This document shows, piece by piece, positions 1 to 64,000 of a stretch of 64,000 nucleotides of DNA. Each line of letters opens with the position of its first letter. The first letter of the stretch is position 1. The stretch is taken from NCBI GenBank assembly GCA_030433215.1, contig JAUIMC010000002.1:186001-250000 (forward strand), in the 5' to 3' direction. This DNA is from Alphaproteobacteria bacterium. Its GTDB lineage: Bacteria > Pseudomonadota > Alphaproteobacteria > Caulobacterales > Parvularculaceae. The translations under genes and the position numbers were made by a program. The notes below the pieces were generated by a model, which did no database searches, was not told the origin of the DNA, and was given only the letters and a program-made list of their open reading frames with translations.

Positions 1-399
1 GGATTCATAGATATTCGCGAGGACGCGCGTACGCTGACCGTTGAGCCGGGCCCGCTCGGTCTCGAGAGAGCCGCGCTCCTGAGCCACAAGCTCGCTCTCG
101 GCAGGCTCGTTTTCGCCCGGCGCCGGCCCCAGAATATCGATCTGCGCCCGGACCTCTTCAAGTTCGTGTTCGATGGCCGCGAGGCGGTCGCGGCTTTCAA
201 GACGCAAAGCGCGCAGTTGGTCTTCGTAAAGCGACGGCGTTTCCACGGCGTCCGCATTGAGGGCCGTCCTGACTTCGGCTATGGCGCGGCTTGCCTCTTC
301 GATCTGCGCCGTGCGGTCAGGCTGCGCCGCCGCCATGGGCAGAGCGCACAGCAATAGCGCCAGGGCGAGAAGGCCGCGCAGGAGCGACGTCAAAGCCAT
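1..399 (-). CDS. DUF3772 mechanosensitive channel (MscS family), N-terminal part
   Basis: The first 133 residues of a protein that runs off the left edge. It opens with a signal peptide (MALTSLLRGLLALALLLCAL, then MAAAQ), followed by a Glu/Arg/Leu-rich coiled-coil stretch containing an ILGPAPGENEP segment and a run of ERARL-type heptads. This arrangement matches the periplasmic DUF3772 domain that precedes the membrane core of large MscS-like channels, which open under membrane tension. The pore domain would lie outside the window. The start codon overlaps the stop of the upstream zntB-like gene by 10 bases, so the two are probably co-transcribed. The family call rests on the N-terminal domain only. 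Confidence 0.7.
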   Translation of the reverse strand, partial: MALTSLLRGLLALALLLCALPMAAAQPDRTAQIEEASRAIAEVRTALNADAVETPSLYEDQLRALRLESRDRLAAIEHELEEVRAQIDILGPAPGENEPAESELVAQERGSLETERARLNGQRTRVLANIYES

Positions 400-1397
400 T
401 TGATCATCCTGAATATGGCGAGAAGCCCTAATCCGATCACGCCGCAGGCCAGCGCCACGAGCCAGAACCCGGCCGGCGTGTCGACCCATGGCATGCCGCC
501 CACATTGATGCCGAACAGTCCCGTCAGAAAGCCGAGCGGCAAAAAGATCGCGGCGACGACGGAAAGCACCATCATGTTGCGGTTCATCTCCTCGGCGCGC
601 TGGTCGGTAAGCTGGTCCTGGAGCACCATGGCCCGTTCCCGCGCCGCATCGATGTCTTCTGTCATGCGCGTCACCCGGTCGGCGACTTCACGCAATTCGA
701 TTTTCGAGTGATGTTCGAAAAGACTGCTTTCATCGGTGGCGAGACGGTTCAGCGCATCGCGCTGAGGGGCGATAAAGCGGCGGAAATGCACAGCCGCCTG
801 GCGCGTATCGGCGAGCTTGGCGCGCAGGCCCGGGACCCCGCCTTGCAGGATCTCGGCCTCCAATTGGTCGACCTGCTCCTCCACTTCCATCACATAAGGC
901 TCGGTCCGGTCGGTGAGCTTGGCGGCGATCCGCGCCAGCAGCATGCCCGTGCTGTCGACGCGCAAGCCGCCATTGATGTCGCTGCGCAGATCCTGCGCCG
1001 CCTTGAGGCGCCGGCGGCGCGTGGTGACAAGCATCTTGTCGCTGAGCCAGATGCGGATCGAGACCATGTCTTCAGGTTCGGCGCCTTCGTTCAGGTTGAC
1101 GCCGCGCAGATTGACGACGAGGCCTTTCTCAAAGCCGGTCACGCGGGGGCGGGTTTCATCGGCGAGGAGCGCCGAAGCGGCGGCGAAAGGAATATCGGCG
1201 CGCGAGCGGATCCACTCCCGCGCTTCCGCGTTAAGCATGTTGAGATGCAGCCAGATGAAATCGTAGTCGGCGCCGTGGCTTACCGCGTCTTCCCAGCGGG
1301 TTTCCGTGGCGACCCCGTCTTTAAAGCCGAAGCCGAAAACAAAAGGCGGGCCTGAATCGGTTTCGCCGCGATTGATCTGCGTCGGATCGTCTGACAT
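390..1397 (-). CDS. zntB: CorA/ZntB-family metal ion transporter
   Basis: A 335-residue 2-TM-GxN transporter. The N-terminal two thirds are soluble and end in a long charged helix (about residues 170-265). Two C-terminal membrane helices follow (about 275-295 and 307-330), and the loop after the first carries FGINVGGMPW, the GxN selectivity motif. The GINVGG form is typical of ZntB rather than the YGMN of Mg-transporting CorA, so zinc or another divalent metal is the better guess. Length fits the family. The start at 1397 is the only sensible one; the gene overlaps the downstream DUF3772 channel gene by 10 bases and follows fsa by 9, suggesting a three-gene minus-strand operon. Confidence 0.85.
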   Translation of the reverse strand: MSDDPTQINRGETDSGPPFVFGFGFKDGVATETRWEDAVSHGADYDFIWLHLNMLNAEAREWIRSRADIPFAAASALLADETRPRVTGFEKGLVVNLRGVNLNEGAEPEDMVSIRIWLSDKMLVTTRRRRLKAAQDLRSDINGGLRVDSTGMLLARIAAKLTDRTEPYVMEVEEQVDQLEAEILQGGVPGLRAKLADTRQAAVHFRRFIAPQRDALNRLATDESSLFEHHSKIELREVADRVTRMTEDIDAARERAMVLQDQLTDQRAEEMNRNMMVLSVVAAIFLPLGFLTGLFGINVGGMPWVDTPAGFWLVALACGVIGLGLLAIFRMIKWL

Positions 1398-1406
1398 GGC
1401 GTCTTC

Positions 1407-2060
1407 TTAAAGTATTTTCTGTCCCGTTTTCGCCCAGTCGTCGAGAAACGCCTTCAGTCCCTTATCCGTAAGCGGATGATTGACGAGGGACTTCAGCACC
1501 GAGGGCGGGACGGTCGCCACATCGGCGCCCGCCAACGCGGAATCCTTGACATGGTTCGGCGAGCGGATCGAGGCCGCCAGGATTTCCGTGCGGAAGTCGT
1601 AATTGTCATAGATCACGCGGATATCGCGGATCAGCTCCATGCCGTCGACATTGATGTCGTCGAGCCTGCCGATGAAGGGCGAGATGAAGGTCGCGCCGGC
1701 TTTCGCCGCGAGCAGCGCCTGGTTCGCGGAAAAGCACAGCGTCACATTGGTCTTGATCCCCTCGCCCGTGAGCGCCTTGCAGGCGATGAGCCCGTCGAGA
1801 GTGAGCGGCAGCTTCACCGTCACATTGTCGGCGATCTTGGCCAGCGACTTTCCCTCGGAAACCATCTTGTCGGCCTCGAGCGCCGTCACCTCGGCGCTGA
1901 CCGGGCCCGGCGTCAGGGCGCAGATTTCGGCCACGACCTCGCGGAAATCGCGGCCTGATTTCATCACGAGGCTCGGATTGGTGGTGACCCCGTCCACGAG
2001 ACCGGTGGGCAGGAGGTCCTTGATTTCGCCGATTTCGGCGGTGTCGACAAAGAATTTCAT
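1407..2060 (-). CDS. fsa: Fructose-6-phosphate aldolase / short transaldolase
   Basis: A 217-residue TIM-barrel class I aldolase of the TalC/Fsa type. It begins [13 protein letters not shown] and has TTNPSL, the Schiff-base lysine in NVTVKLPLT, and [15 protein letters not shown], all in the usual order; the length is the normal short-transaldolase length. It acts in the cytosol, either splitting fructose 6-phosphate or transferring dihydroxyacetone in the non-oxidative pentose phosphate pathway; sequence alone does not separate the two activities. It is the first gene of a minus-strand run with the zntB-like and MscS-like genes, transcribed away from korA. Confidence 0.88.
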
Positions 2061-2298
2061 CGGAAGTCGCTCATTTCATTGGCTGTTTCAACATCCCGGA
2101 AGGGGCGGCCGCGAGCCCTTTTAGACTGCTTGCGCGGGGGAAGCGATAGGGGCCGGGCCTGCTTCCGGAAAGTGCAGTTTTTCTAATGCTTTACGCAGGA
2201 AAACCGCAAGCCGCTCACCATGGCGAGAGGCCGCAAGGCAAAGGCGCGGAAAGGACTTGTTTTCCGTCCCGGAGGTTGAGATATGGGGCCTTGAGAGC

Positions 2299-2342
2299 GC
2301 GCGTCGCCTGCCCCGCTAAAGGCAAGGCACGCGCTTGTTTTT
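2299..2342 (+). terminator. Terminator-like hairpin in the korA leader
   Basis: Left arm 2299-2312 (GCGCGT, one bulged C, GCCTGCC) pairs with right arm 2321-2334 (GGCAAGGC then ACGCGC) around an 8-base loop, and is followed by TTGTTTTT. This looks like a Rho-independent terminator on the plus strand, yet no plus-strand gene precedes it. It could end a small RNA or act as an attenuator of korAB. Confidence 0.55.
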
Positions 2343-2344
2343 AC

Positions 2345-2378
2345 TGGCGGTTTCGCCATGCTGGCGAACCAGCCGCCA
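2345..2378 (+). promoter_or_regulatory. Second hairpin just before korA
   Basis: TGGCGG plus TTCGCC (2345-2357) pair with GGCGAA plus CCGCCA (2363-2378) around the loop ATGCT, with a small internal loop. It ends 17 bases before the korA ATG, so it sits next to or over the ribosome-binding region and could modulate translation. Confidence 0.45.
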
Positions 2379-2395
2379 TACGGGTTTTACGTTCT

Positions 2396-4288
2396 ATGGC
2401 CAAAATATCACCGGAAAACCACTCGGTCGTGGTGCGCTTCGCCGGCGATTCCGGCGACGGGGTGCAGCTTCTCGGCGCGCAGTTCGCCGAATCGACCGCC
2501 CTCGCCGGCGCCGACTTTTCGACCTTTCCGGATTTTCCCGCCGAAATCCGCGCGCCTGTGGGCACGACTTTCGGCGTCTCGGCGTTTCAGATCAATCTCG
2601 GCGCCCGGCGCATCTCAACCGCCGGCGACCAGCCGGACGTCCTCGTCGCGTTCAATCCGGCTGCGCTCAAGGTCAATCTGCCGCTTCTGCAGAAAGGCGC
2701 GGTGATCGTTCTCAATACGGACGCCTTCACCGAGCGCAACCTCGCCAAGGCGCACATGCCCGCCGATCCGCGCAAGACCGGCGAACTCGACGACTTCCAG
2801 GTGATCGAAATCGCGGTGTCGACGCAGACCCAGGAAGCGGTGAAACCCCACGGGCTTTCCAAGAGCGACGCCGAGCAGTGCAAGAACTTCTGGGCGCTGG
2901 GCGCGGTCATGTGGATGTTCGGACGCGACCGCGATCCGATCGTCAAATGGGCGCAGAACAAATTCGCGAAAAAGCCGCCGGAAATTCTCGCGGGCAACCT
3001 CGCCGCCCTCGACGCCGGCCACGCTTATGCCGAAACGGCGGAGCTTTCCGCCGAGATCCCGCAATTCGTCATCGGCGAAGCGCCCATGGACAAGGGCGTC
3101 TATCGCTCCATCACCGGCGCCGAGGCGATTTCGCTGGGCCTCGCCGCGGCAGGCGAGCTTGCGGACAAGGAAATCCTCTTCTGCGGCTATCCGATCACGC
3201 CGGCGTCCTCGATCCTGCATCACCTCTCGCGCATGGGCGAGCTTGGCGTCTCCACCTTTCAGGCCGAAGACGAGATTGCCGCGGTCTGCGCCGCCATCGG
3301 CGCGTCCTTCGGCGGCAAGATCGGCGTCACTTCTTCGTCGGGCCCCGGCATCGCGTTGAAGACCGAAGCCATCGGGCTTGCGATGGCGACGGAGCTGCCG
3401 CTCGTCATCGTCAATTCTCAGCGCGGCGGTCCCTCCACCGGCCTGCCCACCAAGACCGAGCAGTCGGATCTTTATCAGGCCGTATACGGACGGAATGCCG
3501 ACGCGCCGATGCCGGTCATCGCCGCGTCCTCGCCCGGCGATTGCTTCGATGCGGCGATCGAGGCGACGCGCGCCGCCATCCGGCACATGACGCCGGTGTT
3601 CCTGCTGACAGATGGCTATATCGCCAATGCGGCGGGTCCCTGGGCGCTGCCTGACATGGACGATTACGAACCGATCAAAGCCAATTCGGCGCCGGCGCCC
3701 GTGGAGGGCGGCGACGATCCGTCTCTTGAGCTTAAAAAAGCGATCTGGAAGCGCGACGACAAAACCTATGGCCGCCCTTGGGTCTATCCGGGGATGGAAG
3801 GCCTCGCCCATCGCATCGGCGGCATCGAAAAGGATTTCGAGAGCGGCGATATCTCCTACGATCCGGCGAACCACCAGAAGATGAGCGAAATGCGCGCGGC
3901 GAAAGTCGCGAGCGTCGCCGACTTCATTCCCGATCAGGAAGTAGAGCAAGGCCCGAAAAAAGGCCGCCTCGCCGTTGTCGGCTGGGGCTCGACCCATGGC
4001 GCCATCTGGCGGGCGGTCAATGTCGCCAATGCGGAAGGTCTCGATGTGGCGCAGATCCATCTGCGCTGGATGAACCCGCTGCCGAAGAATCTCGGCGACC
4101 TCCTCGCCGGCTATGACCGCATCCTCTTGCCGGAAATGAATATGGGCCAGTGCGCGACGCTCCTGCGCGACAAGCTCGGGGTCGAGGTCGTTCAGCTCAA
4201 CAAGGTTTCCGGCCAACCCTTCAAGATCGTGGAAATCCTCGACGCCATCCGTGAAAACATTCCGGGCGCGAAACAGGCGGCGGAGTGA
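2396..4288 (+). CDS. korA: 2-oxoacid:ferredoxin oxidoreductase, alpha subunit (gamma-alpha fusion)
   Basis: A 630-residue KorA-type subunit. Residues 1-200 form the gamma domain (VVRFAGDSGDGVQLLGAQ near the start), followed by the pyrimidine-binding alpha domain with GYPITPASSIL, FQAEDEIAAVCAAIGAS and NSQRGGPSTGLPTKTEQ. With KorB it oxidatively decarboxylates 2-oxoglutarate (or a related 2-oxoacid) using TPP and ferredoxin. The frame stays open 210 bases further upstream, but the family N-terminus starts at the MAKISPENH methionine, so I place the start at 2396. It is followed by a small low-GC gene and then korB, with overlapping stop and start codons. Two hairpins in the leader may control expression. 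Confidence 0.92.
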   Translation: MAKISPENHSVVVRFAGDSGDGVQLLGAQFAESTALAGADFSTFPDFPAEIRAPVGTTFGVSAFQINLGARRISTAGDQPDVLVAFNPAALKVNLPLLQKGAVIVLNTDAFTERNLAKAHMPADPRKTGELDDFQVIEIAVSTQTQEAVKPHGLSKSDAEQCKNFWALGAVMWMFGRDRDPIVKWAQNKFAKKPPEILAGNLAALDAGHAYAETAELSAEIPQFVIGEAPMDKGVYRSITGAEAISLGLAAAGELADKEILFCGYPITPASSILHHLSRMGELGVSTFQAEDEIAAVCAAIGASFGGKIGVTSSSGPGIALKTEAIGLAMATELPLVIVNSQRGGPSTGLPTKTEQSDLYQAVYGRNADAPMPVIAASSPGDCFDAAIEATRAAIRHMTPVFLLTDGYIANAAGPWALPDMDDYEPIKANSAPAPVEGGDDPSLELKKAIWKRDDKTYGRPWVYPGMEGLAHRIGGIEKDFESGDISYDPANHQKMSEMRAAKVASVADFIPDQEVEQGPKKGRLAVVGWGSTHGAIWRAVNVANAEGLDVAQIHLRWMNPLPKNLGDLLAGYDRILLPEMNMGQCATLLRDKLGVEVVQLNKVSGQPFKIVEILDAIRENIPGAKQAAE

Positions 4289-4731
4289 TGCTGCGGATAA
4301 AGACGATAATTGCTACAGTGACCGTACTGGCATTTGCTCTGCCTGCCTGCTCATTAGCATCTGAAAAATGCGATCTGATGACCACGGATAATATTGCGGA
4401 ACAAGAGCCAGACACCTTTCGCGTTTTCAGTAACATGGACGGGCGAGAGCTTAATCCGCTCAAGGTATCTAGTACACAACACGCCTTAGCCTCGCTTCTG
4501 CAAATCATTGAAAACGCTAACGAGAAATGGCGGATTGACGTCGCGGGAGTCCCAGTTGGCGCATTCCGAGTCGTGTTCTACAAAGGCGACGAGCGTATTA
4601 ATTCGATCTCCTTTGGCGACGAATTTATAGTAGCTCAGGGCTGTGGGTATTTTGCAGCAGCTTCAATTCCAAAATCCGATCAAGATACACTGCTTACAGT
4701 AACGGGCGTAACGCTTGAGGAATTACAATGA
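4288..4731 (+). CDS. Small secreted protein of unknown function inserted between korA and korB
   Basis: 147 residues, unrecognised. An N-terminal signal peptide (MLRIKTIIATVTVLAFALPA) is followed by CSLASEKC; the LPAC could be an atypical lipobox, otherwise signal peptidase I cleavage near SLAS is likely. The mature part has three further Cys or near-Cys positions and no motif I know. Base composition is plainly lower in GC than either neighbour, with codons such as TTA, ATA and AAT that the flanking genes avoid. The ATG shares bases with the korA stop (TGATG) and its own stop shares bases with the korB start (ATGA), so it is threaded into the operon without disturbing either subunit. Recent acquisition is my inference. 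An exported protein has no obvious role in a cytosolic KorAB complex. Confidence 0.75.
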   Translation: MLRIKTIIATVTVLAFALPACSLASEKCDLMTTDNIAEQEPDTFRVFSNMDGRELNPLKVSSTQHALASLLQIIENANEKWRIDVAGVPVGAFRVVFYKGDERINSISFGDEFIVAQGCGYFAAASIPKSDQDTLLTVTGVTLEELQ

Positions 4732-5729
4732 ACGCTCCCCTCACCGCAAAAGATTTCGCCACCGATCAGGAAGTGCGCTGGTGCCCCGGCTGCGGCGACT
4801 ATGCGATCCTGAAATGCGTGCAGAAGACGCTCGCCGACGTTGAGGCGAACCCGGACAAGACGGTGTTCGTCTCCGGCATCGGCTGCTCGTCGCGCTTTCC
4901 CTATTACATGAACGCCTATGGCTTCCACACGATCCACGGGCGCGCGCCGGCTTTCGCCACGGGGCTGAAGCTCGCGAACCCTGAGCTCGACGTGTGGCTC
5001 GTCACCGGCGACGGCGACGGTCTTTCCATCGGCGGCAATCACCTGCTCCATGTTCTGCGCCGCAATGTCGACATGCAGATCATGCTCTTTAACAACGAGA
5101 TCTACGGTCTCACCAAGGGCCAGTACTCGCCGACTTCGCGCGTCGGCACGCGCACGCCCTCGACGCCGTCGGGCTCGGTTGACAATCCGGTGAACCCGTG
5201 CGCCTTCGCGCTCGGCGCCAATGCGCGCTTCATCGCGCGCGGCATCGACACGGACGCCAAGAATCTTGCGCCAGTCCTGAAAGACGCGCGGGAGTTCAAG
5301 GGCGCGGCCTTTATCGAGATCTTCCAGAACTGCATCGTCTACAACAAGGACCGCTTCGAGGATTTCGCCGCGAAGAAAACCGCTGCGGAGACCCAGCTTC
5401 ATGTGGAGCATGGGAAACCGATGCTTTTTGCGAATGGCGAGAAGGGGTTGAAGCTCAATCTCCACACATTGGCGCTGGAAGTCGTCGATGTGGGCGAGAA
5501 CGCGACGCCGGTCGAGGATATTCTCGTCCATGACGAGACGAGCCCGGCCATTGCGCAACTCCTGTTCAACCTGCCCCATGAGGGCTATCCTATGCCCCTC
5601 GGCGTGATCTACCGGAACCCGGCGGAAAGCTTCGATGAGGCGTTCTGGAAACATCACCCGACGCAAGGCAAACGCACCGCCAAGGTCGCCGACGCCCTGC
5701 GCAAGGGAAGCGTTTGGACGAAAAACTAG
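4728..5729 (+). CDS. korB: 2-oxoacid:ferredoxin oxidoreductase, beta subunit
   Basis: 333 residues. The N-terminal CPGCGDYAILKCVQK supplies the cysteines usual for the iron-sulfur cluster in this subunit, GIGCSSRFPYYM follows, and the TPP/Mg-binding stretch runs GDGDGLSIGGNHLLH to NNEIYGLTKGQYSPTS. It is the catalytic TPP subunit partnering KorA. The start codon overlaps the stop of the small secreted-protein gene (ATGA), so translation of korB is probably coupled to that gene rather than directly to korA. Length and motifs are normal, with no sign of decay. Confidence 0.93.
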   Translation: MNAPLTAKDFATDQEVRWCPGCGDYAILKCVQKTLADVEANPDKTVFVSGIGCSSRFPYYMNAYGFHTIHGRAPAFATGLKLANPELDVWLVTGDGDGLSIGGNHLLHVLRRNVDMQIMLFNNEIYGLTKGQYSPTSRVGTRTPSTPSGSVDNPVNPCAFALGANARFIARGIDTDAKNLAPVLKDAREFKGAAFIEIFQNCIVYNKDRFEDFAAKKTAAETQLHVEHGKPMLFANGEKGLKLNLHTLALEVVDVGENATPVEDILVHDETSPAIAQLLFNLPHEGYPMPLGVIYRNPAESFDEAFWKHHPTQGKRTAKVADALRKGSVWTKN

Positions 5730-5737
5730 GAAAAGGA

Positions 5738-6331
5738 ATGGACTTCACCCAGAAACAAATGGCGATGAAAACCTGGTTCACGTTCGAAGACCGTGACCTG
5801 TCCTACAAAGCCCGCGACAATTCTGGCGAAGTCGCGTTTTCTGTGGATTACGAAGCCATTTCCGCCAACTCCCGGCGTGTTTTCAATCGTAATAACTGGC
5901 TGCGCAATGTGGGGCTTTTGTGGTGCGTCATCGGCGTCATCCAGATCGGCCTGGCGCTCGCCAGCGGCAATGTCGGTCCGGGCGCCGCGTTCTGGTTTGT
6001 CATCGGCGCGGGCTGCCTCGTTTTCTACCGGCTGACCTGGAGCGAATATACGGCGTTTGAAACGCCGCACGGATCGCTTTTCGTCATCAATGACAAAAAC
6101 CATGACGCCATCGTCGCGGAGATCGACGACCGGCGCAAAGCCGGCCTCCTCGCCTGGTATCATAGCCTCGATTTTTCAGGCGAACCGGTCGCCGAAGCGC
6201 AGACCGTGGAATGGCTGATGAAGCAGGACGTGCTGACGAAGGCGGAAGGCGAAGCGCGCCTTGCCGAACTGCGCGACGACAGCACGATGTTCCTGGGCTC
6301 TTCGGACAAGCCCGGGCCCCAGCTTCATTAG
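5738..6331 (+). CDS. Membrane protein with two helices, unknown function
   Basis: About 197 residues. A soluble N-terminus (MDFTQKQMAMKTWFTFEDRD) leads to two hydrophobic segments at roughly residues 56-76 and 82-104, then a C-terminal soluble part with TPHGSLFVINDKNHD, possibly a PH-like or lipid-facing fold. Start is uncertain: ATG 5738 is closest to a GGA-containing purine run, but TTG 5714 and ATG 5759 are alternatives. It follows korB by eight bases. Its TAG stop overlaps the stop of the convergent downstream gene by four bases. I do not recognise a family. Confidence 0.6.
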   Translation: MDFTQKQMAMKTWFTFEDRDLSYKARDNSGEVAFSVDYEAISANSRRVFNRNNWLRNVGLLWCVIGVIQIGLALASGNVGPGAAFWFVIGAGCLVFYRLTWSEYTAFETPHGSLFVINDKNHDAIVAEIDDRRKAGLLAWYHSLDFSGEPVAEAQTVEWLMKQDVLTKAEGEARLAELRDDSTMFLGSSDKPGPQLH

Positions 6332-6651
6332 CCTGAGACCCGTGCGACGATCACCGTCACCGCGAAAAGAATCAACACGGCCAGAAAGAAGCCGCCCGAC
6401 AGCCAGAGCGGCGTGCGCGCGGCGTGTTTGGTGATGTCGCCAAAGCTGACATTGCGCCCGATGACAAAGCCGACCGCCGCCGGGATCAGCGCCAGAAGCT
6501 CCCAGCGGAAAAACGCCGTGATGCGATTGAGCCCCCGTGTGAAACCGCTATCCGCCGGTTCGAGCGTCAGATATGCGAGGACGCCCTGAATCGCGAAGGT
6601 CACCCAGAGGGCCGCGCAAATCCAGATGATGAGGAAAGCCGCGCGGCGCAT
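6328..6651 (-). CDS. Small integral membrane protein
   Basis: 107 residues with three likely membrane segments: an N-terminal one (FLIIWICAALWVTFAIQGVL), a middle one (ELLALIPAAVGFVIG) and a C-terminal one (LAVILILFAVTVIVARV region). No recognised domain. It lies four bases downstream of gabT on the same strand, so it probably shares its transcript, and its stop codon overlaps that of the convergent gene on the other strand. Confidence 0.6.
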   Translation of the reverse strand: MRRAAFLIIWICAALWVTFAIQGVLAYLTLEPADSGFTRGLNRITAFFRWELLALIPAAVGFVIGRNVSFGDITKHAARTPLWLSGGFFLAVLILFAVTVIVARVSG

Positions 6652-6655
6652 TGGG

Positions 6656-7969
6656 TTATTGCGCCTTCAGCGCCGCTTCCGTGGCGTCTGCAAAGGTGTC
6701 GAGACCCTCGTTTAACAGGTCGTCGGAGACGACAAGCGGCACGAGCGATCTGAGGCACTGCGCATAGGCGCCGGCGGTCGTCATGATGAGGCCGCGCTGG
6801 CGCGCTTCGGCGAGGATCGCACCGGCAAGCTCGCCATTCGCCTTGGACGGGTCCCCGTCTTTGACGAATTCTAGCGCGCACATGCCGCCGACCCGGCGCA
6901 CATCGCCGATGACGCCCTTGCCGACCGTTTCCGCAAGGTCACGCCAGCGCTTTTCGGTCTGGGCGCCGATTTCCTCCGCGCGGGCGAGGAGGTTTTCCTC
7001 TTCAATAATGTCGAAGACCGCGAGCGCCGCGGCGCAGGCCACCGGGTTGCCGCCATAGGTCGAGCCCATGGAGCCCGGCACCACCTTGTCCATCAGCTCC
7101 GCCTTGCCGACCAGCGCCGAGAGGGGAAGCCCCGCCGCAATCGACTTCGCGACGCACAGGAAGTCCGGTTCGACGCCCGCATGTTCGAAAGCGAAATACT
7201 TGCCCGTGCGGCCCATGCCCGACTGGATTTCATCGGCAATGAGAAGAATGCCGTGTTCGTCGCATTTGGCGCGCAGTCCTTCGAGGAACTCTTTCGGCGC
7301 CGGGTTGAACCCGCCCTCGCCCTGCACCGGCTCGACGATCATCGCCGCGACTTCATTGGCGTTGATCATGGTCTTGAAAATGTGTTCGACGCTGGCGAGA
7401 GCCTCCGCCACGGAAACGCCGTGATATTCGTCCGGATATTCCGCATGGAAGATCGCCGGGACGTACGGTCCGAAGCCGACCTTGTAGGGTTTTGACTTGC
7501 CGGTGAGCGTCGTCGCCAGAAGTGTGCGCCCGTGAAAGGCGCCGGAAAACGCGATGACGCCGGGGCGGCCCGTAATCTGGCGCGCGAATTTGACCGAGTT
7601 CTCGACCGCTTCGGCGCCGGAATTGAACAGCGCGGTCTTCTTCTTGGTTGGACCCGGCGCCACGAGGTTCAGCTTCTCGCAGACCTCCACATAGCTCTCA
7701 TATTGCGCGATGCCGAACGCGGTATGGAGGAAGTTCTCGGTCTGGGCCTTCACGGCCTCCACGACTTTCGGGTGCGCATGGCCCACATTGAGAACGCCAA
7801 TGCCGCCGATAAAGTCGATATAGCGCTTGCCCTCGACGTCCCACAGCTCCGCGCCCTTGGCTCGGGCCGCATAGATCCCCGATTTCGACGGCAGGCCGAC
7901 GGGGCAAGCCTCATCGCGCCTTGATTTCAGGGCTTCATTGCTGGCGAACGCGTTTTTACCGTGGTCCAT
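6656..7969 (-). CDS. gabT: 4-aminobutyrate--2-oxoglutarate transaminase
   Basis: 437 residues, a class III PLP aminotransferase. Visible features: NVGHAHPKVVEAVKAQ, the GAEAVENSVKFAR phosphate-binding segment, FSGAFHGRTL, LIADEIQSGMGRTGK with the cofactor-contacting Asp, and the PLP lysine in CVAKSIAAGLPLS near residue 275. These match GabT, which converts GABA to succinate semialdehyde in the cytosol; close relatives using 5-aminovalerate or similar amines cannot be excluded. No gabD neighbour is present. A 230-base gap upstream holds a 13-bp inverted repeat and presumably the promoter. Confidence 0.88.
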   Translation of the reverse strand: MDHGKNAFASNEALKSRRDEACPVGLPSKSGIYAARAKGAELWDVEGKRYIDFIGGIGVLNVGHAHPKVVEAVKAQTENFLHTAFGIAQYESYVEVCEKLNLVAPGPTKKKTALFNSGAEAVENSVKFARQITGRPGVIAFSGAFHGRTLLATTLTGKSKPYKVGFGPYVPAIFHAEYPDEYHGVSVAEALASVEHIFKTMINANEVAAMIVEPVQGEGGFNPAPKEFLEGLRAKCDEHGILLIADEIQSGMGRTGKYFAFEHAGVEPDFLCVAKSIAAGLPLSALVGKAELMDKVVPGSMGSTYGGNPVACAAALAVFDIIEEENLLARAEEIGAQTEKRWRDLAETVGKGVIGDVRRVGGMCALEFVKDGDPSKANGELAGAILAEARQRGLIMTTAGAYAQCLRSLVPLVVSDDLLNEGLDTFADATEAALKAQ

Positions 7970-8074
7970 TCTTCGGGGCTCCAGGATGATAGTGTCTAAT
8001 GGGGCTCTACCACGCCTGCCGGGAAAGTGAAGGGGCTGCGCCCTGCTCAGAGCAGTCTACACAGCTCGGAGCGG

Positions 8075-8111
8075 TCGCCATCGCCGGTGGGAGCGGTCCC
8101 GGCGATGGCGA
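8075..8111. repeat. 13-bp perfect inverted repeat upstream of gabT
   Basis: TCGCCATCGCCGG at 8075-8087 and its exact reverse complement at 8099-8111 enclose 11 bases. There is no T-run on either side, so it is not a standard terminator. It lies between the 3' end of the DUF2306 gene and the gabT start, on gabT's upstream side. Confidence 0.6.
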
Positions 8112-8199
8112 AGCCGACATGGATGCCGGTCATCACCAGAAGCGGATCCTGCCCCCCGGGCCGCCCGCCCGCTATGACCGGCAAAACCCTGTTGCGGTC

Positions 8200-9057
8200 T
8201 TATAATCGCGGGAGCCACATCCCCATCGTGGCCGCAAAGGACCCCAAGGCCGTCACGCCGGTGGAAACAAGCACCACGATCGCCGCTGTAAACTTCAGTC
8301 CGGCGTGCTTCGAATCCTGCGCCTGGAAATAGAGTTGGAGCACCAGGAGAGGAATCGCCATCTGTGCGAAATACATGAAAGTGAGAAACGGTCCTTCGAA
8401 GGTTTCCGGATCGATTCCGATACCGCCGGTCGTCATGAACCAGAACATGAGACCGATCCTGAAAAACCAGACGGCGCTCGCCGCCATGAAAAGGCGCATG
8501 GCCCAACGGCGGTGCCGGTCGATCTGCCGGGTCATTGCAAAACGAATGGCGAAAGCGGCGCAGATCCAGATCAAAACCGCGTCGAGACTGATCGCGATAT
8601 GCCCGACCATCCCGCCTGGAACGCCGCGCGTCCAGACGAGGTGAAGACCCGCCGCGCTCGTCACGGCCGCTGTTATCACATAGGTGCGGCCGAGATAGCG
8701 GTGAAACGCCGGGAAGCGCCCGCGAATCTGCGGCATGAGCTGTAACGGCCCCCCGCCGATGATGACGATCGCGATCACCACATGAAACGCAATGGCGAGA
8801 TTGCCAATCAGGTCGCCTGCCACATAGCCTTCAGGCAAGGCCGTGTCCTCCAGCCCAGGAAAGCCGTTTTGCGCGAGGGCCGGCAGGTAAGACGCCGCAA
8901 CATAATAAACAAATATCCACTGGCCCGCCGCCGCCGCCAGAAACCACAAGACACCGGAAAATCCGAGGATGCGGTCGGGCCAGGGGCCGGATTGACGCGA
9001 GGCCGATTGGCCGGCCGCAGACGGCATGGCCGGGGAAGTCTCAAACAGGGTCGTCAC
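8200..9057 (-). CDS. DUF2306 domain membrane protein
   Basis: 285 residues with about seven hydrophobic segments. The stretch GPLQLMPQIRGRFPAFHRYL followed by GRTYVITA, and RHRRWAMRLFMAA later, are characteristic of the DUF2306 family of multi-pass membrane proteins of unknown biochemical role. Conserved histidines in the membrane region (AFHRYLG, GLHLVW, GHIAIS, DRHRRW) are visible and could bind a cofactor; that is inference. It diverges from an AraC-type regulator with a 269-base gap between them, a typical regulator/target layout. Confidence 0.8.
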   Translation of the reverse strand: MTTLFETSPAMPSAAGQSASRQSGPWPDRILGFSGVLWFLAAAAGQWIFVYYVAASYLPALAQNGFPGLEDTALPEGYVAGDLIGNLAIAFHVVIAIVIIGGGPLQLMPQIRGRFPAFHRYLGRTYVITAAVTSAAGLHLVWTRGVPGGMVGHIAISLDAVLIWICAAFAIRFAMTRQIDRHRRWAMRLFMAASAVWFFRIGLMFWFMTTGGIGIDPETFEGPFLTFMYFAQMAIPLLVLQLYFQAQDSKHAGLKFTAAIVVLVSTGVTALGSFAATMGMWLPRL

Positions 9058-9326
9058 AGAAGAGGCTCCTTTTCTTTTCCGTTTCCGGATTTTTCGCTTC
9101 AGGGGCGGCGCGCAAGAAACCGCCTGAGGTTCGGTGAATCGGGTGATTGGCCCTCTCGGCGGACCGTTTTGTCGCTTTCGCGCTTTCGAGACTTGCGCGG
9201 ATCGAATATGAAGAGAGGCTGGCGGGCGCGATCTCGCCGATTTGGAAAACGGCCAGTATTTTTGGGAAGAACGGCGATTATTTCGCCGAACCGACCGGCG
9301 CGCGGGTCAGGGCGAGAGGGTACGTC

Positions 9327-10370
9327 ATGGAAGGATTGCTTCGGCAGAACGGCTTGGCTGACGTCTGGGCTGGCGCGTCTGCTTTGCTGGCGAAGCGCGC
9401 GGCGCCGAAACTGGGTCCGGTCGCGCCATGCGACATACTCTGGTGGATTTTCGCCGCGTCGGTCACGTTCTCCATGGCCTCGGAATATGCCGGCGACGTC
9501 GGCGCGCCCATGACCTACATTTTGGCGATCGGCGGCTCCGCCGGGTGCGGCTGGCTCTGGCTGCTGTCACGCACGCTTTTCCGGTCCGAAAAACCCATTG
9601 CGCGCTGGAATGTCTTCGCCATCGCCGCGACCATCGCCGTTGAATCCTATTGGACTCTCGCAGGCGTTCCCGCCGCATCGGGCGAACTCCGCCGCATCGC
9701 CGCCAATGCCGCCTCGCTCATTTGCATCGGCGCGGTCGTGCTCGTCTTTGTTGAGGTTCTTTCCGGCTACAGCACAGCTCTGCCCAAACATGAAAGGCGC
9801 TTCCGTCAATTATTCACGCTGGTCTTCGGCGCCATGATCGCCGTTGCGTTTCTGTGGGCCATGAACGCCAATGCGATGAGTTTCGCCGCGCAATGGGCCG
9901 ACGCAACGCTGATTGCCTGCGCCGCCGTCGCCGTCATCGGCGCGAGACTGGCGGTCTTGTTCCGCAAACGCCATCCGCTGCCGGCGCCCGGAGCGCGAAA
10001 GGCGGCGCCCTCGCCGGCCGCCAATGATGAGGGACTGGCCCAGCGCATTCTCCGCGCCATCGAAGCGGAGCGGCGTTTTGCAACGCCTGACCTCAAGATC
10101 GCTGACCTCGCCGCAAGTCTCGGCGAGCAGGATTACAAAGTGACGCAGTGCATCACCGGCTTTCTCGGCTACCGGAATTTCAACCACTTAATCAATGCGC
10201 GCCGTATCGATTACGCAAAAGAGTTGTTGTCGGATCCGGATCATGAAGGCCGGCCCATTCTGTCGATAGCCTTCGACTGCGGCTTTAACTCGATAGGTCC
10301 CTTCAACCGCGCTTTCAAAAGCCATGTGGGAATGACGCCGCGCGAATTCAGAAGCAACCCGGCTGGTTAA
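9327..10370 (+). CDS. AraC-family transcriptional regulator with N-terminal membrane domain
   Basis: 347 residues. The first ~230 contain several hydrophobic helices (ILWWIFAASVTFSMA, AGCGWLWLLSRTLF, MIAVAFLWAMNANAMSFAA and others). The C-terminal ~100 form an AraC-type double helix-turn-helix with LKIADLAASLGEQDYKVTQC, NFNHLINARRIDYAKELL and the signature ending IAFDCGFNSIGPFNRAFKSH then TPREFR. The frame is open further upstream, but the ATG at 9327 has GAGAGG at good spacing, so I choose it. It is divergent from the DUF2306 gene, which it may control; the membrane part would sense a signal in the envelope. Confidence 0.85.
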   Translation: MEGLLRQNGLADVWAGASALLAKRAAPKLGPVAPCDILWWIFAASVTFSMASEYAGDVGAPMTYILAIGGSAGCGWLWLLSRTLFRSEKPIARWNVFAIAATIAVESYWTLAGVPAASGELRRIAANAASLICIGAVVLVFVEVLSGYSTALPKHERRFRQLFTLVFGAMIAVAFLWAMNANAMSFAAQWADATLIACAAVAVIGARLAVLFRKRHPLPAPGARKAAPSPAANDEGLAQRILRAIEAERRFATPDLKIADLAASLGEQDYKVTQCITGFLGYRNFNHLINARRIDYAKELLSDPDHEGRPILSIAFDCGFNSIGPFNRAFKSHVGMTPREFRSNPAG

Positions 10371-10444
10371 CCGGCGTGCCCCGCACGGAAGACAAGACTG
10401 CCAGGCGGGCTTTCTTCTGCAACTGCGCGCGTTAGAATGGCCTC

Positions 10445-11620
10445 ATGTTCACGAAGTTCTTCCACGAGCTGAAATCAGCCGGCCTGCCTGTCTCCCTGCG
10501 GGAATATCTGACCCTGATGGAGGCCATGGACGCCGATCTCGCCGGCCGCAGGGTGGAGGATTTCTACTACCTCTCCCGGGCGGCGCTCGTGAAGGACGAG
10601 CGCAATCTCGACAAGTTCGACAAGGTCTTCGCCCATGTCTTCTCGGGGCTGGAAACCGTCGGCGACGACATTACGGCGGACATCCCCGAAGACTGGTTGA
10701 AGCTCATGACCGAGCGCTTTTTCAGCGAGGAGGAAAAGCGGGAGATTGAGGCCATGGGCGGCTGGGACAAGCTCATGGAGACGCTGAAAGAGCGCCTTGA
10801 AGAACAGAAAAAGCGCCATGAAGGCGGCGGCAAATGGATCGGCACGGGCGGGACCTCGCCTTACGGCTCCGGCGGCTATAATCCTGAAGGGATCAGGATC
10901 GGCAATGAGGGCAAACGTCAGGGCCGCGCCGTAAAGGTCTGGGAAAAACGCGACTACAAAAATCTCGACGACACCGTTCAGCTCGGCACGCGCAACATCA
11001 AGCTGGCGCTCCGGAAGCTGCGCCGCTTCGCGCGCGAAGGCGCGGCGGAGGAATTCGACCTCGACAATACGATCGACGCAACTGCGCGCGCCGGTTATCT
11101 CGACATCAAGATGCGGCCCGAGCGGCGCAACACGGTCAAGGTCCTTTTGTTTTTTGATGTGGGCGGATCAATGGATCCGTTCATCAAGATCTGCGAAGAG
11201 TTGTTCTCGGCGGCGCGCGCCGAGTTCAAGCATATGGAGTATTTCTACTTCCATAATTGCCTTTACGATTATGTCTGGAAGGATAATCGCCGCCGCTGGA
11301 GCGAGAAAATTCCCACCTGGGACGTGCTCCATAAATATCCCCATGACTACAAGGTGATTTTCGTCGGCGATGCGTCCATGTCGCCTTACGAGATCACCGT
11401 TCCCGGCGGGGCCGTCGAATATTTCAATGAAGAAGCCGGCGCGATCTGGCTTCAGCGGGTCACGGATATTTACGAGCGCGTTGTCTGGCTGAATCCCGTG
11501 CGTGAGGAGAGCTGGGACTACGTGGCGTCGACGCAGTTATTGCGCGAGCTTCTCGGTTCGAGAATGTTTCCCCTGACGCTGGGCGGGCTTGAAAGAGCGA
11601 TGACGGAACTGAAGCGGTGA
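10445..11620 (+). CDS. vWA domain protein, CoxE-like
   Basis: 391 residues. An N-terminal helical region (LKSAGLPVSLREYLTLMEAM) precedes a von Willebrand A domain whose metal site reads FFDVGGSMDPF, the DxGxS version seen in CoxE-like proteins. A glycine-rich spacer (WIGTGGTSPYGSGGYNPEG) lies between. Family members usually work with a MoxR-type AAA ATPase as metallo-chaperone pairs; no such ATPase gene is adjacent here. The protein is complete, cytosolic and has no signal peptide. It follows the AraC-type gene by 74 bases on the same strand. Confidence 0.85.
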   Translation: MFTKFFHELKSAGLPVSLREYLTLMEAMDADLAGRRVEDFYYLSRAALVKDERNLDKFDKVFAHVFSGLETVGDDITADIPEDWLKLMTERFFSEEEKREIEAMGGWDKLMETLKERLEEQKKRHEGGGKWIGTGGTSPYGSGGYNPEGIRIGNEGKRQGRAVKVWEKRDYKNLDDTVQLGTRNIKLALRKLRRFAREGAAEEFDLDNTIDATARAGYLDIKMRPERRNTVKVLLFFDVGGSMDPFIKICEELFSAARAEFKHMEYFYFHNCLYDYVWKDNRRRWSEKIPTWDVLHKYPHDYKVIFVGDASMSPYEITVPGGAVEYFNEEAGAIWLQRVTDIYERVVWLNPVREESWDYVASTQLLRELLGSRMFPLTLGGLERAMTELKR

Positions 11621-11636
11621 GCGACAGCGGCGGCGT

Positions 11637-11987
11637 TTAGCTCGCCGCCGCCAGACGCACGCCGTTCGCCTCTTCCACAGCCGCGTGAGCGAGATGGCGC
11701 AGCGAGACGAGCGTGGTCGCGCGCGCTTCCTGTTTGGCCGGGGCCGGCCCCACGAGATTTTCGGCTTGTTCGCAGACTTCGCCGAGATGCCAGGCGCCGA
11801 CGCCGCGCGCCGCGCCTTTCAGCGTATGGGCCGTGTTCTTCCAGTTTTCGTCAGTCTGGAACACGTCGAATTGCCCGATCAGATTATCCACCTGTTCGGC
11901 GAAAATCTGAAGAATTTCGTCGCGCAGCGCATCGTCGCCCGCCACGTATTTTTCAAGATGAGCGAAATCAATAACTTTATTCTGCAT
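11637..11987 (-). CDS. Orphan histidine phosphotransfer (Hpt) protein
   Basis: 116 residues forming a single Hpt four-helix bundle: the phospho-accepting histidine is in NTAHTLKGAARGVGA around residue 54. It would relay phosphate between a hybrid kinase and a response regulator. The frame extends 17 codons further upstream, but MQNKVIDFAHLEKYV is the family-like N-terminus and GTGAG precedes it. No kinase or receiver gene is adjacent, so its partners are unknown; a ChpT or ShpA-like role is possible but not shown. Confidence 0.82.
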   Translation of the reverse strand: MQNKVIDFAHLEKYVAGDDALRDEILQIFAEQVDNLIGQFDVFQTDENWKNTAHTLKGAARGVGAWHLGEVCEQAENLVGPAPAKQEARATTLVSLRHLAHAAVEEANGVRLAAAS

Positions 11988-12092
11988 GGGTAAACTCACT
12001 GTTCCGTTCCCCCGATTGGAGAGGAAAATAAGGAACAAAAGCTACAAAGCTTTTAAAATTTTATCCGTCATTATGAACAGAGTGTTAAAGGA

Positions 12093-12130
12093 AAACGCCG
12101 CCCGGGCGCGATCGACCCGCGGCGGCGTTT
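12093..12130 (-). terminator. Rho-independent terminator of the acidic-protein gene
   Basis: AAACGCCGCC at 12093-12102 pairs with GGCGGCGTTT at 12121-12130, with more GC pairing inside. On the minus strand the stem is followed by TTTTCCTTT, and it lies about 25 bases after the stop of the acidic protein gene. Confidence 0.7.
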
Positions 12131-12155
12131 CAATATGAAACAAAATTGCGAGGCT

Positions 12156-12644
12156 CTAGCCTAACTGGTTCGGATCTTCCTCGCTCGCCTCTTCCGCCGC
12201 GTCTTCGGCTTCATCGGCGGCTTCGTCAGCAGCATCCGTCACTTCGTCTGCGGTCTCGTCCATTTCATCGCCCGCTTCGTGCATCATGTCGCCGGCGTCG
12301 TCGGCCATCTCGTCCGCCGTCTCCATGGCGTCCTCGGCGGCTTCCTCGGTGTTCTCCATGGCCTCTTCGCCCATGGCTTCGGCCTCTTCCATCATGTCGC
12401 CGGCGGCTTCGCCTGCCGCATCCATGGTTTCGTCCGCGGCTTCGGCGGCTTCGTCCATGGCTTCGCCGGTTTCTTCGGCGGCGCCGTCGATCATGTCGCC
12501 CGCGGCGTCGGCCGCCTCGGTGACCGTCTCCTCGACGGCTTCGACGGCGTCGCTGACCGCGCCCTCCTCATTCGGCCCCATGATCTTGGTGAGCCCGATA
12601 ATGACCGCCAGCGCCACGGCGATGACCAGAATAATTCTAAGCAT
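12156..12644 (-). CDS. Membrane-anchored, extremely acidic low-complexity protein
   Basis: 162 residues. An N-terminal membrane helix (LRIILVIAVALAVIIGLTKI) is followed by about 140 residues made almost only of Ala, Glu, Asp, Met, Gly and Thr in repeating patterns such as AADETMDAAGEAAGDMMEEA. After Lys20 I find no Lys, Arg, Cys or aromatic residue. The pattern suggests a long amphipathic or extended anionic helix, comparable to LEA or apolipoprotein-like repeats, probably anchored in the inner membrane. The codons are repetitive too, hinting at expansion by duplication. It has its own terminator and diverges from the HerA-like gene. Function unknown; a real gene is supported by the clean signal anchor, terminator and start. 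Confidence 0.75.
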   Translation of the reverse strand: MLRIILVIAVALAVIIGLTKIMGPNEEGAVSDAVEAVEETVTEAADAAGDMIDGAAEETGEAMDEAAEAADETMDAAGEAAGDMMEEAEAMGEEAMENTEEAAEDAMETADEMADDAGDMMHEAGDEMDETADEVTDAADEAADEAEDAAEEASEEDPNQLG

Positions 12645-12939
12645 GACAAACCCCTTCCTTTGCGCGCCCTCTTCGCTTCATGCGATGTCGCGGTTAGTGT
12701 CGCTGCGCCCCGTTTGTCGCTTTTTGCAAGGCGTCTCTCCACGCAACCCTCGTATTTTATCCCCAATCAGATAGTCCGTAAATGGCCGCCGGCAGGCGTG
12801 CGCCATTGCTTTCATTACAGATTTGACAATGTTTTCGGGCGCTTGGAGACTAGGGCGCAAAGATTGATCTGACCGCGCGCCCGGCCTAAAGGGACGCCTT
12901 TCGCGATGACGCGCGCATCAGGGCCCGCCGGGAGAGAGC

Positions 12940-14406
12940 ATGACGCAGACATCCGTTTTCCTTGGGAAAAGCGACAAACCCGAAGCGCTTGCGTTGAAAT
13001 ACGCCAACCGGCACGGACTGATATCGGGCGCTACCGGCACCGGCAAGACCGTCACCTTGCAGATCATCGCCGAAGGCCTGTCAGAGGCCGGCGTCCCGGT
13101 TTTCGTCGCGGATGTGAAAGGCGATCTCTCGGGTCTCGCCCGGCCGGTGGAAATGAAGGGCTTCCTGACCGAACGTGCAGACACGGTCGGTCTTACTCCT
13201 TACGAGCCGCGCGGCTTTCCCGTCTGTTTCTGGGACCTCTTTGGCAAGCAGGGCCATCCCATCCGCGCCACCGTATCGGAGATGGGGCCGTTGCTTCTCT
13301 CGCGGCTTCTCGATCTCAACGAAACCCAGGAAGGGGTGTTGACCCTTGCCTTCCGGCTTGCCGACGACGAAGGGCTTTTGCTGCTCGACCTGAAAGACCT
13401 TCGCGCGCTGCTGGTCGAGGTTGCGGAGCGCGCCAAGGAATTGTCCGCGGAATACGGGCATGTCTCGCGCGCTTCCGTGGGGGCCATCCAGCGGCGCCTG
13501 CTCGCCCTCGAAGAACAGGGCGCGGAAGAGTTTTTCGGCGAACCGGCGCTCGATCTCATGGATTTCCTGCGCGCTGGCGAGAACGGCGAAGGGATGGTCA
13601 ACATTCTCGCCGCCGATACGCTGATGCAGACGCCGAAACTCTACGCCACCTTTCTCTTATGGCTGTTGTCGGAGCTGTTCGAAGAACTGCCGGAAATCGG
13701 CGACGTCGAAAAGCCAAAACTGGTCTTCTTCTTTGATGAAGCGCATCTGCTCTTCGACGATGCGCCTGACGCGCTTGTGGACAAGGTCGAGCAGGTAGTG
13801 CGCCTCATCCGCTCCAAAGGCGTCGGCGTTTTCTTCGTCACGCAAAATCCCCTCGACGTGCCGGACAGCGTGTCGAGCCAGCTTGGCAACCGGGTGCAGC
13901 ACGCCCTGCGCGCCTTTACGCCGCGCGAGCAGCGCGTCGTCAAGGCGGCGGCGGAAACCTTCCGGCCCAATCCGGCTTTCAAGACGCTCGATGTGATTAC
14001 CGAGCTTGGCATCGGCGAGGCGCTGGTCTCGACCCTTGAAAGCAAGGGCGCGCCGGGCGTCGTTCAGCGCACGCTTATCCGTCCGCCTGCTTCTCGGATG
14101 GGACCGCTGACGAAAGCCGAGCGCACCGATGTGCTGCGCTATTCCGATATGGCGGACAAATATGACGAAGCCGTCGATAATGAATCCGCCTATGAAATCC
14201 TGAAGGAAAAGGCGGCGCAGCGCGCCGAATCCGAAGAAAAGGCTCGCCGCAAGGAAGAACAGGAAAAGGCGGCGAGGGCCAAAACCAAGCTCCGCCGCCG
14301 GCGGTCGAACCGCCAGAGCGTCAGTGAAGCCGCTTTCAAGACCGCCGCCCGCACGCTCGCGCGCGAACTGGTGCGCGGCATCCTCGGCGGACTGAAAAGA
14401 CGCTAG
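12940..14406 (+). CDS. HerA-like helicase/ATPase (DUF853)
   Basis: 488 residues. Walker A is [14 protein letters not shown] near residue 30-40 and Walker B is [14 protein letters not shown] near 262; [15 protein letters not shown] follows as a sensor-like motif. The C-terminus is a basic, coiled-coil tail ([20 protein letters not shown]). This is the stand-alone DUF853/HerA-like family of ring-forming P-loop ATPases, possibly DNA translocases; the cellular role is not established. It is followed after three bases by a CPBP protease gene. Confidence 0.88.
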
Positions 14407-14409
14407 CTC

Positions 14410-15012
14410 ATGGAAGAAAAAGAAACGCCGGATACGCCCGAACCGCGCGCCTTCCTGATGGTCATCCTCGGCACCATCGGGCTCGGCGTTGCGGCCTACG
14501 CCTTCAGCCTGATCCTGAGCGTCAACCTTTCGCAATTTCTACAGCCGACGATCAAGGACATTGCTGTCGGCGTCATCGCCACCCTGCCGCTCGTCGCCTT
14601 TCTGTGGTGGTTTTCCAACACCACGCTCGAGCATTTCGCGTCGTTTCGGAAATCGCAGATCAAGTTCTTTTCCGAGATCGGCTTTGAATTCACGCCTTCG
14701 CGCATCGCGCTGATGGCGGTCTGCGCGGGGGTGAGCGAGGAACTCCTGTTTCGCGGTCTTTTGCAGACATGGATCGCCGGTTTCGCGCCGGTTGCCGCCG
14801 CGATCGTTCTCTCCAATGTGGTATTCGGCCTCCTGCATATGCGCACGATCCTGTACGCTGTGATCGCAGGGCTGGTGGGCGTGTATCTCGGGATTCTTTT
14901 CGCGGTTACGGACAACCTGCTGGCGCCCATCGCCGCGCACATTCTTTATGACGCCGTGGCGCTTGAATATACGCGCCGGGCGGTTGTCCATTACCAGTCC
15001 GAGGGACTCTGA
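14410..15012 (+). CDS. CPBP family intramembrane metalloprotease
   Basis: 200 residues with about six membrane helices. The family motifs are present: SEELLFRGLLQTW (EExxxR) near residue 110, a histidine in FGLLHM and another in APIAAHILYDAVAL. CPBP/Abi proteins are glutamic or metal-dependent intramembrane proteases related to Rce1, some tied to bacteriocin immunity or protein processing; the substrate here is unknown. It begins three bases after the HerA-like stop and is likely co-transcribed with it. Confidence 0.85.
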   Translation: MEEKETPDTPEPRAFLMVILGTIGLGVAAYAFSLILSVNLSQFLQPTIKDIAVGVIATLPLVAFLWWFSNTTLEHFASFRKSQIKFFSEIGFEFTPSRIALMAVCAGVSEELLFRGLLQTWIAGFAPVAAAIVLSNVVFGLLHMRTILYAVIAGLVGVYLGILFAVTDNLLAPIAAHILYDAVALEYTRRAVVHYQSEGL

Positions 15013-15025
15013 GGCCGCCTTCACG

Positions 15026-15808
15026 TCACGAACGCAGGGCCGTCTCCAGCGACTCTTCCGTCACCGGATAACCCCGGTCTGCGGGAATGGCCAAAAACCG
15101 CTCGCCGTCGCGTTCGATAATCCGCGGTTCTATCGGCGCGCGGTTGCGGGTTTCGGCGAATGCCAGAACCGCTTCGGCGCTTTCGCTCGCGCCCAGCAGC
15201 TCCACATTACGCTTGGTCGGAAAGATCATCTTGCGCCGCCCCGCGCTGCAATCGGCAAGCACGGCGGCCGGGGCTGTCCAGACGACTTCCATCGCTTCTC
15301 CGCCGTCAGCGACGGCGCATTGGCCTTCCGGCGCTTTGGCCGCGAAGAACCACGTATCGTACCGCCGGTGTCCGGCTCTTTTGGGCGGGCGCCAACGGGC
15401 GAACAGATGCAGGGCGTCGGCTGCAAGGCGCAGCTTTTCGCCTTCGACCATTTCGAAAAAAAGCGCATCATTGTCTTCGACGCGCTTGCGCCAGTCTGAA
15501 AGCGCATCGGTTTCTTCAGCGTCGATCAACCTTCCTTCGCGGCGCGCGAGCAAAAGGCCCGTTTCCTCGAAGGCCTCGCGCAGCGCGGCGATGCGCGGCG
15601 CGCGTTCCTCTTCCGGCGCAGCGTCCAGGCCGTCGCAATGGTCTCGCCACGCCGGATTATGATCGCCCGCATCGATGCGTCCGCCGGGAAAGACCATCGC
15701 GCCGCCCGCAAAAGCAATATCCGCGTGACGTTCAACCATTAGCGCCTGGAATTGCGGCGCATCGCGAAGCAACAGGATTGTAGCCGCCGGAATCAACGCG
15801 TCAGTCAT
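15026..15808 (-). CDS. NUDIX hydrolase (NUDT19-like)
   Basis: 260 residues. The Nudix box is split in the NUDT19/RP2-like way: FPGGRIDAGD, a ~30-residue insertion, then ALREAFEETGLLL carrying the catalytic REAxEExG core. Long C-terminal extension. Enzymes of this group hydrolyse nucleoside-diphosphate-linked substrates, with CoA derivatives reported for eukaryotic relatives; the substrate here is unknown. The downstream end converges on the CPBP gene. Its start overlaps the 3' end of the upstream membrane protein gene by eight bases. Confidence 0.85.
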   Translation of the reverse strand: MTDALIPAATILLLRDAPQFQALMVERHADIAFAGGAMVFPGGRIDAGDHNPAWRDHCDGLDAAPEEERAPRIAALREAFEETGLLLARREGRLIDAEETDALSDWRKRVEDNDALFFEMVEGEKLRLAADALHLFARWRPPKRAGHRRYDTWFFAAKAPEGQCAVADGGEAMEVVWTAPAAVLADCSAGRRKMIFPTKRNVELLGASESAEAVLAFAETRNRAPIEPRIIERDGERFLAIPADRGYPVTEESLETALRS

Positions 15809-16190
15809 CGAATAATCCGCTCTTGCGCTGGGCTGGATGCTGAAATCCGGCGCCCGTAAGTTTCACCGCGCCAAGGCCGCCCAAGGCCGTAGCCAAAAGC
15901 GCGCCCGGCCACAACAGCCAGTTCAGCGGATAGGAAAAAAGCGTAATGACCGCTCCGAGAAAAATCGAGGCGGCGCCCAGGACGCCGAGCGGCGCCCATT
16001 TCCCGCCGAAGATGAGCGCGACCAGCGCCGCCAGAAAGGCGCCGAGCAACCAGCCGAGCAGCAGCATCGAGCCATAGGCCGCGCTGCCCGGCGCGGCGCC
16101 GGTCACGGAGGCGCCGGCGCTTTCCACCATTTTGGCGAGCGCGAAGCCGGCAATGACGGCGATGATGACGGAGATAAGCGATCTGATCAT
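15801..16190 (-). CDS. Small four-helix membrane protein
   Basis: 129 residues with about four hydrophobic segments (LISVIIAVIAGFALAKMV; GSMLLLGWLLGAFLAALVAL; LGVLGAASIFLGAVITLF; WLLWPGALLATALGGLG) and a short charged tail. No recognised domain. It lies just upstream of, and overlaps by eight bases with, the NUDIX gene. A different minus-strand frame is also open here, but only this one gives alternating hydrophobic helices with normal loops. Confidence 0.6.
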   Translation of the reverse strand: MIRSLISVIIAVIAGFALAKMVESAGASVTGAAPGSAAYGSMLLLGWLLGAFLAALVALIFGGKWAPLGVLGAASIFLGAVITLFSYPLNWLLWPGALLATALGGLGAVKLTGAGFQHPAQRKSGLFDD

Positions 16191-16270
16191 GGCGCAAGGC
16201 CTCCCTCTGCGTCTTTTAACCCGCTCGCGGAAATGGAAAAGCCCGGAAAACAGCGCTAGAAACCGGGCCC

Positions 16271-18355
16271 ATGCGGCCCGCCATACTAAATCCCCTTTTC
16301 GCCGATATTACGGTGCTTTCCGGCGTCGGCCCGAAAATCGCCGCGTTGATCGCCAGGGCGGCGGGGCCGCGCGTGGTCGATCTAATTTTGACCCCGCCTT
16401 CTGGGCTCATCGACCGGTCATTCCGTCCCACTATCGCCGACGCGCCGGAACACCGGATCGTCACGCTGGAAGTGACGGTTGACCGCCATCATGCGCCGCC
16501 GAAAGGCAAGCGCCTGCCCTATAAGATCATCTGTTCCGATGAGAGCGGTTTTCTGACCCTCGTCTTTTTTCACGCCCGTCAGGATTACCTCCAGCGGGCC
16601 CTGCCGGAAGGAGAAAAACGCCTCGTCTCCGGCAAGATCGAGGATTATGGCGGCGCACGCCAGATGGCCCACCCCGATTACATCGCCGATCCGGAAAAGC
16701 CGGGCGATATGCCGCTTTTCGAGCCGGTCTACCCGCTGACCGCGGGTCTCACCGCCGCGGTCATGCGCAAGGCGGTCACGCAGGCCGTCGCGCGCACGCC
16801 GGCGCTTGCGGAATGGCAGGAGCCGACCTGGCTGAAAGCGCGGAAATGGCAAGGCTGGAAAGAATCGCTTGTCGCGGCGCACAGTCCCGAGGCGCAGGAA
16901 GACTTGTCTTCCATGACGCCGGCGCGCCAGCGCATCGCCTATGACGAACTTCTCGCCAATCAGCTCGCTTTGGCGCTGATCCGCAAGGCCCGTGTCAAAT
17001 CGAGGGGCCGCGTCATTAAGGGCGATGGACGCCTGATTGCGAAAACCCGTGCGGCGTTGCCTTTCGATCTTACGAATGCGCAAAAAGACGCCTTGAAAGA
17101 CATCTTCGAAGACATGCGGGCAAGCGAACGCATGGTGCGGCTCTTACAGGGCGATGTGGGGTCTGGCAAAACCATCGTCGCTTTTCTGTCCATGCTGGCT
17201 GCGGTCGAGTCCGGCGCGCAGGCGGCGCTGATGGCGCCGACGGAAATTCTCGCGCGCCAGCATCTTGAATCCTTCGCGGATCTCGCCGACGCCGCGGGCG
17301 TGCGCATGGAGATCCTGACAGGGCGCGACAAGGGCGCGACGCGCGGTGAAAAGCTCTCCCGGCTTAAAGCCGGAGACATTGATATTCTCGTCGGCACGCA
17401 TGCGCTCTTTCAGGATGATGTTGAATTTCGCGACCTGGCGCTTGTGGTCATTGACGAACAGCACCGGTTCGGCGTGCGCCAGCGGGTCGCCCTCGCCCAT
17501 AAGGGGCCGAAACCCGACCTTCTGGTGATGACCGCGACGCCGATCCCCCGCACGCTCTCCCTCACCGCCTATGGCGACATGGAGCACAGCCGCATCACCG
17601 AAAAACCGCCGGGCCGCAAGCCGGTGGAAACGCGCGCCATCCCCATGAGCCGGCTCGACGACGTCATTGCCGCCGTGAAACGTGTAACGGCGCAGGGCGA
17701 TCAGGCCTATTGGGTGTGTCCGCTGGTCGAGGAATCCGACGTCATCGATCTGACCGCCGCCGAAGAACGCTTCGAAAGTCTGAAAGAAGTACTCGGCGAG
17801 CGCGTCGGCCTTGTGCACGGACGCATGTCGGGTCCGGACAAGGACGCGGTGATGGAGCGGTTCTACCGCGGCGAACTTTCGGTTCTGATCGCGACGACGG
17901 TGATCGAAGTCGGCGTCAATGCGCCGAACGCCACGATCATGATTATCGAACATGCAGAACGCTTCGGACTGGCGCAGCTTCACCAATTGCGCGGACGCGT
18001 CGGACGCGGCGACAAGAAATCAAGCTGCATCCTTCTCTATAAGGCGCCGCTCGGGGAAACCGCCGAAGCGCGGCTCAAGGTTTTGCGCGACACTGAAGAC
18101 GGCTTTGTGATCGCCGAGGAAGATCTGCGCCTGCGCGGCGCCGGCGATGTTCTGGGGGCGGCGCAATCCGGTTTTCCGCAATTCCGCCTCGCCGATCTCG
18201 CGGTTCATGGGGAACTGCTGGCCGCGGCGCGCGACGACGCCAAGCTGATCATGGAGCGCGATCCGGAGTTGAAGACCTCAAGGGGAGAGGCGCTGCGCGC
18301 CCTCCTTTATCTTTTCAGCCGCGACGATGCGGTGAAACTCCTGAGCGCCGGCTAG
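16271..18355 (+). CDS. recG: ATP-dependent DNA helicase RecG
   Basis: 694 residues, full length. N-terminal wedge/OB domain (LSGVGPKIAALIARAAGPRV at the start), then superfamily 2 helicase motifs: GDVGSGKTIVAFLSML (Walker A, near 295), VIDEQHRFGVRQR (DExH, near 394), MTATPIPRTLSL, ATTVIEVGVNAPNA and QLRGRVGRG. RecG reverses stalled replication forks and remodels branched DNA. The ATG at 16271 gives the expected N-terminus. Its TAG stop shares the tetranucleotide CTAG with the stop of the convergent DUF502 gene. Confidence 0.97.
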   Translation: MRPAILNPLFADITVLSGVGPKIAALIARAAGPRVVDLILTPPSGLIDRSFRPTIADAPEHRIVTLEVTVDRHHAPPKGKRLPYKIICSDESGFLTLVFFHARQDYLQRALPEGEKRLVSGKIEDYGGARQMAHPDYIADPEKPGDMPLFEPVYPLTAGLTAAVMRKAVTQAVARTPALAEWQEPTWLKARKWQGWKESLVAAHSPEAQEDLSSMTPARQRIAYDELLANQLALALIRKARVKSRGRVIKGDGRLIAKTRAALPFDLTNAQKDALKDIFEDMRASERMVRLLQGDVGSGKTIVAFLSMLAAVESGAQAALMAPTEILARQHLESFADLADAAGVRMEILTGRDKGATRGEKLSRLKAGDIDILVGTHALFQDDVEFRDLALVVIDEQHRFGVRQRVALAHKGPKPDLLVMTATPIPRTLSLTAYGDMEHSRITEKPPGRKPVETRAIPMSRLDDVIAAVKRVTAQGDQAYWVCPLVEESDVIDLTAAEERFESLKEVLGERVGLVHGRMSGPDKDAVMERFYRGELSVLIATTVIEVGVNAPNATIMIIEHAERFGLAQLHQLRGRVGRGDKKSSCILLYKAPLGETAEARLKVLRDTEDGFVIAEEDLRLRGAGDVLGAAQSGFPQFRLADLAVHGELLAAARDDAKLIMERDPELKTSRGEALRALLYLFSRDDAVKLLSAG

Positions 18356-19176
18356 CTTTTGCGGGCGCCGAAAAGCTTTTTCTTCAGCGACGGTTTTTCC
18401 GCGCGCGCCTCTTCTGCCAGCGCCTCAAGGCGTTTGGCCGCCTCTTCGCCGTCCATATAGTCCGGCGTCACGAGACCGAGCGAGAACACGACCTTCGCCG
18501 CCTCTTCGACCGTCATGCTGAGAATGCGCAGATCCTTGCGCGGCACGAAGAGCAGGAAGCCGGAAGTCGGGTTCGGCACGGTCGGAATGAAGATGGAGGT
18601 GAGATGCTCGCCCATATCCTCAAGGCGCGTGCGCACCTCGCCCTTGGTCTCGCCCACGACGAACGCCATCACCCAAGCGTCCTTGCGCGGATATTCCACC
18701 AGCGCCACTTCCTTGAAGGAGCGGTCGGACTGGCGCAGCGCCGTTTCAAAGACGTTTTTGAAAAAGCCGAAGACGTTGCGGACGATCGGCACGGATTCGA
18801 ACAGGCGCTCGCCGCCGCGGATGAAAGAGCGGCCGATGAAGTTCTTCGCAAAGGCGCCGAGAAAAATCAGGATGACGATGGCGACAAGCACGCCGAGACC
18901 GGGCAGCACCTGAAGCACCTGCTCGCGCACGCTCTCGCTCACCGGCAGGGTGTTCTTGACGAAGGTGTCTAGCCGCGCCATGGGCCCGGTGATCAAGAGG
19001 TAAAACAGCCAGATCGTGATGCCGATGGGCGCGACGACCACGACCCCGGCGAGAAAGCTCGACCAGAGCCGCGAAAGCAGGCTGTCCTTTTTCGGCTGGA
19101 TCAGCGGTCCTTCGCCGGTCAGCCCCCCGCGGCGCGGGGGCGTTTCCTGGGACTGGGTTTCGTTCTCGTCGCTCAT
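18352..19176 (-). CDS. DUF502 family membrane protein
   Basis: 274 residues. Two membrane helices near the N-terminus (FLAGVVVVAPIGITIWLFYL; LGVLVAIVILIFLGAFA) enclose a periplasmic loop, followed by a soluble domain with FIPTVPNPTSGFLLFVP and a charged Lys/Glu/Ala tail. This is the pattern of DUF502, a widespread inner-membrane family of unknown function (plant relatives are the COV proteins). Converges on recG with a four-base overlap; transcribed divergently from galU. Confidence 0.87.
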   Translation of the reverse strand: MSDENETQSQETPPRRGGLTGEGPLIQPKKDSLLSRLWSSFLAGVVVVAPIGITIWLFYLLITGPMARLDTFVKNTLPVSESVREQVLQVLPGLGVLVAIVILIFLGAFAKNFIGRSFIRGGERLFESVPIVRNVFGFFKNVFETALRQSDRSFKEVALVEYPRKDAWVMAFVVGETKGEVRTRLEDMGEHLTSIFIPTVPNPTSGFLLFVPRKDLRILSMTVEEAAKVVFSLGLVTPDYMDGEEAAKRLEALAEEARAEKPSLKKKLFGARKS

Positions 19177-19440
19177 GCTGCTCTTGACGCTCCAGCTGGT
19201 CTGAGGGCCGCCTTGACCCTACCATATGCGCGGCCCGGTGCGGTTCTGCAAGACAGCGCCGGGAAAGGCCCTCCCCGTGACCGCAATGGGGCTTTTTCGG
19301 GAACCTTGCGCCTTTTGCCGGCGTTCTGAACCCCCTTCGCAGGTTGATCTTGGCCCTTTAGGCAATGATAAGGGCGAGGCGCTATCAAATCCTTGCGGCG
19401 TCCTTCGCAGTTATTAACAAACCCTGACAGGAATCCTCTC

Positions 19441-20322
19441 ATGAAACCGGTCCGAAAAGTCGTCATCCCCGTCGCCGGACACGGCACGCGCGTTCTCCCG
19501 GCGACCAAATCCACCCCTAAGGAATTGCTGCCGCTGGTCGACCGGCCGCTGATCGACTATGTGGTCAATGAGGCCTTCGAGGCGGGCATCGAGCATGTGG
19601 TGCTCGTCACGGGCCGGGGCAAAGGCGCCATCGAGGATTATTTCGATCACGCCTTTGAGCTTGAGGCGGGGCTTGAGGCCAAGAAGAAAACCGCGATTCT
19701 GGAAAGCGTTCAGGGCGTCATTCCGAAAGCGGGCGCCCTCTCCTACACCCGCCAGCAGGCGCCGCTCGGTCTCGGTCATGCGGTCTGGTGCGCGCGCGAC
19801 ATTATCGGCGATGAACCGTTCGCCGTCTCGCTTCCCGATGTGGTGATCGCCAGCATGGGCGAAGGCAAGCCGGGCTGTCTCGCCCAGATGATCGGCGAAT
19901 ATGAAAAGACCGGCGGCAACATCATCGCCGTTGAAGAAGTCGCCAAGGAAGAGACAGACAAATACGGCGTTGTCGCGCCGAAGGGCGAGCGCGCCGGACG
20001 GTTATTCGAAATGTCGGGCATGGTGGAGAAACCGGCCCCCGCCGATGCGCCGTCTAACCTCGCGATTACCGGGCGCTATATTCTCCAGCCGGAAATCTTC
20101 CAGCTACTGGAAACGACGCCGCGGGGCGCCGGCGGCGAAATCCAGCTCACCGACGCCATGGACGCGCTGATGAAAACACAAAGCTTCTTCGCCTATGAAT
20201 ATGAAGGCGAGAGCCATGATTGCGGCGACAAGCTCGGCTGGATGAAGGCGAATGTGACCTTGGGCCTCAAGCGCCCTGAATTCGCCGACGCGCTGCGGGA
20301 CTTCCTGAAGAAAACCGTCTGA
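19441..20322 (+). CDS. galU: UTP--glucose-1-phosphate uridylyltransferase
   Basis: 293 residues. The nucleotidyltransferase signature is near the start: VVIPVAGHGTRVLPATKSTP, then KELLPLVDRPLIDYVV; LPDVVIA and the GRYILQPEIFQLLE segment follow. It makes UDP-glucose for polysaccharides and lipopolysaccharide. An upstream in-frame start exists at 19393, but ATG 19441 is preceded by ACAGGAA and gives the family N-terminus. Its stop lies only two bases from the dnaE stop on the other strand. Confidence 0.94.
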   Translation: MKPVRKVVIPVAGHGTRVLPATKSTPKELLPLVDRPLIDYVVNEAFEAGIEHVVLVTGRGKGAIEDYFDHAFELEAGLEAKKKTAILESVQGVIPKAGALSYTRQQAPLGLGHAVWCARDIIGDEPFAVSLPDVVIASMGEGKPGCLAQMIGEYEKTGGNIIAVEEVAKEETDKYGVVAPKGERAGRLFEMSGMVEKPAPADAPSNLAITGRYILQPEIFQLLETTPRGAGGEIQLTDAMDALMKTQSFFAYEYEGESHDCGDKLGWMKANVTLGLKRPEFADALRDFLKKTV

Positions 20323-20324
20323 GC

Positions 20325-23300
20325 CTAGATCAGCTCCACGTCGGCGACGCCTTCGATGCTTTTAAGGGCGCCGCGCATCGCCGGCGTGCAGGCGGCGACG
20401 CCCGGCAGCGCGATGTCGACTTCGCGCCCCGATTCCGGCAGGCGCATGACGACCACCACGGAGCCGCTTTCGCGCGGGCCCGCCGGACGCACCGAGGCGA
20501 GCCGGCGTTTCAGCCCTTCCAGCGCGTTTGAACTCGTCACCGAGACGCGCAATTGCGAGACGGTCGCCGCCGCCGCTTCATCGAGACGGCGCATGGTCTC
20601 GCAGGTCAGGCGCAGATCGCCGTCGCGGTCTTCGGCCGTGACGCCCACCAGCACCATGGTTCCCGCTTCCATCAGATCGCGCTGGCTGTTCAGCACTTCC
20701 GAGAAGACAGTGATCTCGTAATCGCCGCTCTGGTCGGAAAGCTCCACCCAGGCGAAAGGCTTGCCGCTTTTCGAACGACGCATCCGGACGGCGCGGATCG
20801 AGCCCGCCATTTGCAGGGCGACGCGGCCGACCTTGGCGCGAGTCACGGCTTCGGCATGGGAGACGACATTGAGCCGCTTCAATTCCTTTTCGTAATCGTC
20901 GAGCGGGTGGCCGCTGAAATAAAAGCCGACGGCGGAGCGCTCCTCGTCGAGACGCACTTGCGGCGTCCAGTCCTCGACAATGGGCAGTTTCGGCTTGTCG
21001 AGGGAGGGGGCGGAATCGAGCGCGAAAAGTCCGCCCTGGTCGCTGTTCTGTTCTTCCTGCCAGGCGGCGGAGGTGCGGATCAAAAGTTCGGCGGCGGCGA
21101 AGCTCTGCGCCCGCGACGCGCCGAGACCGTCAAAGGCGCCGGCGCGGGCGAGATTTTCGAGCGAGCGCTTGCCGATCAGTTTGAGGTCGACGCGTTCGGC
21201 GAAATCGATAAGGTCCTTGAAGGGCCCGTTCGCCTCGCGCTCGGCGGCAATGACGGCCATGGCGTTTTCGCCGACATTCTTGACGGCGGAGAGCGCATAG
21301 ACGATGGCGCCGTCTTTCACGGAAAAGTCCGCTTTCGAATGATTGACATGAGGCGGCAGCACATCGACCTCGCTGCGCCGAGCTTCTTTCAGGAAGATCG
21401 CCAGCTTGTCGGTGTTGGCGCGGTCGAGCGACATGGAGGCGGCGAGAAACTCCGCCGTGTAGTTCGCTTTCAGCCATGCCGTCTGATAGGCGATATAGGC
21501 GTAGGCGGCGGCGTGGGACTTGTTGAAGCCGTAGCCGGCGAATTTCTGCACCAGATCGAAGATAGAGGACGCCTTGCCTGCGTCGACGTTCTTTTCCTTT
21601 GCGCCGTCGACGAAACGCTTGCGCTGGAGGTCCATTTCCTCCTTTTTCTTCTTGCCCATGGCCCGGCGCAAGAGGTCCGCCTCGCCGAGAGAATAGCCGG
21701 ACAGGATCTGGGCGATCTGCATCACCTGTTCCTGATAGATGATGACGCCGTAGGTCTCCTTCAGGATATCCTCGAGCATCGGGTGGAGATAATCCGGATC
21801 CTGATCGCCGCGTTTGCAATCGATATAGGTCGGAATGTTCTCCATCGGGCCCGGCCGGTAGAGCGAGACAAGCGCGATGATGTCCTCGAGCGTATCCGGT
21901 TTCATGGCGCGCAGGGTGGAGCGCATGCCCGTGCTTTCCAGCTGGAACACGCCGGTCGCCGCGCCCTCGCCCAGCATCTCGAAGGTCTGTTTGTCGTCGA
22001 GCGGGACCTCGCTCATGTCGAGAGTGACGCCGCGCTCGGCGGCGTAATGAACGGCGCGGTCGATGACCGTCAGCGTCTTCAGCCCCAGAAAGTCGAATTT
22101 GACGAGCCCTGCCGGCTCCACCCATTTCATGTTGAACTGAGTCGCGGGCATGTCAGAGCGCGGGTCGCGGTAGAGCGGCACCAGCTCATCGAGCGGGCGG
22201 TCGCCGATGACGACGCCCGCCGCATGGGTCGAGGCGTGGCGGTAAAGCCCCTCGAGCTTCAGCGCTTTTTCGATGAGCGCTGCGACGCTTTCATCCTCGT
22301 CGCGCTGTTCCTTGAGGCGCGGTTCGGTTTCCAGCGCCTCGGCGAGCGTCACCGGGTTCGCCGGATTGTTCGGCACCAGCTTGCAGATGCGGTCGACCTG
22401 GCCGAAGGGCATGTTGAGGACCCGGCCCACATCGCGCAGGACGGCGCGCGCCTGCAGTTTTCCGAAGGTAATGATCTGCGCCACCCGCTCGCGGCCGTAT
22501 TTCTCCTGCACATAGCGGATAACCTCGTCGCGCCGGTCCTGGCAGAAGTCGATGTCGAAGTCGGGCATGGAAACCCGCTCGGGATTGAGAAACCGCTCGA
22601 AAAGAAGCCCGAAGCGCAACGGGTCGAGATCGGTGATGGTCAGCGCCCAGGCGACGAGAGAGCCGGCGCCGGAACCGCGGCCCGGCCCCACCGGCACGCC
22701 CTCGCGCTTGGCCCATTTAATGAAGTCCGCAACGATCAGAAAGTAGCCCGGAAAGCCCATGCGGTTGATGATGTCGAGCTCGCGCTTGAGGCGGTCCCAG
22801 TAATCGCTTTCGGGGCCCGTGGGCTCCCATGATTTAAGCCGCATCTTGAGGCCTTCGCGGGCCTGGCGTTCGAGCTCGCGCGCCTCGGCGGCGGCGGCCT
22901 CCTCGCCCTCCCCGGCGAAGCGCGGCAGGATCGGGTCGTGAAAGCGCGGGCGGAAGGCGCAGCGCTTAGCCACCTCCAGCGTGTTCTCGATCGCCTCGGG
23001 CAGATCCTCGAACAGCGCCGCCATTTGCTCGGCGGTCTTGAAATAATGATCAGAGGTGACTTTGCGGCGGTCGTCCTGATGCACATACGCGCCCTGGGCG
23101 ATGCAGAGCAGCGCGTCATGGGCCTCGTAATCGTCGGGCGCCGGATAGAAAGGTTCGTTGGCCGCGACCAGCGGCAGATCAAGCTCATAAGCGAGATCGA
23201 TCAGGTCCGGTTCGATGCTTTCCGCGTCGCGGTCGGCGTGGCGCTGAAGCTCAACATAGAGTCTGGCGGGAAACAGCGCCGCCAGCCGTTTAAGCGCGGC

Positions 23301-23771
23301 GCGCGCTTCGGGTTTGCGGTTTTCGCGCAGCAGGCGGTCCACGGGACCGTCATAGCCGCCGGTAAGGCAGATCATGCCGTCGCTATGGCCCTCCAGCCAA
23401 TCGACGCCGGCGCAGGCTTCTTCCTCTGAGCGGGACTCGAGAAAGGCCCTGCTCGTGATCTTGAGGAGGTTTTTATACCCCGCCTCCGACTGGGCGAGGA
23501 AAACGAGGCCGGGCGAGCGGCCGCCGCGCGGCTGTTGCAGGCCGAAATCACCCGGATCGAAAGCCTGCTGGAGGCCGGTGATCGGCTGGATCCCGGCCCC
23601 GGCGAGAGTCGTAGAGGCTTCGAGCGCGCCGAACAGATTGTTGGTGTCGGTGACGGCGACGGCCGGCATCCCCGCCTTGAGGCAGAGATCCTTCACTCGG
23701 CTGATGGTGATCGCCCCTTCCGCGAGCGAATAGGCCGAATGGAGATGAAGGTGAACGAACTGCGCCGTCAC
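20325..23771 (-). CDS. dnaE: DNA polymerase III alpha subunit (DnaE1-type)
   Basis: 1148 residues, full length for replicative DnaE. N-terminal PHP domain (FVHLHLHSAYSLAEGAI), catalytic aspartates in SMPDFDIDFCQDRRDEV near 404 and LVKFDFLGLKTL near 560, fingers region with YQEQVMQIAQILSGYS, helix-hairpin-helix and a C-terminal OB-fold. It is the main chromosomal replicase subunit. The gene begins 43 bases after a 31-codon micropeptide gene on the same strand that carries a LexA-type site in its promoter; no terminator lies between, so part of dnaE transcription may be damage-inducible. Confidence 0.97.
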   Translation of the reverse strand: MTAQFVHLHLHSAYSLAEGAITISRVKDLCLKAGMPAVAVTDTNNLFGALEASTTLAGAGIQPITGLQQAFDPGDFGLQQPRGGRSPGLVFLAQSEAGYKNLLKITSRAFLESRSEEEACAGVDWLEGHSDGMICLTGGYDGPVDRLLRENRKPEARAALKRLAALFPARLYVELQRHADRDAESIEPDLIDLAYELDLPLVAANEPFYPAPDDYEAHDALLCIAQGAYVHQDDRRKVTSDHYFKTAEQMAALFEDLPEAIENTLEVAKRCAFRPRFHDPILPRFAGEGEEAAAAEARELERQAREGLKMRLKSWEPTGPESDYWDRLKRELDIINRMGFPGYFLIVADFIKWAKREGVPVGPGRGSGAGSLVAWALTITDLDPLRFGLLFERFLNPERVSMPDFDIDFCQDRRDEVIRYVQEKYGRERVAQIITFGKLQARAVLRDVGRVLNMPFGQVDRICKLVPNNPANPVTLAEALETEPRLKEQRDEDESVAALIEKALKLEGLYRHASTHAAGVVIGDRPLDELVPLYRDPRSDMPATQFNMKWVEPAGLVKFDFLGLKTLTVIDRAVHYAAERGVTLDMSEVPLDDKQTFEMLGEGAATGVFQLESTGMRSTLRAMKPDTLEDIIALVSLYRPGPMENIPTYIDCKRGDQDPDYLHPMLEDILKETYGVIIYQEQVMQIAQILSGYSLGEADLLRRAMGKKKKEEMDLQRKRFVDGAKEKNVDAGKASSIFDLVQKFAGYGFNKSHAAAYAYIAYQTAWLKANYTAEFLAASMSLDRANTDKLAIFLKEARRSEVDVLPPHVNHSKADFSVKDGAIVYALSAVKNVGENAMAVIAAEREANGPFKDLIDFAERVDLKLIGKRSLENLARAGAFDGLGASRAQSFAAAELLIRTSAAWQEEQNSDQGGLFALDSAPSLDKPKLPIVEDWTPQVRLDEERSAVGFYFSGHPLDDYEKELKRLNVVSHAEAVTRAKVGRVALQMAGSIRAVRMRRSKSGKPFAWVELSDQSGDYEITVFSEVLNSQRDLMEAGTMVLVGVTAEDRDGDLRLTCETMRRLDEAAAATVSQLRVSVTSSNALEGLKRRLASVRPAGPRESGSVVVVMRLPESGREVDIALPGVAACTPAMRGALKSIEGVADVELI

Positions 23772-23814
23772 GTACGCGCCCCTGTGTCGAGTGGTCCGAT
23801 GGCGGGAACGCGGC

Positions 23815-23910
23815 TTACGCTCCGAGCAGCGCTCCCCAGAACTGGGCCGCGCCGATGACCATGATCAGTACTCCGAGTCCGATGACGTCGCGCAAGCTTT
23901 CGTTTTCCAT
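23815..23910 (-). CDS. 31-residue membrane micropeptide, SidA-like, SOS-controlled
   Basis: A 31-codon frame, too short for most gene finders. It starts MENESLRDV and continues as one hydrophobic segment (IGLGVLIMVIGAAQFWGALL) ending in GA, so a single membrane helix fills residues 9-31. GGGAG lies six bases before the ATG, a good ribosome site. Upstream are a GTGACA-N17-TATAGA promoter and a GAAC-N7-GAAC LexA box over the -10 region. Size, topology and control resemble SidA, the 29-residue SOS-induced division inhibitor of Caulobacter that acts on the FtsW/FtsN divisome; I know that protein from its description, not from an alignment. dnaE follows 43 bases later. The coding call rests on RBS, promoter and composition together; function is inferred. 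Confidence 0.75.
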   Translation of the reverse strand: MENESLRDVIGLGVLIMVIGAAQFWGALLGA

Positions 23911-23931
23911 AAGACGCTCCCATGTTCTAAA

Positions 23932-23946
23932 GTTCGTATTTTGTTC
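23932..23946 (-). promoter_or_regulatory. LexA (SOS) box, GTTC-N7-GTTC
   Basis: GTTC at 23932-23935 and 23943-23946 are separated by exactly seven bases (GTATTTT), the direct-repeat LexA site known for alphaproteobacteria. Two further GTTC copies flank it at 23924 and 23961. Read on the minus strand, the box overlaps the end of the -10 hexamer and the likely transcription start of the micropeptide gene, the right place for repression. Confidence 0.8.
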
Positions 23947-23973
23947 TATATTCCCTTTTTGTTCTCATGTCAC
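23945..23973 (-). promoter_or_regulatory. Sigma70-like promoter of the micropeptide gene (and possibly dnaE)
   Basis: On the minus strand, GTGACA (23973-23968) is followed after 17 bases by TATAGA (23950-23945), close to TTGACA/TATAAT with ideal spacing. It points at the 31-codon gene whose ATG is 35 bases downstream of the -10. Confidence 0.65.
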
Positions 23974-23974
23974 G

Positions 23975-24004
23975 TAAAAACCGGCGGGAAAATTCTCCCG
24001 CCGG
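23975..24004 (-). terminator. Terminator of the CatB-like gene
   Basis: A 9-bp perfect stem (CCGGCGGGA at 23981-23989 with TCCCGCCGG at 23996-24004) and, on the minus strand, a following TTTTT. It lies 28 bases after the acetyltransferase stop and insulates it from the SOS promoter just beyond. Confidence 0.8.
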
Positions 24005-24031
24005 CTTACATTTTCCATTTATGCTGAATTT

Positions 24032-24694
24032 TCAGTTGCTTGGCTTTTCCAGCGCGGCGAGGTCCGCGCCCCGGATGGCGGCGAGATTGGCCGTGACCTT
24101 CTCAACGGGCCAGTCCCACCAGGCGATCCCGAGGAGCCGCTCAATAGTCGCACCGTCGAAGCGGCGCTTTACTGTGCGGGCGGGGTTGCCCACGGCGATC
24201 CCATAGGCCGGCACGTCGGAGGCGACGACCGCGCGCGAACCGATAATCGCCCCGTCGCCAATGGTGACGCCGGGCAGGATCATCGCCTCGGTCCCGATCC
24301 AGACATCGTTGCCGATGACCGTATCGCCCCGCGAGCCGCTCGCCCAGTCATGGCCCGGGTCCTCCCAGCCCTTGCCGAAAATGGCGAAGGGATAGGTCGA
24401 AAACCCGTCGAGGCGGTGATTGGCGCCGTTCATGACGAACTGGACGCCCGCCGCAATGGCGCAGTAGCGGCCGATGACGAGGCGGTCGCCGAGATGCTCG
24501 AAATGATAGCGCACGCAGCGCTCGAGGAAGCGCTCCGGTCCGTGAACTGGATCGTCGTAATAGGTGTACTCGCCGATCTCGACATTGGGCCGGTCGATCA
24601 GCGGTTTCAGGAAACCCACCTGCGGGAAGCCGTCCATGGGATAGGGGTGATCGGGGTCGGGCCCGTTCTGCGGGCTGGTTGAAACATCAGACAT
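24032..24694 (-). CDS. CatB/Vat-type xenobiotic acetyltransferase (left-handed beta-helix)
   Basis: 220 residues. Hexapeptide repeats form a left-handed beta-helix ([48 protein letters not shown]). The catalytic histidine sits in [12 protein letters not shown], as in type B chloramphenicol acetyltransferases and streptogramin acetyltransferases, and AWWDWPVEK is the family C-terminal motif. These enzymes transfer acetyl from acetyl-CoA to a hydroxyl. Chromosomal members often have an unknown natural substrate, so antibiotic resistance should not be assumed. It has its own terminator and stands alone between thrC and the SOS micropeptide gene. Confidence 0.87.
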
Positions 24695-24839
24695 AAGAAC
24701 TCCGGTCGGAAGGAGGAATCGAGCGCCCGGGGGCGCGGGGTTCAGCGGTTCCGGCTTAGTTGTTCACTGTCTGATTTTCCTTCTCTTCAATCGAGGAACG
24801 GGCGCTATAGCCCCGTAGGGGCGCACAGGCAAGTCGGCC

Positions 24840-26054
24840 TCACTTGAACTGCGCATAATCGACCGGTTTCGTGCGGTCGATATGGCCGATCTTCGCTTCC
24901 ATGGGATATTTTAGTCCCGTGGCGCAGTTAAAGAGGACGACGCGGTCCGATTTCGAGATGCGGCCGTTCTCGAGCGACTGTCTGTAGGCTGCGTAAGTGG
25001 CCGCGCCTTCGGGACACAGCAACACGCCTTCCTCGCGTGCGATGGCGTCGCGGTCCCTGAAAATTTCGTCCTCTTCAACCGCGACCGCGAAACCGCCGGA
25101 CTGGCGCACCGCGCGCAGGATCAAGAAGTCGCCCACAGCAATGGGGACGCGGATGCCTGCCGCCGCCGTCCATGCGTTTTCCCATAGCGGCGCGTGTTCT
25201 TCGCCCGCCTCCCAGGCCTTGACGATTGGCGCGCAGCCGGCCGCCTGAACGGCGATCATCTTCGGGCGCTTCGATCCGATCCAGCCGATGGCTTCGAGTT
25301 CATCGAACGCCTTCCACATGCCGATGAGCCCTGTGCCGCCCCCGGTGGGGTAGAAGATTGCGTCGGGCAGCTCCCAGCCCAGCTGCTCGGCAAGCTCCAG
25401 CCCCATGGTTTTCTTGCCTTCGATCCGGTACGGCTCTTTCAGGGTCGAGACATCGAACCAGCCGGCCTTTTCCTTGCCCTCCCCGACAATCTTGCCGCAG
25501 TCATTGATGAGACCGTTGACGCGATAGACGTCGCCGCCCTGCAGCGCGATCTCCTCGACATTCACCCGCGGCGTGTCGTCGGGACAGAAAATAGTGGTTT
25601 TCATGCCCGCGGCGCTGGCATAGGCCGCCATGGCGGCGCCGGCATTGCCATTAGTCGGCATGGCGAGATGGTTGAGCCACAGCTCTTTCGCCATGGAGAC
25701 CGCAAGCGCCAGGCCCCGCGCCTTGAACGAGCCGGTTGGCAGGCGGCCCTCGTCCTTCACGATGATCTCGCCCGTCACGCCGGCTTTCTTCTCCGTATGC
25801 GCAAGACGGATGAGCGGCGTCACCACCTCCCCGAGGCTGATGCGGTTTTCCGCCTTCTCGACAGGAAGGAATTCACGGTAGCGCCAGAACCCGTCCTTAC
25901 GCTTGGAAAGCGCCTCTTTGCTCAGCGCTTTTGATAAGGCCTCAAGATTATAGCGCACCAGCAAGGGCTTTCCTGCACTGGACAGGCCATGCACGCGTCC
26001 CGCTTCATAGCGCTCGCCCGTGTATGAACATTCAAGATGGGTGACGAAACTCAA
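24840..26054 (-). CDS. thrC: Threonine synthase
   Basis: 404 residues of the PLP fold-type II family. THLECSYTGERYEAGRVHGL at the N-terminus is the threonine-synthase lead-in, the PLP lysine is in LPTGSFKARGLALA near 110, and TGGGTGLIGMWK is the phosphate loop; CATGLKYPME is at the C-terminus. It converts O-phosphohomoserine to threonine. The clade has lost the zinc-ribbon cysteines seen in some relatives. A second enzyme of the longer ThrC type may exist elsewhere; another beta-replacing activity cannot be fully excluded. It begins two bases after the TPR-protein stop, so the two form an operon. Confidence 0.85.
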   Translation of the reverse strand: MSFVTHLECSYTGERYEAGRVHGLSSAGKPLLVRYNLEALSKALSKEALSKRKDGFWRYREFLPVEKAENRISLGEVVTPLIRLAHTEKKAGVTGEIIVKDEGRLPTGSFKARGLALAVSMAKELWLNHLAMPTNGNAGAAMAAYASAAGMKTTIFCPDDTPRVNVEEIALQGGDVYRVNGLINDCGKIVGEGKEKAGWFDVSTLKEPYRIEGKKTMGLELAEQLGWELPDAIFYPTGGGTGLIGMWKAFDELEAIGWIGSKRPKMIAVQAAGCAPIVKAWEAGEEHAPLWENAWTAAAGIRVPIAVGDFLILRAVRQSGGFAVAVEEDEIFRDRDAIAREEGVLLCPEGAATYAAYRQSLENGRISKSDRVVLFNCATGLKYPMEAKIGHIDRTKPVDYAQFK

Positions 26055-26056
26055 TT

Positions 26057-26587
26057 TCAGCGTTCCAGTTTTTGCTGCGCCAGGGTAAAATCGGGATTGG
26101 CGTTCAATGCTTTTTCATAGGCTTCGCGTGCCTTGTCAGGCTGTTTTTTCGCGTCATAGACCAGCCCGATATTGTACCAGGCGGCCCATGGTTTGCTGAC
26201 GCCGATATCAAGCGCGCGTTCGTAATCGGACATCGCCTGCTCGAACCGGGCGCCGAGGAAATAAGAGTTGCCGCGATTGAGATAGGCTTCGCCCAGCGCC
26301 GGGTCTATTTCGAGCGCGTCATTGAAATCGTCGAGCGCGGCGGCGAGATCGCCATTGCGGTTATGAATGAGGCCGCGATTGACCAGGGTTTTCTTGCGGT
26401 CGCTGATCGACAGGCCGGAATCTTTTAGCGCCTTGTCGCAGGGTACGGTGGAGCGGGACAAATCGCTGCGCGCGTTCTGGTAACAGTTCGCCGCATCGGT
26501 GGCCCCGATGGTGGTGACGGACATTTGCGCCGAGGCCGGGGCGGCGCAAAGCAAGGCTACGCAGGTGAGACAGGCCGGGATTTTCAT
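26057..26587 (-). CDS. Periplasmic TPR protein
   Basis: 176 residues. A signal peptide (MKIPACLTCVALLCAAPASA) is followed by about three tetratricopeptide repeats, e.g. ALDDFNDALEIDPALGEAYL then NRGNSYFLGARFEQAMSDYE and a last one ending ALNANPDFTLAQQKLER. It would be a periplasmic or lipid-free scaffold; no partner is evident. A cysteine pair (CYQNARS, PCDKALK) may form a disulfide. It lies two bases upstream of thrC on the same strand and diverges from bdhA. Confidence 0.8.
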   Translation of the reverse strand: MKIPACLTCVALLCAAPASAQMSVTTIGATDAANCYQNARSDLSRSTVPCDKALKDSGLSISDRKKTLVNRGLIHNRNGDLAAALDDFNDALEIDPALGEAYLNRGNSYFLGARFEQAMSDYERALDIGVSKPWAAWYNIGLVYDAKKQPDKAREAYEKALNANPDFTLAQQKLER

Positions 26588-26741
26588 GATTGTCGCTCCT
26601 GTTCGCTGATGGAATGCAGTCTAGCGAGATTGCCGGCCATATCGAAGCCGCCCTTGCGCTGCTCTCATAAAGATGAGTTGTATTGTGCGTTGCAGCAAAT
26701 ATGCTATTCCCGCTCGCGGAAGCAACACAAAGGAATATCCT

Positions 26742-27524
26742 ATGGCTTCTCCCCTCAATGCGCTCATCACCGGCTCCACTTCAGGCATCGGGCTTGGGAT
26801 TGCGACCGCCTTCGCCGCCGAGGGCTGGAATGTCATGCTGAACGGTTTCGGCGACCCGGACGAGATCGAAGGCGTGCGCGCCGGCCTTGAAGAAAAATAC
26901 GGCGTCAAGGTGCTCTACAGCGGCGCCGACATGACCAAGCCGAATGAAATCCGGGAGATGATCGCCGAGGCCGAGACCGCCTTCGGTCAACTCGACGTGC
27001 TCGTCAATAATGCCGGCATCCAGCATGTTTCCCCGGTGGAGGAGTTTCCCGAGGAGAAATGGGACGCCATTATCGCGATCAACCTGTCTTCCGCTTTCCA
27101 CACCATCAAGGCGGCCTTTGCGGGCATGAAGACGCGTAAGTTCGGACGCATCATCAATGTCGCCTCCGCTCACGGGCTTGTCGCCTCGCCGTTCAAGTCC
27201 GCCTATGTTTCCGCCAAGCACGGGATCGTCGGGCTCACCAAGACCATCGCCCTTGAAGGCGCCGAACACGGCGTCACCTGCAACGCCATCTGTCCCGGCT
27301 ATGTGAAGACCCCGCTCGTTGAAAAGCAGATCCCCGACACGGCGAAAGCCCGCGGCATGACCGAGGACGAGGTGATCCAGAAAGTCATTCTCGAAGCGCA
27401 GCCGAGCAAGCAGTTCGTGACCGTGGAGCAGATCGGCGCCCTCGCCGTCTTTTTATGTTCGGACAACGCCGCGCAGATCACCGGAGCCGCGCATCAGATC
27501 GACGGCGGCTGGGTCGCACACTGA
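26742..27524 (+). CDS. bdhA: 3-hydroxybutyrate dehydrogenase
   Basis: 260 residues, classical short-chain dehydrogenase. Cofactor loop TGSTSGIGLGIA, NNAGIQHVSPVEEFP, catalytic Ser in NVASAHGLVAS and Tyr-x3-Lys in SAYVSAKHGIVG, and ICPGYVKTPLVEKQI with the Gln/Lys region typical of D-3-hydroxybutyrate dehydrogenases. It interconverts 3-hydroxybutyrate and acetoacetate in PHB/ketone metabolism. An earlier in-frame ATG exists at 26673, but 26742 has AAAGGA ahead of it and the family N-terminus. The stop shares bases with the start of the patatin gene (TGATG), tying both to PHB turnover. Confidence 0.93.
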   Translation: MASPLNALITGSTSGIGLGIATAFAAEGWNVMLNGFGDPDEIEGVRAGLEEKYGVKVLYSGADMTKPNEIREMIAEAETAFGQLDVLVNNAGIQHVSPVEEFPEEKWDAIIAINLSSAFHTIKAAFAGMKTRKFGRIINVASAHGLVASPFKSAYVSAKHGIVGLTKTIALEGAEHGVTCNAICPGYVKTPLVEKQIPDTAKARGMTEDEVIQKVILEAQPSKQFVTVEQIGALAVFLCSDNAAQITGAAHQIDGGWVAH

Positions 27525-28597
27525 TGGCCAAAGAGGGCGCCAAGAAAATCAATCTCGCTTTTCAGGGCGGCGGCTCCCACGGCGCCGTCACCTGGGGCGT
27601 CGCCGACCGTCTTCTCGAGGATGACCGCCTCGATATCGACTCGATTTCCGGCTCCAGCGCCGGCGCGGTCAACGCCGCCGCCGTCGCCTATGGGTTGCAC
27701 AAGGGCGGATGCGAGGGCGCGCGCCAATCCCTCGATCATCTATGGAGCCGCATCAGCGAGGCGGGCGAAATCTACAGCCCGGTGCGCGCCAATCCGTTCC
27801 CGATGAATTTCGGCCCCGACGATCTCGTCAACGCCTTCACCTATCAGATGTTCGATACAGTGACGCGCGCTTTCTCGCCCTATCAGCTCAATCCTTTCGA
27901 CATCAATCCGCTGCGGGAAATCCTTGAGGACTGCATCGACTTCAAGAGCCTCAGCAAGTGCACGACGACGAAACTGTTCATCGCGGCGACCAATGTGCGT
28001 TCCGGCAAGGTGCATATTTTTCACACCAGGGACGCGTCGACAAAAGTCGTTTGCGCCTCGGCCTGCCTGCCCTTTCTGTTCAAGGCTGTGGAAATCAAAG
28101 GCGAGCATTACTGGGACGGCGGCTATATGGGCAATCCCGTGCTGTTTCCGTTCTTTTACGAAGCCCAGACCTCGGACATCATGATCGTGCACGTCAATCC
28201 GATCGAACGCGACGAGGTGCCGGTCACGGCGTCCGACATCATGAACCGCGTCAATGAAATCAGTTTCAATTCGTCTTTATTACGGGAATTGCGGGCCATC
28301 AGTTTCGTGCAGCGGCTGCTCGATAATGACTGGATCAAGGACGAATACCGCGACCGGCTGCGCAATATCCGCATTCATTCGATCCGCTCCGACCAGGCCC
28401 TTGAAAATTTCGATGTCTCAACCAAGTTCCGCACGGACTGGGCGTTTCTGACCGGCCTGAAACAAAAAGGCCGCGACATCGCCGCCGCGTGGCTTGACGA
28501 ACATTTCGACAAGATCGGCAAGGAATCCTCGGTTGACCTGCACGCCATGTTTGCGACCGGCGAACGCGAAAACACCGCGGAAAAAAGCGCTGTCTGA
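27524..28597 (+). CDS. Patatin-like phospholipase/esterase
   Basis: 357 residues. Oxyanion motif FQGGGSHGAVTWG (residues ~12-24), nucleophile serine in ISGSSAGAVNA (~41-51) and the catalytic Asp in YWDGGYMGNP (~196) form the Ser-Asp dyad of patatins. The C-terminal part matches the bacterial subgroup that travels with bdhA, so a role in PHB granule or short-chain ester metabolism is plausible but inferred. No signal peptide, so cytosolic. Translation is coupled to bdhA through TGATG. Confidence 0.88.
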   Translation: MAKEGAKKINLAFQGGGSHGAVTWGVADRLLEDDRLDIDSISGSSAGAVNAAAVAYGLHKGGCEGARQSLDHLWSRISEAGEIYSPVRANPFPMNFGPDDLVNAFTYQMFDTVTRAFSPYQLNPFDINPLREILEDCIDFKSLSKCTTTKLFIAATNVRSGKVHIFHTRDASTKVVCASACLPFLFKAVEIKGEHYWDGGYMGNPVLFPFFYEAQTSDIMIVHVNPIERDEVPVTASDIMNRVNEISFNSSLLRELRAISFVQRLLDNDWIKDEYRDRLRNIRIHSIRSDQALENFDVSTKFRTDWAFLTGLKQKGRDIAAAWLDEHFDKIGKESSVDLHAMFATGERENTAEKSAV

Positions 28598-28643
28598 CAC
28601 GCGCCTTGCAGATAAGTTCGCAGCCCCGCTTATTAAATTCGCT

Positions 28644-28663
28644 TCATGACGCTCATGTCATGA
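28644..28663. promoter_or_regulatory. Candidate operator before the EF-hand gene
   Basis: TCATGAC and GTCATGA form a perfect 7-bp inverted repeat around six bases, about 100 bases upstream of the EF-hand gene start, within its likely promoter region. The binding protein is unknown. Confidence 0.35.
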
Positions 28664-28763
28664 CCAAGCCTTAACTGGCGGCGGCGCCGAACGTGCTTAA
28701 CTTTGTCATTGTACGGCGCATCCGATGCGTCAAGCCAACAGAAACCTGAAAAGGAGCATGACA

Positions 28764-29282
28764 ATGTTACGTTCGACTCTGATCTGCGCTTCACTGGCCG
28801 CCCTCGCTACAGGCGCCGTCGCGCAGGAGAAAGCCGAATCCGCGCCTGCCGAAGCAGCCGCCAAGGCTGAAACTAAGGCCATCATCGACGCCAAGCAGGT
28901 CGGCACCCGCGATGAAGCCGAGCTGTTCGCCAAATCGGAATTCATGCAGGCGGACCTCGACAGGGACGGCATGCTCGATGAGGGCGAATTCCTCGCCTAT
29001 GCAACGGTTCGCGCTCCGATGAGCAATAAAGCCGCGGAGACCGCCAAGGAGAAAGCGTCCGACAAAGCGCAGGCGCCCGCCGAAGCCAAGGTTGAAAGCG
29101 CGGAAGAAGAATTTGCAGAAATCAGCAATGGCGACGAAGAAATTTCCGAAACGGAACTTGTCGAAAAGCGCGTCGCGCAATTCGATGAAGCGGACGCGGA
29201 TGACGACGAAGAACTGGATGCGACCGAACGCGTTCAGTTCGCACAGATGACGACGCCGAAGGCGCCGAAAAACACGCTTTAA
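28764..29282 (+). CDS. Secreted EF-hand calcium-binding protein
   Basis: 172 residues. Signal peptide MLRSTLICASLAALATGAVA then Q. One canonical EF-hand loop (DLDRDGMLDEGE) and two weaker ones (NGDEEISETEL; ADADDDEELDATE), separated by an Ala/Glu/Lys-rich linker. It is likely a periplasmic or surface calcium binder, possibly a buffer or Ca-dependent scaffold. Two ATGs sit close together; the second (28764) has AAGGAG at proper spacing. A strong terminator follows the stop. Confidence 0.82.
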   Translation: MLRSTLICASLAALATGAVAQEKAESAPAEAAAKAETKAIIDAKQVGTRDEAELFAKSEFMQADLDRDGMLDEGEFLAYATVRAPMSNKAAETAKEKASDKAQAPAEAKVESAEEEFAEISNGDEEISETELVEKRVAQFDEADADDDEELDATERVQFAQMTTPKAPKNTL

Positions 29283-29302
29283 TCGAGCATGCGCAGGCAA
29301 TG

Positions 29303-29337
29303 AGGCCCGCCCTGTTTAATGAGGGCGGGCCTTTTTT
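29303..29337 (+). terminator. Rho-independent terminator after the EF-hand gene
   Basis: An 11-bp perfect stem, AGGCCCGCCCT (29303-29313) with AGGGCGGGCCT (29322-29332), loop of eight, then six T. It ends four bases before the stop of the convergent TonB-receptor gene and may serve both strands weakly. Confidence 0.9.
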
Positions 29338-29341
29338 GCGA

Positions 29342-31474
29342 TCAGAATGCGCCGCGCAAGGTGAGCTTGACACTGCGGCCCGGCAGCGGGGCCACGTCTT
29401 TCAGGAAAGAGGTGGCGAGCCGGGCTTCTTCATCGGTGACATTGTCCGCCCGCAGCTGCACCGACAGCCAGTCGTCGTCGCCGCGCGGGCGCCAGGTCGC
29501 CGCCAGATTGACAAGCGTGTAGCCGTCGGTCGGCAATTCATAATCGGCGATGCGGTCCTGTTTCGCAGCCAGTTCGACTTCGCCCCTGACATCGACAAAA
29601 GGCGACCTGGCCTCTAGGCCGAGGATGGAGCGCAAGGGCGGAATGCGCGGCACGGCCCCCTCGCCCTTGAACTTGGCGTGAACGTAATCGAGTTGCGCGC
29701 GCGCGCCGACATCGACCTCGCCGACCGAGAACAGATCGGCGTCGACTTGCGCCTCGAAGCCTTTGAAGACAGCGTCATGGGCTTCGAAGTTATAGACCGG
29801 CAGTTCGTCTTCCTCCTCACCGGTCGGGATCAGCGCCACGAAGTCCTTATAGTCGGTATAAAATCCATTCAGCGTCATGGAGACGGGGCCGAACTCGCCA
29901 TGCAGCGTGGTTTCGACACCGCGCGCGGTTTCCTTGCCGAGGGCCGGGTTCCCAACCTCGTAAGCGTTCGTGGCGAGGTGCGGGCCATTCGAGAACAACT
30001 CTTCCGGCGCCGGCGCCCGCTCTGTGCGCAAGGCGTTGATCCCGATGAAGACATGGTCCACCGGCTCGATGCCGAGACCTGCCGACACGCTGAAGGCGTC
30101 GAATGACCGGCTTAAGGAAACGCTTTCCGCCTCGGTTTTCGTATGTTCATAGCGTCCGGCGACCTGAAGATGCCAGGCGCCGGCTTCGTATTCGCGCACG
30201 GTGAAAACGCCGAACTGGTCGGTTATGTTGGGCGGCGTGAACGCCTCGGCGCCGATCGCCTCGAAATTGCGGTGCTTGTACTGAAAGCCGGAAGCGCCGC
30301 GGAAGTTGCCGAATTCTTTTTCAAGGAACTCAATCCGGCCTTCAAAACCTTTATTGTTGAAGGTCGTGCCGACTTCGTCGCCCTCAAGCTCCTGGTGGGT
30401 GTAATCGGCGTATCCAAACCGGATTTTGGTCGTGTCGATGAAGAGGAAGGGCTTGTTGAACTCGCCCATCAGATCATAGCGTTCCTGCTCGAGATCGATG
30501 GCGACGCCCTCTTCTTCGTGTTCCTCTTCGCCATGCTCGTCGTCGTGGTCTTCGCCTTCCTCTTCGTGATGGTGATGATGGCCGGGCACGCCATAGACCG
30601 AGCGTGCGATTTTCGCGGACACGCCTATAAAGCCGTCGGGAAACACGATGGAGCCGCCAACGGCGCCGCCTTTCGATTCCATAGCTGTGTTGGGCACGAA
30701 GCCGAACGCTTCTTCCTCCTCTTCGTGCTCATGGGCGTGATCGTCTTCGTCTTCGTGCTCATCTTCCTCGTGGTCATGGTCTTCTTCTTCGGCGGCGCGC
30801 ATGGCGGCGGATTCCGCAAAGCCCGGAATGTCGTAATCCTCGGTGCTGCGGAAATAGCCTTCGCCGTGGAAGACGAAGCTCAGATCCCCGGCCTCGCCCA
30901 CAAGCGCGTCGAAACCGCCGGCGACTTCCTCGGAATCGTCCACAGTGGCGATGCTGCCGCGCACCGCGCCGTCGAGGCCGCCTTCGGGAACAGAGTCGGG
31001 AATGCGCCCGTCAAAGACGTTGACCACCCCGCCTGCGGCGGAGCTGCCGTAATAAAGCGTCGCCGCGCCGCGCACGATTTCGATACGTTCGGCCGTTGCC
31101 GGCTCCACGGCGACAGCGTGGTCGTCGCTCACCGAAGAGGCGTCGATGGACCCGATGCCCGCGTCGAGAACGCTGACCCGGTCGCCGCTGAGCCCGCGAA
31201 TAACAGGACGGCTCGCCGCCGGCCCGAAAAAGGTCGCAGAAATCCCCGGCTCCTGGCGCAAAAGCTGACCAATCGAAGACTCGCCGCGCGAGGCGAGCTC
31301 TTCTTCGGTGAGGACGGAAGCGGCGATGACGGATTCATGTTCGGGGTGGGCGATCGGGGAACCGGTGACGATGATCTCGTCGTCGGCATGGCCATGATCT
31401 TCTTCATCCTGCGCGTAAACGGGCGCGCTCATGGCGAGCGCCGCAGCGCCGCACAACAATAGTTTCTTATCCAC
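29342..31474 (-). CDS. znuD: TonB-dependent outer-membrane receptor, ZnuD-like (zinc)
   Basis: 710 residues. Signal peptide ending VYAQ, TonB box near DEIIVTGSPIAHP, plug domain with PVIRGLSGDRVSVLDAGIGS and the barrel ending in ...LRGAF with a terminal Phe. Two extracellular-loop regions are extraordinarily rich in His, Glu and Asp (about residues 228-260, e.g. EEEDHDHEEDEHEDEDDHAH, and 298-328). Such loops mark ZnuD-type zinc receptors, so zinc (or another divalent cation) capture and TonB-driven uptake is the likely job. It follows a DUF2946-like gene on the same strand with two hairpins between. A palindrome upstream may be a zinc-regulator site. Confidence 0.85.
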   Translation of the reverse strand: MDKKLLLCGAAALAMSAPVYAQDEEDHGHADDEIIVTGSPIAHPEHESVIAASVLTEEELASRGESSIGQLLRQEPGISATFFGPAASRPVIRGLSGDRVSVLDAGIGSIDASSVSDDHAVAVEPATAERIEIVRGAATLYYGSSAAGGVVNVFDGRIPDSVPEGGLDGAVRGSIATVDDSEEVAGGFDALVGEAGDLSFVFHGEGYFRSTEDYDIPGFAESAAMRAAEEEDHDHEEDEHEDEDDHAHEHEEEEEAFGFVPNTAMESKGGAVGGSIVFPDGFIGVSAKIARSVYGVPGHHHHHEEEGEDHDDEHGEEEHEEEGVAIDLEQERYDLMGEFNKPFLFIDTTKIRFGYADYTHQELEGDEVGTTFNNKGFEGRIEFLEKEFGNFRGASGFQYKHRNFEAIGAEAFTPPNITDQFGVFTVREYEAGAWHLQVAGRYEHTKTEAESVSLSRSFDAFSVSAGLGIEPVDHVFIGINALRTERAPAPEELFSNGPHLATNAYEVGNPALGKETARGVETTLHGEFGPVSMTLNGFYTDYKDFVALIPTGEEEDELPVYNFEAHDAVFKGFEAQVDADLFSVGEVDVGARAQLDYVHAKFKGEGAVPRIPPLRSILGLEARSPFVDVRGEVELAAKQDRIADYELPTDGYTLVNLAATWRPRGDDDWLSVQLRADNVTDEEARLATSFLKDVAPLPGRSVKLTLRGAF

Positions 31475-31501
31475 GAGGATAGCTCCTTCAACCTTCTAAA
31501 C

Positions 31502-31563
31502 GCCTCGCGCGGGTTAGCCGCGAGGCTGACAATCAAAACGCAACAGCAGTGTCGGATTGTCAG
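31502..31563 (-). repeat. Tandem hairpins between the DUF2946-like gene and the receptor gene
   Basis: GCCTCGCG (31502-31509) pairs with CGCGAGGC (31519-31526), and immediately beside it CTGACAATC (31526-31534) pairs exactly with GATTGTCAG (31555-31563). The second stem covers the stop of the upstream gene. Only short T-runs follow, so partial termination or mRNA processing is more likely than full termination. Confidence 0.5.
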
Positions 31564-31874
31564 AAGCTTGGAGGGCCGCGGGGATGCGCGGCGCGCACCG
31601 CAATGGCGGCGCGTTCGGTCTGGGCGACAAGCGCGCCCGCATGCCAGACCGCGATGAAGACGGCCAGGGCGAATGTCGTCGTTCCCACCGCCTTGTCGCC
31701 ATTATGGGTGACTAGCGAGAGAACGCAGACCTGACCGTCATGCTTGTGCGGCCCGTCGCCATATTTGGCGGCGTGAGCATCAATAATGGTCTGGGAGGCA
31801 AGAAAGGCGAAGAGCGCGGCCACAAGCGCTGCGCCCGCCCAGTTGCGACAGATTTTGGTTAATCCTGTCCGCAT
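31560..31874 (-). CDS. DUF2946-like small membrane/exported protein
   Basis: 104 residues. N-terminal hydrophobic helix (GAALVAALFAFLASQTIIDA), then a His-rich segment HAAKYGDGPHKHDGQVCVLS, a second hydrophobic stretch (TTFALAVFIAVWHAGALV) and a short tail HPRGPPSF. This matches the pattern of DUF2946 proteins (single helix, HxxxxHxxxC-like motif, RxPP tail) that sit beside TonB receptors and metal systems. It probably handles metal at the envelope; the precise role is unknown. Confidence 0.65.
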   Translation of the reverse strand: MRTGLTKICRNWAGAALVAALFAFLASQTIIDAHAAKYGDGPHKHDGQVCVLSLVTHNGDKAVGTTTFALAVFIAVWHAGALVAQTERAAIAVRAAHPRGPPSF

Positions 31875-31924
31875 CGATTACGCCGTATCCCCTTCAAACC
31901 AGACGGAAATTGTCATCCGCCCGG

Positions 31925-31939
31925 TGTGATAATCTCACA
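31925..31939. promoter_or_regulatory. Palindromic operator candidate upstream of the zinc-receptor operon
   Basis: TGTGA-TAATC-TCACA, a perfect 5-bp inverted repeat with an AT-rich centre, about 50 bases before the DUF2946-like gene start. Position and shape suit a Fur/Zur-family or CRP-like site; the half-site spacing of five differs from the CRP spacing of six. Confidence 0.4.
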
Positions 31940-31954
31940 TTGCGCCGCAAAAGT

Positions 31955-32170
31955 CTATGAGTCCTGAGGCGGCTCGCCGTCCGGGTCGCTCACCCCGTCG
32001 CTGTCGTCCTCGGCGGCGGGAATGGCGTAGCCGCCGGTAAGCCAGCGATGGAGGTCCACATCGGCGCAGCGCTTAGAGCAGAACGGCGCATAGCCGGCGG
32101 CCGCCGGTTCCTTGCAGATCGGGCAAGGGCCGCCTTTGACGCCCTGATTGTCATTGCTCGGAGAGGTCAA
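31955..32170 (-). CDS. yacG: DNA gyrase inhibitor YacG
   Basis: 71 residues. The zinc-binding core CPICKEP...FCSKRCADVDLHRWL is the YacG signature; the tail is acidic (EDDSDGVSDPDGEPPQDS). YacG binds the GyrB C-terminal region and blocks DNA binding by gyrase. It overlaps the 3' end of the RNase E/G-type gene by 20 bases and ends the UPF0262-phosphatase-infA-maf-RNase-yacG operon typical of alphaproteobacteria. Confidence 0.92.
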   Translation of the reverse strand: MTSPSNDNQGVKGGPCPICKEPAAAGYAPFCSKRCADVDLHRWLTGGYAIPAAEDDSDGVSDPDGEPPQDS

Positions 32171-33320
32171 AGCCGGATCCTGTGCTTTCGTCGTCTTCTA
32201 CAATTTCGAAGCGCGCACCGTAGCGTTCCGTCAGGCGGGATTTCCAGTGCGGGCGCGCCGTCAGATAGGCGTTTATGTCATGAGCGAGCGCCAGACGTAA
32301 CCGCGCGGAGGGCGCGGCGTGAAGCCGCCTTTCGAGCCGCGCCAGCGCGAACTTCGTCAAGGCTTCTGTGGTGAACCGCCGCCCCGGAAGAGGCTCGCCG
32401 TTTTTTTGCTCCGTATAGCGGTCCAAGAGGGAAAGCGCGCGATGGGGTGCGGTGAAACTGTAAAGCCCCGACCGCGAAAAGCTCGCCGCCCCCGCGCCTG
32501 GGAGGCCTGCCATGGCCGTTTTCAAATGCGCCTGGAAGCGCTTGCGCCCGGCCTCGCCGGGAATGTCCGGAAAATCGATGACGATATGCCCGCCGATATT
32601 GCGCAGGGAAATCTGCCGCATGGCTTCATCCGCGGCGGCCAGCGCGATCTTCTCGCGCAGGCGTGCCGGAGAAGAAGCGTTAAGCCCGCCCGTGTCGACA
32701 TCGATGGCGGTGAGCGCCTGCGCCTCGTCGATGATCAGCCGCCCGCCTTTTTGAAGCGGCGCAGTGCGATCGAAAGCAGCGTCGAGCGCGGCGTCGGCGC
32801 CATATTTCTCGAACAGCGCTACGGGATGGCTTTCATGAATAACCTTATCAAGGCCCGCCTCTTCCAGCGCGCGGCGCGCAAGGCCGTCATCGACGAGAAC
32901 TTCGTCCGCTTCGGAACCGATCGTCTGAACGGCTTCGACGACCGGATCGGCAAAGGGCGGCAGACGCCCGGGCTTGGCCTCCGGCTGAAGCGCGCCAATG
33001 AAACGCAAGCTTGCGCCTTTGTTCTGGCGCGGCGGCGCTTTCACCTCGACCTCGATCATCGCTCCGTCGATGCAATATTGCTCGTTGCTCTTTTTCAGCG
33101 GCAGGAATGCGTCAGCGCCGTCGCCAAGATCGATGAAGGCCGCCGCCAGCCCCTTGTCCACGGCTTTGACGCGGCCTGCAAAGCGCCGGCCTGCGCGCGC
33201 AAACCCGTCCGTCGCCTCATCGCCGCGCGCCGACCCGAACCAGAACTTCCAGACCTCGTCTTCCTGCAATAGCGCCGCGCGGGTTTCGGCGGCGCCGCAT
33301 TCGATGATCAGGCGCTTCAT
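32151..33320 (-). CDS. Ribonuclease E/G family protein, minimal form
   Basis: 389 residues. An S1-like RNA-binding segment (GRVKAVDKGLAAAFIDLGDG) is followed by the DNase-I-like catalytic domain with the metal-binding aspartates in LTAIDVDTGGLN (~205) and HIVIDFPDIPGEAGR (~248). The CPxC zinc-link that holds RNase E/G dimers is missing, and the protein is much shorter than full RNase E. It may be a reduced RNase G-like enzyme for rRNA or mRNA processing. I take ATG 33320 as start because it overlaps the maf stop (ATGA); a start four codons earlier is possible. Confidence 0.85.
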   Translation of the reverse strand: MKRLIIECGAAETRAALLQEDEVWKFWFGSARGDEATDGFARAGRRFAGRVKAVDKGLAAAFIDLGDGADAFLPLKKSNEQYCIDGAMIEVEVKAPPRQNKGASLRFIGALQPEAKPGRLPPFADPVVEAVQTIGSEADEVLVDDGLARRALEEAGLDKVIHESHPVALFEKYGADAALDAAFDRTAPLQKGGRLIIDEAQALTAIDVDTGGLNASSPARLREKIALAAADEAMRQISLRNIGGHIVIDFPDIPGEAGRKRFQAHLKTAMAGLPGAGAASFSRSGLYSFTAPHRALSLLDRYTEQKNGEPLPGRRFTTEALTKFALARLERRLHAAPSARLRLALAHDINAYLTARPHWKSRLTERYGARFEIVEDDESTGSGFDLSEQ

Positions 33321-33898
33321 GATCTGCGCCATCCGGCGCCTTGAAGAAGGTTCCAGGTTTCATAGACCGGCAGGCCGACCACATTCGGATGCGACCCGAT
33401 GATCGAAACCACATGCTTGGCGAAAAGCCCCTGAATGCCGTAGCCGCCGGCCTTGCCGTTCCATTCGCCGCTGGCGATGTATTCTTCAACCGCCGCGTCG
33501 TCGAGCCGGCGCAGCTTCACCCGGGTTTCGCAGAGCCGCGACAGGCGTTTTCCTTCCGGCGTCGCCAGCGCAACGCCGGAATAGACCCGGTGCGCGCCGC
33601 CTGAAAGAAGCGCGAGGCAGTCGCGCGCGGTCTGTTCGTCTTCGGCTTTGGGCAGGATGCGCCGGCCGCAGCCGACGACCGTATCGGAACCGAGGACGAA
33701 GGCGTCGGGACGTTCGTCTGCAATCTTCTGCGCCTTGCCCTTGGCCAGGCGCAAGGCGAGATCGCGGGGGCTCTCCCCCTTCAGCGGGGTCTCGTCGATA
33801 TCGGCGGGAAGGATCTCGTCGGGAGGGACGCCGATCATTTCGAGCAGCGCCTTACGGCGCGGCGACGAGCTCGCAAGGATCAGCGGCGCGTCGGTCAA
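33317..33898 (-). CDS. maf: Maf nucleoside triphosphate pyrophosphatase
   Basis: 193 residues with the family motifs ASSSPRRKALLEMIG, VLGSDTVVGCGRRILPKA and GYGIQGLFAKHVVSIIGS. Maf/YhdE-YceF enzymes hydrolyse non-canonical or methylated nucleotides (dTTP/UTP or m7GTP) and have been linked to septum formation. It lies between infA (10 bases upstream) and the RNase gene, which it overlaps by ATGA. Confidence 0.93.
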   Translation of the reverse strand: MTDAPLILASSSPRRKALLEMIGVPPDEILPADIDETPLKGESPRDLALRLAKGKAQKIADERPDAFVLGSDTVVGCGRRILPKAEDEQTARDCLALLSGGAHRVYSGVALATPEGKRLSRLCETRVKLRRLDDAAVEEYIASGEWNGKAGGYGIQGLFAKHVVSIIGSHPNVVGLPVYETWNLLQGAGWRRS

Positions 33899-33908
33899 GG
33901 TCCGCGAC

Positions 33909-34127
33909 CTATTTGAAGCGGTAGGTGATGCGGCCTTTGGTGAGGTCGTAGGGGGTCATTTCCACGAGCACCTTGTCGCCCGCGAGCACGCGGATGCGGT
34001 TCTTGCGCATCTTGCCCGCCGTATGGGCGATGATTTCGTGGTCATTCTCGAGTTTTACCCGAAAGGTGGCGTTCGGCAGCAATTCTTCCACCGTGCCTTC
34101 AAACTCGAGCAGTTCTTCCTTCGCCAT
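33909..34127 (-). CDS. infA: Translation initiation factor IF-1
   Basis: 72 residues, one S1/OB-fold domain: [20 protein letters not shown], then [20 protein letters not shown], ending KGRITYRFK. It occupies the ribosomal A site during initiation. Length and sequence are standard. The 84-base gap upstream may hold its own promoter; maf follows. Confidence 0.98.
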
Positions 34128-34211
34128 TCGCTCCTCAACAAATACGTCAGGCCGGAATCACGCGATTGCGCTCCGGCAGCGGCGGGAACATGGTTGGCTG
34201 CGGGCCGAAAA

Positions 34212-34637
34212 TCAAGGCTTTTTCTGGATTTCCGGAAAACGGCGAGCCAGCTTTTCGCCCAGCGCGTCCCGGACCCGGGCATAGGCGGCGAGGATCGCGT
34301 CCCGCCCGCCCTGCTCTTCCGAGGGGTTCTCGATGTCCCAGAATTCAATGGCGGCGCGGGGGAACTGCCGGCGGGCCTCGAAGGCCGCTTCCGGTGTCAG
34401 CGCGACGACGACGTCAAAACCCGAAAGATCGACCTCCGACAGGGTCTTGGGCTCGTGGCCGGCCATGGCGAGGCCGATTTCTCCCATGACGATCTCCATA
34501 AAGGGGTCGAGCCCGCCTTCATAGACCCCGGCGGAATCGACCCGCATCGCCTCCCCCGCCGCCTGGCGAAGGAGCGCCGCCGCCATCGGCGAGCGCACCG
34601 AATTCATGTTGCACGCAAAAAGAACGGATCGGGTCAT
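34212..34637 (-). CDS. Low-molecular-weight phosphatase / arsenate-reductase-like protein
   Basis: 141 residues. The P-loop CNMNSVRS (CxxNxxRS, residues 9-16) contains the catalytic Cys and Arg, and LTPEAAFEA with DIENPSEEQGG supplies the downstream aspartate region (DP-type loop altered to ENP). This alphaproteobacterial operon member is often annotated ArsC, but its fixed place beside infA and UPF0262 suggests a housekeeping phosphatase instead of arsenate resistance. It lies 10 bases after the UPF0262 gene. Confidence 0.85.
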   Translation of the reverse strand: MTRSVLFACNMNSVRSPMAAALLRQAAGEAMRVDSAGVYEGGLDPFMEIVMGEIGLAMAGHEPKTLSEVDLSGFDVVVALTPEAAFEARRQFPRAAIEFWDIENPSEEQGGRDAILAAYARVRDALGEKLARRFPEIQKKP

Positions 34638-34647
34638 CTGGGTTTTC

Positions 34648-35136
34648 TCACCGCATATGGAAGCTGCAAATCAGGGTAAAAAGACGCCGTGCGGTGTTCT
34701 CGTCGAGCTCGATCTTGTCTTTCAGTCTTTCGCGAAGGATGTCCGAGCCTTCATTGTGCATGGCGCGGCGCGCCATATCCACGGTTTCGATCTGCGCGGG
34801 CGCGGCGTTGCGGATCGCGTCATAATAGCTTTCGCACAACATGAAATAGTCTTTGATGATTTTCCGGAACGGCGTCATCGACAGATGCATCTGTCCGAGG
34901 GCGTCGCCGCCAGCCTTGCGCACGTCGAAAACCAGCCGCCGCTCCATGTTCGACAGATAAAGCTCGAAGGGCCCGCTCTCAACGCCGAGCGGGTGGAAAT
35001 AGTTTTCCTCGAGAAGATCGTAAATGGCGACCTTGCGCTCATGCTCGATATCCGCGGTGGCGGGCGCAAGGGAGCGCTCGTCAAGATCGATCTTGACGAT
35101 ATGGAAATCCCGGTTGTCAGGCGCGTCGCCGGCCAT
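34648..35136 (-). CDS. UPF0262 family protein
   Basis: 162 residues. HIVKIDLDERSLAPATADIE, ERKVAIYDLLEENYFHPLG and GPFELYLSNMERRLVFDVR match UPF0262, an alphaproteobacteria-specific family of unknown function usually located right after hisD. Here hisD is over 5 kb away with a plus-strand block in between. It heads the operon phosphatase-infA-maf-RNase-yacG. Confidence 0.9.
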   Translation of the reverse strand: MAGDAPDNRDFHIVKIDLDERSLAPATADIEHERKVAIYDLLEENYFHPLGVESGPFELYLSNMERRLVFDVRKAGGDALGQMHLSMTPFRKIIKDYFMLCESYYDAIRNAAPAQIETVDMARRAMHNEGSDILRERLKDKIELDENTARRLFTLICSFHMR

Positions 35137-35297
35137 GAACGCTCCGAATCTGAAGATTACTTCTTAGCGGCGCGCGCGCCGCCCGTCACGGGGCAGCCGC
35201 GCTATGGTCCGGCGGGGGCAGCCTTTCCGGCTTTTCACCGGGGAGATAGCCGAATCACAGAATAAAGCGGGACGTTTCGCAATGTTCAGAGCCTTTC

Positions 35298-36242
35298 ATG
35301 ATCTCAAAGACCACAATCAGCGCCCTCGCCGCCGCCGCCGCCTATGGCCTATCCGGCGCGGCCGCCGCCCAGGCGCCGGGTGAAATCCCCGACATTGCCG
35401 CCGCGCTCCTGCAATCGGCCTATGAGAGCGACGATCCCGACGAAATCGCCGCGGTCGCCAAGGCCGTGAAGGACGTTTTTCCCGATTATCAAGAAGCCAT
35501 CGCCGCCGATGTGGAGGCGAAGCTCGCCGCGCTCGAACCGCAAGAGCCTGCGGCGGCGCCTGCCGCGCAAGCCGCTCCCGCGGGCGGGCTTCTCGCCGTC
35601 AAACCCTGGGACGGCAAGATCAGCGCTTCGGGCGTCATGTCTTCGGGCAATTCCGAAAACGCCGCCGTCGGCGTCTCTGTCGACGCCGCCCGCACCGACG
35701 GCGATTTCAGGCACAACATCAAGGGCTATTTCGATCTCGGCGAGTCGGACAACATCACCAGCCAGAAGCGCTGGGGCCTCGCTTACAAGCTCGACTACAA
35801 TTTCGGGGCGCGCACCTATGTTTACGGGCGCTTTTCCTATGAGGAAGACCAGTTCTCCGGGTTCGATTACCGCCTCTTTGGTGGCGCCGGTCTCGGCCAT
35901 TATTTCGCCAAGGCGGAGACTTTCTCCTTCAAGGTCGAAGGCGGTCCGGGCTATCGCTATTCGCCGGTGGATGAGACACGCGAGGTCGAGCAGAATGTCG
36001 CCGTTTACGCCTCGAGCGAACTCGACTGGGTTATCCGCGAAGGCATCACCTTCGAACAGGATTTCGCGACCACCTGGACCTCGCCAACAACGAGTTTCCA
36101 GTCCGTGACCTCCCTGACGACGCAGCTCTGGGGCGATATTTCGACCGGGCTATCCTTCGAGTACCGTTATGAGACAGACCCGCCGCTCGGCCGCGAAAAC
36201 ACGGATACGCTCGCCAAGGCCTCGCTGATTTACGGGTTCTAG
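35298..36242 (+). CDS. DUF481 family outer-membrane/periplasmic protein
   Basis: 314 residues. Signal peptide (MISKTTISALAAAAAYGLSG then AAAAQ), an Ala/Pro-rich linker near 85-100, then repeated beta-strands with alternating aromatic residues (e.g. RFSYEEDQFSGFDYRLFGGA, ESKRYE...GLSFEYRYETDPP) ending in ASLIYGF. This fits DUF481, putative salt-induced outer-membrane beta-barrel proteins. Function uncertain. First gene of the plus-strand block between UPF0262 and hisD; no strong ribosome site is visible. Confidence 0.8.
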   Translation: MISKTTISALAAAAAYGLSGAAAAQAPGEIPDIAAALLQSAYESDDPDEIAAVAKAVKDVFPDYQEAIAADVEAKLAALEPQEPAAAPAAQAAPAGGLLAVKPWDGKISASGVMSSGNSENAAVGVSVDAARTDGDFRHNIKGYFDLGESDNITSQKRWGLAYKLDYNFGARTYVYGRFSYEEDQFSGFDYRLFGGAGLGHYFAKAETFSFKVEGGPGYRYSPVDETREVEQNVAVYASSELDWVIREGITFEQDFATTWTSPTTSFQSVTSLTTQLWGDISTGLSFEYRYETDPPLGRENTDTLAKASLIYGF

Positions 36243-36290
36243 GCCGCCGCCGGTTGAGGCGCGCCCGGCCATGGCTTAAAGACTGGCGCC

Positions 36291-37247
36291 ATGAGCGAGA
36301 TTGTCGTCGCCGCCTTTTACAAGTTCAGTCCCCTGCCCGATTTTGAAAGCTATCGGGCGGGGCTGCTTGCCTGTGCGGAAGAAAACGGCGTCAAAGGCAC
36401 GATCCTGCTGGCTCCGGAAGGGGTCAACGGCACCATCGCCGGCAGTCGCAAAGGGATCGACGCGACGCTTGGCGCGCTCAAAGCCCTGCCCGGCTGCGAA
36501 AGCCTGGACTGGAAAGAGAGCTACACGGATGAAAATCCGTTCCTCAGGACGAAAGTCCGGCTCAAAAAGGAGATCGTGACGCTCGGCGTCGGCGACGTTG
36601 CAGCCCATGATAGCCATGAGCGGTATGTGGAGCCTCATGACTGGAACAAAGTCATTTCCGACCCCGATACAATCGTCATCGACACGCGAAACGATTACGA
36701 AGTCTCCATCGGAACGTTTGAAAATGCGCTGAACCCGGCGACGGCCTCCTTCCGCGATTTTCCCGCATGGTTCCGGAAATTCCGGGAAGAGAACGAGTTC
36801 AAGAAAGTCGCCATGTTCTGCACTGGCGGTATCCGCTGCGAGAAGTCGGTTGCCTTCCTGCGCGCCGAAGGCGTCGAGGACGTAGTTCATCTCAAAGGCG
36901 GCATCCTGAAATATCTTGAGACCGTGCCGGAGGAAGAAAGTCTGTGGCGCGGGGAGTGCTTCGTCTTCGACCAGCGCGTTTCCGTCGGCCATGACCTCGC
37001 ACCCGGCTCTTACGATCAATGCTATGCCTGCCGCCGTCCCATCACGGATGCAGACAAGGCCTCGCCGCATTATGTCGCCGGCGTCTCCTGTCCCCATTGC
37101 GTGGACGAATATTCAGAAGACCGACGCCGCGATTTCGCCGAACGCCAGAAACAGATCCAACTCGCAAAAGCGCGCGGCGAGCAGCATTTAGGCGCCCTGT
37201 CGGCAAAGGCCGACAAACAGAAAACCACAGCAAAAGTTGATGGCTGA
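36291..37247 (+). CDS. trhO: tRNA uridine(34) hydroxylase, rhodanese-like
   Basis: 318 residues of the YceA/TrhO family. N-terminal acylphosphatase-like domain ([31 protein letters not shown]) then a rhodanese domain whose active loop is [11 protein letters not shown] near 178-188, and a C-terminal cysteine-rich region ([20 protein letters not shown]). TrhO makes 5-hydroxyuridine at tRNA position 34 using oxygen. The stop overlaps the GST gene start by eight bases. Confidence 0.92.
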
Positions 37248-37881
37248 AAAGCCCATCCTCTATTCCTTCCGGCGCTGCCCTTACGCCATGAGGGCGCGCA
37301 TGGCGCTTGCGGTCAGCGGGACGCCGGTGCGCTTGCGCGAAATTCTCCTGAAAGCCAAACCGGCGGAGATGCTCGCCGCCTCGCCCAAGGGCACGGTCCC
37401 GGTGCTGGTCGACGGCGAAAAGGTCGTCGATGAGAGCCTTGGCGTCATGAGCTGGGCGCTTGCTCGAAACGATCCGGAAGACTGGCTGTCACGAAAAGAC
37501 GACGCGCTGATCGCGGAAAATGACGGACCGTTCAAACATCATCTCGACCGCTATAAATATTCGACGCGCTATGAAGATGCGGACGCCGAAACCCATCGGT
37601 CCGGCGGGTTTGAATTCTTGCAACACCTCGAAGCGCGGCTGGCGGAGAGCGATTATCTCCATGGAGCCAAACGCGGTTTCTCCGACATTGCGATCTTTCC
37701 TTTCGTGCGCCAGTTCCGCATCGCCGACAAGGTCTGGTTCGATGCGGCGCCGATCCCGAAAGTTCAGGCTTGGCTGAAGGTGCTGATGGGCTCGGATCTC
37801 TTTGCATCCGTGATGGAAAAATATCCGCTCTGGAAAGAAACCGGCGAAGAGATTGGGTTTCCGGCGCAATCATGCCAATAA
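37240..37881 (+). CDS. Glutathione S-transferase
   Basis: 213 residues. Thioredoxin-fold N-terminus [20 protein letters not shown] with a CPxA motif, [20 protein letters not shown] (the cis-Pro and the Glu-Ser glutathione contact), then an all-helical C-terminal domain. Resembles bacterial GSTs active in detoxification or glutathione-dependent reduction. I use ATG 37240; a TTG three bases earlier is possible. Overlaps trhO by eight bases and precedes an MFS gene. Confidence 0.85.
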
Positions 37882-37889
37882 GCTAAGCG

Positions 37890-39011
37890 ATGCTTGATAA
37901 GCTGCATCATAGAGCCATTGCCGCCCTGATCGCGCTCGGCGTCCTGGGGCGCCTCGTGGAGCTGGTGCTTCCGGTGTTTCTTGAATCCATGCGCCTTGAG
38001 CATGGGTTCTCCAATACAAGCCTCGGCCTCATCGCCGGAGCGGAGCTTGGCGGCATCATCGTCAGTTCGATTGTGCTGATGCCGCTGGCGCGCGGACTTT
38101 CCTCTTCGAAGGTATTGATAGGCGCAATCCTTTGCTTTGCGCTTGCCAATCTCGCCAGCGCCTTCGTCGCGCCCGTCTGGGCCATGGCGGGCTTGCGCTT
38201 TCTCGCGGGGCTCCTGGGCGAAGGGCCGCTCCTGGTGATCGCCGTGGCGCTGCTCGGCCAAGCGAAGGACGCCAGCCGGCTTTACGCGGTGTTCATGGCG
38301 GCGCAGATGATCATCGGCGCCGCGGCGTTGCTGTCGCTCGGCGCGACGGACACGCTGATCGGGTTTCCGGGCGTCGCATTGGCGTTGGGCCTCATCACCC
38401 TCGCCTGTCTCGCCGCCATGCCGTTCGTGCCTTCCGGCAAGGCTTTTCCCGACAAACCCCAGGACAGCGCAGAAAGGATCAACGCCGTCACCTGGCGCGT
38501 CCTGGTCGCCATGGGACTGTTCCATGTGGCTATCGCCGGGGCCTGGGCCTTCCTCCAGCAAAAAGGCGTGCAACTCGGTCTTTCCTCGCTCGACAGCGGC
38601 GGCCTCCTCGCAGTGATGATGGGCTCGGGGATCATCGGCGCCGCGCTCGTGGCCGGACGCTCCACCCCGCGCAGTCTTCTTCTTGCGACCTGTGTCATCG
38701 CTGCGCTTTCTATCCTCGGCGCTTTCATGAGCGGCGGCGTTCTCCTCTTCACTGTTTCGGGCGTCGTTCTGATGATTTCCTGGAACGCGTCCGTTCCGCA
38801 TCAGATCGCGTTGATGGGCGAAGACCTCAAAGCCTCGCGTCATCTCGGCTTCGTCCCCGGCGCGCAAGGCATCGGCCTCGCCGCCGGCCCCGCCATCACC
38901 GGCCTTCTTTCCGAGCCCGGCCAGTACACAGCGGCTGTCGCGGTCATTTTCAGCGCCATGCTCGCCAGTTTGATTCTCTTTTATCAGGCCTATAGATTTC
39001 GCCCCGCATGA
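37890..39011 (+). CDS. MFS transporter
   Basis: 373 residues with about 12 hydrophobic segments. The region GLIAGAELGGIIVSSIVLMP with ARGLSSSKVLIGA carries an MFS loop 2-3 pattern, and LLGEGPLLVIAVALLGQAKD is typical of the fifth helix. It is short for an MFS protein but appears intact. Substrate unknown. Starts eight bases after the GST gene, suggesting export or import related to that detoxification enzyme; this is inference from position only. Confidence 0.8.
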   Translation: MLDKLHHRAIAALIALGVLGRLVELVLPVFLESMRLEHGFSNTSLGLIAGAELGGIIVSSIVLMPLARGLSSSKVLIGAILCFALANLASAFVAPVWAMAGLRFLAGLLGEGPLLVIAVALLGQAKDASRLYAVFMAAQMIIGAAALLSLGATDTLIGFPGVALALGLITLACLAAMPFVPSGKAFPDKPQDSAERINAVTWRVLVAMGLFHVAIAGAWAFLQQKGVQLGLSSLDSGGLLAVMMGSGIIGAALVAGRSTPRSLLLATCVIAALSILGAFMSGGVLLFTVSGVVLMISWNASVPHQIALMGEDLKASRHLGFVPGAQGIGLAAGPAITGLLSEPGQYTAAVAVIFSAMLASLILFYQAYRFRPA

Positions 39012-39023
39012 GGGAGGGGCGGC

Positions 39024-39698
39024 ATGTTCTACGAAAAATACTGCGCAAATATCATTTCAGACATGACTCAGGTCGTGGTCGCTGTGGGGCTGGTGACGAT
39101 CCTGTCAAATTTCGTCCGGCTTTCGGCGAACCATCCCGGTTTTCTGTTGAGCGAAGGCTTCTGGCTGCGCTCCGCGCTCCTGGTGCTGACCATTCTGTTC
39201 ACGGCCTATCATCTTCTCGCCTACGCCGCTGACGCCGCCACGGCGCAGGGCGACACCGGCTGGGCGCGTCATTCGCGCGGGCCAACCACGGTCATCCTCC
39301 TGTTTCTGATCGACCTCATGGCGCTTGCCGCCATGGGCGCCATGTATGGCGTTCTCTCCGTCGGCGATGTCCGCGCGACCGAAGGCGTGTTCATGATCGA
39401 CTGGTTTCTCCTGGCCTGGCTCGCGGGGCTCGCTGCAAGCTGGCATTTCGCTATCGTCCTGTGGCACATCATCGCCGGATCGCGGCGCACCGCCTGGCTC
39501 TCCCACTTCGCCTTCGTTCTGTTACAGGGCGGGCTTTGCGCCAGCGCAATTTTTGGCGGAGCTATCGGCGCCTTCGGCGTGACAAGAACCCTTGCCCACT
39601 GGGGATGGATACTCCTCTTCGCCATCGTCATCGCCGCGCTTTATTTCTTCCGTGGCAGAACTTTGCTGCGTCAGGCAATCCGGGCGAATGACAGGTGA
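39024..39698 (+). CDS. Multi-pass membrane protein, unknown
   Basis: 224 residues with about six membrane helices (e.g. VVVAVGLVTILSNFV; ALLVLTILFTAYHLLAYAAD; TVILLFLIDLMALAAMGAM; WFLLAWLAGLAASWHFAIVL). No recognised family. GAGGGGCGGC precedes ATG 39024, a usable ribosome site. It follows the MFS gene by 12 bases. A second plus frame is open at the start of this region but gives no plausible protein. Confidence 0.65.
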   Translation: MFYEKYCANIISDMTQVVVAVGLVTILSNFVRLSANHPGFLLSEGFWLRSALLVLTILFTAYHLLAYAADAATAQGDTGWARHSRGPTTVILLFLIDLMALAAMGAMYGVLSVGDVRATEGVFMIDWFLLAWLAGLAASWHFAIVLWHIIAGSRRTAWLSHFAFVLLQGGLCASAIFGGAIGAFGVTRTLAHWGWILLFAIVIAALYFFRGRTLLRQAIRANDR

Positions 39699-39705
39699 TA
39701 TGACG

Positions 39706-40443
39706 ATGGCTAGAATTGACTCTCTTGGGGCGCTGCTTGTTTCGTTCATACTGGCTGGCTCCACGTCTCCAGCATTCGCGCAAATGCCTGTCTTTGAATA
39801 TCTTGATGATTCCGGACTATCTCCGCCAGAAGAGGGCGCGGAGCAGATCAAAAATTTTTGCGATGGATTGATGGGCGATGAAGACGTCCCGGTGTTTCGT
39901 GTAAAAAAGTTTGTGGATAACCGAACTGGGGCTTGCGGCGGGTTTTGTCAGGATGCGCTTATAGACGGTGATTACGAGGCCATCGAAATAGAGGTCGCGA
40001 AGTCGCAAACTCCGACACGCCAGCCTCGTCAATGGATGGCGCCGCCGGCTGGCAAGTATAGATTTACCCGCAGACGTGCGGGCGATGAGTCCTGTGAGCT
40101 TTATGAGAACGCGAAAGAAGAAGCGCTGAAAGCAAGCAAACAAGACCCGAGTGAAATACCCCAGAAATATAACGAATTCTGTGTCGGCATGGAGACGGTT
40201 GAGAGCTTCACGTCGGAAATCGGGATTCGGAGCGTGCAGCCCGGACAGCCCAGAACGGGGGAAGGCGTTTTTCGTGATGGCGAAGAAATCTTCGAGGTGG
40301 AAAGCGGCAAGAAACTCTACGGGCAGTACAATGTCGCTTATTCAACAATGCTGACCAATGGAAAGTTTAGCTTCGGCTGCGGGGAAGACCATACATCATG
40401 GCCGAATTTGATCGATCACATCCAGCCGACTACGGACCGGTAA
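39706..40443 (+). CDS. Secreted cysteine-containing protein, unknown
   Basis: 245 residues. Signal peptide MARIDSLGALLVSFILAGST then SPAFAQ. The mature protein has six or seven cysteines (NFCDG, TGACGGFCQDA, SCELYE, EFCVGM, FGCGED), which suggests disulfides. No recognised domain. The frame opens further upstream, but ATG 39706 has AGGTG at suitable spacing and gives a clean signal peptide. GC content is visibly lower than the surrounding genes. Last gene of the plus-strand block, 20 bases from the convergent hisD stop. Confidence 0.65.
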   Translation: MARIDSLGALLVSFILAGSTSPAFAQMPVFEYLDDSGLSPPEEGAEQIKNFCDGLMGDEDVPVFRVKKFVDNRTGACGGFCQDALIDGDYEAIEIEVAKSQTPTRQPRQWMAPPAGKYRFTRRRAGDESCELYENAKEEALKASKQDPSEIPQKYNEFCVGMETVESFTSEIGIRSVQPGQPRTGEGVFRDGEEIFEVESGKKLYGQYNVAYSTMLTNGKFSFGCGEDHTSWPNLIDHIQPTTDR

Positions 40444-40463
40444 GAATCTGGCTCCGATACCGA

Positions 40464-41756
<1,293 letters not shown>

Positions 41757-42209
41757 CTATTCTTCGTGCTCCGGCTTGGCGCGGGTGCGCCACGGATCGG
41801 ACATGTCAGAGAGATAGGCATTGACGCTTTCGACTTCCAGCCGGACCGCGCCGCCGCCGCTGAAATCGAGCATGATCGCGCCCGTCCCGTCCTCGGTCTC
41901 TTCGAAGCGGATCGCCAGAAGCTCCACCACGGCGTCCCTGGCGTCGCTCCGTAGGTTCTGGAATTTCACAGATTTCACGTCGTCGAAATGAACGCCGGCG
42001 CGCACCCGGGCGAAGGGCCCGTGGCGGCGGTCCGCGGCGCATTCCCAGCAGAAGCGGTTGGCGACGAAAGCGAAACGCCGCTGCTCCGGCAGATAGGCGA
42101 AATCGCCAAGCTTGGCGACGGCGTCCTGCAACACGGCGGAGATGATTGCGAGATCCTCGCCGTCTCCCGCCATCAGGCGAAGCGGTTTGTAGTCCTTCAG
42201 GGAAGCCAA
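41757..42209 (-). CDS. DUF2948 family protein
   Basis: 150 residues beginning MASLKDYKPLRLMAGDGEDL, with VLQDAVAKLGDFAYLP and FVANRFCWECA. This is DUF2948, found between murA and hisD in alphaproteobacteria and otherwise uncharacterised. No signal peptide; cytosolic. The stop abuts the hisD start. Confidence 0.9.
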   Translation of the reverse strand: MASLKDYKPLRLMAGDGEDLAIISAVLQDAVAKLGDFAYLPEQRRFAFVANRFCWECAADRRHGPFARVRAGVHFDDVKSVKFQNLRSDARDAVVELLAIRFEETEDGTGAIMLDFSGGGAVRLEVESVNAYLSDMSDPWRTRAKPEHEE

Positions 42210-42220
42210 GCCGGTCTCTC

Positions 42221-43480
42221 CTATTCCTTCACCCGTTCAATGAGCGCGCCGCACGCCTGAAGCTTTTCTTCCAGACGTTCAAAGCCGCGGTCAAGGTGAT
42301 AGACGCGGCTGACCATGGTCTGGCCTTCCGCCGCGAGCCCGGCGATGATCAGCGACATGGAGGCGCGCAAATCCGTCGCCATCACCGGCGCTCCTTTAAG
42401 GCGCGGCACGCCGCGCACCGTCGCCGCCTGTCCGTCCACGGAAATTTTGGCGCCCATGCGGCCGAGTTCCGGCGCGTGCATGAAGCGGTTTTCAAAAATC
42501 GTTTCCTTGATGGTGGAAACTCCTTCCGCCGTCGTCATCAGCGCCATGAATTGCGCCTGAAGATCCGTCGGGAAGCCGGGAAAAGGCTGGGTGATGATGT
42601 CCACGGCCTTGCAGCGCGCCCCATTGCGGCGGATGCGGATGCTGTCTTCGCCCTCATCGAGATCGACGCCCGTTTCCTCCAGCACCGACCAGGCGGCGCC
42701 GAGAAGGTCGCTGTTGGTTCCCGTCAGGGTGAGCTCGCCGCCCGTCGCCGCCACCGCCATGGCGTAGGCGCCGGTTTCAATGCGGTCCGGCAAAACCCGG
42801 TGCTCTGCCCCGTGCAGGCGCGCGACGCCTTCAATGGTGATGGTCGAGGAACCTCCGCCGGAGATTTTCGCGCCCATGGCGTTCAGGCAATCGGCGAGAT
42901 CGGTGATTTCCGGCTCGCGCGCGGCGTTCTCGAGCGTCGTGACGCCTTTGGCCAGGGTCGCGGCCAGCATGGCGTGCTCTGTCGCGCCCACCGAAACGAA
43001 GGGGAAGGAAATATCCGCGCCTTTCAATCCGTCCGGGGCTTCGGCGAGAACATAGCCTTCATCGAGATCGATCTTCGCGCCCATGGCCGTCAGGGCTTTC
43101 AAGTGCAGGTCCACGGGCCGCGCGCCGATGGCGCAGCCGCCCGGCAGCGAAACCTTGGCCTTGCCTTCGCGCGCCAGAAGGGGCCCGAGCACGTTGAAAC
43201 TCGCGCGCATCTTGCGCACCAGATCATAGGGGGCCTCCGTGGAGACGATGTCCTTCGCGTGCAGGCGTAAGGTGGAGCCGTCGAATTTCGATGCGGCGCC
43301 ATGCTGCTCGAGAAGCCGCAACAGCATGTCGACATCGGCGAGCCGCGGCACGTTATGCAGCGTCAGGGGTTCATCGGTCAGGAGCGCGGCCGCCATGACT
43401 TTCAGGGCGGAGTTTTTCGCGCCGCTGATCGGGATCACGCCGTAAAGCGGGCGCCCGCCGATAATCGCCAGTTTATCCAT
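42221..43480 (-). CDS. murA: UDP-N-acetylglucosamine 1-carboxyvinyltransferase
   Basis: 419 residues. [20 protein letters not shown] then [16 protein letters not shown] contains the substrate-binding Lys-Asn pair; the fosfomycin-target cysteine is in [15 protein letters not shown] near residue 116. It commits UDP-GlcNAc to peptidoglycan synthesis. Its ATG shares bases with the stop of a small upstream gene (TAATG). Followed by DUF2948 and hisD. Confidence 0.97.
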
Positions 43481-43686
43481 TACGTGTCTTTCTTGTCCGA
43501 GGCCTCGCCGCCTGCTTTGCGCCGCCGCAGATTGGCGCGCAAGGCTTCCGCAAGGCGGGCCTCGCGGCCGGCGCTTTTCGAGCCAGGCTGGCTGGCCGGG
43601 TCATTGGCCCGGTCTTTAGACCGCCCGCCCGGCTTTTTCGGGGCGGCGGTCTGGCGATCCTGCGGTTTTTCCTCGTTTTCCGGCAT
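43480..43686 (-). CDS. Small basic protein upstream of murA
   Basis: 68 residues starting [13 protein letters not shown], rich in Lys, Arg and Ala, ending in [20 protein letters not shown]. Similar short Arg-rich proteins (xLRANLxRRKxQ) sit before murA in other alphaproteobacteria; the function is unknown. The frame extends further upstream, but this methionine fits the family best. Translationally coupled to murA by TAATG. Confidence 0.6.
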
Positions 43687-43790
43687 AGGGACGCGACTTA
43701 AAGGCTTTGACGCCCGATCCGTCAAGCAGCGGCGCAAGGCCGCTGCGCGCCGGGCTTTTCTCCACCAAAAGAGAGGATTAGAGAGCCCTT

Positions 43791-44246
43791 ATGAGCGTGC
43801 TCAGCCCCCTTGCCGGCGATCTATCCGCCGCCCTCTCCTTCGAGACGGCGGCGGTCATGACCCGCCAGGCCGAGGCCGGCGATATTGACGAACTCGGCCA
43901 TGTGAACAATGCGGTCTATCTGACATGGGCCCAGGACGCCGGCACGGCCCATTGGCGTGCCGTCGCCACGCCGGAAATGCAGGCGGCGATGATCTGGGTC
44001 GCGCTGCGCCACGAGATCGACTATCGAGACCAGGTGCTCGAAGGCGAGACGGTGGAAGTGCGCACCTGGCTTGGACGGGCCTCCGGGGCCCGTTTCATCC
44101 GCAATATCGATATCCGCAAACCCGGCGCCTCGCGCTTCTCGGCCCTGGTCAAAACCGACTGGTGTCTGATCGACGCCGGGACCCGCAAGCCGAAGCGGGT
44201 CACGCCGGAGATTCTCGAGCTTTTTGGCGTTTCCACCAGCGGTTAG
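43791..44246 (+). CDS. Acyl-CoA thioesterase, hot-dog fold (4HBT type)
   Basis: 151 residues. TRQAEAGDIDELGHVNNAVY followed by LTWAQDAG is the 4HBT active-site segment with the catalytic Asp, and VALRHEIDYRDQVLEGETVE continues the hot-dog fold. It hydrolyses acyl-CoA thioesters; chain-length preference unknown. Stands alone, upstream of tRNA-Thr. Confidence 0.88.
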   Translation: MSVLSPLAGDLSAALSFETAAVMTRQAEAGDIDELGHVNNAVYLTWAQDAGTAHWRAVATPEMQAAMIWVALRHEIDYRDQVLEGETVEVRTWLGRASGARFIRNIDIRKPGASRFSALVKTDWCLIDAGTRKPKRVTPEILELFGVSTSG

Positions 44247-44325
44247 GGTTTTTAGCCTATCCGGCTTTTCAAGCGCGGCCGCCCGCGCTATACCGCCGCC
44301 TCTTTTCGGGCCTTTGCGCCCGTCT

Positions 44326-44400
44326 GCTGCCGTAGCTCAGGGGTAGAGCACTCCCTTGGTAAGGGAGAGGCCGAGAGTTCAATTCTCTCCGGCAGCACCA
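44326..44400 (+). tRNA. tRNA-Thr (anticodon GGT)
   Basis: 75 bases including an encoded CCA. Acceptor GCTGCCG pairs with CGGCAGC; D arm GCTC/GAGC; anticodon stem CTCCC/GGGAG with loop TTGGTAA, so anticodon GGT (reads ACC/ACT); T arm GAGAG/CTCTC with TTCAATT. All arms pair perfectly. Confidence 0.97.
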
Positions 44401-44411
44401 TTCCCCGTCGG

Positions 44412-44451
44412 TCCGCCGAAGGCGGAAAATTTGATCCGGTGAATCAAATTT
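44412..44451. repeat. Paired palindromes just downstream of tRNA-Thr
   Basis: TCCGCC-GAA-GGCGGA (44412-44426) is followed at once by AAATTTGAT-N7-ATCAAATTT (44427-44451). The two adjacent perfect hairpins look like a REP-type element. I see no second copy in this window. No T-run, so not a standard terminator. Confidence 0.5.
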
Positions 44452-44612
44452 AGACGAAGAATGCCCGGCAGGGGGCGCCCGGATGTTCGCGCGCCTGCCG
44501 TCGCCTTAGTACGCCAGCGCGCATTATTTCGCTTGCAGCGAATCGGGTTTTCGCCAGTAATCTCGCCGCATGAGGGCCGGATAAGGACCGGTCTTGCGGG
44601 GGGCGTCAGTCA

Positions 44613-45899
44613 ATGTCGAGCGGTCAGAAACTCTGGGTTAGAGCGTTGTTTCCGGAGCGCCCGTCGCTCTTCGCCCTGTTCGGGGGCGCCGTGGCCCTCT
44701 TCGGGGATTTCGCTAGCTTCCTGACGGACGCCGTAACGCCCTCGGCCCTGCTCGCCATCTTCGGGATCGCCACAGCTGGTGCGGTTTTCCTCTGTGTCCG
44801 CCATGCCGGCACAATCAATGTTGCGGACAGCGACGCCGTCAAGGGCGTAGGCAAGTGCTTCGTCTGCGACGCCTTCCGCTTTTCACTTTGCGCCGTGGCG
44901 ATCTTCGCGCTGATGATGCTGGTGGGCGGCGGCAAGACCGCGACGGAATCCGTCGGGGAAATGCTGGGTCTCATCAAGGAGGATGTGGAGCAGATATCCG
45001 AAGATGTGGGCGTTATTCGCGACAGCGTCGATTCCATCACCATCATCAAAAACCCGAAAACTGACTTTGAATCGTTCAACAACGCCTGGATCTATCAATT
45101 TGTGCGCCGCGACAGCGCCAGCGCCTATGAGGCTATCAAAAGACATTATGAAAAGGCGCGCCCGTCGAAACTCGACGCCGCGCAGCTTTACTTTGAATCG
45201 GGGCGCGTCACCGTCTCACGCGACGCGCTGATCGACGAGATGGCGGCGCTCGCCCGCAAGAACCGCGACGCCGGCCTTCTTGTCATCGCCGGCCGCAATG
45301 AGCCGGATATGGATAAGGCCGACGCGCTCTATGAAGAGGCGCGCCAAATCGACCCCGACATGCCCTTCGCCTATTGGGATATGCAGCGAACGGCGCAGGC
45401 GCCGCTCGTGCAGGGACAAGGACCCGCGGAAACCGCCGCGCGTCTTTCCGCCCAGAAAGCGCAGATCGACACCTTTCTTGAAAAGATCGACGGCCGTCCG
45501 GCGGCTGAGTTCTTCTTCCTGCCTCAGCATCAGGCGGATTTCGAAACCATCGCGCGCCAGCAATCGACGTCGCTCGCGGGCAATATCGCGAGTTATGAAC
45601 GCCTTATTCAGAACGCCAGCGACCGGGAGACGAAACTGCGGGCCGAAAAAGAGACAGCCCCGCCGCTGGAATTTGAGTGGCGGGACAACATCACCAAGGA
45701 TCTTTTACAGATCAACAAGACCTTCGTCGGAGGCGCGCAGCGTTACGCCTATCGTTTCAATGACGGCGACTGGATCGAAGGCGACCGCATCCCGCTCTAT
45801 CACGAACAGCCGCGGCAAGGCGTTTTCGAAATGCGCTGGCAGGACCGCCAGACCGGAGAATGGTTCGGTCCGTTCCGCTACGACTACGCAGCCGAATAA
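44613..45899 (+). CDS. Membrane-anchored protein with TPR-like region, unknown
   Basis: 428 residues. Three N-terminal hydrophobic helices (about 18-45, 48-67, 88-108) are followed by a coiled coil (LGLIKEDVEQISEDVGVIRD), a helical region with TPR-like repeats (ADALYEEARQIDPDMPFAYW) and a C-terminal beta-rich part (WRDNITKDLLQINKTFVGGA). GGGGGG lies before the ATG. I do not recognise the family. It lies next to a tRNA and a palindromic element, a common spot for acquired genes, and points away from hisG. Confidence 0.65.
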   Translation: MSSGQKLWVRALFPERPSLFALFGGAVALFGDFASFLTDAVTPSALLAIFGIATAGAVFLCVRHAGTINVADSDAVKGVGKCFVCDAFRFSLCAVAIFALMMLVGGGKTATESVGEMLGLIKEDVEQISEDVGVIRDSVDSITIIKNPKTDFESFNNAWIYQFVRRDSASAYEAIKRHYEKARPSKLDAAQLYFESGRVTVSRDALIDEMAALARKNRDAGLLVIAGRNEPDMDKADALYEEARQIDPDMPFAYWDMQRTAQAPLVQGQGPAETAARLSAQKAQIDTFLEKIDGRPAAEFFFLPQHQADFETIARQQSTSLAGNIASYERLIQNASDRETKLRAEKETAPPLEFEWRDNITKDLLQINKTFVGGAQRYAYRFNDGDWIEGDRIPLYHEQPRQGVFEMRWQDRQTGEWFGPFRYDYAAE

Positions 45900-46787
45900 T
45901 TACGCCATCATCTTCTCGATCGGCAGGACGAGGATCGCGCTGGCGCCGAGTTTTTTGAGCTCTTCGAGCGTGTCCCAGAAGACGCTTTCGCGGCAGACGG
46001 CGTGGATGGCGACTTTTTCCGGATTGCCCGCCAGTTCGAGGATGGTTGGCGCATCGGCGCCCGGCAGGAACTCAGTGATCGCCGGCACAGCGTTGCGCGG
46101 CGCGTTCATCATGATGTATTTGGCGTCTCTCGACGTCATGACGCCCTTGATGCGCTTCAACAGCGCCTCGAATATCGCCTGCTTTTCCGGCGTAAAGTCC
46201 CGTCGGTTACGGACCAGCACCGCCTCGGATTCAAAGACGGTCGCAACCGGCTTCAAGCCGTTGGCGTCAAGGGTGGCGCCGGTCGAAACGATATCGCAAA
46301 CCGCATCGGCGATCTTGAGGCGCGGCGCCACTTCGACCGAGCCTTTCATCATGACGACTTTCGCATTGACGCCCTGACGCTCCAGCCAGGCGCGGGTGAG
46401 CGCCGGATAGGAGGTGGCGATGCGCTTGCCTTCGAGCATCGCGGCGCCGTCAAAATCCCACTCCTTGGGCGCCGCCAGCATCAGCTTGCACCCGGCGAAG
46501 CCAAGTTTCATGACTTCTTCCGCCGGCGCCTCATGGCTGTCATTGAGGATTTCTTCCTCAAAGACATTCTGGCCGATAATGCCGATATCGCAGGCGTCGT
46601 CGGCGACGAATTCGGGGATGTCGTCATCGCGCAGGAGAAGAATGTCGATGGGCATTTCCTGCACGCGTCCGTAAAGCTTGTCCCGGCCGCGCGAGACCGA
46701 AAGCCCGCAGCTTTTCAACAAATCGAAGCTGCCGTCGGACAGGCGGCCCGATTTCTGGATGGCGATACGCAATCTCTCTTCACTCAT
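45900..46787 (-). CDS. hisG: ATP phosphoribosyltransferase, long form
   Basis: 295 residues, the length of the homohexameric HisG with a C-terminal regulatory domain. LRIAIQKSGRLSDGSFDLLK at the start, CDIGIIGQNVFEEE, and the phosphate loop EAVLVRNRR region; the C-terminal ACT-like domain runs to about 290. First step of histidine biosynthesis, feedback-inhibited by histidine. Its start overlaps the stop of a YerC-type regulator gene by four bases, so it lies in a regulator-enzyme operon. No hisZ is adjacent, consistent with the long form. Confidence 0.92.
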   Translation of the reverse strand: MSEERLRIAIQKSGRLSDGSFDLLKSCGLSVSRGRDKLYGRVQEMPIDILLLRDDDIPEFVADDACDIGIIGQNVFEEEILNDSHEAPAEEVMKLGFAGCKLMLAAPKEWDFDGAAMLEGKRIATSYPALTRAWLERQGVNAKVVMMKGSVEVAPRLKIADAVCDIVSTGATLDANGLKPVATVFESEAVLVRNRRDFTPEKQAIFEALLKRIKGVMTSRDAKYIMMNAPRNAVPAITEFLPGADAPTILELAGNPEKVAIHAVCRESVFWDTLEELKKLGASAILVLPIEKMMA

Positions 46788-47113
46788 GACGTGGTGCTTT
46801 CTTTCTGGAGACGGTCGAGGACCAGGCGGTAGCCCTGGTGTCGTTCTTCACGCAAAAACCGCGCGACCCGCGCGATGGTCGTCGTGGAGGCGCCGGTGGC
46901 GGCGGCGATGTCGCGGTAGGAGTGGCCGCCTTCGTCCAGCAGGCGGGCGATGCGCCAGCGCTCGGCAAAGGATTCAAGCTCGCCCGGGGTCGCGAGATCG
47001 CGCAAGAAGCGCGCGGCTTCGACGCCGTTTTCAAGAAGCGAAAACGCCTCGAACAGCGCCTTGTCGTCCCGCGTGCGCAGGGCTCTGACATCGCGTTTGG
47101 AGGGGCCTCTCAC
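46784..47113 (-). CDS. YerC/YecD (TrpR-family) transcriptional regulator
   Basis: 109 residues. ALFEAFSLLENGVEAARFLR followed by DLATPGELESFAERWRIARL, then the helix-turn-helix SYRDIAAATGASTTTIARVA. This is the YerC/YecD branch of TrpR-like repressors, some of which control histidine genes. Its overlap with hisG (ATGA) makes control of histidine synthesis likely. A palindrome 62 bases upstream of its start is a plausible autoregulatory operator. Confidence 0.88.
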   Translation of the reverse strand: MRGPSKRDVRALRTRDDKALFEAFSLLENGVEAARFLRDLATPGELESFAERWRIARLLDEGGHSYRDIAAATGASTTTIARVARFLREERHQGYRLVLDRLQKESTTS

Positions 47114-47476
47114 CTTCCGATTCCCTTTGCTTTAGGCTGCCAGCCGCCCCCTCTGGGGCCCGGAGCCTTGATTTACTGTATTAATACGCTGATACAGTCC
47201 GCGGTGGCGAAGTCAAGGAACTTTTGGCAAGCATCCGGGCGAAAGAAGCCCTGGCGCGGGCAGAGAAGCCGGGAAAAGAACGCGATCGGCCCCTCCTCCC
47301 GTCTTCGGGCTTGCCGGAAGCCCCGGAAAAAGGCCTGAAAAGCCTTGGATTCCGCGCTTGCGGTCCCCGGGGGTTTCCTCTATAGACCGCCGCTCAATCA
47401 GGAATTTCCGCCGCTGCGGGAGCCCGGAATGAGGGCTCTCCGCCGCGGCGCTTTTTGCGCGAAGGACGCCGAGGCG
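47114..47476. other. Divergent intergenic region between yerC-hisG and rplY
   Basis: 363 bases with no supportable gene. It contains the palindrome at 47175-47198 near yerC and a GC-rich leader before rplY. A frame is open through it into rplY but without a ribosome site before 47477. Confidence 0.6.
47175..47198. promoter_or_regulatory. Palindrome upstream of yerC-hisG (candidate operator)
   Basis: ACTGTAT (47175-47181) and ATACAGT (47192-47198) form a perfect 7-bp inverted repeat, and the 10-bp palindrome GTATTAATAC lies within it. It stands out as AT-rich in GC-rich surroundings, in front of a TrpR-type regulator gene. Confidence 0.5.
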
Positions 47477-48139
47477 ATGGCTCAGACCGACGTTTTTTAT
47501 TGTGAGATCCGCGACAAGGTCGGCACGGGCAATGCTCGTGCGGCGCGGCGCGAAGGCTGGGTGCCGGGCATTCTTTATGGCGGCGATCTCGATCCGGTGG
47601 CGATTCGCCTCCGCGAGAATGAGGTCAAGAAAGCCTATCTCAATGGGCGCCTGCGCTCTCACCTCGCCAATATCGACATTCCCGGCGAGAAAGATAAGCA
47701 ACCGGTAATCGCGCGCGACGTTCAGGTGCACCCGATCAAGGGCTATCCGATCCATGTGGACATGATGCGCGTCGACGATAAAACCCGCATCGACGTGGCC
47801 GTTTCCGTGCGCTTCATCAATGAAGAGAATTCGCCCGGCCTCAAGAAAGGCGGCGTTCTGAACGTCGTCCGCCACGATGTCGAAGTCTACGCGCCGGCGA
47901 CTGCGATCCCGGAAGTGTTTGAAATCGACGTTTCGGGTCTTGAGATCGGCGACGGCGTCCACGCCTCCTCGATCAACCTGCCCAATGGCGTGACCTTCGT
48001 TATCACCGACCGCGACTTCACCATCGCCACGATCGCCGCACCGTCGGCCCTGCGCTCCTCGGAAGACGAGGGTGAAGAGGCTGAAGGCGAGGCCGAAGGC
48101 GACAGCGAGTCCAAGGACGAGGAAGATAAAGAAGAGTAA
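47477..48139 (+). CDS. rplY: 50S ribosomal protein L25 (Ctc type)
   Basis: 220 residues: an L25 N-terminal domain (MAQTDVFYCEIRDKVGTGNA, ARRAEGWVPGILYGG-like segment) binding 5S rRNA, plus a C-terminal TL5/Ctc domain (DVAVSVRFINEENSPGLKKG, VEVYAPATAIPEVFEIDVS) and an acidic tail of Glu/Asp repeats. The start at 47477 gives the family N-terminus and has AAGGA upstream; earlier in-frame starts are unlikely. Followed by pth and ychF, a conserved order. Confidence 0.94.
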   Translation: MAQTDVFYCEIRDKVGTGNARAARREGWVPGILYGGDLDPVAIRLRENEVKKAYLNGRLRSHLANIDIPGEKDKQPVIARDVQVHPIKGYPIHVDMMRVDDKTRIDVAVSVRFINEENSPGLKKGGVLNVVRHDVEVYAPATAIPEVFEIDVSGLEIGDGVHASSINLPNGVTFVITDRDFTIATIAAPSALRSSEDEGEEAEGEAEGDSESKDEEDKEE

Positions 48140-48153
48140 TCCTGCTCTTCTTT
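48128..48153 (+). terminator. Weak hairpin at the rplY stop
   Basis: AAAGAAGAG (48128-48136) pairs exactly with CTCTTCTTT (48145-48153); the stop codon lies in the loop. AT-rich and with only three T, so it may stabilise the mRNA end or attenuate between rplY and pth. Confidence 0.4.
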
Positions 48154-48187
48154 CCTCCGCCGCCCCGCGGCTATCCGGAGCGCGCTC

Positions 48188-48898
48188 ATGCTGCTTCTCG
48201 TGGGTCTTGGCAATCCCGGCGATAAATACGCCCGCCACCGGCATAATGTCGGCTTCATGGCCGTGGACGCGATTGCGGACGCGGCCGGCTTCGGCCCGGC
48301 GCGGTCGAAATTCCAGGGCGAATTGCGCGAAGGGCTGATCGGCGGTGAAAAGACGCTGATCCTCAAACCTCAGACCTATATGAACGACTCCGGCCGCTCG
48401 GTCGGGGAAGCGGCGCGGTTTTACAAGATCGACCCTGAAGACATCGTCGTCTTCTATGACGAACTCGATCTGGCGCCGGGCAAGATCCGCATGAAGACCG
48501 GCGGCGGCGCGGCCGGCCATAACGGCATCCGTTCTATCGACGCGCATATCGGCAATCATTTCCGCCGGGTGCGGATCGGCATCGGCCATCCGGGCGACAA
48601 GTCCCGCGTCACCGGGCACGTGCTGGGCGACTTTTCAAAGGCCGATCAGGACTGGCTTGCGCCCATGCTGGACGCCATTGCCGGCGAGGCGAAACATCTC
48701 GCGGGCGGCGACGACAACCGCTTCCAGACCGCGGTCGCCCACAAGCTCGCCCCGCCAAGAAAGCCGGCCCCGGAAAAGGCCGCCGGCAAAGAGGCCCCCG
48801 CCCCCGCCGAATCCGGGTCGCAGACGGAGAAAACGGCGAAATCTCCGTTGAATGTCTTCGCCGAAGTCTTCAAAAAGCGCGACGACAAGCAAAACTAG
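48188..48898 (+). CDS. pth: Peptidyl-tRNA hydrolase
   Basis: 236 residues. [20 protein letters not shown] holds the catalytic His and Asn, and [20 protein letters not shown] and GHNGIRSI complete the active site. It recycles peptidyl-tRNA released from stalled ribosomes. A Pro/Ala/Lys-rich C-terminal extension beyond the usual ~190 residues is common in alphaproteobacteria. Same order rplY-pth-ychF as in relatives. Confidence 0.96.
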
Positions 48899-48910
48899 AA
48901 AGACCGTTCC

Positions 48911-50008
48911 ATGGGTTTCAAATGCGGCATTGTCGGCTTGCCGAATGTTGGCAAATCGACGCTTTTCAATGCGCTCACCAAGACCGCGGCGGCGCAGGCG
49001 GCGAATTATCCCTTCTGCACCATCGAGCCGAATGTGGGCGATGTGGCCGTGCCCGAACCGCGCCTTAAAGAGCTCGCGGGGATCGCCGGCTCCCAGGAGG
49101 TCATCCCGGCGCGGATGCAGTTCGTGGACATCGCGGGGCTCGTCAAAGGCGCGAGCCAGGGCGAAGGGCTCGGCAACCAGTTTCTCGCCAATATCCGTGA
49201 AGTCGATGCGGTGGTTTACGTCCTGCGCTGCTTTGACGACGACGACGTTACCCATGTGGCCAACAAGATCGATCCGATTTCGGATTTTGAAACGGTCGAG
49301 ACCGAACTGATGCTCGCCGATCTCGAAAGCCTCGAAAAGCGGCGCGTCAATCTCGAGAAAAAAGCCAAGGGTCAGGACAAGGAAGCCAAAGCCCTCCTCA
49401 TCCTTGTCGACAAGGCGCTGGCCGAATTGCGCGAGGGCAATCCCGCGCGCCGCGCGGATATTTCCGAAGAAGAAAAGAAAGACTGGGCCGGGCTTCAATT
49501 GCTGACGGCGAAACCGGTGCTCTTCGTCGCCAACGTGGACGAAGAATCGGCGGCGGCCGGCAACGCCTACGCCAAAGTCGTGGAAGACTGCGCGGCGAAA
49601 GAAGGCGCGGCCTGTGTCGTTATTTCCGCGAAGATTGAATCCGAACTGGCGCAGCTCGCCGACGAAGAACAGGCCGAATATCTCGAGACTATCGGTCTTG
49701 AAGAGCCGGGCCTCAACCGGCTCATCGGTGCGGGATACGACCTTCTTGGGCTCCAGACCTATTTCACGGCCGGACCGAAAGAAGCGCGCGCTTGGACCGT
49801 CAAGCGCGGCGCTACGGCGCCGCAGGCGGCTGGAGTCATTCACACCGATTTCGAAAAAGGCTTTATCCGCGCCGAGACCATCAGCTTTAATGACTATATT
49901 GCGCTGAAAGGCGAACAGGGCGCCAAGGAAGCGGGAAAGATGCGGCTGGAAGGCAAGGAGTACATTGTTCAGGACGGCGACGTCATGCATTTCCGGTTCA
50001 ACAATTGA
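48911..50008 (+). CDS. ychF: GTPase/ATPase YchF (redox-responsive)
   Basis: 365 residues, OBG-family. [20 protein letters not shown] is the P-loop, [10 protein letters not shown]-like switch ([12 protein letters not shown]), [20 protein letters not shown] the G3 motif, and FVANVDEE replaces the usual NKxD, which favours ATP. C-terminal TGS domain. YchF influences translation and stress responses. Starts 12 bases after pth. Confidence 0.96.
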
Positions 50009-50108
50009 GGTTTCCCTCAAATGGGGGCCGGCTTCGCGCCTTCCTGCGCCGGACCGTTGCGCCAGCGCGGCAAGGCCGCCCTTCAGCCTGTAGGCCGTGA
50101 CTGCACCC

Positions 50109-51023
50109 ATGAATAAGCTCATTCTTCATGTCGGCTTTCCGAAATGCGGCAGCTCCGCATTGCAGTCCTTTCTCTGCAAAACCCCGCGGCTTTCCGGCGC
50201 AAAACAGAACTACGCCTATTATGTCGTGAAGAACGGCCGCGTGCTCGATCCGGCCTGGGGGCGCTTGAAGGCGCATGTTCAGCCCTGGGGGTATACGGCG
50301 AGCGACGAGAACATGGTTGGCGTCATTGAAGCCGTCTTGAGACATCGTGAAAAGCACCCGGACGATACGGTTCCGGTGCTCTCCCAGGAACGCTGGGGGG
50401 CCGGCGATATTGACGCCGAGAAACTGGAGACGCTTCTCGGCGGCGCGAAAGTTGAGGTGATTGCCTATGCAAAGCCGCATGTGACATGGCTTCAGTCGGC
50501 ATGGTGGCAGTGGTATTACTGGCAACGGCCCCGCCGTTCGATCGAAGAAATGTGGGACAGGCACAAAAGCACCTTGCAATGGTCGCGCATGCTGGAGCGG
50601 TTCGACAGCGCGCCCTTCGTGGCGTCGGTTACGGCCCGCCCGCTTTGCAGCGGAGACGACATCGTCGCGGATTTTCTGGGATGTCTGGACGTTCCGGCGC
50701 CGGATGCGCCCCGCAGCGACGTAAACAGCGCCATGTCAAAGGCGCATATCGATTTTTACAAGAGATTTCCGGGCCTTCGTTCCAGGCACGACTCGCGCAT
50801 GGACGCGGTGCTGAAGAAATTCTTTTCGGATGCGGAGCCGTCGCCCTGGGCCATTGATCAGGCGCTGGCCGAAAGAATTATCGCCGACACGCAAGAGGAT
50901 AATCTGAAGTTTCTCGAGCGGCTGGACGAAGATGGGCGGACCCGGATGAGAGAGGACGCCAGATGGTGGAGCGCGGCGGCGTATGAACAGCGCTGGTCCG
51001 CGGACGCCCCTCTCTCCGCCTGA
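50109..51023 (+). CDS. Sulfotransferase-like protein
   Basis: 304 residues. LHVGFPKCGSSALQSFLCKT near the start is a PAPS-binding loop of the sulfotransferase type (GxxKxGSSxLQxxL), and VLSQERWGAGDI and IAYAKPHVTWLQSAWWQW continue the fold. It may sulfate a carbohydrate or lipid of the envelope; substrate unknown, catalytic identity not confirmed. ATG 50109 chosen; a GTG four codons earlier is possible. Not obviously linked to its neighbours. Confidence 0.65.
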   Translation: MNKLILHVGFPKCGSSALQSFLCKTPRLSGAKQNYAYYVVKNGRVLDPAWGRLKAHVQPWGYTASDENMVGVIEAVLRHREKHPDDTVPVLSQERWGAGDIDAEKLETLLGGAKVEVIAYAKPHVTWLQSAWWQWYYWQRPRRSIEEMWDRHKSTLQWSRMLERFDSAPFVASVTARPLCSGDDIVADFLGCLDVPAPDAPRSDVNSAMSKAHIDFYKRFPGLRSRHDSRMDAVLKKFFSDAEPSPWAIDQALAERIIADTQEDNLKFLERLDEDGRTRMREDARWWSAAAYEQRWSADAPLSA

Positions 51024-51109
51024 CGAGTTGCGGGTTTTGCGCAGTTTTGAGCGTCTCGGCGCATTTGCTAATAACGCCCTGTTAACGATATTTTCACGCG
51101 TGGTTAATC

Positions 51110-51127
51110 CGGACTAACTATAGTCCG
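51110..51127 (+). promoter_or_regulatory. Hairpin over the ribosome-binding region of the PilZ-like gene
   Basis: CGGACTA-ACTA-TAGTCCG, a 7-bp perfect stem ending four bases before the ATG at 51132, where a Shine-Dalgarno sequence is expected but not seen. It may be a translational control element or a protein-binding palindrome in the promoter. Confidence 0.4.
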
Positions 51128-51131
51128 TGTC

Positions 51132-51848
51132 ATGAGCGTTGTTGAAAACATAGATCGCCGTCAGGCGGAACGCTATCAAGCGGATTTCGGGGTCCGGTTC
51201 GCCGTGAACGGCGGTCCGGAGCATGTCAGCCCTGCGCTCAACTTTACGTCTCGCAGCCTCGCCATCCGCAGCGAGTTGGCGGTTCGCGCAGGCGACCAGG
51301 TGGATGTGCGCTTCGGCGGTCTTCCCGATCTGAAGGGCGAAGTCGCCCGCATCTTTCCCGAAGGCTTTGCAATCCTTCTGAGCGAAGCGTCGCTGGATAT
51401 GATGGCGCGCAGCGAAGACCAGCCGCAAAGCGCCCACACGGAAAAGACGCCAGAGCTCACGATTTCGAGCCCGTTTATTCGCGTCGCCTCCCCCATCCCG
51501 GCGCGCGCTCTGATTTCCTCCAATATTGACGACGAGCTTGGCTTTAACCGGCATTTCCTGTCGATCGTGACGGCCGACGCCGACGCTTTTGAAAAGGTCG
51601 ACAAGGTCTGGATCTGCGCCAACACGACCCGCTGGGTCGCGCATGGGCTGCGCTTTGAACGCCGCGGCGCCAAGGGGCTTGCCGTCATGGGATTGAATGA
51701 TTGGCAAGCGCATATGGGCGCTGCCTATGGGCTCAAGCTTACGCTTGGCGGCGCCAGGACGGAAGAATGGACGGTCGCGATCGACGCCGAGCCGATTGCA
51801 GCGCATCTTGAAACGCTTCTGCCGCCAAGGCTCGCGGTCAACGCTTAA
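51132..51848 (+). CDS. PilZ-like domain protein
   Basis: 238 residues. The start MSVVENIDRRQAERYQADFG has the RRxxxR box that PilZ domains use to bind cyclic di-GMP. The second motif (D/N-x-S-x-x-G) is degenerate: NFTSRSLAIRSEL. A second, unrecognised domain follows after an acidic linker (~residues 95-115). Cyclic di-GMP binding is therefore uncertain. Its 3' end overlaps mtnP on the other strand by 11 bases. Confidence 0.6.
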   Translation: MSVVENIDRRQAERYQADFGVRFAVNGGPEHVSPALNFTSRSLAIRSELAVRAGDQVDVRFGGLPDLKGEVARIFPEGFAILLSEASLDMMARSEDQPQSAHTEKTPELTISSPFIRVASPIPARALISSNIDDELGFNRHFLSIVTADADAFEKVDKVWICANTTRWVAHGLRFERRGAKGLAVMGLNDWQAHMGAAYGLKLTLGGARTEEWTVAIDAEPIAAHLETLLPPRLAVNA

Positions 51849-52719
51849 ACAAGCGCCCCGCAACTGCATCCAGTTTTTTTATCATTTCCGGCTCGCGCGC
51901 CTGTTCGGGCGTAATCACCGCCATGTCGAGCGCGGTTTCCACACCAAGCGGTGACGGCGTTCTCGTTGGTCCGAGCCGCTGCGCAAGATCGGCCGCGAGG
52001 CGCGCCGCATTAGCCGTATTCCGCTTCAAGGTTTCCAGAATAAGACCGACTTCGACGGCGCCTTCGCTTTCCAGCCAGCAATCATAATCCGTGACCATGG
52101 CGGCGCTGGCGTAAGGCAGTTCCGCCTCGCGTGCGAGCTTTGCTTCCGGCATGTTGGTCATGCCAATCACGTCGCAGCCCCAGGACTTGTAGAGGTGAGA
52201 TTCCGCCCGGGACGAAAATTGCGGTCCGTCGATGCAGATATAGGTTCCGCCGCGTGTTGCGGGAATATCGAGCGCCTTGCAGGACGCCTCCATGGCGTCA
52301 GCGAGCGCCGGGCAAACCGGATCGGCCATGGAGACATGCGCCACAAAGCCCGGCCCGAAAAAGCTTTTCGGGCGCATGGTGGTGCGGTCGATGAACTGAT
52401 CGACGATGACAAAAGTTCCGGGCGAAAGCTCTTCGCGGAACGATCCGCAGGCGGATACGGAAATGAGGTCCGTGACGCCCGCCCGCTTCATGGCGTCGAT
52501 ATTGGCCCGGTAATTGATGTGCGAGGGCGGCAGCTTATGCCCCGCGCCATGCCGCGCCAGAAAGACGACATCGACCCCGTTCAGCCTTCCGCAGGTCAGC
52601 GCGTCCGACGGCGCCCCCCAGGGCGTGTCGATCTCGCGGCGCTCAACGTCTTCGAGCGCATCCATGGAATAGACGCCCGAACCGCCAATAAAGCCGAGAA
52701 CACGTTTTTGATCCGCCAT
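51838..52719 (-). CDS. mtnP: S-methyl-5'-thioadenosine phosphorylase
   Basis: 293 residues. LGFIGGSGVYSMDAL at the N-terminus, HGAGHKLPPSHINYRANIDA, SACGSFREELSPG, GTYICIDGPQFSSRAE and DVIGMTNMPEAKLAREAELP with VTDYDCW are the purine phosphorylase family II signatures. It splits methylthioadenosine to adenine and methylthioribose-1-phosphate for methionine salvage. A ribosome site GAGGAG precedes the ATG, with a terminator hairpin almost touching it. Confidence 0.93.
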   Translation of the reverse strand: MADQKRVLGFIGGSGVYSMDALEDVERREIDTPWGAPSDALTCGRLNGVDVVFLARHGAGHKLPPSHINYRANIDAMKRAGVTDLISVSACGSFREELSPGTFVIVDQFIDRTTMRPKSFFGPGFVAHVSMADPVCPALADAMEASCKALDIPATRGGTYICIDGPQFSSRAESHLYKSWGCDVIGMTNMPEAKLAREAELPYASAAMVTDYDCWLESEGAVEVGLILETLKRNTANAARLAADLAQRLGPTRTPSPLGVETALDMAVITPEQAREPEMIKKLDAVAGRLFKR

Positions 52720-52730
52720 AAGCTCCTCAA

Positions 52731-52764
52731 AGAAAAACGGCGGCGCAGTTTATGCGCCGCCGTT
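52731..52764 (-). terminator. Terminator of petABC
   Basis: A 12-bp perfect stem AACGGCGGCGCA (52736-52747) with TGCGCCGCCGTT (52753-52764), loop GTTTA, followed on the minus strand by TTTTTCTTT. Strong Rho-independent terminator after petC; its T-run ends 12 bases before the mtnP start codon. Confidence 0.9.
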
Positions 52765-52793
52765 CGTTATTCAAAATCGCAAAGGCGTCAGGC

Positions 52794-53711
52794 TTAGTGC
52801 TTGTCCGCCCAGATCCTGCGATAGGACCAGTAAAGAATGCCGCCGAGGATGATGAGATAAATGATCGTCATCACGCCGAGGGACTTGCGGGCCTCCATCT
52901 TGGGCTCGGCCGCCCACATCAGGAATTCGGTCACATCCTTGGCGTATTGCTCGACGGTTTGCGGACTGTCGTCGCCATATTCGATGATGCCGTCGGAGAG
53001 CGGCGGCGCCATGGCGAGCGTGCCGCCCGGCGGCACCGTTACGCCCTCGATAGCATGGCCGTCATGGAGATATTCCGGCTTCATGACGACGGTCATGTCC
53101 CCTTCGAAATAGGGGTTATAATACTGGCCTGGGCCGATATCGACAGTCGGCGGCGCATCCTGATAGCCGACCAGCAGGTTGTAGACATAGTCAGGACCAT
53201 GGGCGCGCGCCTTGGTGATCAGCGAGAGATCCGGCGGCAGGGCGTTGTTGTTCGCCATGCGCGCAAGCTGCTCGTTCGCGTAAGGTCCCGGGACATGATC
53301 GGAGGGCAGCGCTTCGCGCTGGAACATTTCCCCGGTGTCGTCCGGTCCGTCGGTCACCTGGTATTTGTACTTCGCGGCCAGCGCCTTGACGATCGGATTG
53401 TCGTTGGGGTTGGAGCAATCGACTGTGTCGGAAACCCCGGCCGGACAGCTGTCGAGATAGAACGGGCCGCCTTTCTGGCCGAGATTGCGGAAAGCCACCA
53501 GCTCAAGGCCATGGCAGTTCGAGCAGACCGTTTCATAGACCTGATAGCCGCGTTGCAGCGCGTTCTGATCGTAGGTGCCGAACGGGCCGGAGAAATGCCA
53601 GTGCTGCTCCTTGGGGTGCTTGGCGCCCCCGGCGGCGAGCGCCGCCGTCGGGCCAGCGGAAAGCGCAAGCAGCGCGATCATCAGGGTGCGGGCGGTGAAC
53701 ATGGGTTTCAT
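52794..53711 (-). CDS. petC: Cytochrome c1 of the bc1 complex
   Basis: 305 residues. A cleavable signal peptide (MFTARTLMIALLALSAGPTA), the heme c motif CSNCH near residue 65, the axial methionine in GMxFxR-like surroundings (TVVMKPEYL and AMAPPLSDG region), and a C-terminal anchor helix (MTIIYLIILGGILYWSYRRI). It takes electrons from the Rieske protein to soluble cytochrome c. The frame is open upstream to 54152 but the true start is 53711, 14 bases after petB. Confidence 0.95.
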   Translation of the reverse strand: MKPMFTARTLMIALLALSAGPTAALAAGGAKHPKEQHWHFSGPFGTYDQNALQRGYQVYETVCSNCHGLELVAFRNLGQKGGPFYLDSCPAGVSDTVDCSNPNDNPIVKALAAKYKYQVTDGPDDTGEMFQREALPSDHVPGPYANEQLARMANNNALPPDLSLITKARAHGPDYVYNLLVGYQDAPPTVDIGPGQYYNPYFEGDMTVVMKPEYLHDGHAIEGVTVPPGGTLAMAPPLSDGIIEYGDDSPQTVEQYAKDVTEFLMWAAEPKMEARKSLGVMTIIYLIILGGILYWSYRRIWADKH

Positions 53712-53725
53712 TTCTCGTACGTCCC

Positions 53726-55015
53726 CTATTCCGCGGCCGCAGGCGCCCCGGGCGCGGCGGAGGTTTCTGGTTTCGTTTTCGGAAGCACCGATTCGGAAAT
53801 CGAGCGCGGCAGCGGTTTCGGCGTTTCCAGAAGCCCCAGCAGGGGCAGGATGAGCAGGAAGAACGCGAAGTAGTAGGCGGTCGCGATCTGCGCGAAGAGC
53901 ACATAGCTGCCTTCGGCCGGCTTGCCGCCGAGCCATCCAAGGAAAACGCAAGTGATGACAAACAGGACGAACCACATGCGCGCCACCGGGCGATAGCGCA
54001 TGGAGCGCACTTTCGAGGTGTCGAGCCAGGGCAGCACGAAGAGGATCAGGATGGAGGAGAACATCGTGATCACCCCGCCGAGCTTGGCCGGAATGGGGCC
54101 AATATCGAAAGTGATCGCGCGCAGCATCGCGTAGAACGGCAGGAAATACCATTCCGGCACAATATGGGCCGGCGTCGAAAGCGGGTTCGCCTCGATATAG
54201 TTGTCCGCATGGCCCAGCGCGTTCGGATTGAAGAACACGAAGCTCGCGAAGAGGATCAGGAACACCACGATCGCGAAGCCGTCTTTCACCGTGTAATAGG
54301 GGTGGAACGGCACCGCATCTTTTTTCACGTCTTTAATCTCGACGCCTGACGGGTTGTTGTTTCCGCTGGTGTGGAACGCCCAGATGTGCAGCGCCACGAC
54401 GCCGAAGATCGCGAACGGCAGGAGATAGTGCAGCGAGAAGAAGCGGTTCAGCGTCGGGTTGTCGACGGAGAAGCCGCCCCAGAGCAGCGTGCGCACGCTG
54501 TCGCCCACGACCGGGATCGCCGAGAACAGGTTGGTGATCACCGTCGCGCCCCAATAGGACATCTGCCCCCAGGGAAGCACATAGCCCATGAACGCGGTCG
54601 CCATCATCAGAAGGAAAATGACGACGCCAAGCATCCACACGACCTCGCGCGGCTCCTTGTAGGAGCCGTAATAGAGGCCGCGGAACATGTGGATATAAAC
54701 GGCGATGAAGAACATCGAGGCGCCGTTGGCGTGCACATAGCGCATCAGCCAGCCATAGTTCACGTCGCGCATGATATGTTCGACGCTGGCGAAAGCCAGG
54801 TCCACATGCGGCGTATAGTGCATGGCCAGGACGATGCCCGTCACGATCTGGATGACGAGGCAGACGGCGAGGATGCCGCCGAAGGTCCACCAGTAATTGA
54901 GGTTTTTCGGCGTCGGAAAGTCCATGAAATCCGCGCTCATGCGGATAATCGGCAGGCGCTTGTCCAGCCATTTCTCGATGCCGGTCGACGGCGTGTAAGT
55001 GGAAGCGTGGCTCAT
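53726..55015 (-). CDS. petB: Cytochrome b of the bc1 complex
   Basis: 429 residues, eight membrane helices. Heme-ligating histidines are in [20 protein letters not shown]-type and [14 protein letters not shown] segments; the Qo-site PEWY is present ([14 protein letters not shown]). C-terminal Ala/Pro-rich tail. Central proton-translocating subunit. Part of petA-petB-petC; start 14 bases after petA. Confidence 0.97.
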
Positions 55016-55029
55016 TGCTTTTTGTTCTC

Positions 55030-55644
55030 CTAGCCGATCTTCACGAGCGTGTCGGAAAGGAACTCAACCGGCGGAATGGGAAGGTTTTCCGGCGCCGGAC
55101 CTTTGCGGATGCGGCCCGCCACATCGTAGTGCGATCCGTGACAAGGGCAGAACCAGCCATTGTACTCGCCGCGATTTTCGCCGGCGCTGGTGCCGAGCGG
55201 AATACAGCCGAGATGGGTGCAAACGCCGACGACGATCAGCCATTCGGGGCGCGCCTGGCCATCCGCGGCCGTGACCCGCGCATTGTCTGTCGCCTCGCCC
55301 TGGCCCGAAAGGTTCGCATTGCGCGAAACGTCATCCTTGAGCGCGGAAAGGGGCACGGACTCGGCTTGCGTAATTTCATCCTCGGTGCGGTGACGGATGA
55401 AGACGGGTTTGCCCTGCCACATCACCTTGATCGCCTGGCCAACCGGGACGGCGGACAAGTCGACGTCCTTGGTGGAAAGCGCCAGGACCGATGCGTCCGG
55501 GTTCATCTGGTGAACCAGCGGCCATAAAACGGCGCCTGCGCCAGCGGCCGCCGTGGCGGCGGCGAAAATATGGATAAAGTCGCGGCGGGTCGGTTCGCCC
55601 TTCTCGCTCGCATCGCCGGTCTGGCTTACGTCGGATGTGGTCAT
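55030..55644 (-). CDS. petA: Rieske iron-sulfur protein (ubiquinol-cytochrome c reductase)
   Basis: 204 residues. A Tat-like twin-Arg start ([20 protein letters not shown]) gives the N-terminal anchor. The 2Fe-2S ligands are in CTHLGC (~139) and CPCHGSHYD (~163). First gene of the minus-strand petABC operon, divergent from trmL, a layout seen across alphaproteobacteria. Confidence 0.97.
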
Positions 55645-55798
55645 GGCTCTCTACGCCTTTTGGAAGAATGCGCCCCAAACAGAAGAATCGCGGGGGTGTT
55701 TGGCATGTCCTATGTACAAAGTCTAGGCGACGAAGCGCTGCGGCCTAGCGTCGCGACAGGGGCGCGACAGAACAGGAATTTCGTGTAAAAACAGCCTC

Positions 55799-56257
55799 AT
55801 GCGCCTTGCCCTCTACCAGCCGGATATTCCCCAGAATGTGGGCGCGGCGATTCGCGCCGCCGCCTGTTTCGGGGCCGCGCTCGACGTGATCGAGCCTTGC
55901 GGGTTTCCGCTTGATTCGCGGGAGGTGCGCCGGGTGGCCATGGACTATGGCGCGGCGGCGCCGCTTCGGCCCCATTCGGGCTGGAAGGCGTTCCTTGAGA
56001 CGCTGGAGGGGGCCCGCCTTGTTCTCCTCACCACCAAAGCCGAGGAGACGATCTGGGATTTCCGGTTTGACGAGACGGACATCATCCTGATGGGCCGCGA
56101 GAGCGCCGGCGCGCCGGACGAGGTGCACGCCCGGGCTGATGCGCGCCTGCGCATTCCGCTGGCCTCCGGCGCCCGCTCGCTCAATGTGGCGACGGCCGCG
56201 GCGGTGACGCTCGCCGAAGCCCGCCGCCAGACAGGCTGGACCGGTAAGGCCGGCTAG
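55799..56257 (+). CDS. trmL: tRNA (cytidine(34)-2'-O)-methyltransferase
   Basis: 152 residues, SPOUT fold. LALYQPDIPQNVGAAIRAAA, LTTKAEETIWDF, IILMGRESAGAPDEV and ARSLNVATAAAVTLAEA form the knot that binds S-adenosylmethionine. It methylates the wobble base of leucine tRNAs. Its TAG stop shares CTAG with the stop of the convergent host-attachment gene. Confidence 0.92.
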   Translation: MRLALYQPDIPQNVGAAIRAAACFGAALDVIEPCGFPLDSREVRRVAMDYGAAAPLRPHSGWKAFLETLEGARLVLLTTKAEETIWDFRFDETDIILMGRESAGAPDEVHARADARLRIPLASGARSLNVATAAAVTLAEARRQTGWTGKAG

Positions 56258-56739
56258 ACGAGCTTTTCGCCCGCGGCTTCTTCCTTATGAGCCTTAGCGA
56301 GATGCTTTTCGATCTCGTCCACGGGGTGATTGGTGAGATCGCTGTCGACGGTGAAAAGAAGCCGGTCCTGGGCTTCCTTGTGCAGCTCTTTTCTGAGGCG
56401 GCCGAGGGCTTGCGGCGGCGCAAAAAGAACCAGCTTGTCAAAGGCGTTTTTCTTGGCCGCCTTGTTCAGGGTTTCGGCGAATTCCTTTTCAAACCGCTCT
56501 TTCTCGAATTCGTGCCAGTCTGTATCCGCAACGGCCGAGCGCTGGGCCCCGCCCGCGCCCGCATCGTTGAACCGGCCCGGACGGTTGGCGGCCTGCTCCC
56601 GGCTCGGGGGATTGTCCATTTCCTCCTTGGAAAGCACGGTCAAAAAGGGCTGTTCCGGCGTGTCGTCATTAACGAATATCAACGCCTTTTCTCCGTCGGC
56701 CACGACGACCCAGGTGATCTGATCGGCAAAATCTCTCAT
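56254..56739 (-). CDS. Host attachment protein family (baeRF-like)
   Basis: 161 residues. TWVVVADGEKALIFVNDDTP, a Pro/Arg-rich middle (REQAANRPGRFNDAGAGG) and LVLFAPPQALGRLRKELHKE with DLTNHPVDEIEKHLA match the 'host attachment' family, related to release-factor-like domains; the phosphate or ribosome role is unclear. It sits between trmL and hemF, which are direct neighbours in other alphaproteobacteria, so its insertion here is notable. Confidence 0.82.
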   Translation of the reverse strand: MRDFADQITWVVVADGEKALIFVNDDTPEQPFLTVLSKEEMDNPPSREQAANRPGRFNDAGAGGAQRSAVADTDWHEFEKERFEKEFAETLNKAAKKNAFDKLVLFAPPQALGRLRKELHKEAQDRLLFTVDSDLTNHPVDEIEKHLAKAHKEEAAGEKLV

Positions 56740-56866
56740 GGCTTAACCTCGTTGTGTTTTCTCCTGTTATAACAAGGCAAAAGGATGATGCGTTCCGGCG
56801 TAATTTTGACCACGGGCGAGGAACCGAATAGAGCGGAAAGGGATTTCCGGAGAGGCTTTGAGCGCT

Positions 56867-57730
56867 ATGACACTTGAAGACAAGAAACAGACCGCCAAAG
56901 CCTGGTTCGAGAGGCTGCGCGACCAGATCTGCGCCTCTTTTGAGAAGCTCGAGACCGACGCCGGTCCCCTCTATGACGATATGGCGCCGGGCCGTTTTGA
57001 GCTGACGCCCTGGGAGCGGGGGCCCGATCAGGGCGGCGGGACAATGGGCATGCTCCATGGCCGCGTCTTCGAAAAGGCGGGCGTTCACGTCTCCACCGTC
57101 CATGGCGAATTTTCCGAAGAGTTCCGCAAGCAGATTCCCGGCGCGGAAGACGATCCGCGTTTCTGGGCGTCGGGCATTTCGCTCATCGCCCATACGCGCA
57201 ATCCCCACGCGCCCGCCGCGCATATGAACACGCGCATGATCGTCACCACGAAATGGTGGTTCGGCGGCGGCGGCGACTTGAATCCGATGCACCCCGCCTA
57301 TCGCAGTGAGACCCACGAAGACACGGCGGTGTTTCATGCTGCTATGCAGGCCGCCTGTGATGCGCATGACACGGAGTATTTTCCGAAATACAAGAAATGG
57401 TGCGACGACTATTTCTACCTGCCGCACCGGAAAGAGCCGCGCGGCGTCGGCGGCATTTTCTATGACCGGCACAATAGCGGCGACTGGGATGCCGACTTTG
57501 CTTTCACCAAGGATGTGGGCCGCGCCTTCCGTGAAATCTATCCGGCGCTTGTCGCCAAGCGCATGAACCAGCCCTGGACACAGGAAGACCGGGAGAAACA
57601 GCTCATCCAGCGTGGGCGCTATGCGGAGTTCAATCTCCTTTATGATCGCGGCACGACCTTCGGGCTGAAGACCGGGGGCAATGTGAATTCCATTCTCTCC
57701 TCCCTGCCCCCGGAAGCGAAATGGCCGTAA
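56867..57730 (+). CDS. hemF: Oxygen-dependent coproporphyrinogen III oxidase
   Basis: 287 residues from ATG 56867 (TTG 56858 with AGAGG upstream is an alternative giving 290). [55 protein letters not shown], and [20 protein letters not shown] are diagnostic. It decarboxylates coproporphyrinogen III to protoporphyrinogen IX with oxygen. The stop codon overlaps the start of the peptide-transporter fusion gene by 10 bases. Confidence 0.96.
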
Positions 57731-60279
57731 AGGCGGCTTCAGCGCTGCGTCATACAATGCTGCGCCTCCTCGCGCTTTTCGTATTCTGTTTTTCGGCGCC
57801 CGCCGCCTTGGCCGGCGGCGCGCTCAATGTCGGCGTGCAGCTTGAGCCGCCGGGGCTCGACCCGACGAGCGGCGCGGCCGCCGCCATCGACGAAATCGTC
57901 TACGCTAATCTCTTCGAGGGACTGACGCGCATCAATGAAGACGGCTCCGTCTCGCCCTTGCTCGCTGAAAGCTGGACGGTCTCCGGTGACGGGCGCATTT
58001 ACGAGTTCAAACTGCGCGAAGGCGTTCGCTTTCATGACGGAACCGCTTTCGATGCGGAGGATGTCGTCTTCACCCTGAATCGCGCGAAAGCGCCGGGATC
58101 CACGAACGCCCAGCGCCCGATCTTCGAGATGATCGAAGACGTGCGCCCCGCCGGCCCCTATTCCGTGCGCGTCACCCTGAAAGAACCGCTCGGCGCCTTT
58201 CCGACCTATCTCGGCTGGGGCGATGCGGTGATCGTCGCGCCGGAAAGCGCAGCCACAAACGCCAGCCATCCGGTGGGCACGGGCCCCTTCAGGTTCCAGC
58301 GCTGGCGCAAGGGCGCGTCGGCAAGCCTGGCGCGCAATGAGAATTATTGGGGTCCGCGCCCTGCGCTCGACCGCCTCAATTTCATTTTCATCCCCGATCC
58401 GACCGCCGCCTTCGCCGCGCTGATGGCCGGCGATGTGGATGGCTTTCCGAATTATCCGGCAGCGGAAAATCTCGGCCTCATCGAGCGCGACGACCGCTTC
58501 AAGATCTTCACCGGGACGAGCGAAGGCGAGATCATCCTCGCCATCAATAATGGCGAAGCGCCGTTCGACGATGTTCGCGTCCGCCGGGCCCTGAATTACG
58601 CCATCGACAAGCAGGCCGTCATCGACGCCGGTCTGTTCGGTTTCGGAACGCCCATTGGCAGCCATTTCCCGCCGCACAACCCGGCCTATGAAGACCTCAC
58701 CGGCCTTTATCCCTATGCCCCTGCGATGGCGCGCAGCCTTCTCGCTGAAGCCGGCTATCCGGATGGTTTTGAAACGACGCTCACCCTGCCCCCGCCCGCC
58801 TATGCGCGGCGCGGCGGCGAGGTCGTTGCGGCGATGCTGGAAGCCGTGGGGATCAGAGTTCAAATCCGCAATATCGAATGGGCGCAATGGCTCGATCAAG
58901 TCTTCGCCAACAGGAATTACGCCCTCACCATCGTCTCGCATACCGAACCGCTCGATATCGATATCTACGCCCGCGACAATTATTATTTTCAGTATGAGAG
59001 CGAGACATTCAATAACGTCATTGCCAACTTGCGCGGCGCAACAGATCCGGCGCGGCGTGACGCGCTGTACCGACAAGCACAGGAGATCATCGCGACAGAC
59101 GCGGTGAATGTGTTCCTCGCCTCAGGCCCGAAAATCGCCGTCTGGTCGAAAGACGTCACAGGCGTCTGGTCGAATGCGCCGGTGCAGGCCAATGATTTCA
59201 TAAGGGCCGACGTTGCAGGCCGCGCTGCGGTTGCCGCCGGCGATCATGCGCCGTCAATGCCGCCTCTCTGGCCGATCTTTGTATTTCTCATCGGTGCCTT
59301 CGCGATTGTCGCCGTCTTTGCGAAAGCAAGCCCCGCCTTCCTTGCGAGCCGCGCGCTCTCCATGGCGCTGACCCTGTTCGCCGCGTCGCTCGTCATCTTT
59401 TTTCTGATCGAAGTCGCGCCCGGCGACCCGGCCGCGTTTATGATGGGGCTTAACGCCGACCCCGCCGCGGTCGAGGCCCTTCGGGAAGAACTCGGCCTCA
59501 ACCGGTCCCTGATCGGCCGTTATGCAAGCTGGATCGGCGGCGTCATGACCGGCGATTTTGGGGTCAGCTATACTTACAGGACGCCGGTTTCCGAGCTCAT
59601 GGCCGAACGGCTGTGGGTGTCGCTGCCGCTGGCGCTCATGGCCTTCGCCATATCGACGCTTATCGGCATTCCCGCCGGGCTCGCCGCCGCCGCGCGGCGT
59701 CATAAAAACGACGGCAAGGCGATTGTCGGCGCCGCGCAGGCGGGCGTCGCCATCCCGAATTTCTGGCTGGCGATCTTGCTCGTGATGGTCTTCGCGGTTT
59801 CCCTGCGCTGGTTTTCCGCCGGCGGCTTTCCGGGCTGGGACGCCGGACTTTTTCCGGCGCTGAAAGCGCTCTTCCTTCCTGCGGTCGCGCTCGCTGTTCC
59901 CCAAGCGGCGATCCTGACGCAGATCATGCGATCTTCAACCATTGAAACCCTGCGCGAGGATTATATTCGCACGGCGCGTGCGAAAGGCCTGACGCGCAGC
60001 GAGACCCTGACCCGCCATGCGCTCCGGAATGCGCTGATCCCGGTGCTGACCATTCTTGGTCTTCAATTCGCGTTTCTGCTCGCCGGTGGCGTCATTATCG
60101 AAAACGTCTTCTATCTGCCGGGCCTTGGGCGCATGGTCTTTCAAGCCATCGCCCAGCGCGACCTTATCGTCGTTGAAAGCGTCGTCATGGTGCTGGTCTT
60201 CGCCGTCGTCGCCATCGCCTTTCTCATCGACCTCGCCTACGCCATTGTCGATCCGCGCCTGCATGGAGGCGCGCGATGA
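57721..60279 (+). CDS. Fused peptide-type ABC substrate-binding protein and permease
   Basis: 852 residues in one unbroken frame. Residues 1-31 are a signal peptide; about 33-505 are an SBP_bac_5 binding domain ([53 protein letters not shown]). A hydrophobic helix follows at ~516-535 ([20 protein letters not shown]), then a DppB-type permease from ~545 ([55 protein letters not shown]). The extra helix brings the chain back into the cytosol, where the permease N-terminus must start, so the fusion is topologically sound. Normally these are two genes. Overlaps hemF by 10 bases and the next permease by ATGA. Substrate unknown. Confidence 0.93.
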
Positions 60280-61111
60280 ACGCCGTCGCCGCATCGCTGA
60301 AGGACGACAAGGGCCTAGCCGCCGGCGCAAGTCTTGTGGCGCTGTTTGTTCTGTTGGCGCTCATCTCCTTCGTCTGGACGCCCCATGACGTCGCCGCTCT
60401 CGATGTCGACGCGCGCCTCGCGCCACCGTCGCTCTCGCACTGGCTCGGGACCAATCATCTTGGCCGCGATGTGCTTTCCATGATTATGGTCGGCGCGCGC
60501 ACCTCCATCGCCGTCGCTTTTTTCGCCGTCGGCATCGGGCTTCTTATCGGCGTGCCGCTCGGTCTTCTCGCGGCGGGAACGCGAGGGATCGTCGAAGACG
60601 TTGTCATGCGCCTGAGCGACGTTATTTTCGCCTTTCCCGCGCTTATCCTCGCGATCCTCATCACCGCCGTTTACGGACCCGGCGCCATTAACGCCGTCAT
60701 CGCCATCGGGATTTTCAACATTCCGGTCTTTGCGCGTCTGACGCGCGGTGCGGCGCTTCCCATCTGGACGCGCGGCTATGTGATGAGCGCCAGGACCGCC
60801 GGCAAAAACGGCTTGCGGATTTCCCTTGAACATGTCCTCCCGAACATCCTGCCGGTGCTCATCGTGCAGGCGACGGTGCAGTTTTCCCTCGCGGTGCTCG
60901 CCGAAGCGGCGCTTTCCTATGTAGGCATCGGGGCGCAGCCGCCTTCTCCGAGCTGGGGGCGCATGCTCGCCGAAAGCCAGACCATGGTCAGCTTCGCGCC
61001 ATGGCTTGCGATCTTTCCGGGGCTTGCGATTTTTCTTTTCGTCTTCGGGCTCAACCTTCTCGGCGACGGCTTCCGGCGCCGCTTCGATCCGCACCGTATT
61101 GTGGGGGCGAT

Positions 61112-61115
<4 letters not shown>
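60276..61115 (+). CDS. Peptide-type ABC transporter permease (DppC/OppC-like)
   Basis: 279 residues, about six membrane helices. WLGTNHLGRDVLSMIMVGAR, DVIFAFPALILAILITAVYG and EAALSYVGIGAQPPSPSWGR (EAA loop) mark the second permease of the dipeptide/oligopeptide/nickel importer family. Start overlaps the preceding fusion gene (ATGA) and the stop overlaps the ATPase GTG start (GTGA), so production is tightly coupled. Confidence 0.95.
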
Positions 61116-62714
<1,599 letters not shown>

Positions 62715-62722
<8 letters not shown>

Positions 62723-63719
62723 AGACGTGCTGAAACCGGGACCGAAGAACCTCATCACCGATGTGGAGGGGATCAATGTCGGCAACGCCACTGATGAAAA
62801 GGTTCAGACCGGCGTTACGGTCCTGCGCTGCGATCATGCCTATGTGGCGGCGGCGGATGTGCGCGGCGGCGCGCCCGGCACGCGCGAAATCGATGTTCTC
62901 TCCCCTGAAAACCTTGTGGGCCGCGCCGACGCCATCGTCCTGGCCGGCGGCTCCGTTTTCGGGCTCGCCGCGGCCGACGGCGCAGCGAGCGCGCTTTCGG
63001 TCGACGGCGTCGGGCTGAAGCTTTCGGGCAAGGGGCCGGCGATCCCGATTATTCCGGCGGCCATTCTTCACGATCTCGCTAATGACGGCGACAAGAACTG
63101 GGGCGAAACGCCGCCCTATCGCGCGCTCGGCATAGCGGCGGCGCGCAGCGCCGGCGCCGATTTCAGCCTCGGCTCCGAGGGCGCAGGCCGCGGCGCCATG
63201 GCGGGGCTTTTAAAAGGCGGGCTCGGCTCGACGTCGCTGATGCTGGAAAACGGCGTCACGGTCGGCGCGCTCGTCGCCGCCAATCCGGTGGGCTCAGTCT
63301 ATATGGAAGACGGCGAAACCTTCCACGCCTGGCCCTATGAGATTGGCGATGAATTCGGCGGGCGAAAGCCGCCGAAGACCCGAGAAAGCGCAGAGCCCTT
63401 TCCCGACAAGTCCCGCCTCCACATGCGTGTCGAAGCGGGCGCGAACACCACGATCGCGATTGTCGCAACGAACGCCGACCTCACCAATGTCGAGGCGAAA
63501 CGCATGGCCATGATGGCCCATGACGGCATCGCCCGGGCGATCCGTCCTGCGCACACGGCTTTCGACGGCGACATCGTTTTCGCCGTCGCGACCGCGAAAA
63601 AACAATTGCCTTCCGACCCGCCGCCTCTGCGCCACGGCCTTGTGGCGCGCATCGCGGCGGCGGCTTCGGATTGCCTGACGCGCGCCATCGCCCGCGCCGT
63701 TTACGAAGCGGCCCGTTAA
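62715..63719 (+). CDS. P1 family (DmpA/BapA-type) peptidase
   Basis: 334 residues. DVEGINVGNATDEKVQTGVT, ADVRGGAPGTREIDVL, GGSVFGLAAADG and GSEGAGRGAMAGLLKGGLG with the following STS mark the P1 (S58) Ntn-hydrolase family; self-cleavage before the serine in GLGSTS (~174) would create the nucleophile. These enzymes remove N-terminal D-, beta- or ordinary amino acids from small peptides. No signal peptide. It overlaps the ATPase gene by eight bases and would process peptides brought in by the transporter. Right end of the operon. Confidence 0.88.
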
Positions 63720-63808
63720 CCACTCGCCACAAACCATGAAGCGGCCCGGTCCTTGAATATGCTTAATCGGGACCCGGGATTTTCCCGTATTGAACCGGCG
63801 GCGAGGCC

Positions 63809-64000
63809 ATGCGCGATATTCTTCTGCTCAGCTTTACGGCGTTCTGCCTGACGGCCGCGCTGCGCCATCCGTTTGCGGGACTGCTCACCTGGGCGTGGTT
63901 TACTCTGCTGACGCCCCATCAGGCGGCCTATGGCGTTTACGGCATCCCGCTCAATGCGATCATCGCCGCGGTGACCATGGCGGCCTATGTCTTTTCCGGC
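63809..64000 (+). CDS. Exosortase-associated O-glycosylation ligase-like protein, N-terminal part
   Basis: The first 64 residues of a membrane protein cut by the right edge. MRDILLLSFTAFCLTAALRH then PFAGLLTWAWFTLLTPHQAA and YGVYGIPLNAIIA match the N-terminal DUF5935 region of the putative O-glycosylation ligases found with exosortase A systems (Wzy/O-antigen-ligase superfamily). GCGAGG precedes the ATG. If right, polysaccharide and PEP-CTERM genes may follow outside the window. The call rests on 64 residues. Confidence 0.65.
   Translation, partial: MRDILLLSFTAFCLTAALRHPFAGLLTWAWFTLLTPHQAAYGVYGIPLNAIIAAVTMAAYVFSG

Follow-up and report, generated by a model that had tools for sequence, protein, structure and literature searches.

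A gene of 31 codons, lying immediately upstream of dnaE in a bacterium of the Parvularculaceae, is likely to encode a divergent positional ortholog of Caulobacter SidA, that is, an SOS-induced peptide acting as a division checkpoint. The components of this reading do not all carry the same weight. Control of the gene by LexA is very likely, as is, to a slightly lesser degree, descent from a common SidA-type ancestor; inhibition of division by the peptide, argued by analogy, is probable, and direct contact of the peptide with FtsW, argued in the same way, is a matter on which we would lean to neither side. A functional counterpart of SidA had been proposed in an earlier note made from the letters of this DNA, and the position of the gene in the same slot before dnaE, its LexA-type operators and the conservation of the peptide all argue for that proposal. 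Coordinates refer to the window, meaning the whole stretch of 64,000 nucleotides analysed here.

Layout of the gene and its tandem operators

Read 5' to 3' on the minus strand, the locus displays in succession a hairpin, GTGACA, a 17-nucleotide spacer, TATAGA, GGGAG, the 31-codon frame and dnaE (Table 1), the latter lying downstream on the same strand after a gap of 43 nucleotides. Both the frame with its good Shine-Dalgarno sequence and the hydrophobic helix covering most of the peptide were correctly described in the earlier note. The translation reads MENESLRDVIGLGVLIMVIGAAQFWGALLGA, with one hydrophobic stretch at residues 9-27 (best 19-residue Kyte-Doolittle mean 1.99), the membrane helix being called by hydropathy only. 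The gene thus combines features expected of the SidA type: a same-strand position immediately before dnaE, a length of about 30 residues with one predicted membrane helix, and a LexA-type GAAC-N7-GAAC operator over the promoter. Comparison of the peptide with Pfam, NCBIfam and the PDB yielded no useful match, a single PDB match with an E value of 0.042 being dismissed as chance. As for the hairpin, the scan lists it on the plus strand only (1 found for a shuffle mean of 0.5), and a T-run on the minus strand was noticed by eye.

Table 1. Features of the peptide locus, in window coordinates
Feature	Coordinates	Strand	Description and basis
Terminator-like hairpin	23981-24004		Separates the peptide promoter from the hexapeptide-transferase gene upstream; hairpin scan
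Promoter	23945-23973	-	GTGACA (23973-23968), 17-nt spacer, TATAGA (23950-23945); position and similar elements in relatives
LexA-type operator 1	23950-23964	-	GAAC-N7-GAAT, inside the promoter spacer; 18 bp from operator 2
LexA-type operator 2	23932-23946	-	GAAC-N7-GAAC (the GTTC-N7-GTTC of the earlier note); over the -10 element and the presumed start
Shine-Dalgarno-like GGGAG	23917-23921	-	5' of the ATG; read from the letters
SidA-like single-helix membrane peptide gene, 31 codons	23815-23910	-	ATG at 23910, stop TAA at 23815-23817; ORF and comparison
dnaE, replicative DNA polymerase III alpha subunit	20325-23771	-	Pfam PF07733, PF17657, PF02811, PF14579

The promoter proposed earlier, GTGACA-N17-TATAGA, stands as far as its letters and its recurrence are concerned: most of 27 loci bearing the tandem operators have a TTGACA-like or TTGNNA-like element 17 nucleotides 5' of a TATAGA-like one. 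It was not recovered by a consensus scan, which requires T as the last base of the -10 element and found no sigma-70-type promoter at the peptide gene, so that the promoter call is based on the location of the elements and on their recurrence in relatives. A LexA box over the -10 element and the start had also been noted, and it is indeed there; the count has to be amended, as two tandem operators are present and not one, positions 23964 to 23932 reading GAACAAAAAGGGAAT-ATA-GAACAAAATACGAAC, two boxes 3 bases apart. One GTTC-N7-GTTC box was discarded as evidence, for it occurs at chance level both in the window (2 single boxes against a shuffle mean of 2.32) and in the genome (67 against 83 in a reversed control). 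As to the 33-bp tandem, it is the sole match in the 3.75 Mb genome with at most one mismatch, and the reversed control likewise has 0.

The form of the operator is taken to be that of the LexA box of this organism because GAAC-N7-GAAC is also seen some 150 nucleotides 5' of the start of lexA (TIGR00498, PF01726), between uvrA and ssb, and before a tentative imuA-like gene which is followed by a DNA-polymerase-IV-like (imuB-like) gene. The imuA-like match reaches 37.9 bits for an NCBI cut-off of 150, and the names imuA and imuB are therefore tentative. Twenty of the 67 exact boxes of the genome, picked as the likeliest, were inspected, and several of them, located within genes or before unrelated genes, are probably due to chance. 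Upstream of recA, the 300 nucleotides viewed contain near matches such as GAAC-N7-GTAC but not an exact box. A GAAC-N7-GAAC box further precedes a MraZ-like gene (L098, about 1501-1515, G000:C32:70624), with ftsW 10 kb off on the same contig; the MraZ-like call corresponds to 16.5 bits on the first 60 residues, for a cut-off of 23, and the box could be a chance occurrence. Finally, a LexA-type box separates an imuA/imuB-like pair from a divergent gene (L100, G000:C36:254166-257180), which is followed by one resembling by eye an AbiEi/AbiEii-type abortive infection pair.

The slot upstream of dnaE in the family and in the order

Conservation of the frame and of the LexA box in relatives, on which the earlier proposal was made to depend, is strong. 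Of the 62 family genomes searched, 46 gave a match to the peptide (E<=1); within the genus the figure is 24 of 28, and the four genomes without a match (G030, G034, G042, G045) are split into 260 to 830 contigs, with completeness below 90% in three of them. In 29 of the 30 family loci that were fetched, dnaE lies downstream of the peptide, within about 130 nucleotides and with a variable gap; an intact 33-bp tandem operator is found in 27 of the 30, the others being at a contig end (L028), in a shortened form (L037) or without an exact tandem (L038). Another twenty dnaE loci from the family, selected for a weak or missing peptide match or, for genome G021, for a peptide away from dnaE, display an upstream membrane ORF in 19 cases, the remaining one being that of G021.

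Outside the family, the window-family profile gives weak, scattered matches only (8 genomes, E 0.0067 or worse), so that relatives were sought by position, dnaE being placed in 198 of 200 genomes of the order by a search with its N-terminus and its upstream regions then read. Families and genera are numbered here, f1 being the window family, f3 the Caulobacteraceae and g18 the genus Caulobacter. Named Caulobacter genomes have an ORF of 29 residues between a LexA-type box and dnaE. A scan of the Caulobacteraceae, in which the best 80 of 467 dnaE loci were kept, identified under a strict filter a membrane ORF of 29-32 residues in 65 of them, most after LexA-type boxes, and many loci of this family have two boxes 16-18 bp apart. 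Several of the 15 loci failing the filter also have boxes, and these may hold variants outside it. The slot peptide of Caulobacter sp. BK020 matches the NCBIfam model NF033228 (cell division inhibitor SidA, div_inhib_SidA) with 71.6 bits for a cut-off of 35, and a search with this model leads to the same slot (e.g. G178:C2:141761-141847). The cut-off is passed in 25 of the 200 genomes of the order, all Caulobacteraceae, with genera g11, g17, g20 and g28 reached besides g18; among 14 control genomes, one passes it. In both Caulobacter loci checked, the divergent neighbour codes for an inosine-uridine nucleoside hydrolase. Passages of the literature give sidA as CCNA_02004 (PMC10769358) and Caulobacter dnaE as CC1926 (PMC1839093), and the nucleoside hydrolase neighbour fits CCNA_02005 (PMC3667746). 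Since the Caulobacter gene that separates the LexA-type box from dnaE is SidA by NF033228 and by its neighbours, the window gene can be placed in the same slot as SidA, and the region upstream of dnaE in relatives, to which the earlier note had pointed, bears out the parallel.

Sequence comparison with SidA, also envisaged at the outset, links the two only through an intermediate. The window peptide is not a member of the curated SidA family: it has no match to NF033228 at E<=1, and no genome of its family passes the cut-off in the search of the order. Direct profile similarity between f1 and f3 is negligible (hhalign probability 1%), and a third family, f5, with a peptide of 30-31 residues in 23 of 24 loci, is linked to both, at 90.9% with f1 and 94.7% with f3. 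Against decoys consisting of 130 clean membrane sequences, the f5 model has an AUC of 0.916 for f1 and 0.990 for f3; the direct f1 and f3 models have AUCs of 0.66-0.73, with 0 of 60 and 0 of 44 peptides above the decoy maximum. Position and operator architecture thus make homology of the window peptide with SidA probable, and sequence links the two through the f5 intermediate only, bearing in mind that single-helix peptides can resemble each other by composition. The helix itself is kept across families despite little residue identity. The filter retains a peptide in 5 of 14 loci of family f4 and in 0 of 11 of family f2. Four f4 genomes (G092, G159, G115, G171; loci L209, L214, L215, L220) have an imperfect box, with GAAT or GTAC as its second half, some 60-90 nucleotides before the dnaE match and no peptide in between; there, dnaE itself may be an SOS gene.

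A proposed path from LexA release to the divisome

In the mechanism that we propose, LexA bound to both operators would cover the spacer and the -10 element and shut the promoter, which would be released when DNA damage triggers LexA cleavage via RecA. The peptide would then insert into the inner membrane, where Arg7, placed before the helix, suggests that the N-terminus is inside, and would hold the late septal synthase complex FtsW/FtsI/FtsN inactive, as a result of which cells would filament until damage is repaired; dnaE may be co-transcribed and boosted along with the peptide gene. The precedent is Caulobacter SidA, presented in parts of the literature as an inner-membrane protein of 29 residues, interacting with FtsW and believed to keep FtsW/FtsI/FtsN inactive (PMC4211646), and as one that causes filamentation of lexA mutants (PMC12700426).

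The presumed target deserves examination. FtsW is present in the window genome (PF01098), where neighbours resembling murD and murG by eye distinguish it from RodA, the lower PF01098 score serving in other genomes; residue numbers are anchored on the FtsW of Caulobacter sp., which has A31, F145 and A246 as in PMC4211646. The site aligned with A246 is a threonine in all six genomes of the genus considered (L341, L343, L345, L349, L352, L239), compared with an alanine in all ten genomes from other genera of the family. Residue 145 is leucine, methionine or valine across these 16 family genomes, with leucine or methionine in the genus, and residue 31 is isoleucine or valine in the genus. In Caulobacter, according to passages of the same source, A246T makes cells short and insensitive to SidA, suppressing both SidA and DidA, F145L is a further SidA suppressor and A31K suppresses SidA overproduction (PMC4211646). 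These residues speak against a simple transfer of the SidA case: either peptide and target would have drifted together, or the contact would differ. To be sure, A246T leaves SidA binding unweakened in Caulobacter, so that Thr246 need not rule out an action of the peptide on FtsW.

The altered FtsW positions would also suit an SOS-induced micropeptide of the TisB/DinQ type, perturbing or depolarising the membrane and slowing growth or promoting persistence with no binding to the divisome, a possibility with which size, single helix and LexA-type operators agree equally well. We hold it to be unlikely. The gene sits in the SidA slot of Caulobacter, with bridging relatives, and specific residues are kept, beyond mere hydrophobicity: in 18 aligned peptides, Asp8, Gly11, Leu12 and Ala31 are invariant, and Leu6, Gly13, Leu15 and Ala21 nearly so.

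Still less probable is a leader peptide or upstream ORF, the translation of which would tune dnaE expression, its amino-acid sequence being incidental. The close proximity of dnaE in nearly all family loci goes in that direction, as do the f4 genomes having an imperfect box near dnaE and no peptide, where LexA may also control dnaE. However, it is the protein that selection has preserved. Among the 24 genes of the genus, mean pS is 0.406 and mean pN 0.114, a ratio of 0.28; of 276 pairs, 275 have pN below pS, and variation at third codon positions is fivefold that at second positions: this is a real gene, under purifying selection on its protein product. In genome G021, dnaE lies apart from the peptide, which has its tandem operators with it on a different contig (L029 G021:C33; L087 G021:C4), beside a convergent SIS-domain gene, and dnaE has neither an exact box nor the peptide in the 600 nucleotides scanned there; operators therefore go with the peptide. 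The variable gap to dnaE and the retention of the helix across divergent families similarly argue against a leader.

Distribution beyond the order and comparison with known systems

A search of 290 genomes of the class located the dnaE N-terminus in 285, and 80 upstream regions (L243-L322) were read, from 60 families outside the order, taken from the best-matching listed part of the 285. Ten of the 80 had been added because their family already showed a box, which leaves 70 unselected loci. A LexA-type box is seen in 12 of these 70, and 10 of the 12 have a membrane ORF after the box (32-38 residues, within a 22-40 codon window, starting 10-110 nucleotides after it), as against 5 of the 58 loci devoid of a box (Fisher p 4e-7), so that the arrangement of box, peptide and dnaE may be class-wide. 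All ten added loci have the box and seven have the ORF. The succession of a box, a single-helix ORF of 32-39 residues and dnaE is illustrated by L282, L278, L287, L300 and L307; genomes G433, G327, G458, G227 and G221 have a box and no ORF passing the hydropathy filter. With a peptide model built from Caulobacterales only, 11 of 17 outside peptides outscore every one of the 130 decoys, families f132 (25.3 bits) and f55 (18.2) giving the highest scores; six peptides (four from f34, one from f96 and a second from f55) do not. Repeated capture by LexA-dnaE loci of unrelated single-helix peptides converging on one job, suggested by those six and by a direct similarity of the window family to SidA lying within noise, is the faintest of the readings considered here, in view of the joining of the window family and Caulobacteraceae by f5, of the 11 peptides beating all decoys and of an operator architecture common to families.

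There is a broader view, which we would accept as readily as doubt: SidA would be the one named part of an ancient checkpoint spread across the alphaproteobacterial class. In it, a micropeptide gene under LexA control would be tied to dnaE, one damage signal both stopping septation and supplying the replicative polymerase; peptide and divisome target would have diverged in step, to the point where curated models still recognise the Caulobacteraceae alone. The fixed address (LexA box, 25-39 codons, dnaE) provides a simple finder of candidate checkpoint peptides, reaching those whose shortness and divergence put them beyond sequence search, and it makes a natural series of peptide/FtsW pairs available for contact mapping. 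In the portions of the literature consulted, among which the original 2011 SidA paper does not figure, SidA is treated as a Caulobacter protein and no description outside this genus was found; fragments of the Caulobacter slot peptide, also sought in the literature, were not found.

Among known systems, SidA of Caulobacter crescentus is the closest, by its position before dnaE, its length (29 residues for 31), its single helix and its upstream LexA-type operators. The window peptide differs from it in having no match to the SidA model, in an acidic N-terminus, MENE, where Caulobacter sp. has the basic MVRIAR, in its C-terminal GALLGA and in FtsW residues 31, 145 and 246 of the genus. The YneA and SosA proteins are larger. 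TisB of Escherichia coli is a tiny SOS-linked peptide with a single helix in the inner membrane, toxic to membrane function and controlled by an antisense RNA. YneA of Bacillus and SosA of Staphylococcus, as portrayed in parts of the literature, are likewise SOS-induced division inhibitors, YneA acting on FtsW (PMC13396833, PMC6851548); they belong to other phyla. DinQ of E. coli is also a tiny SOS-linked inner-membrane peptide with a single helix, described in excerpts as toxic to membrane function and under antisense-RNA control (PMC3567139). Finally, DidA of Caulobacter, as far as passages of its description go, is a small single-helix division inhibitor acting on FtsW/I/N and, by contrast, is longer (71 residues), independent of SOS and binds FtsN (PMC4211646).
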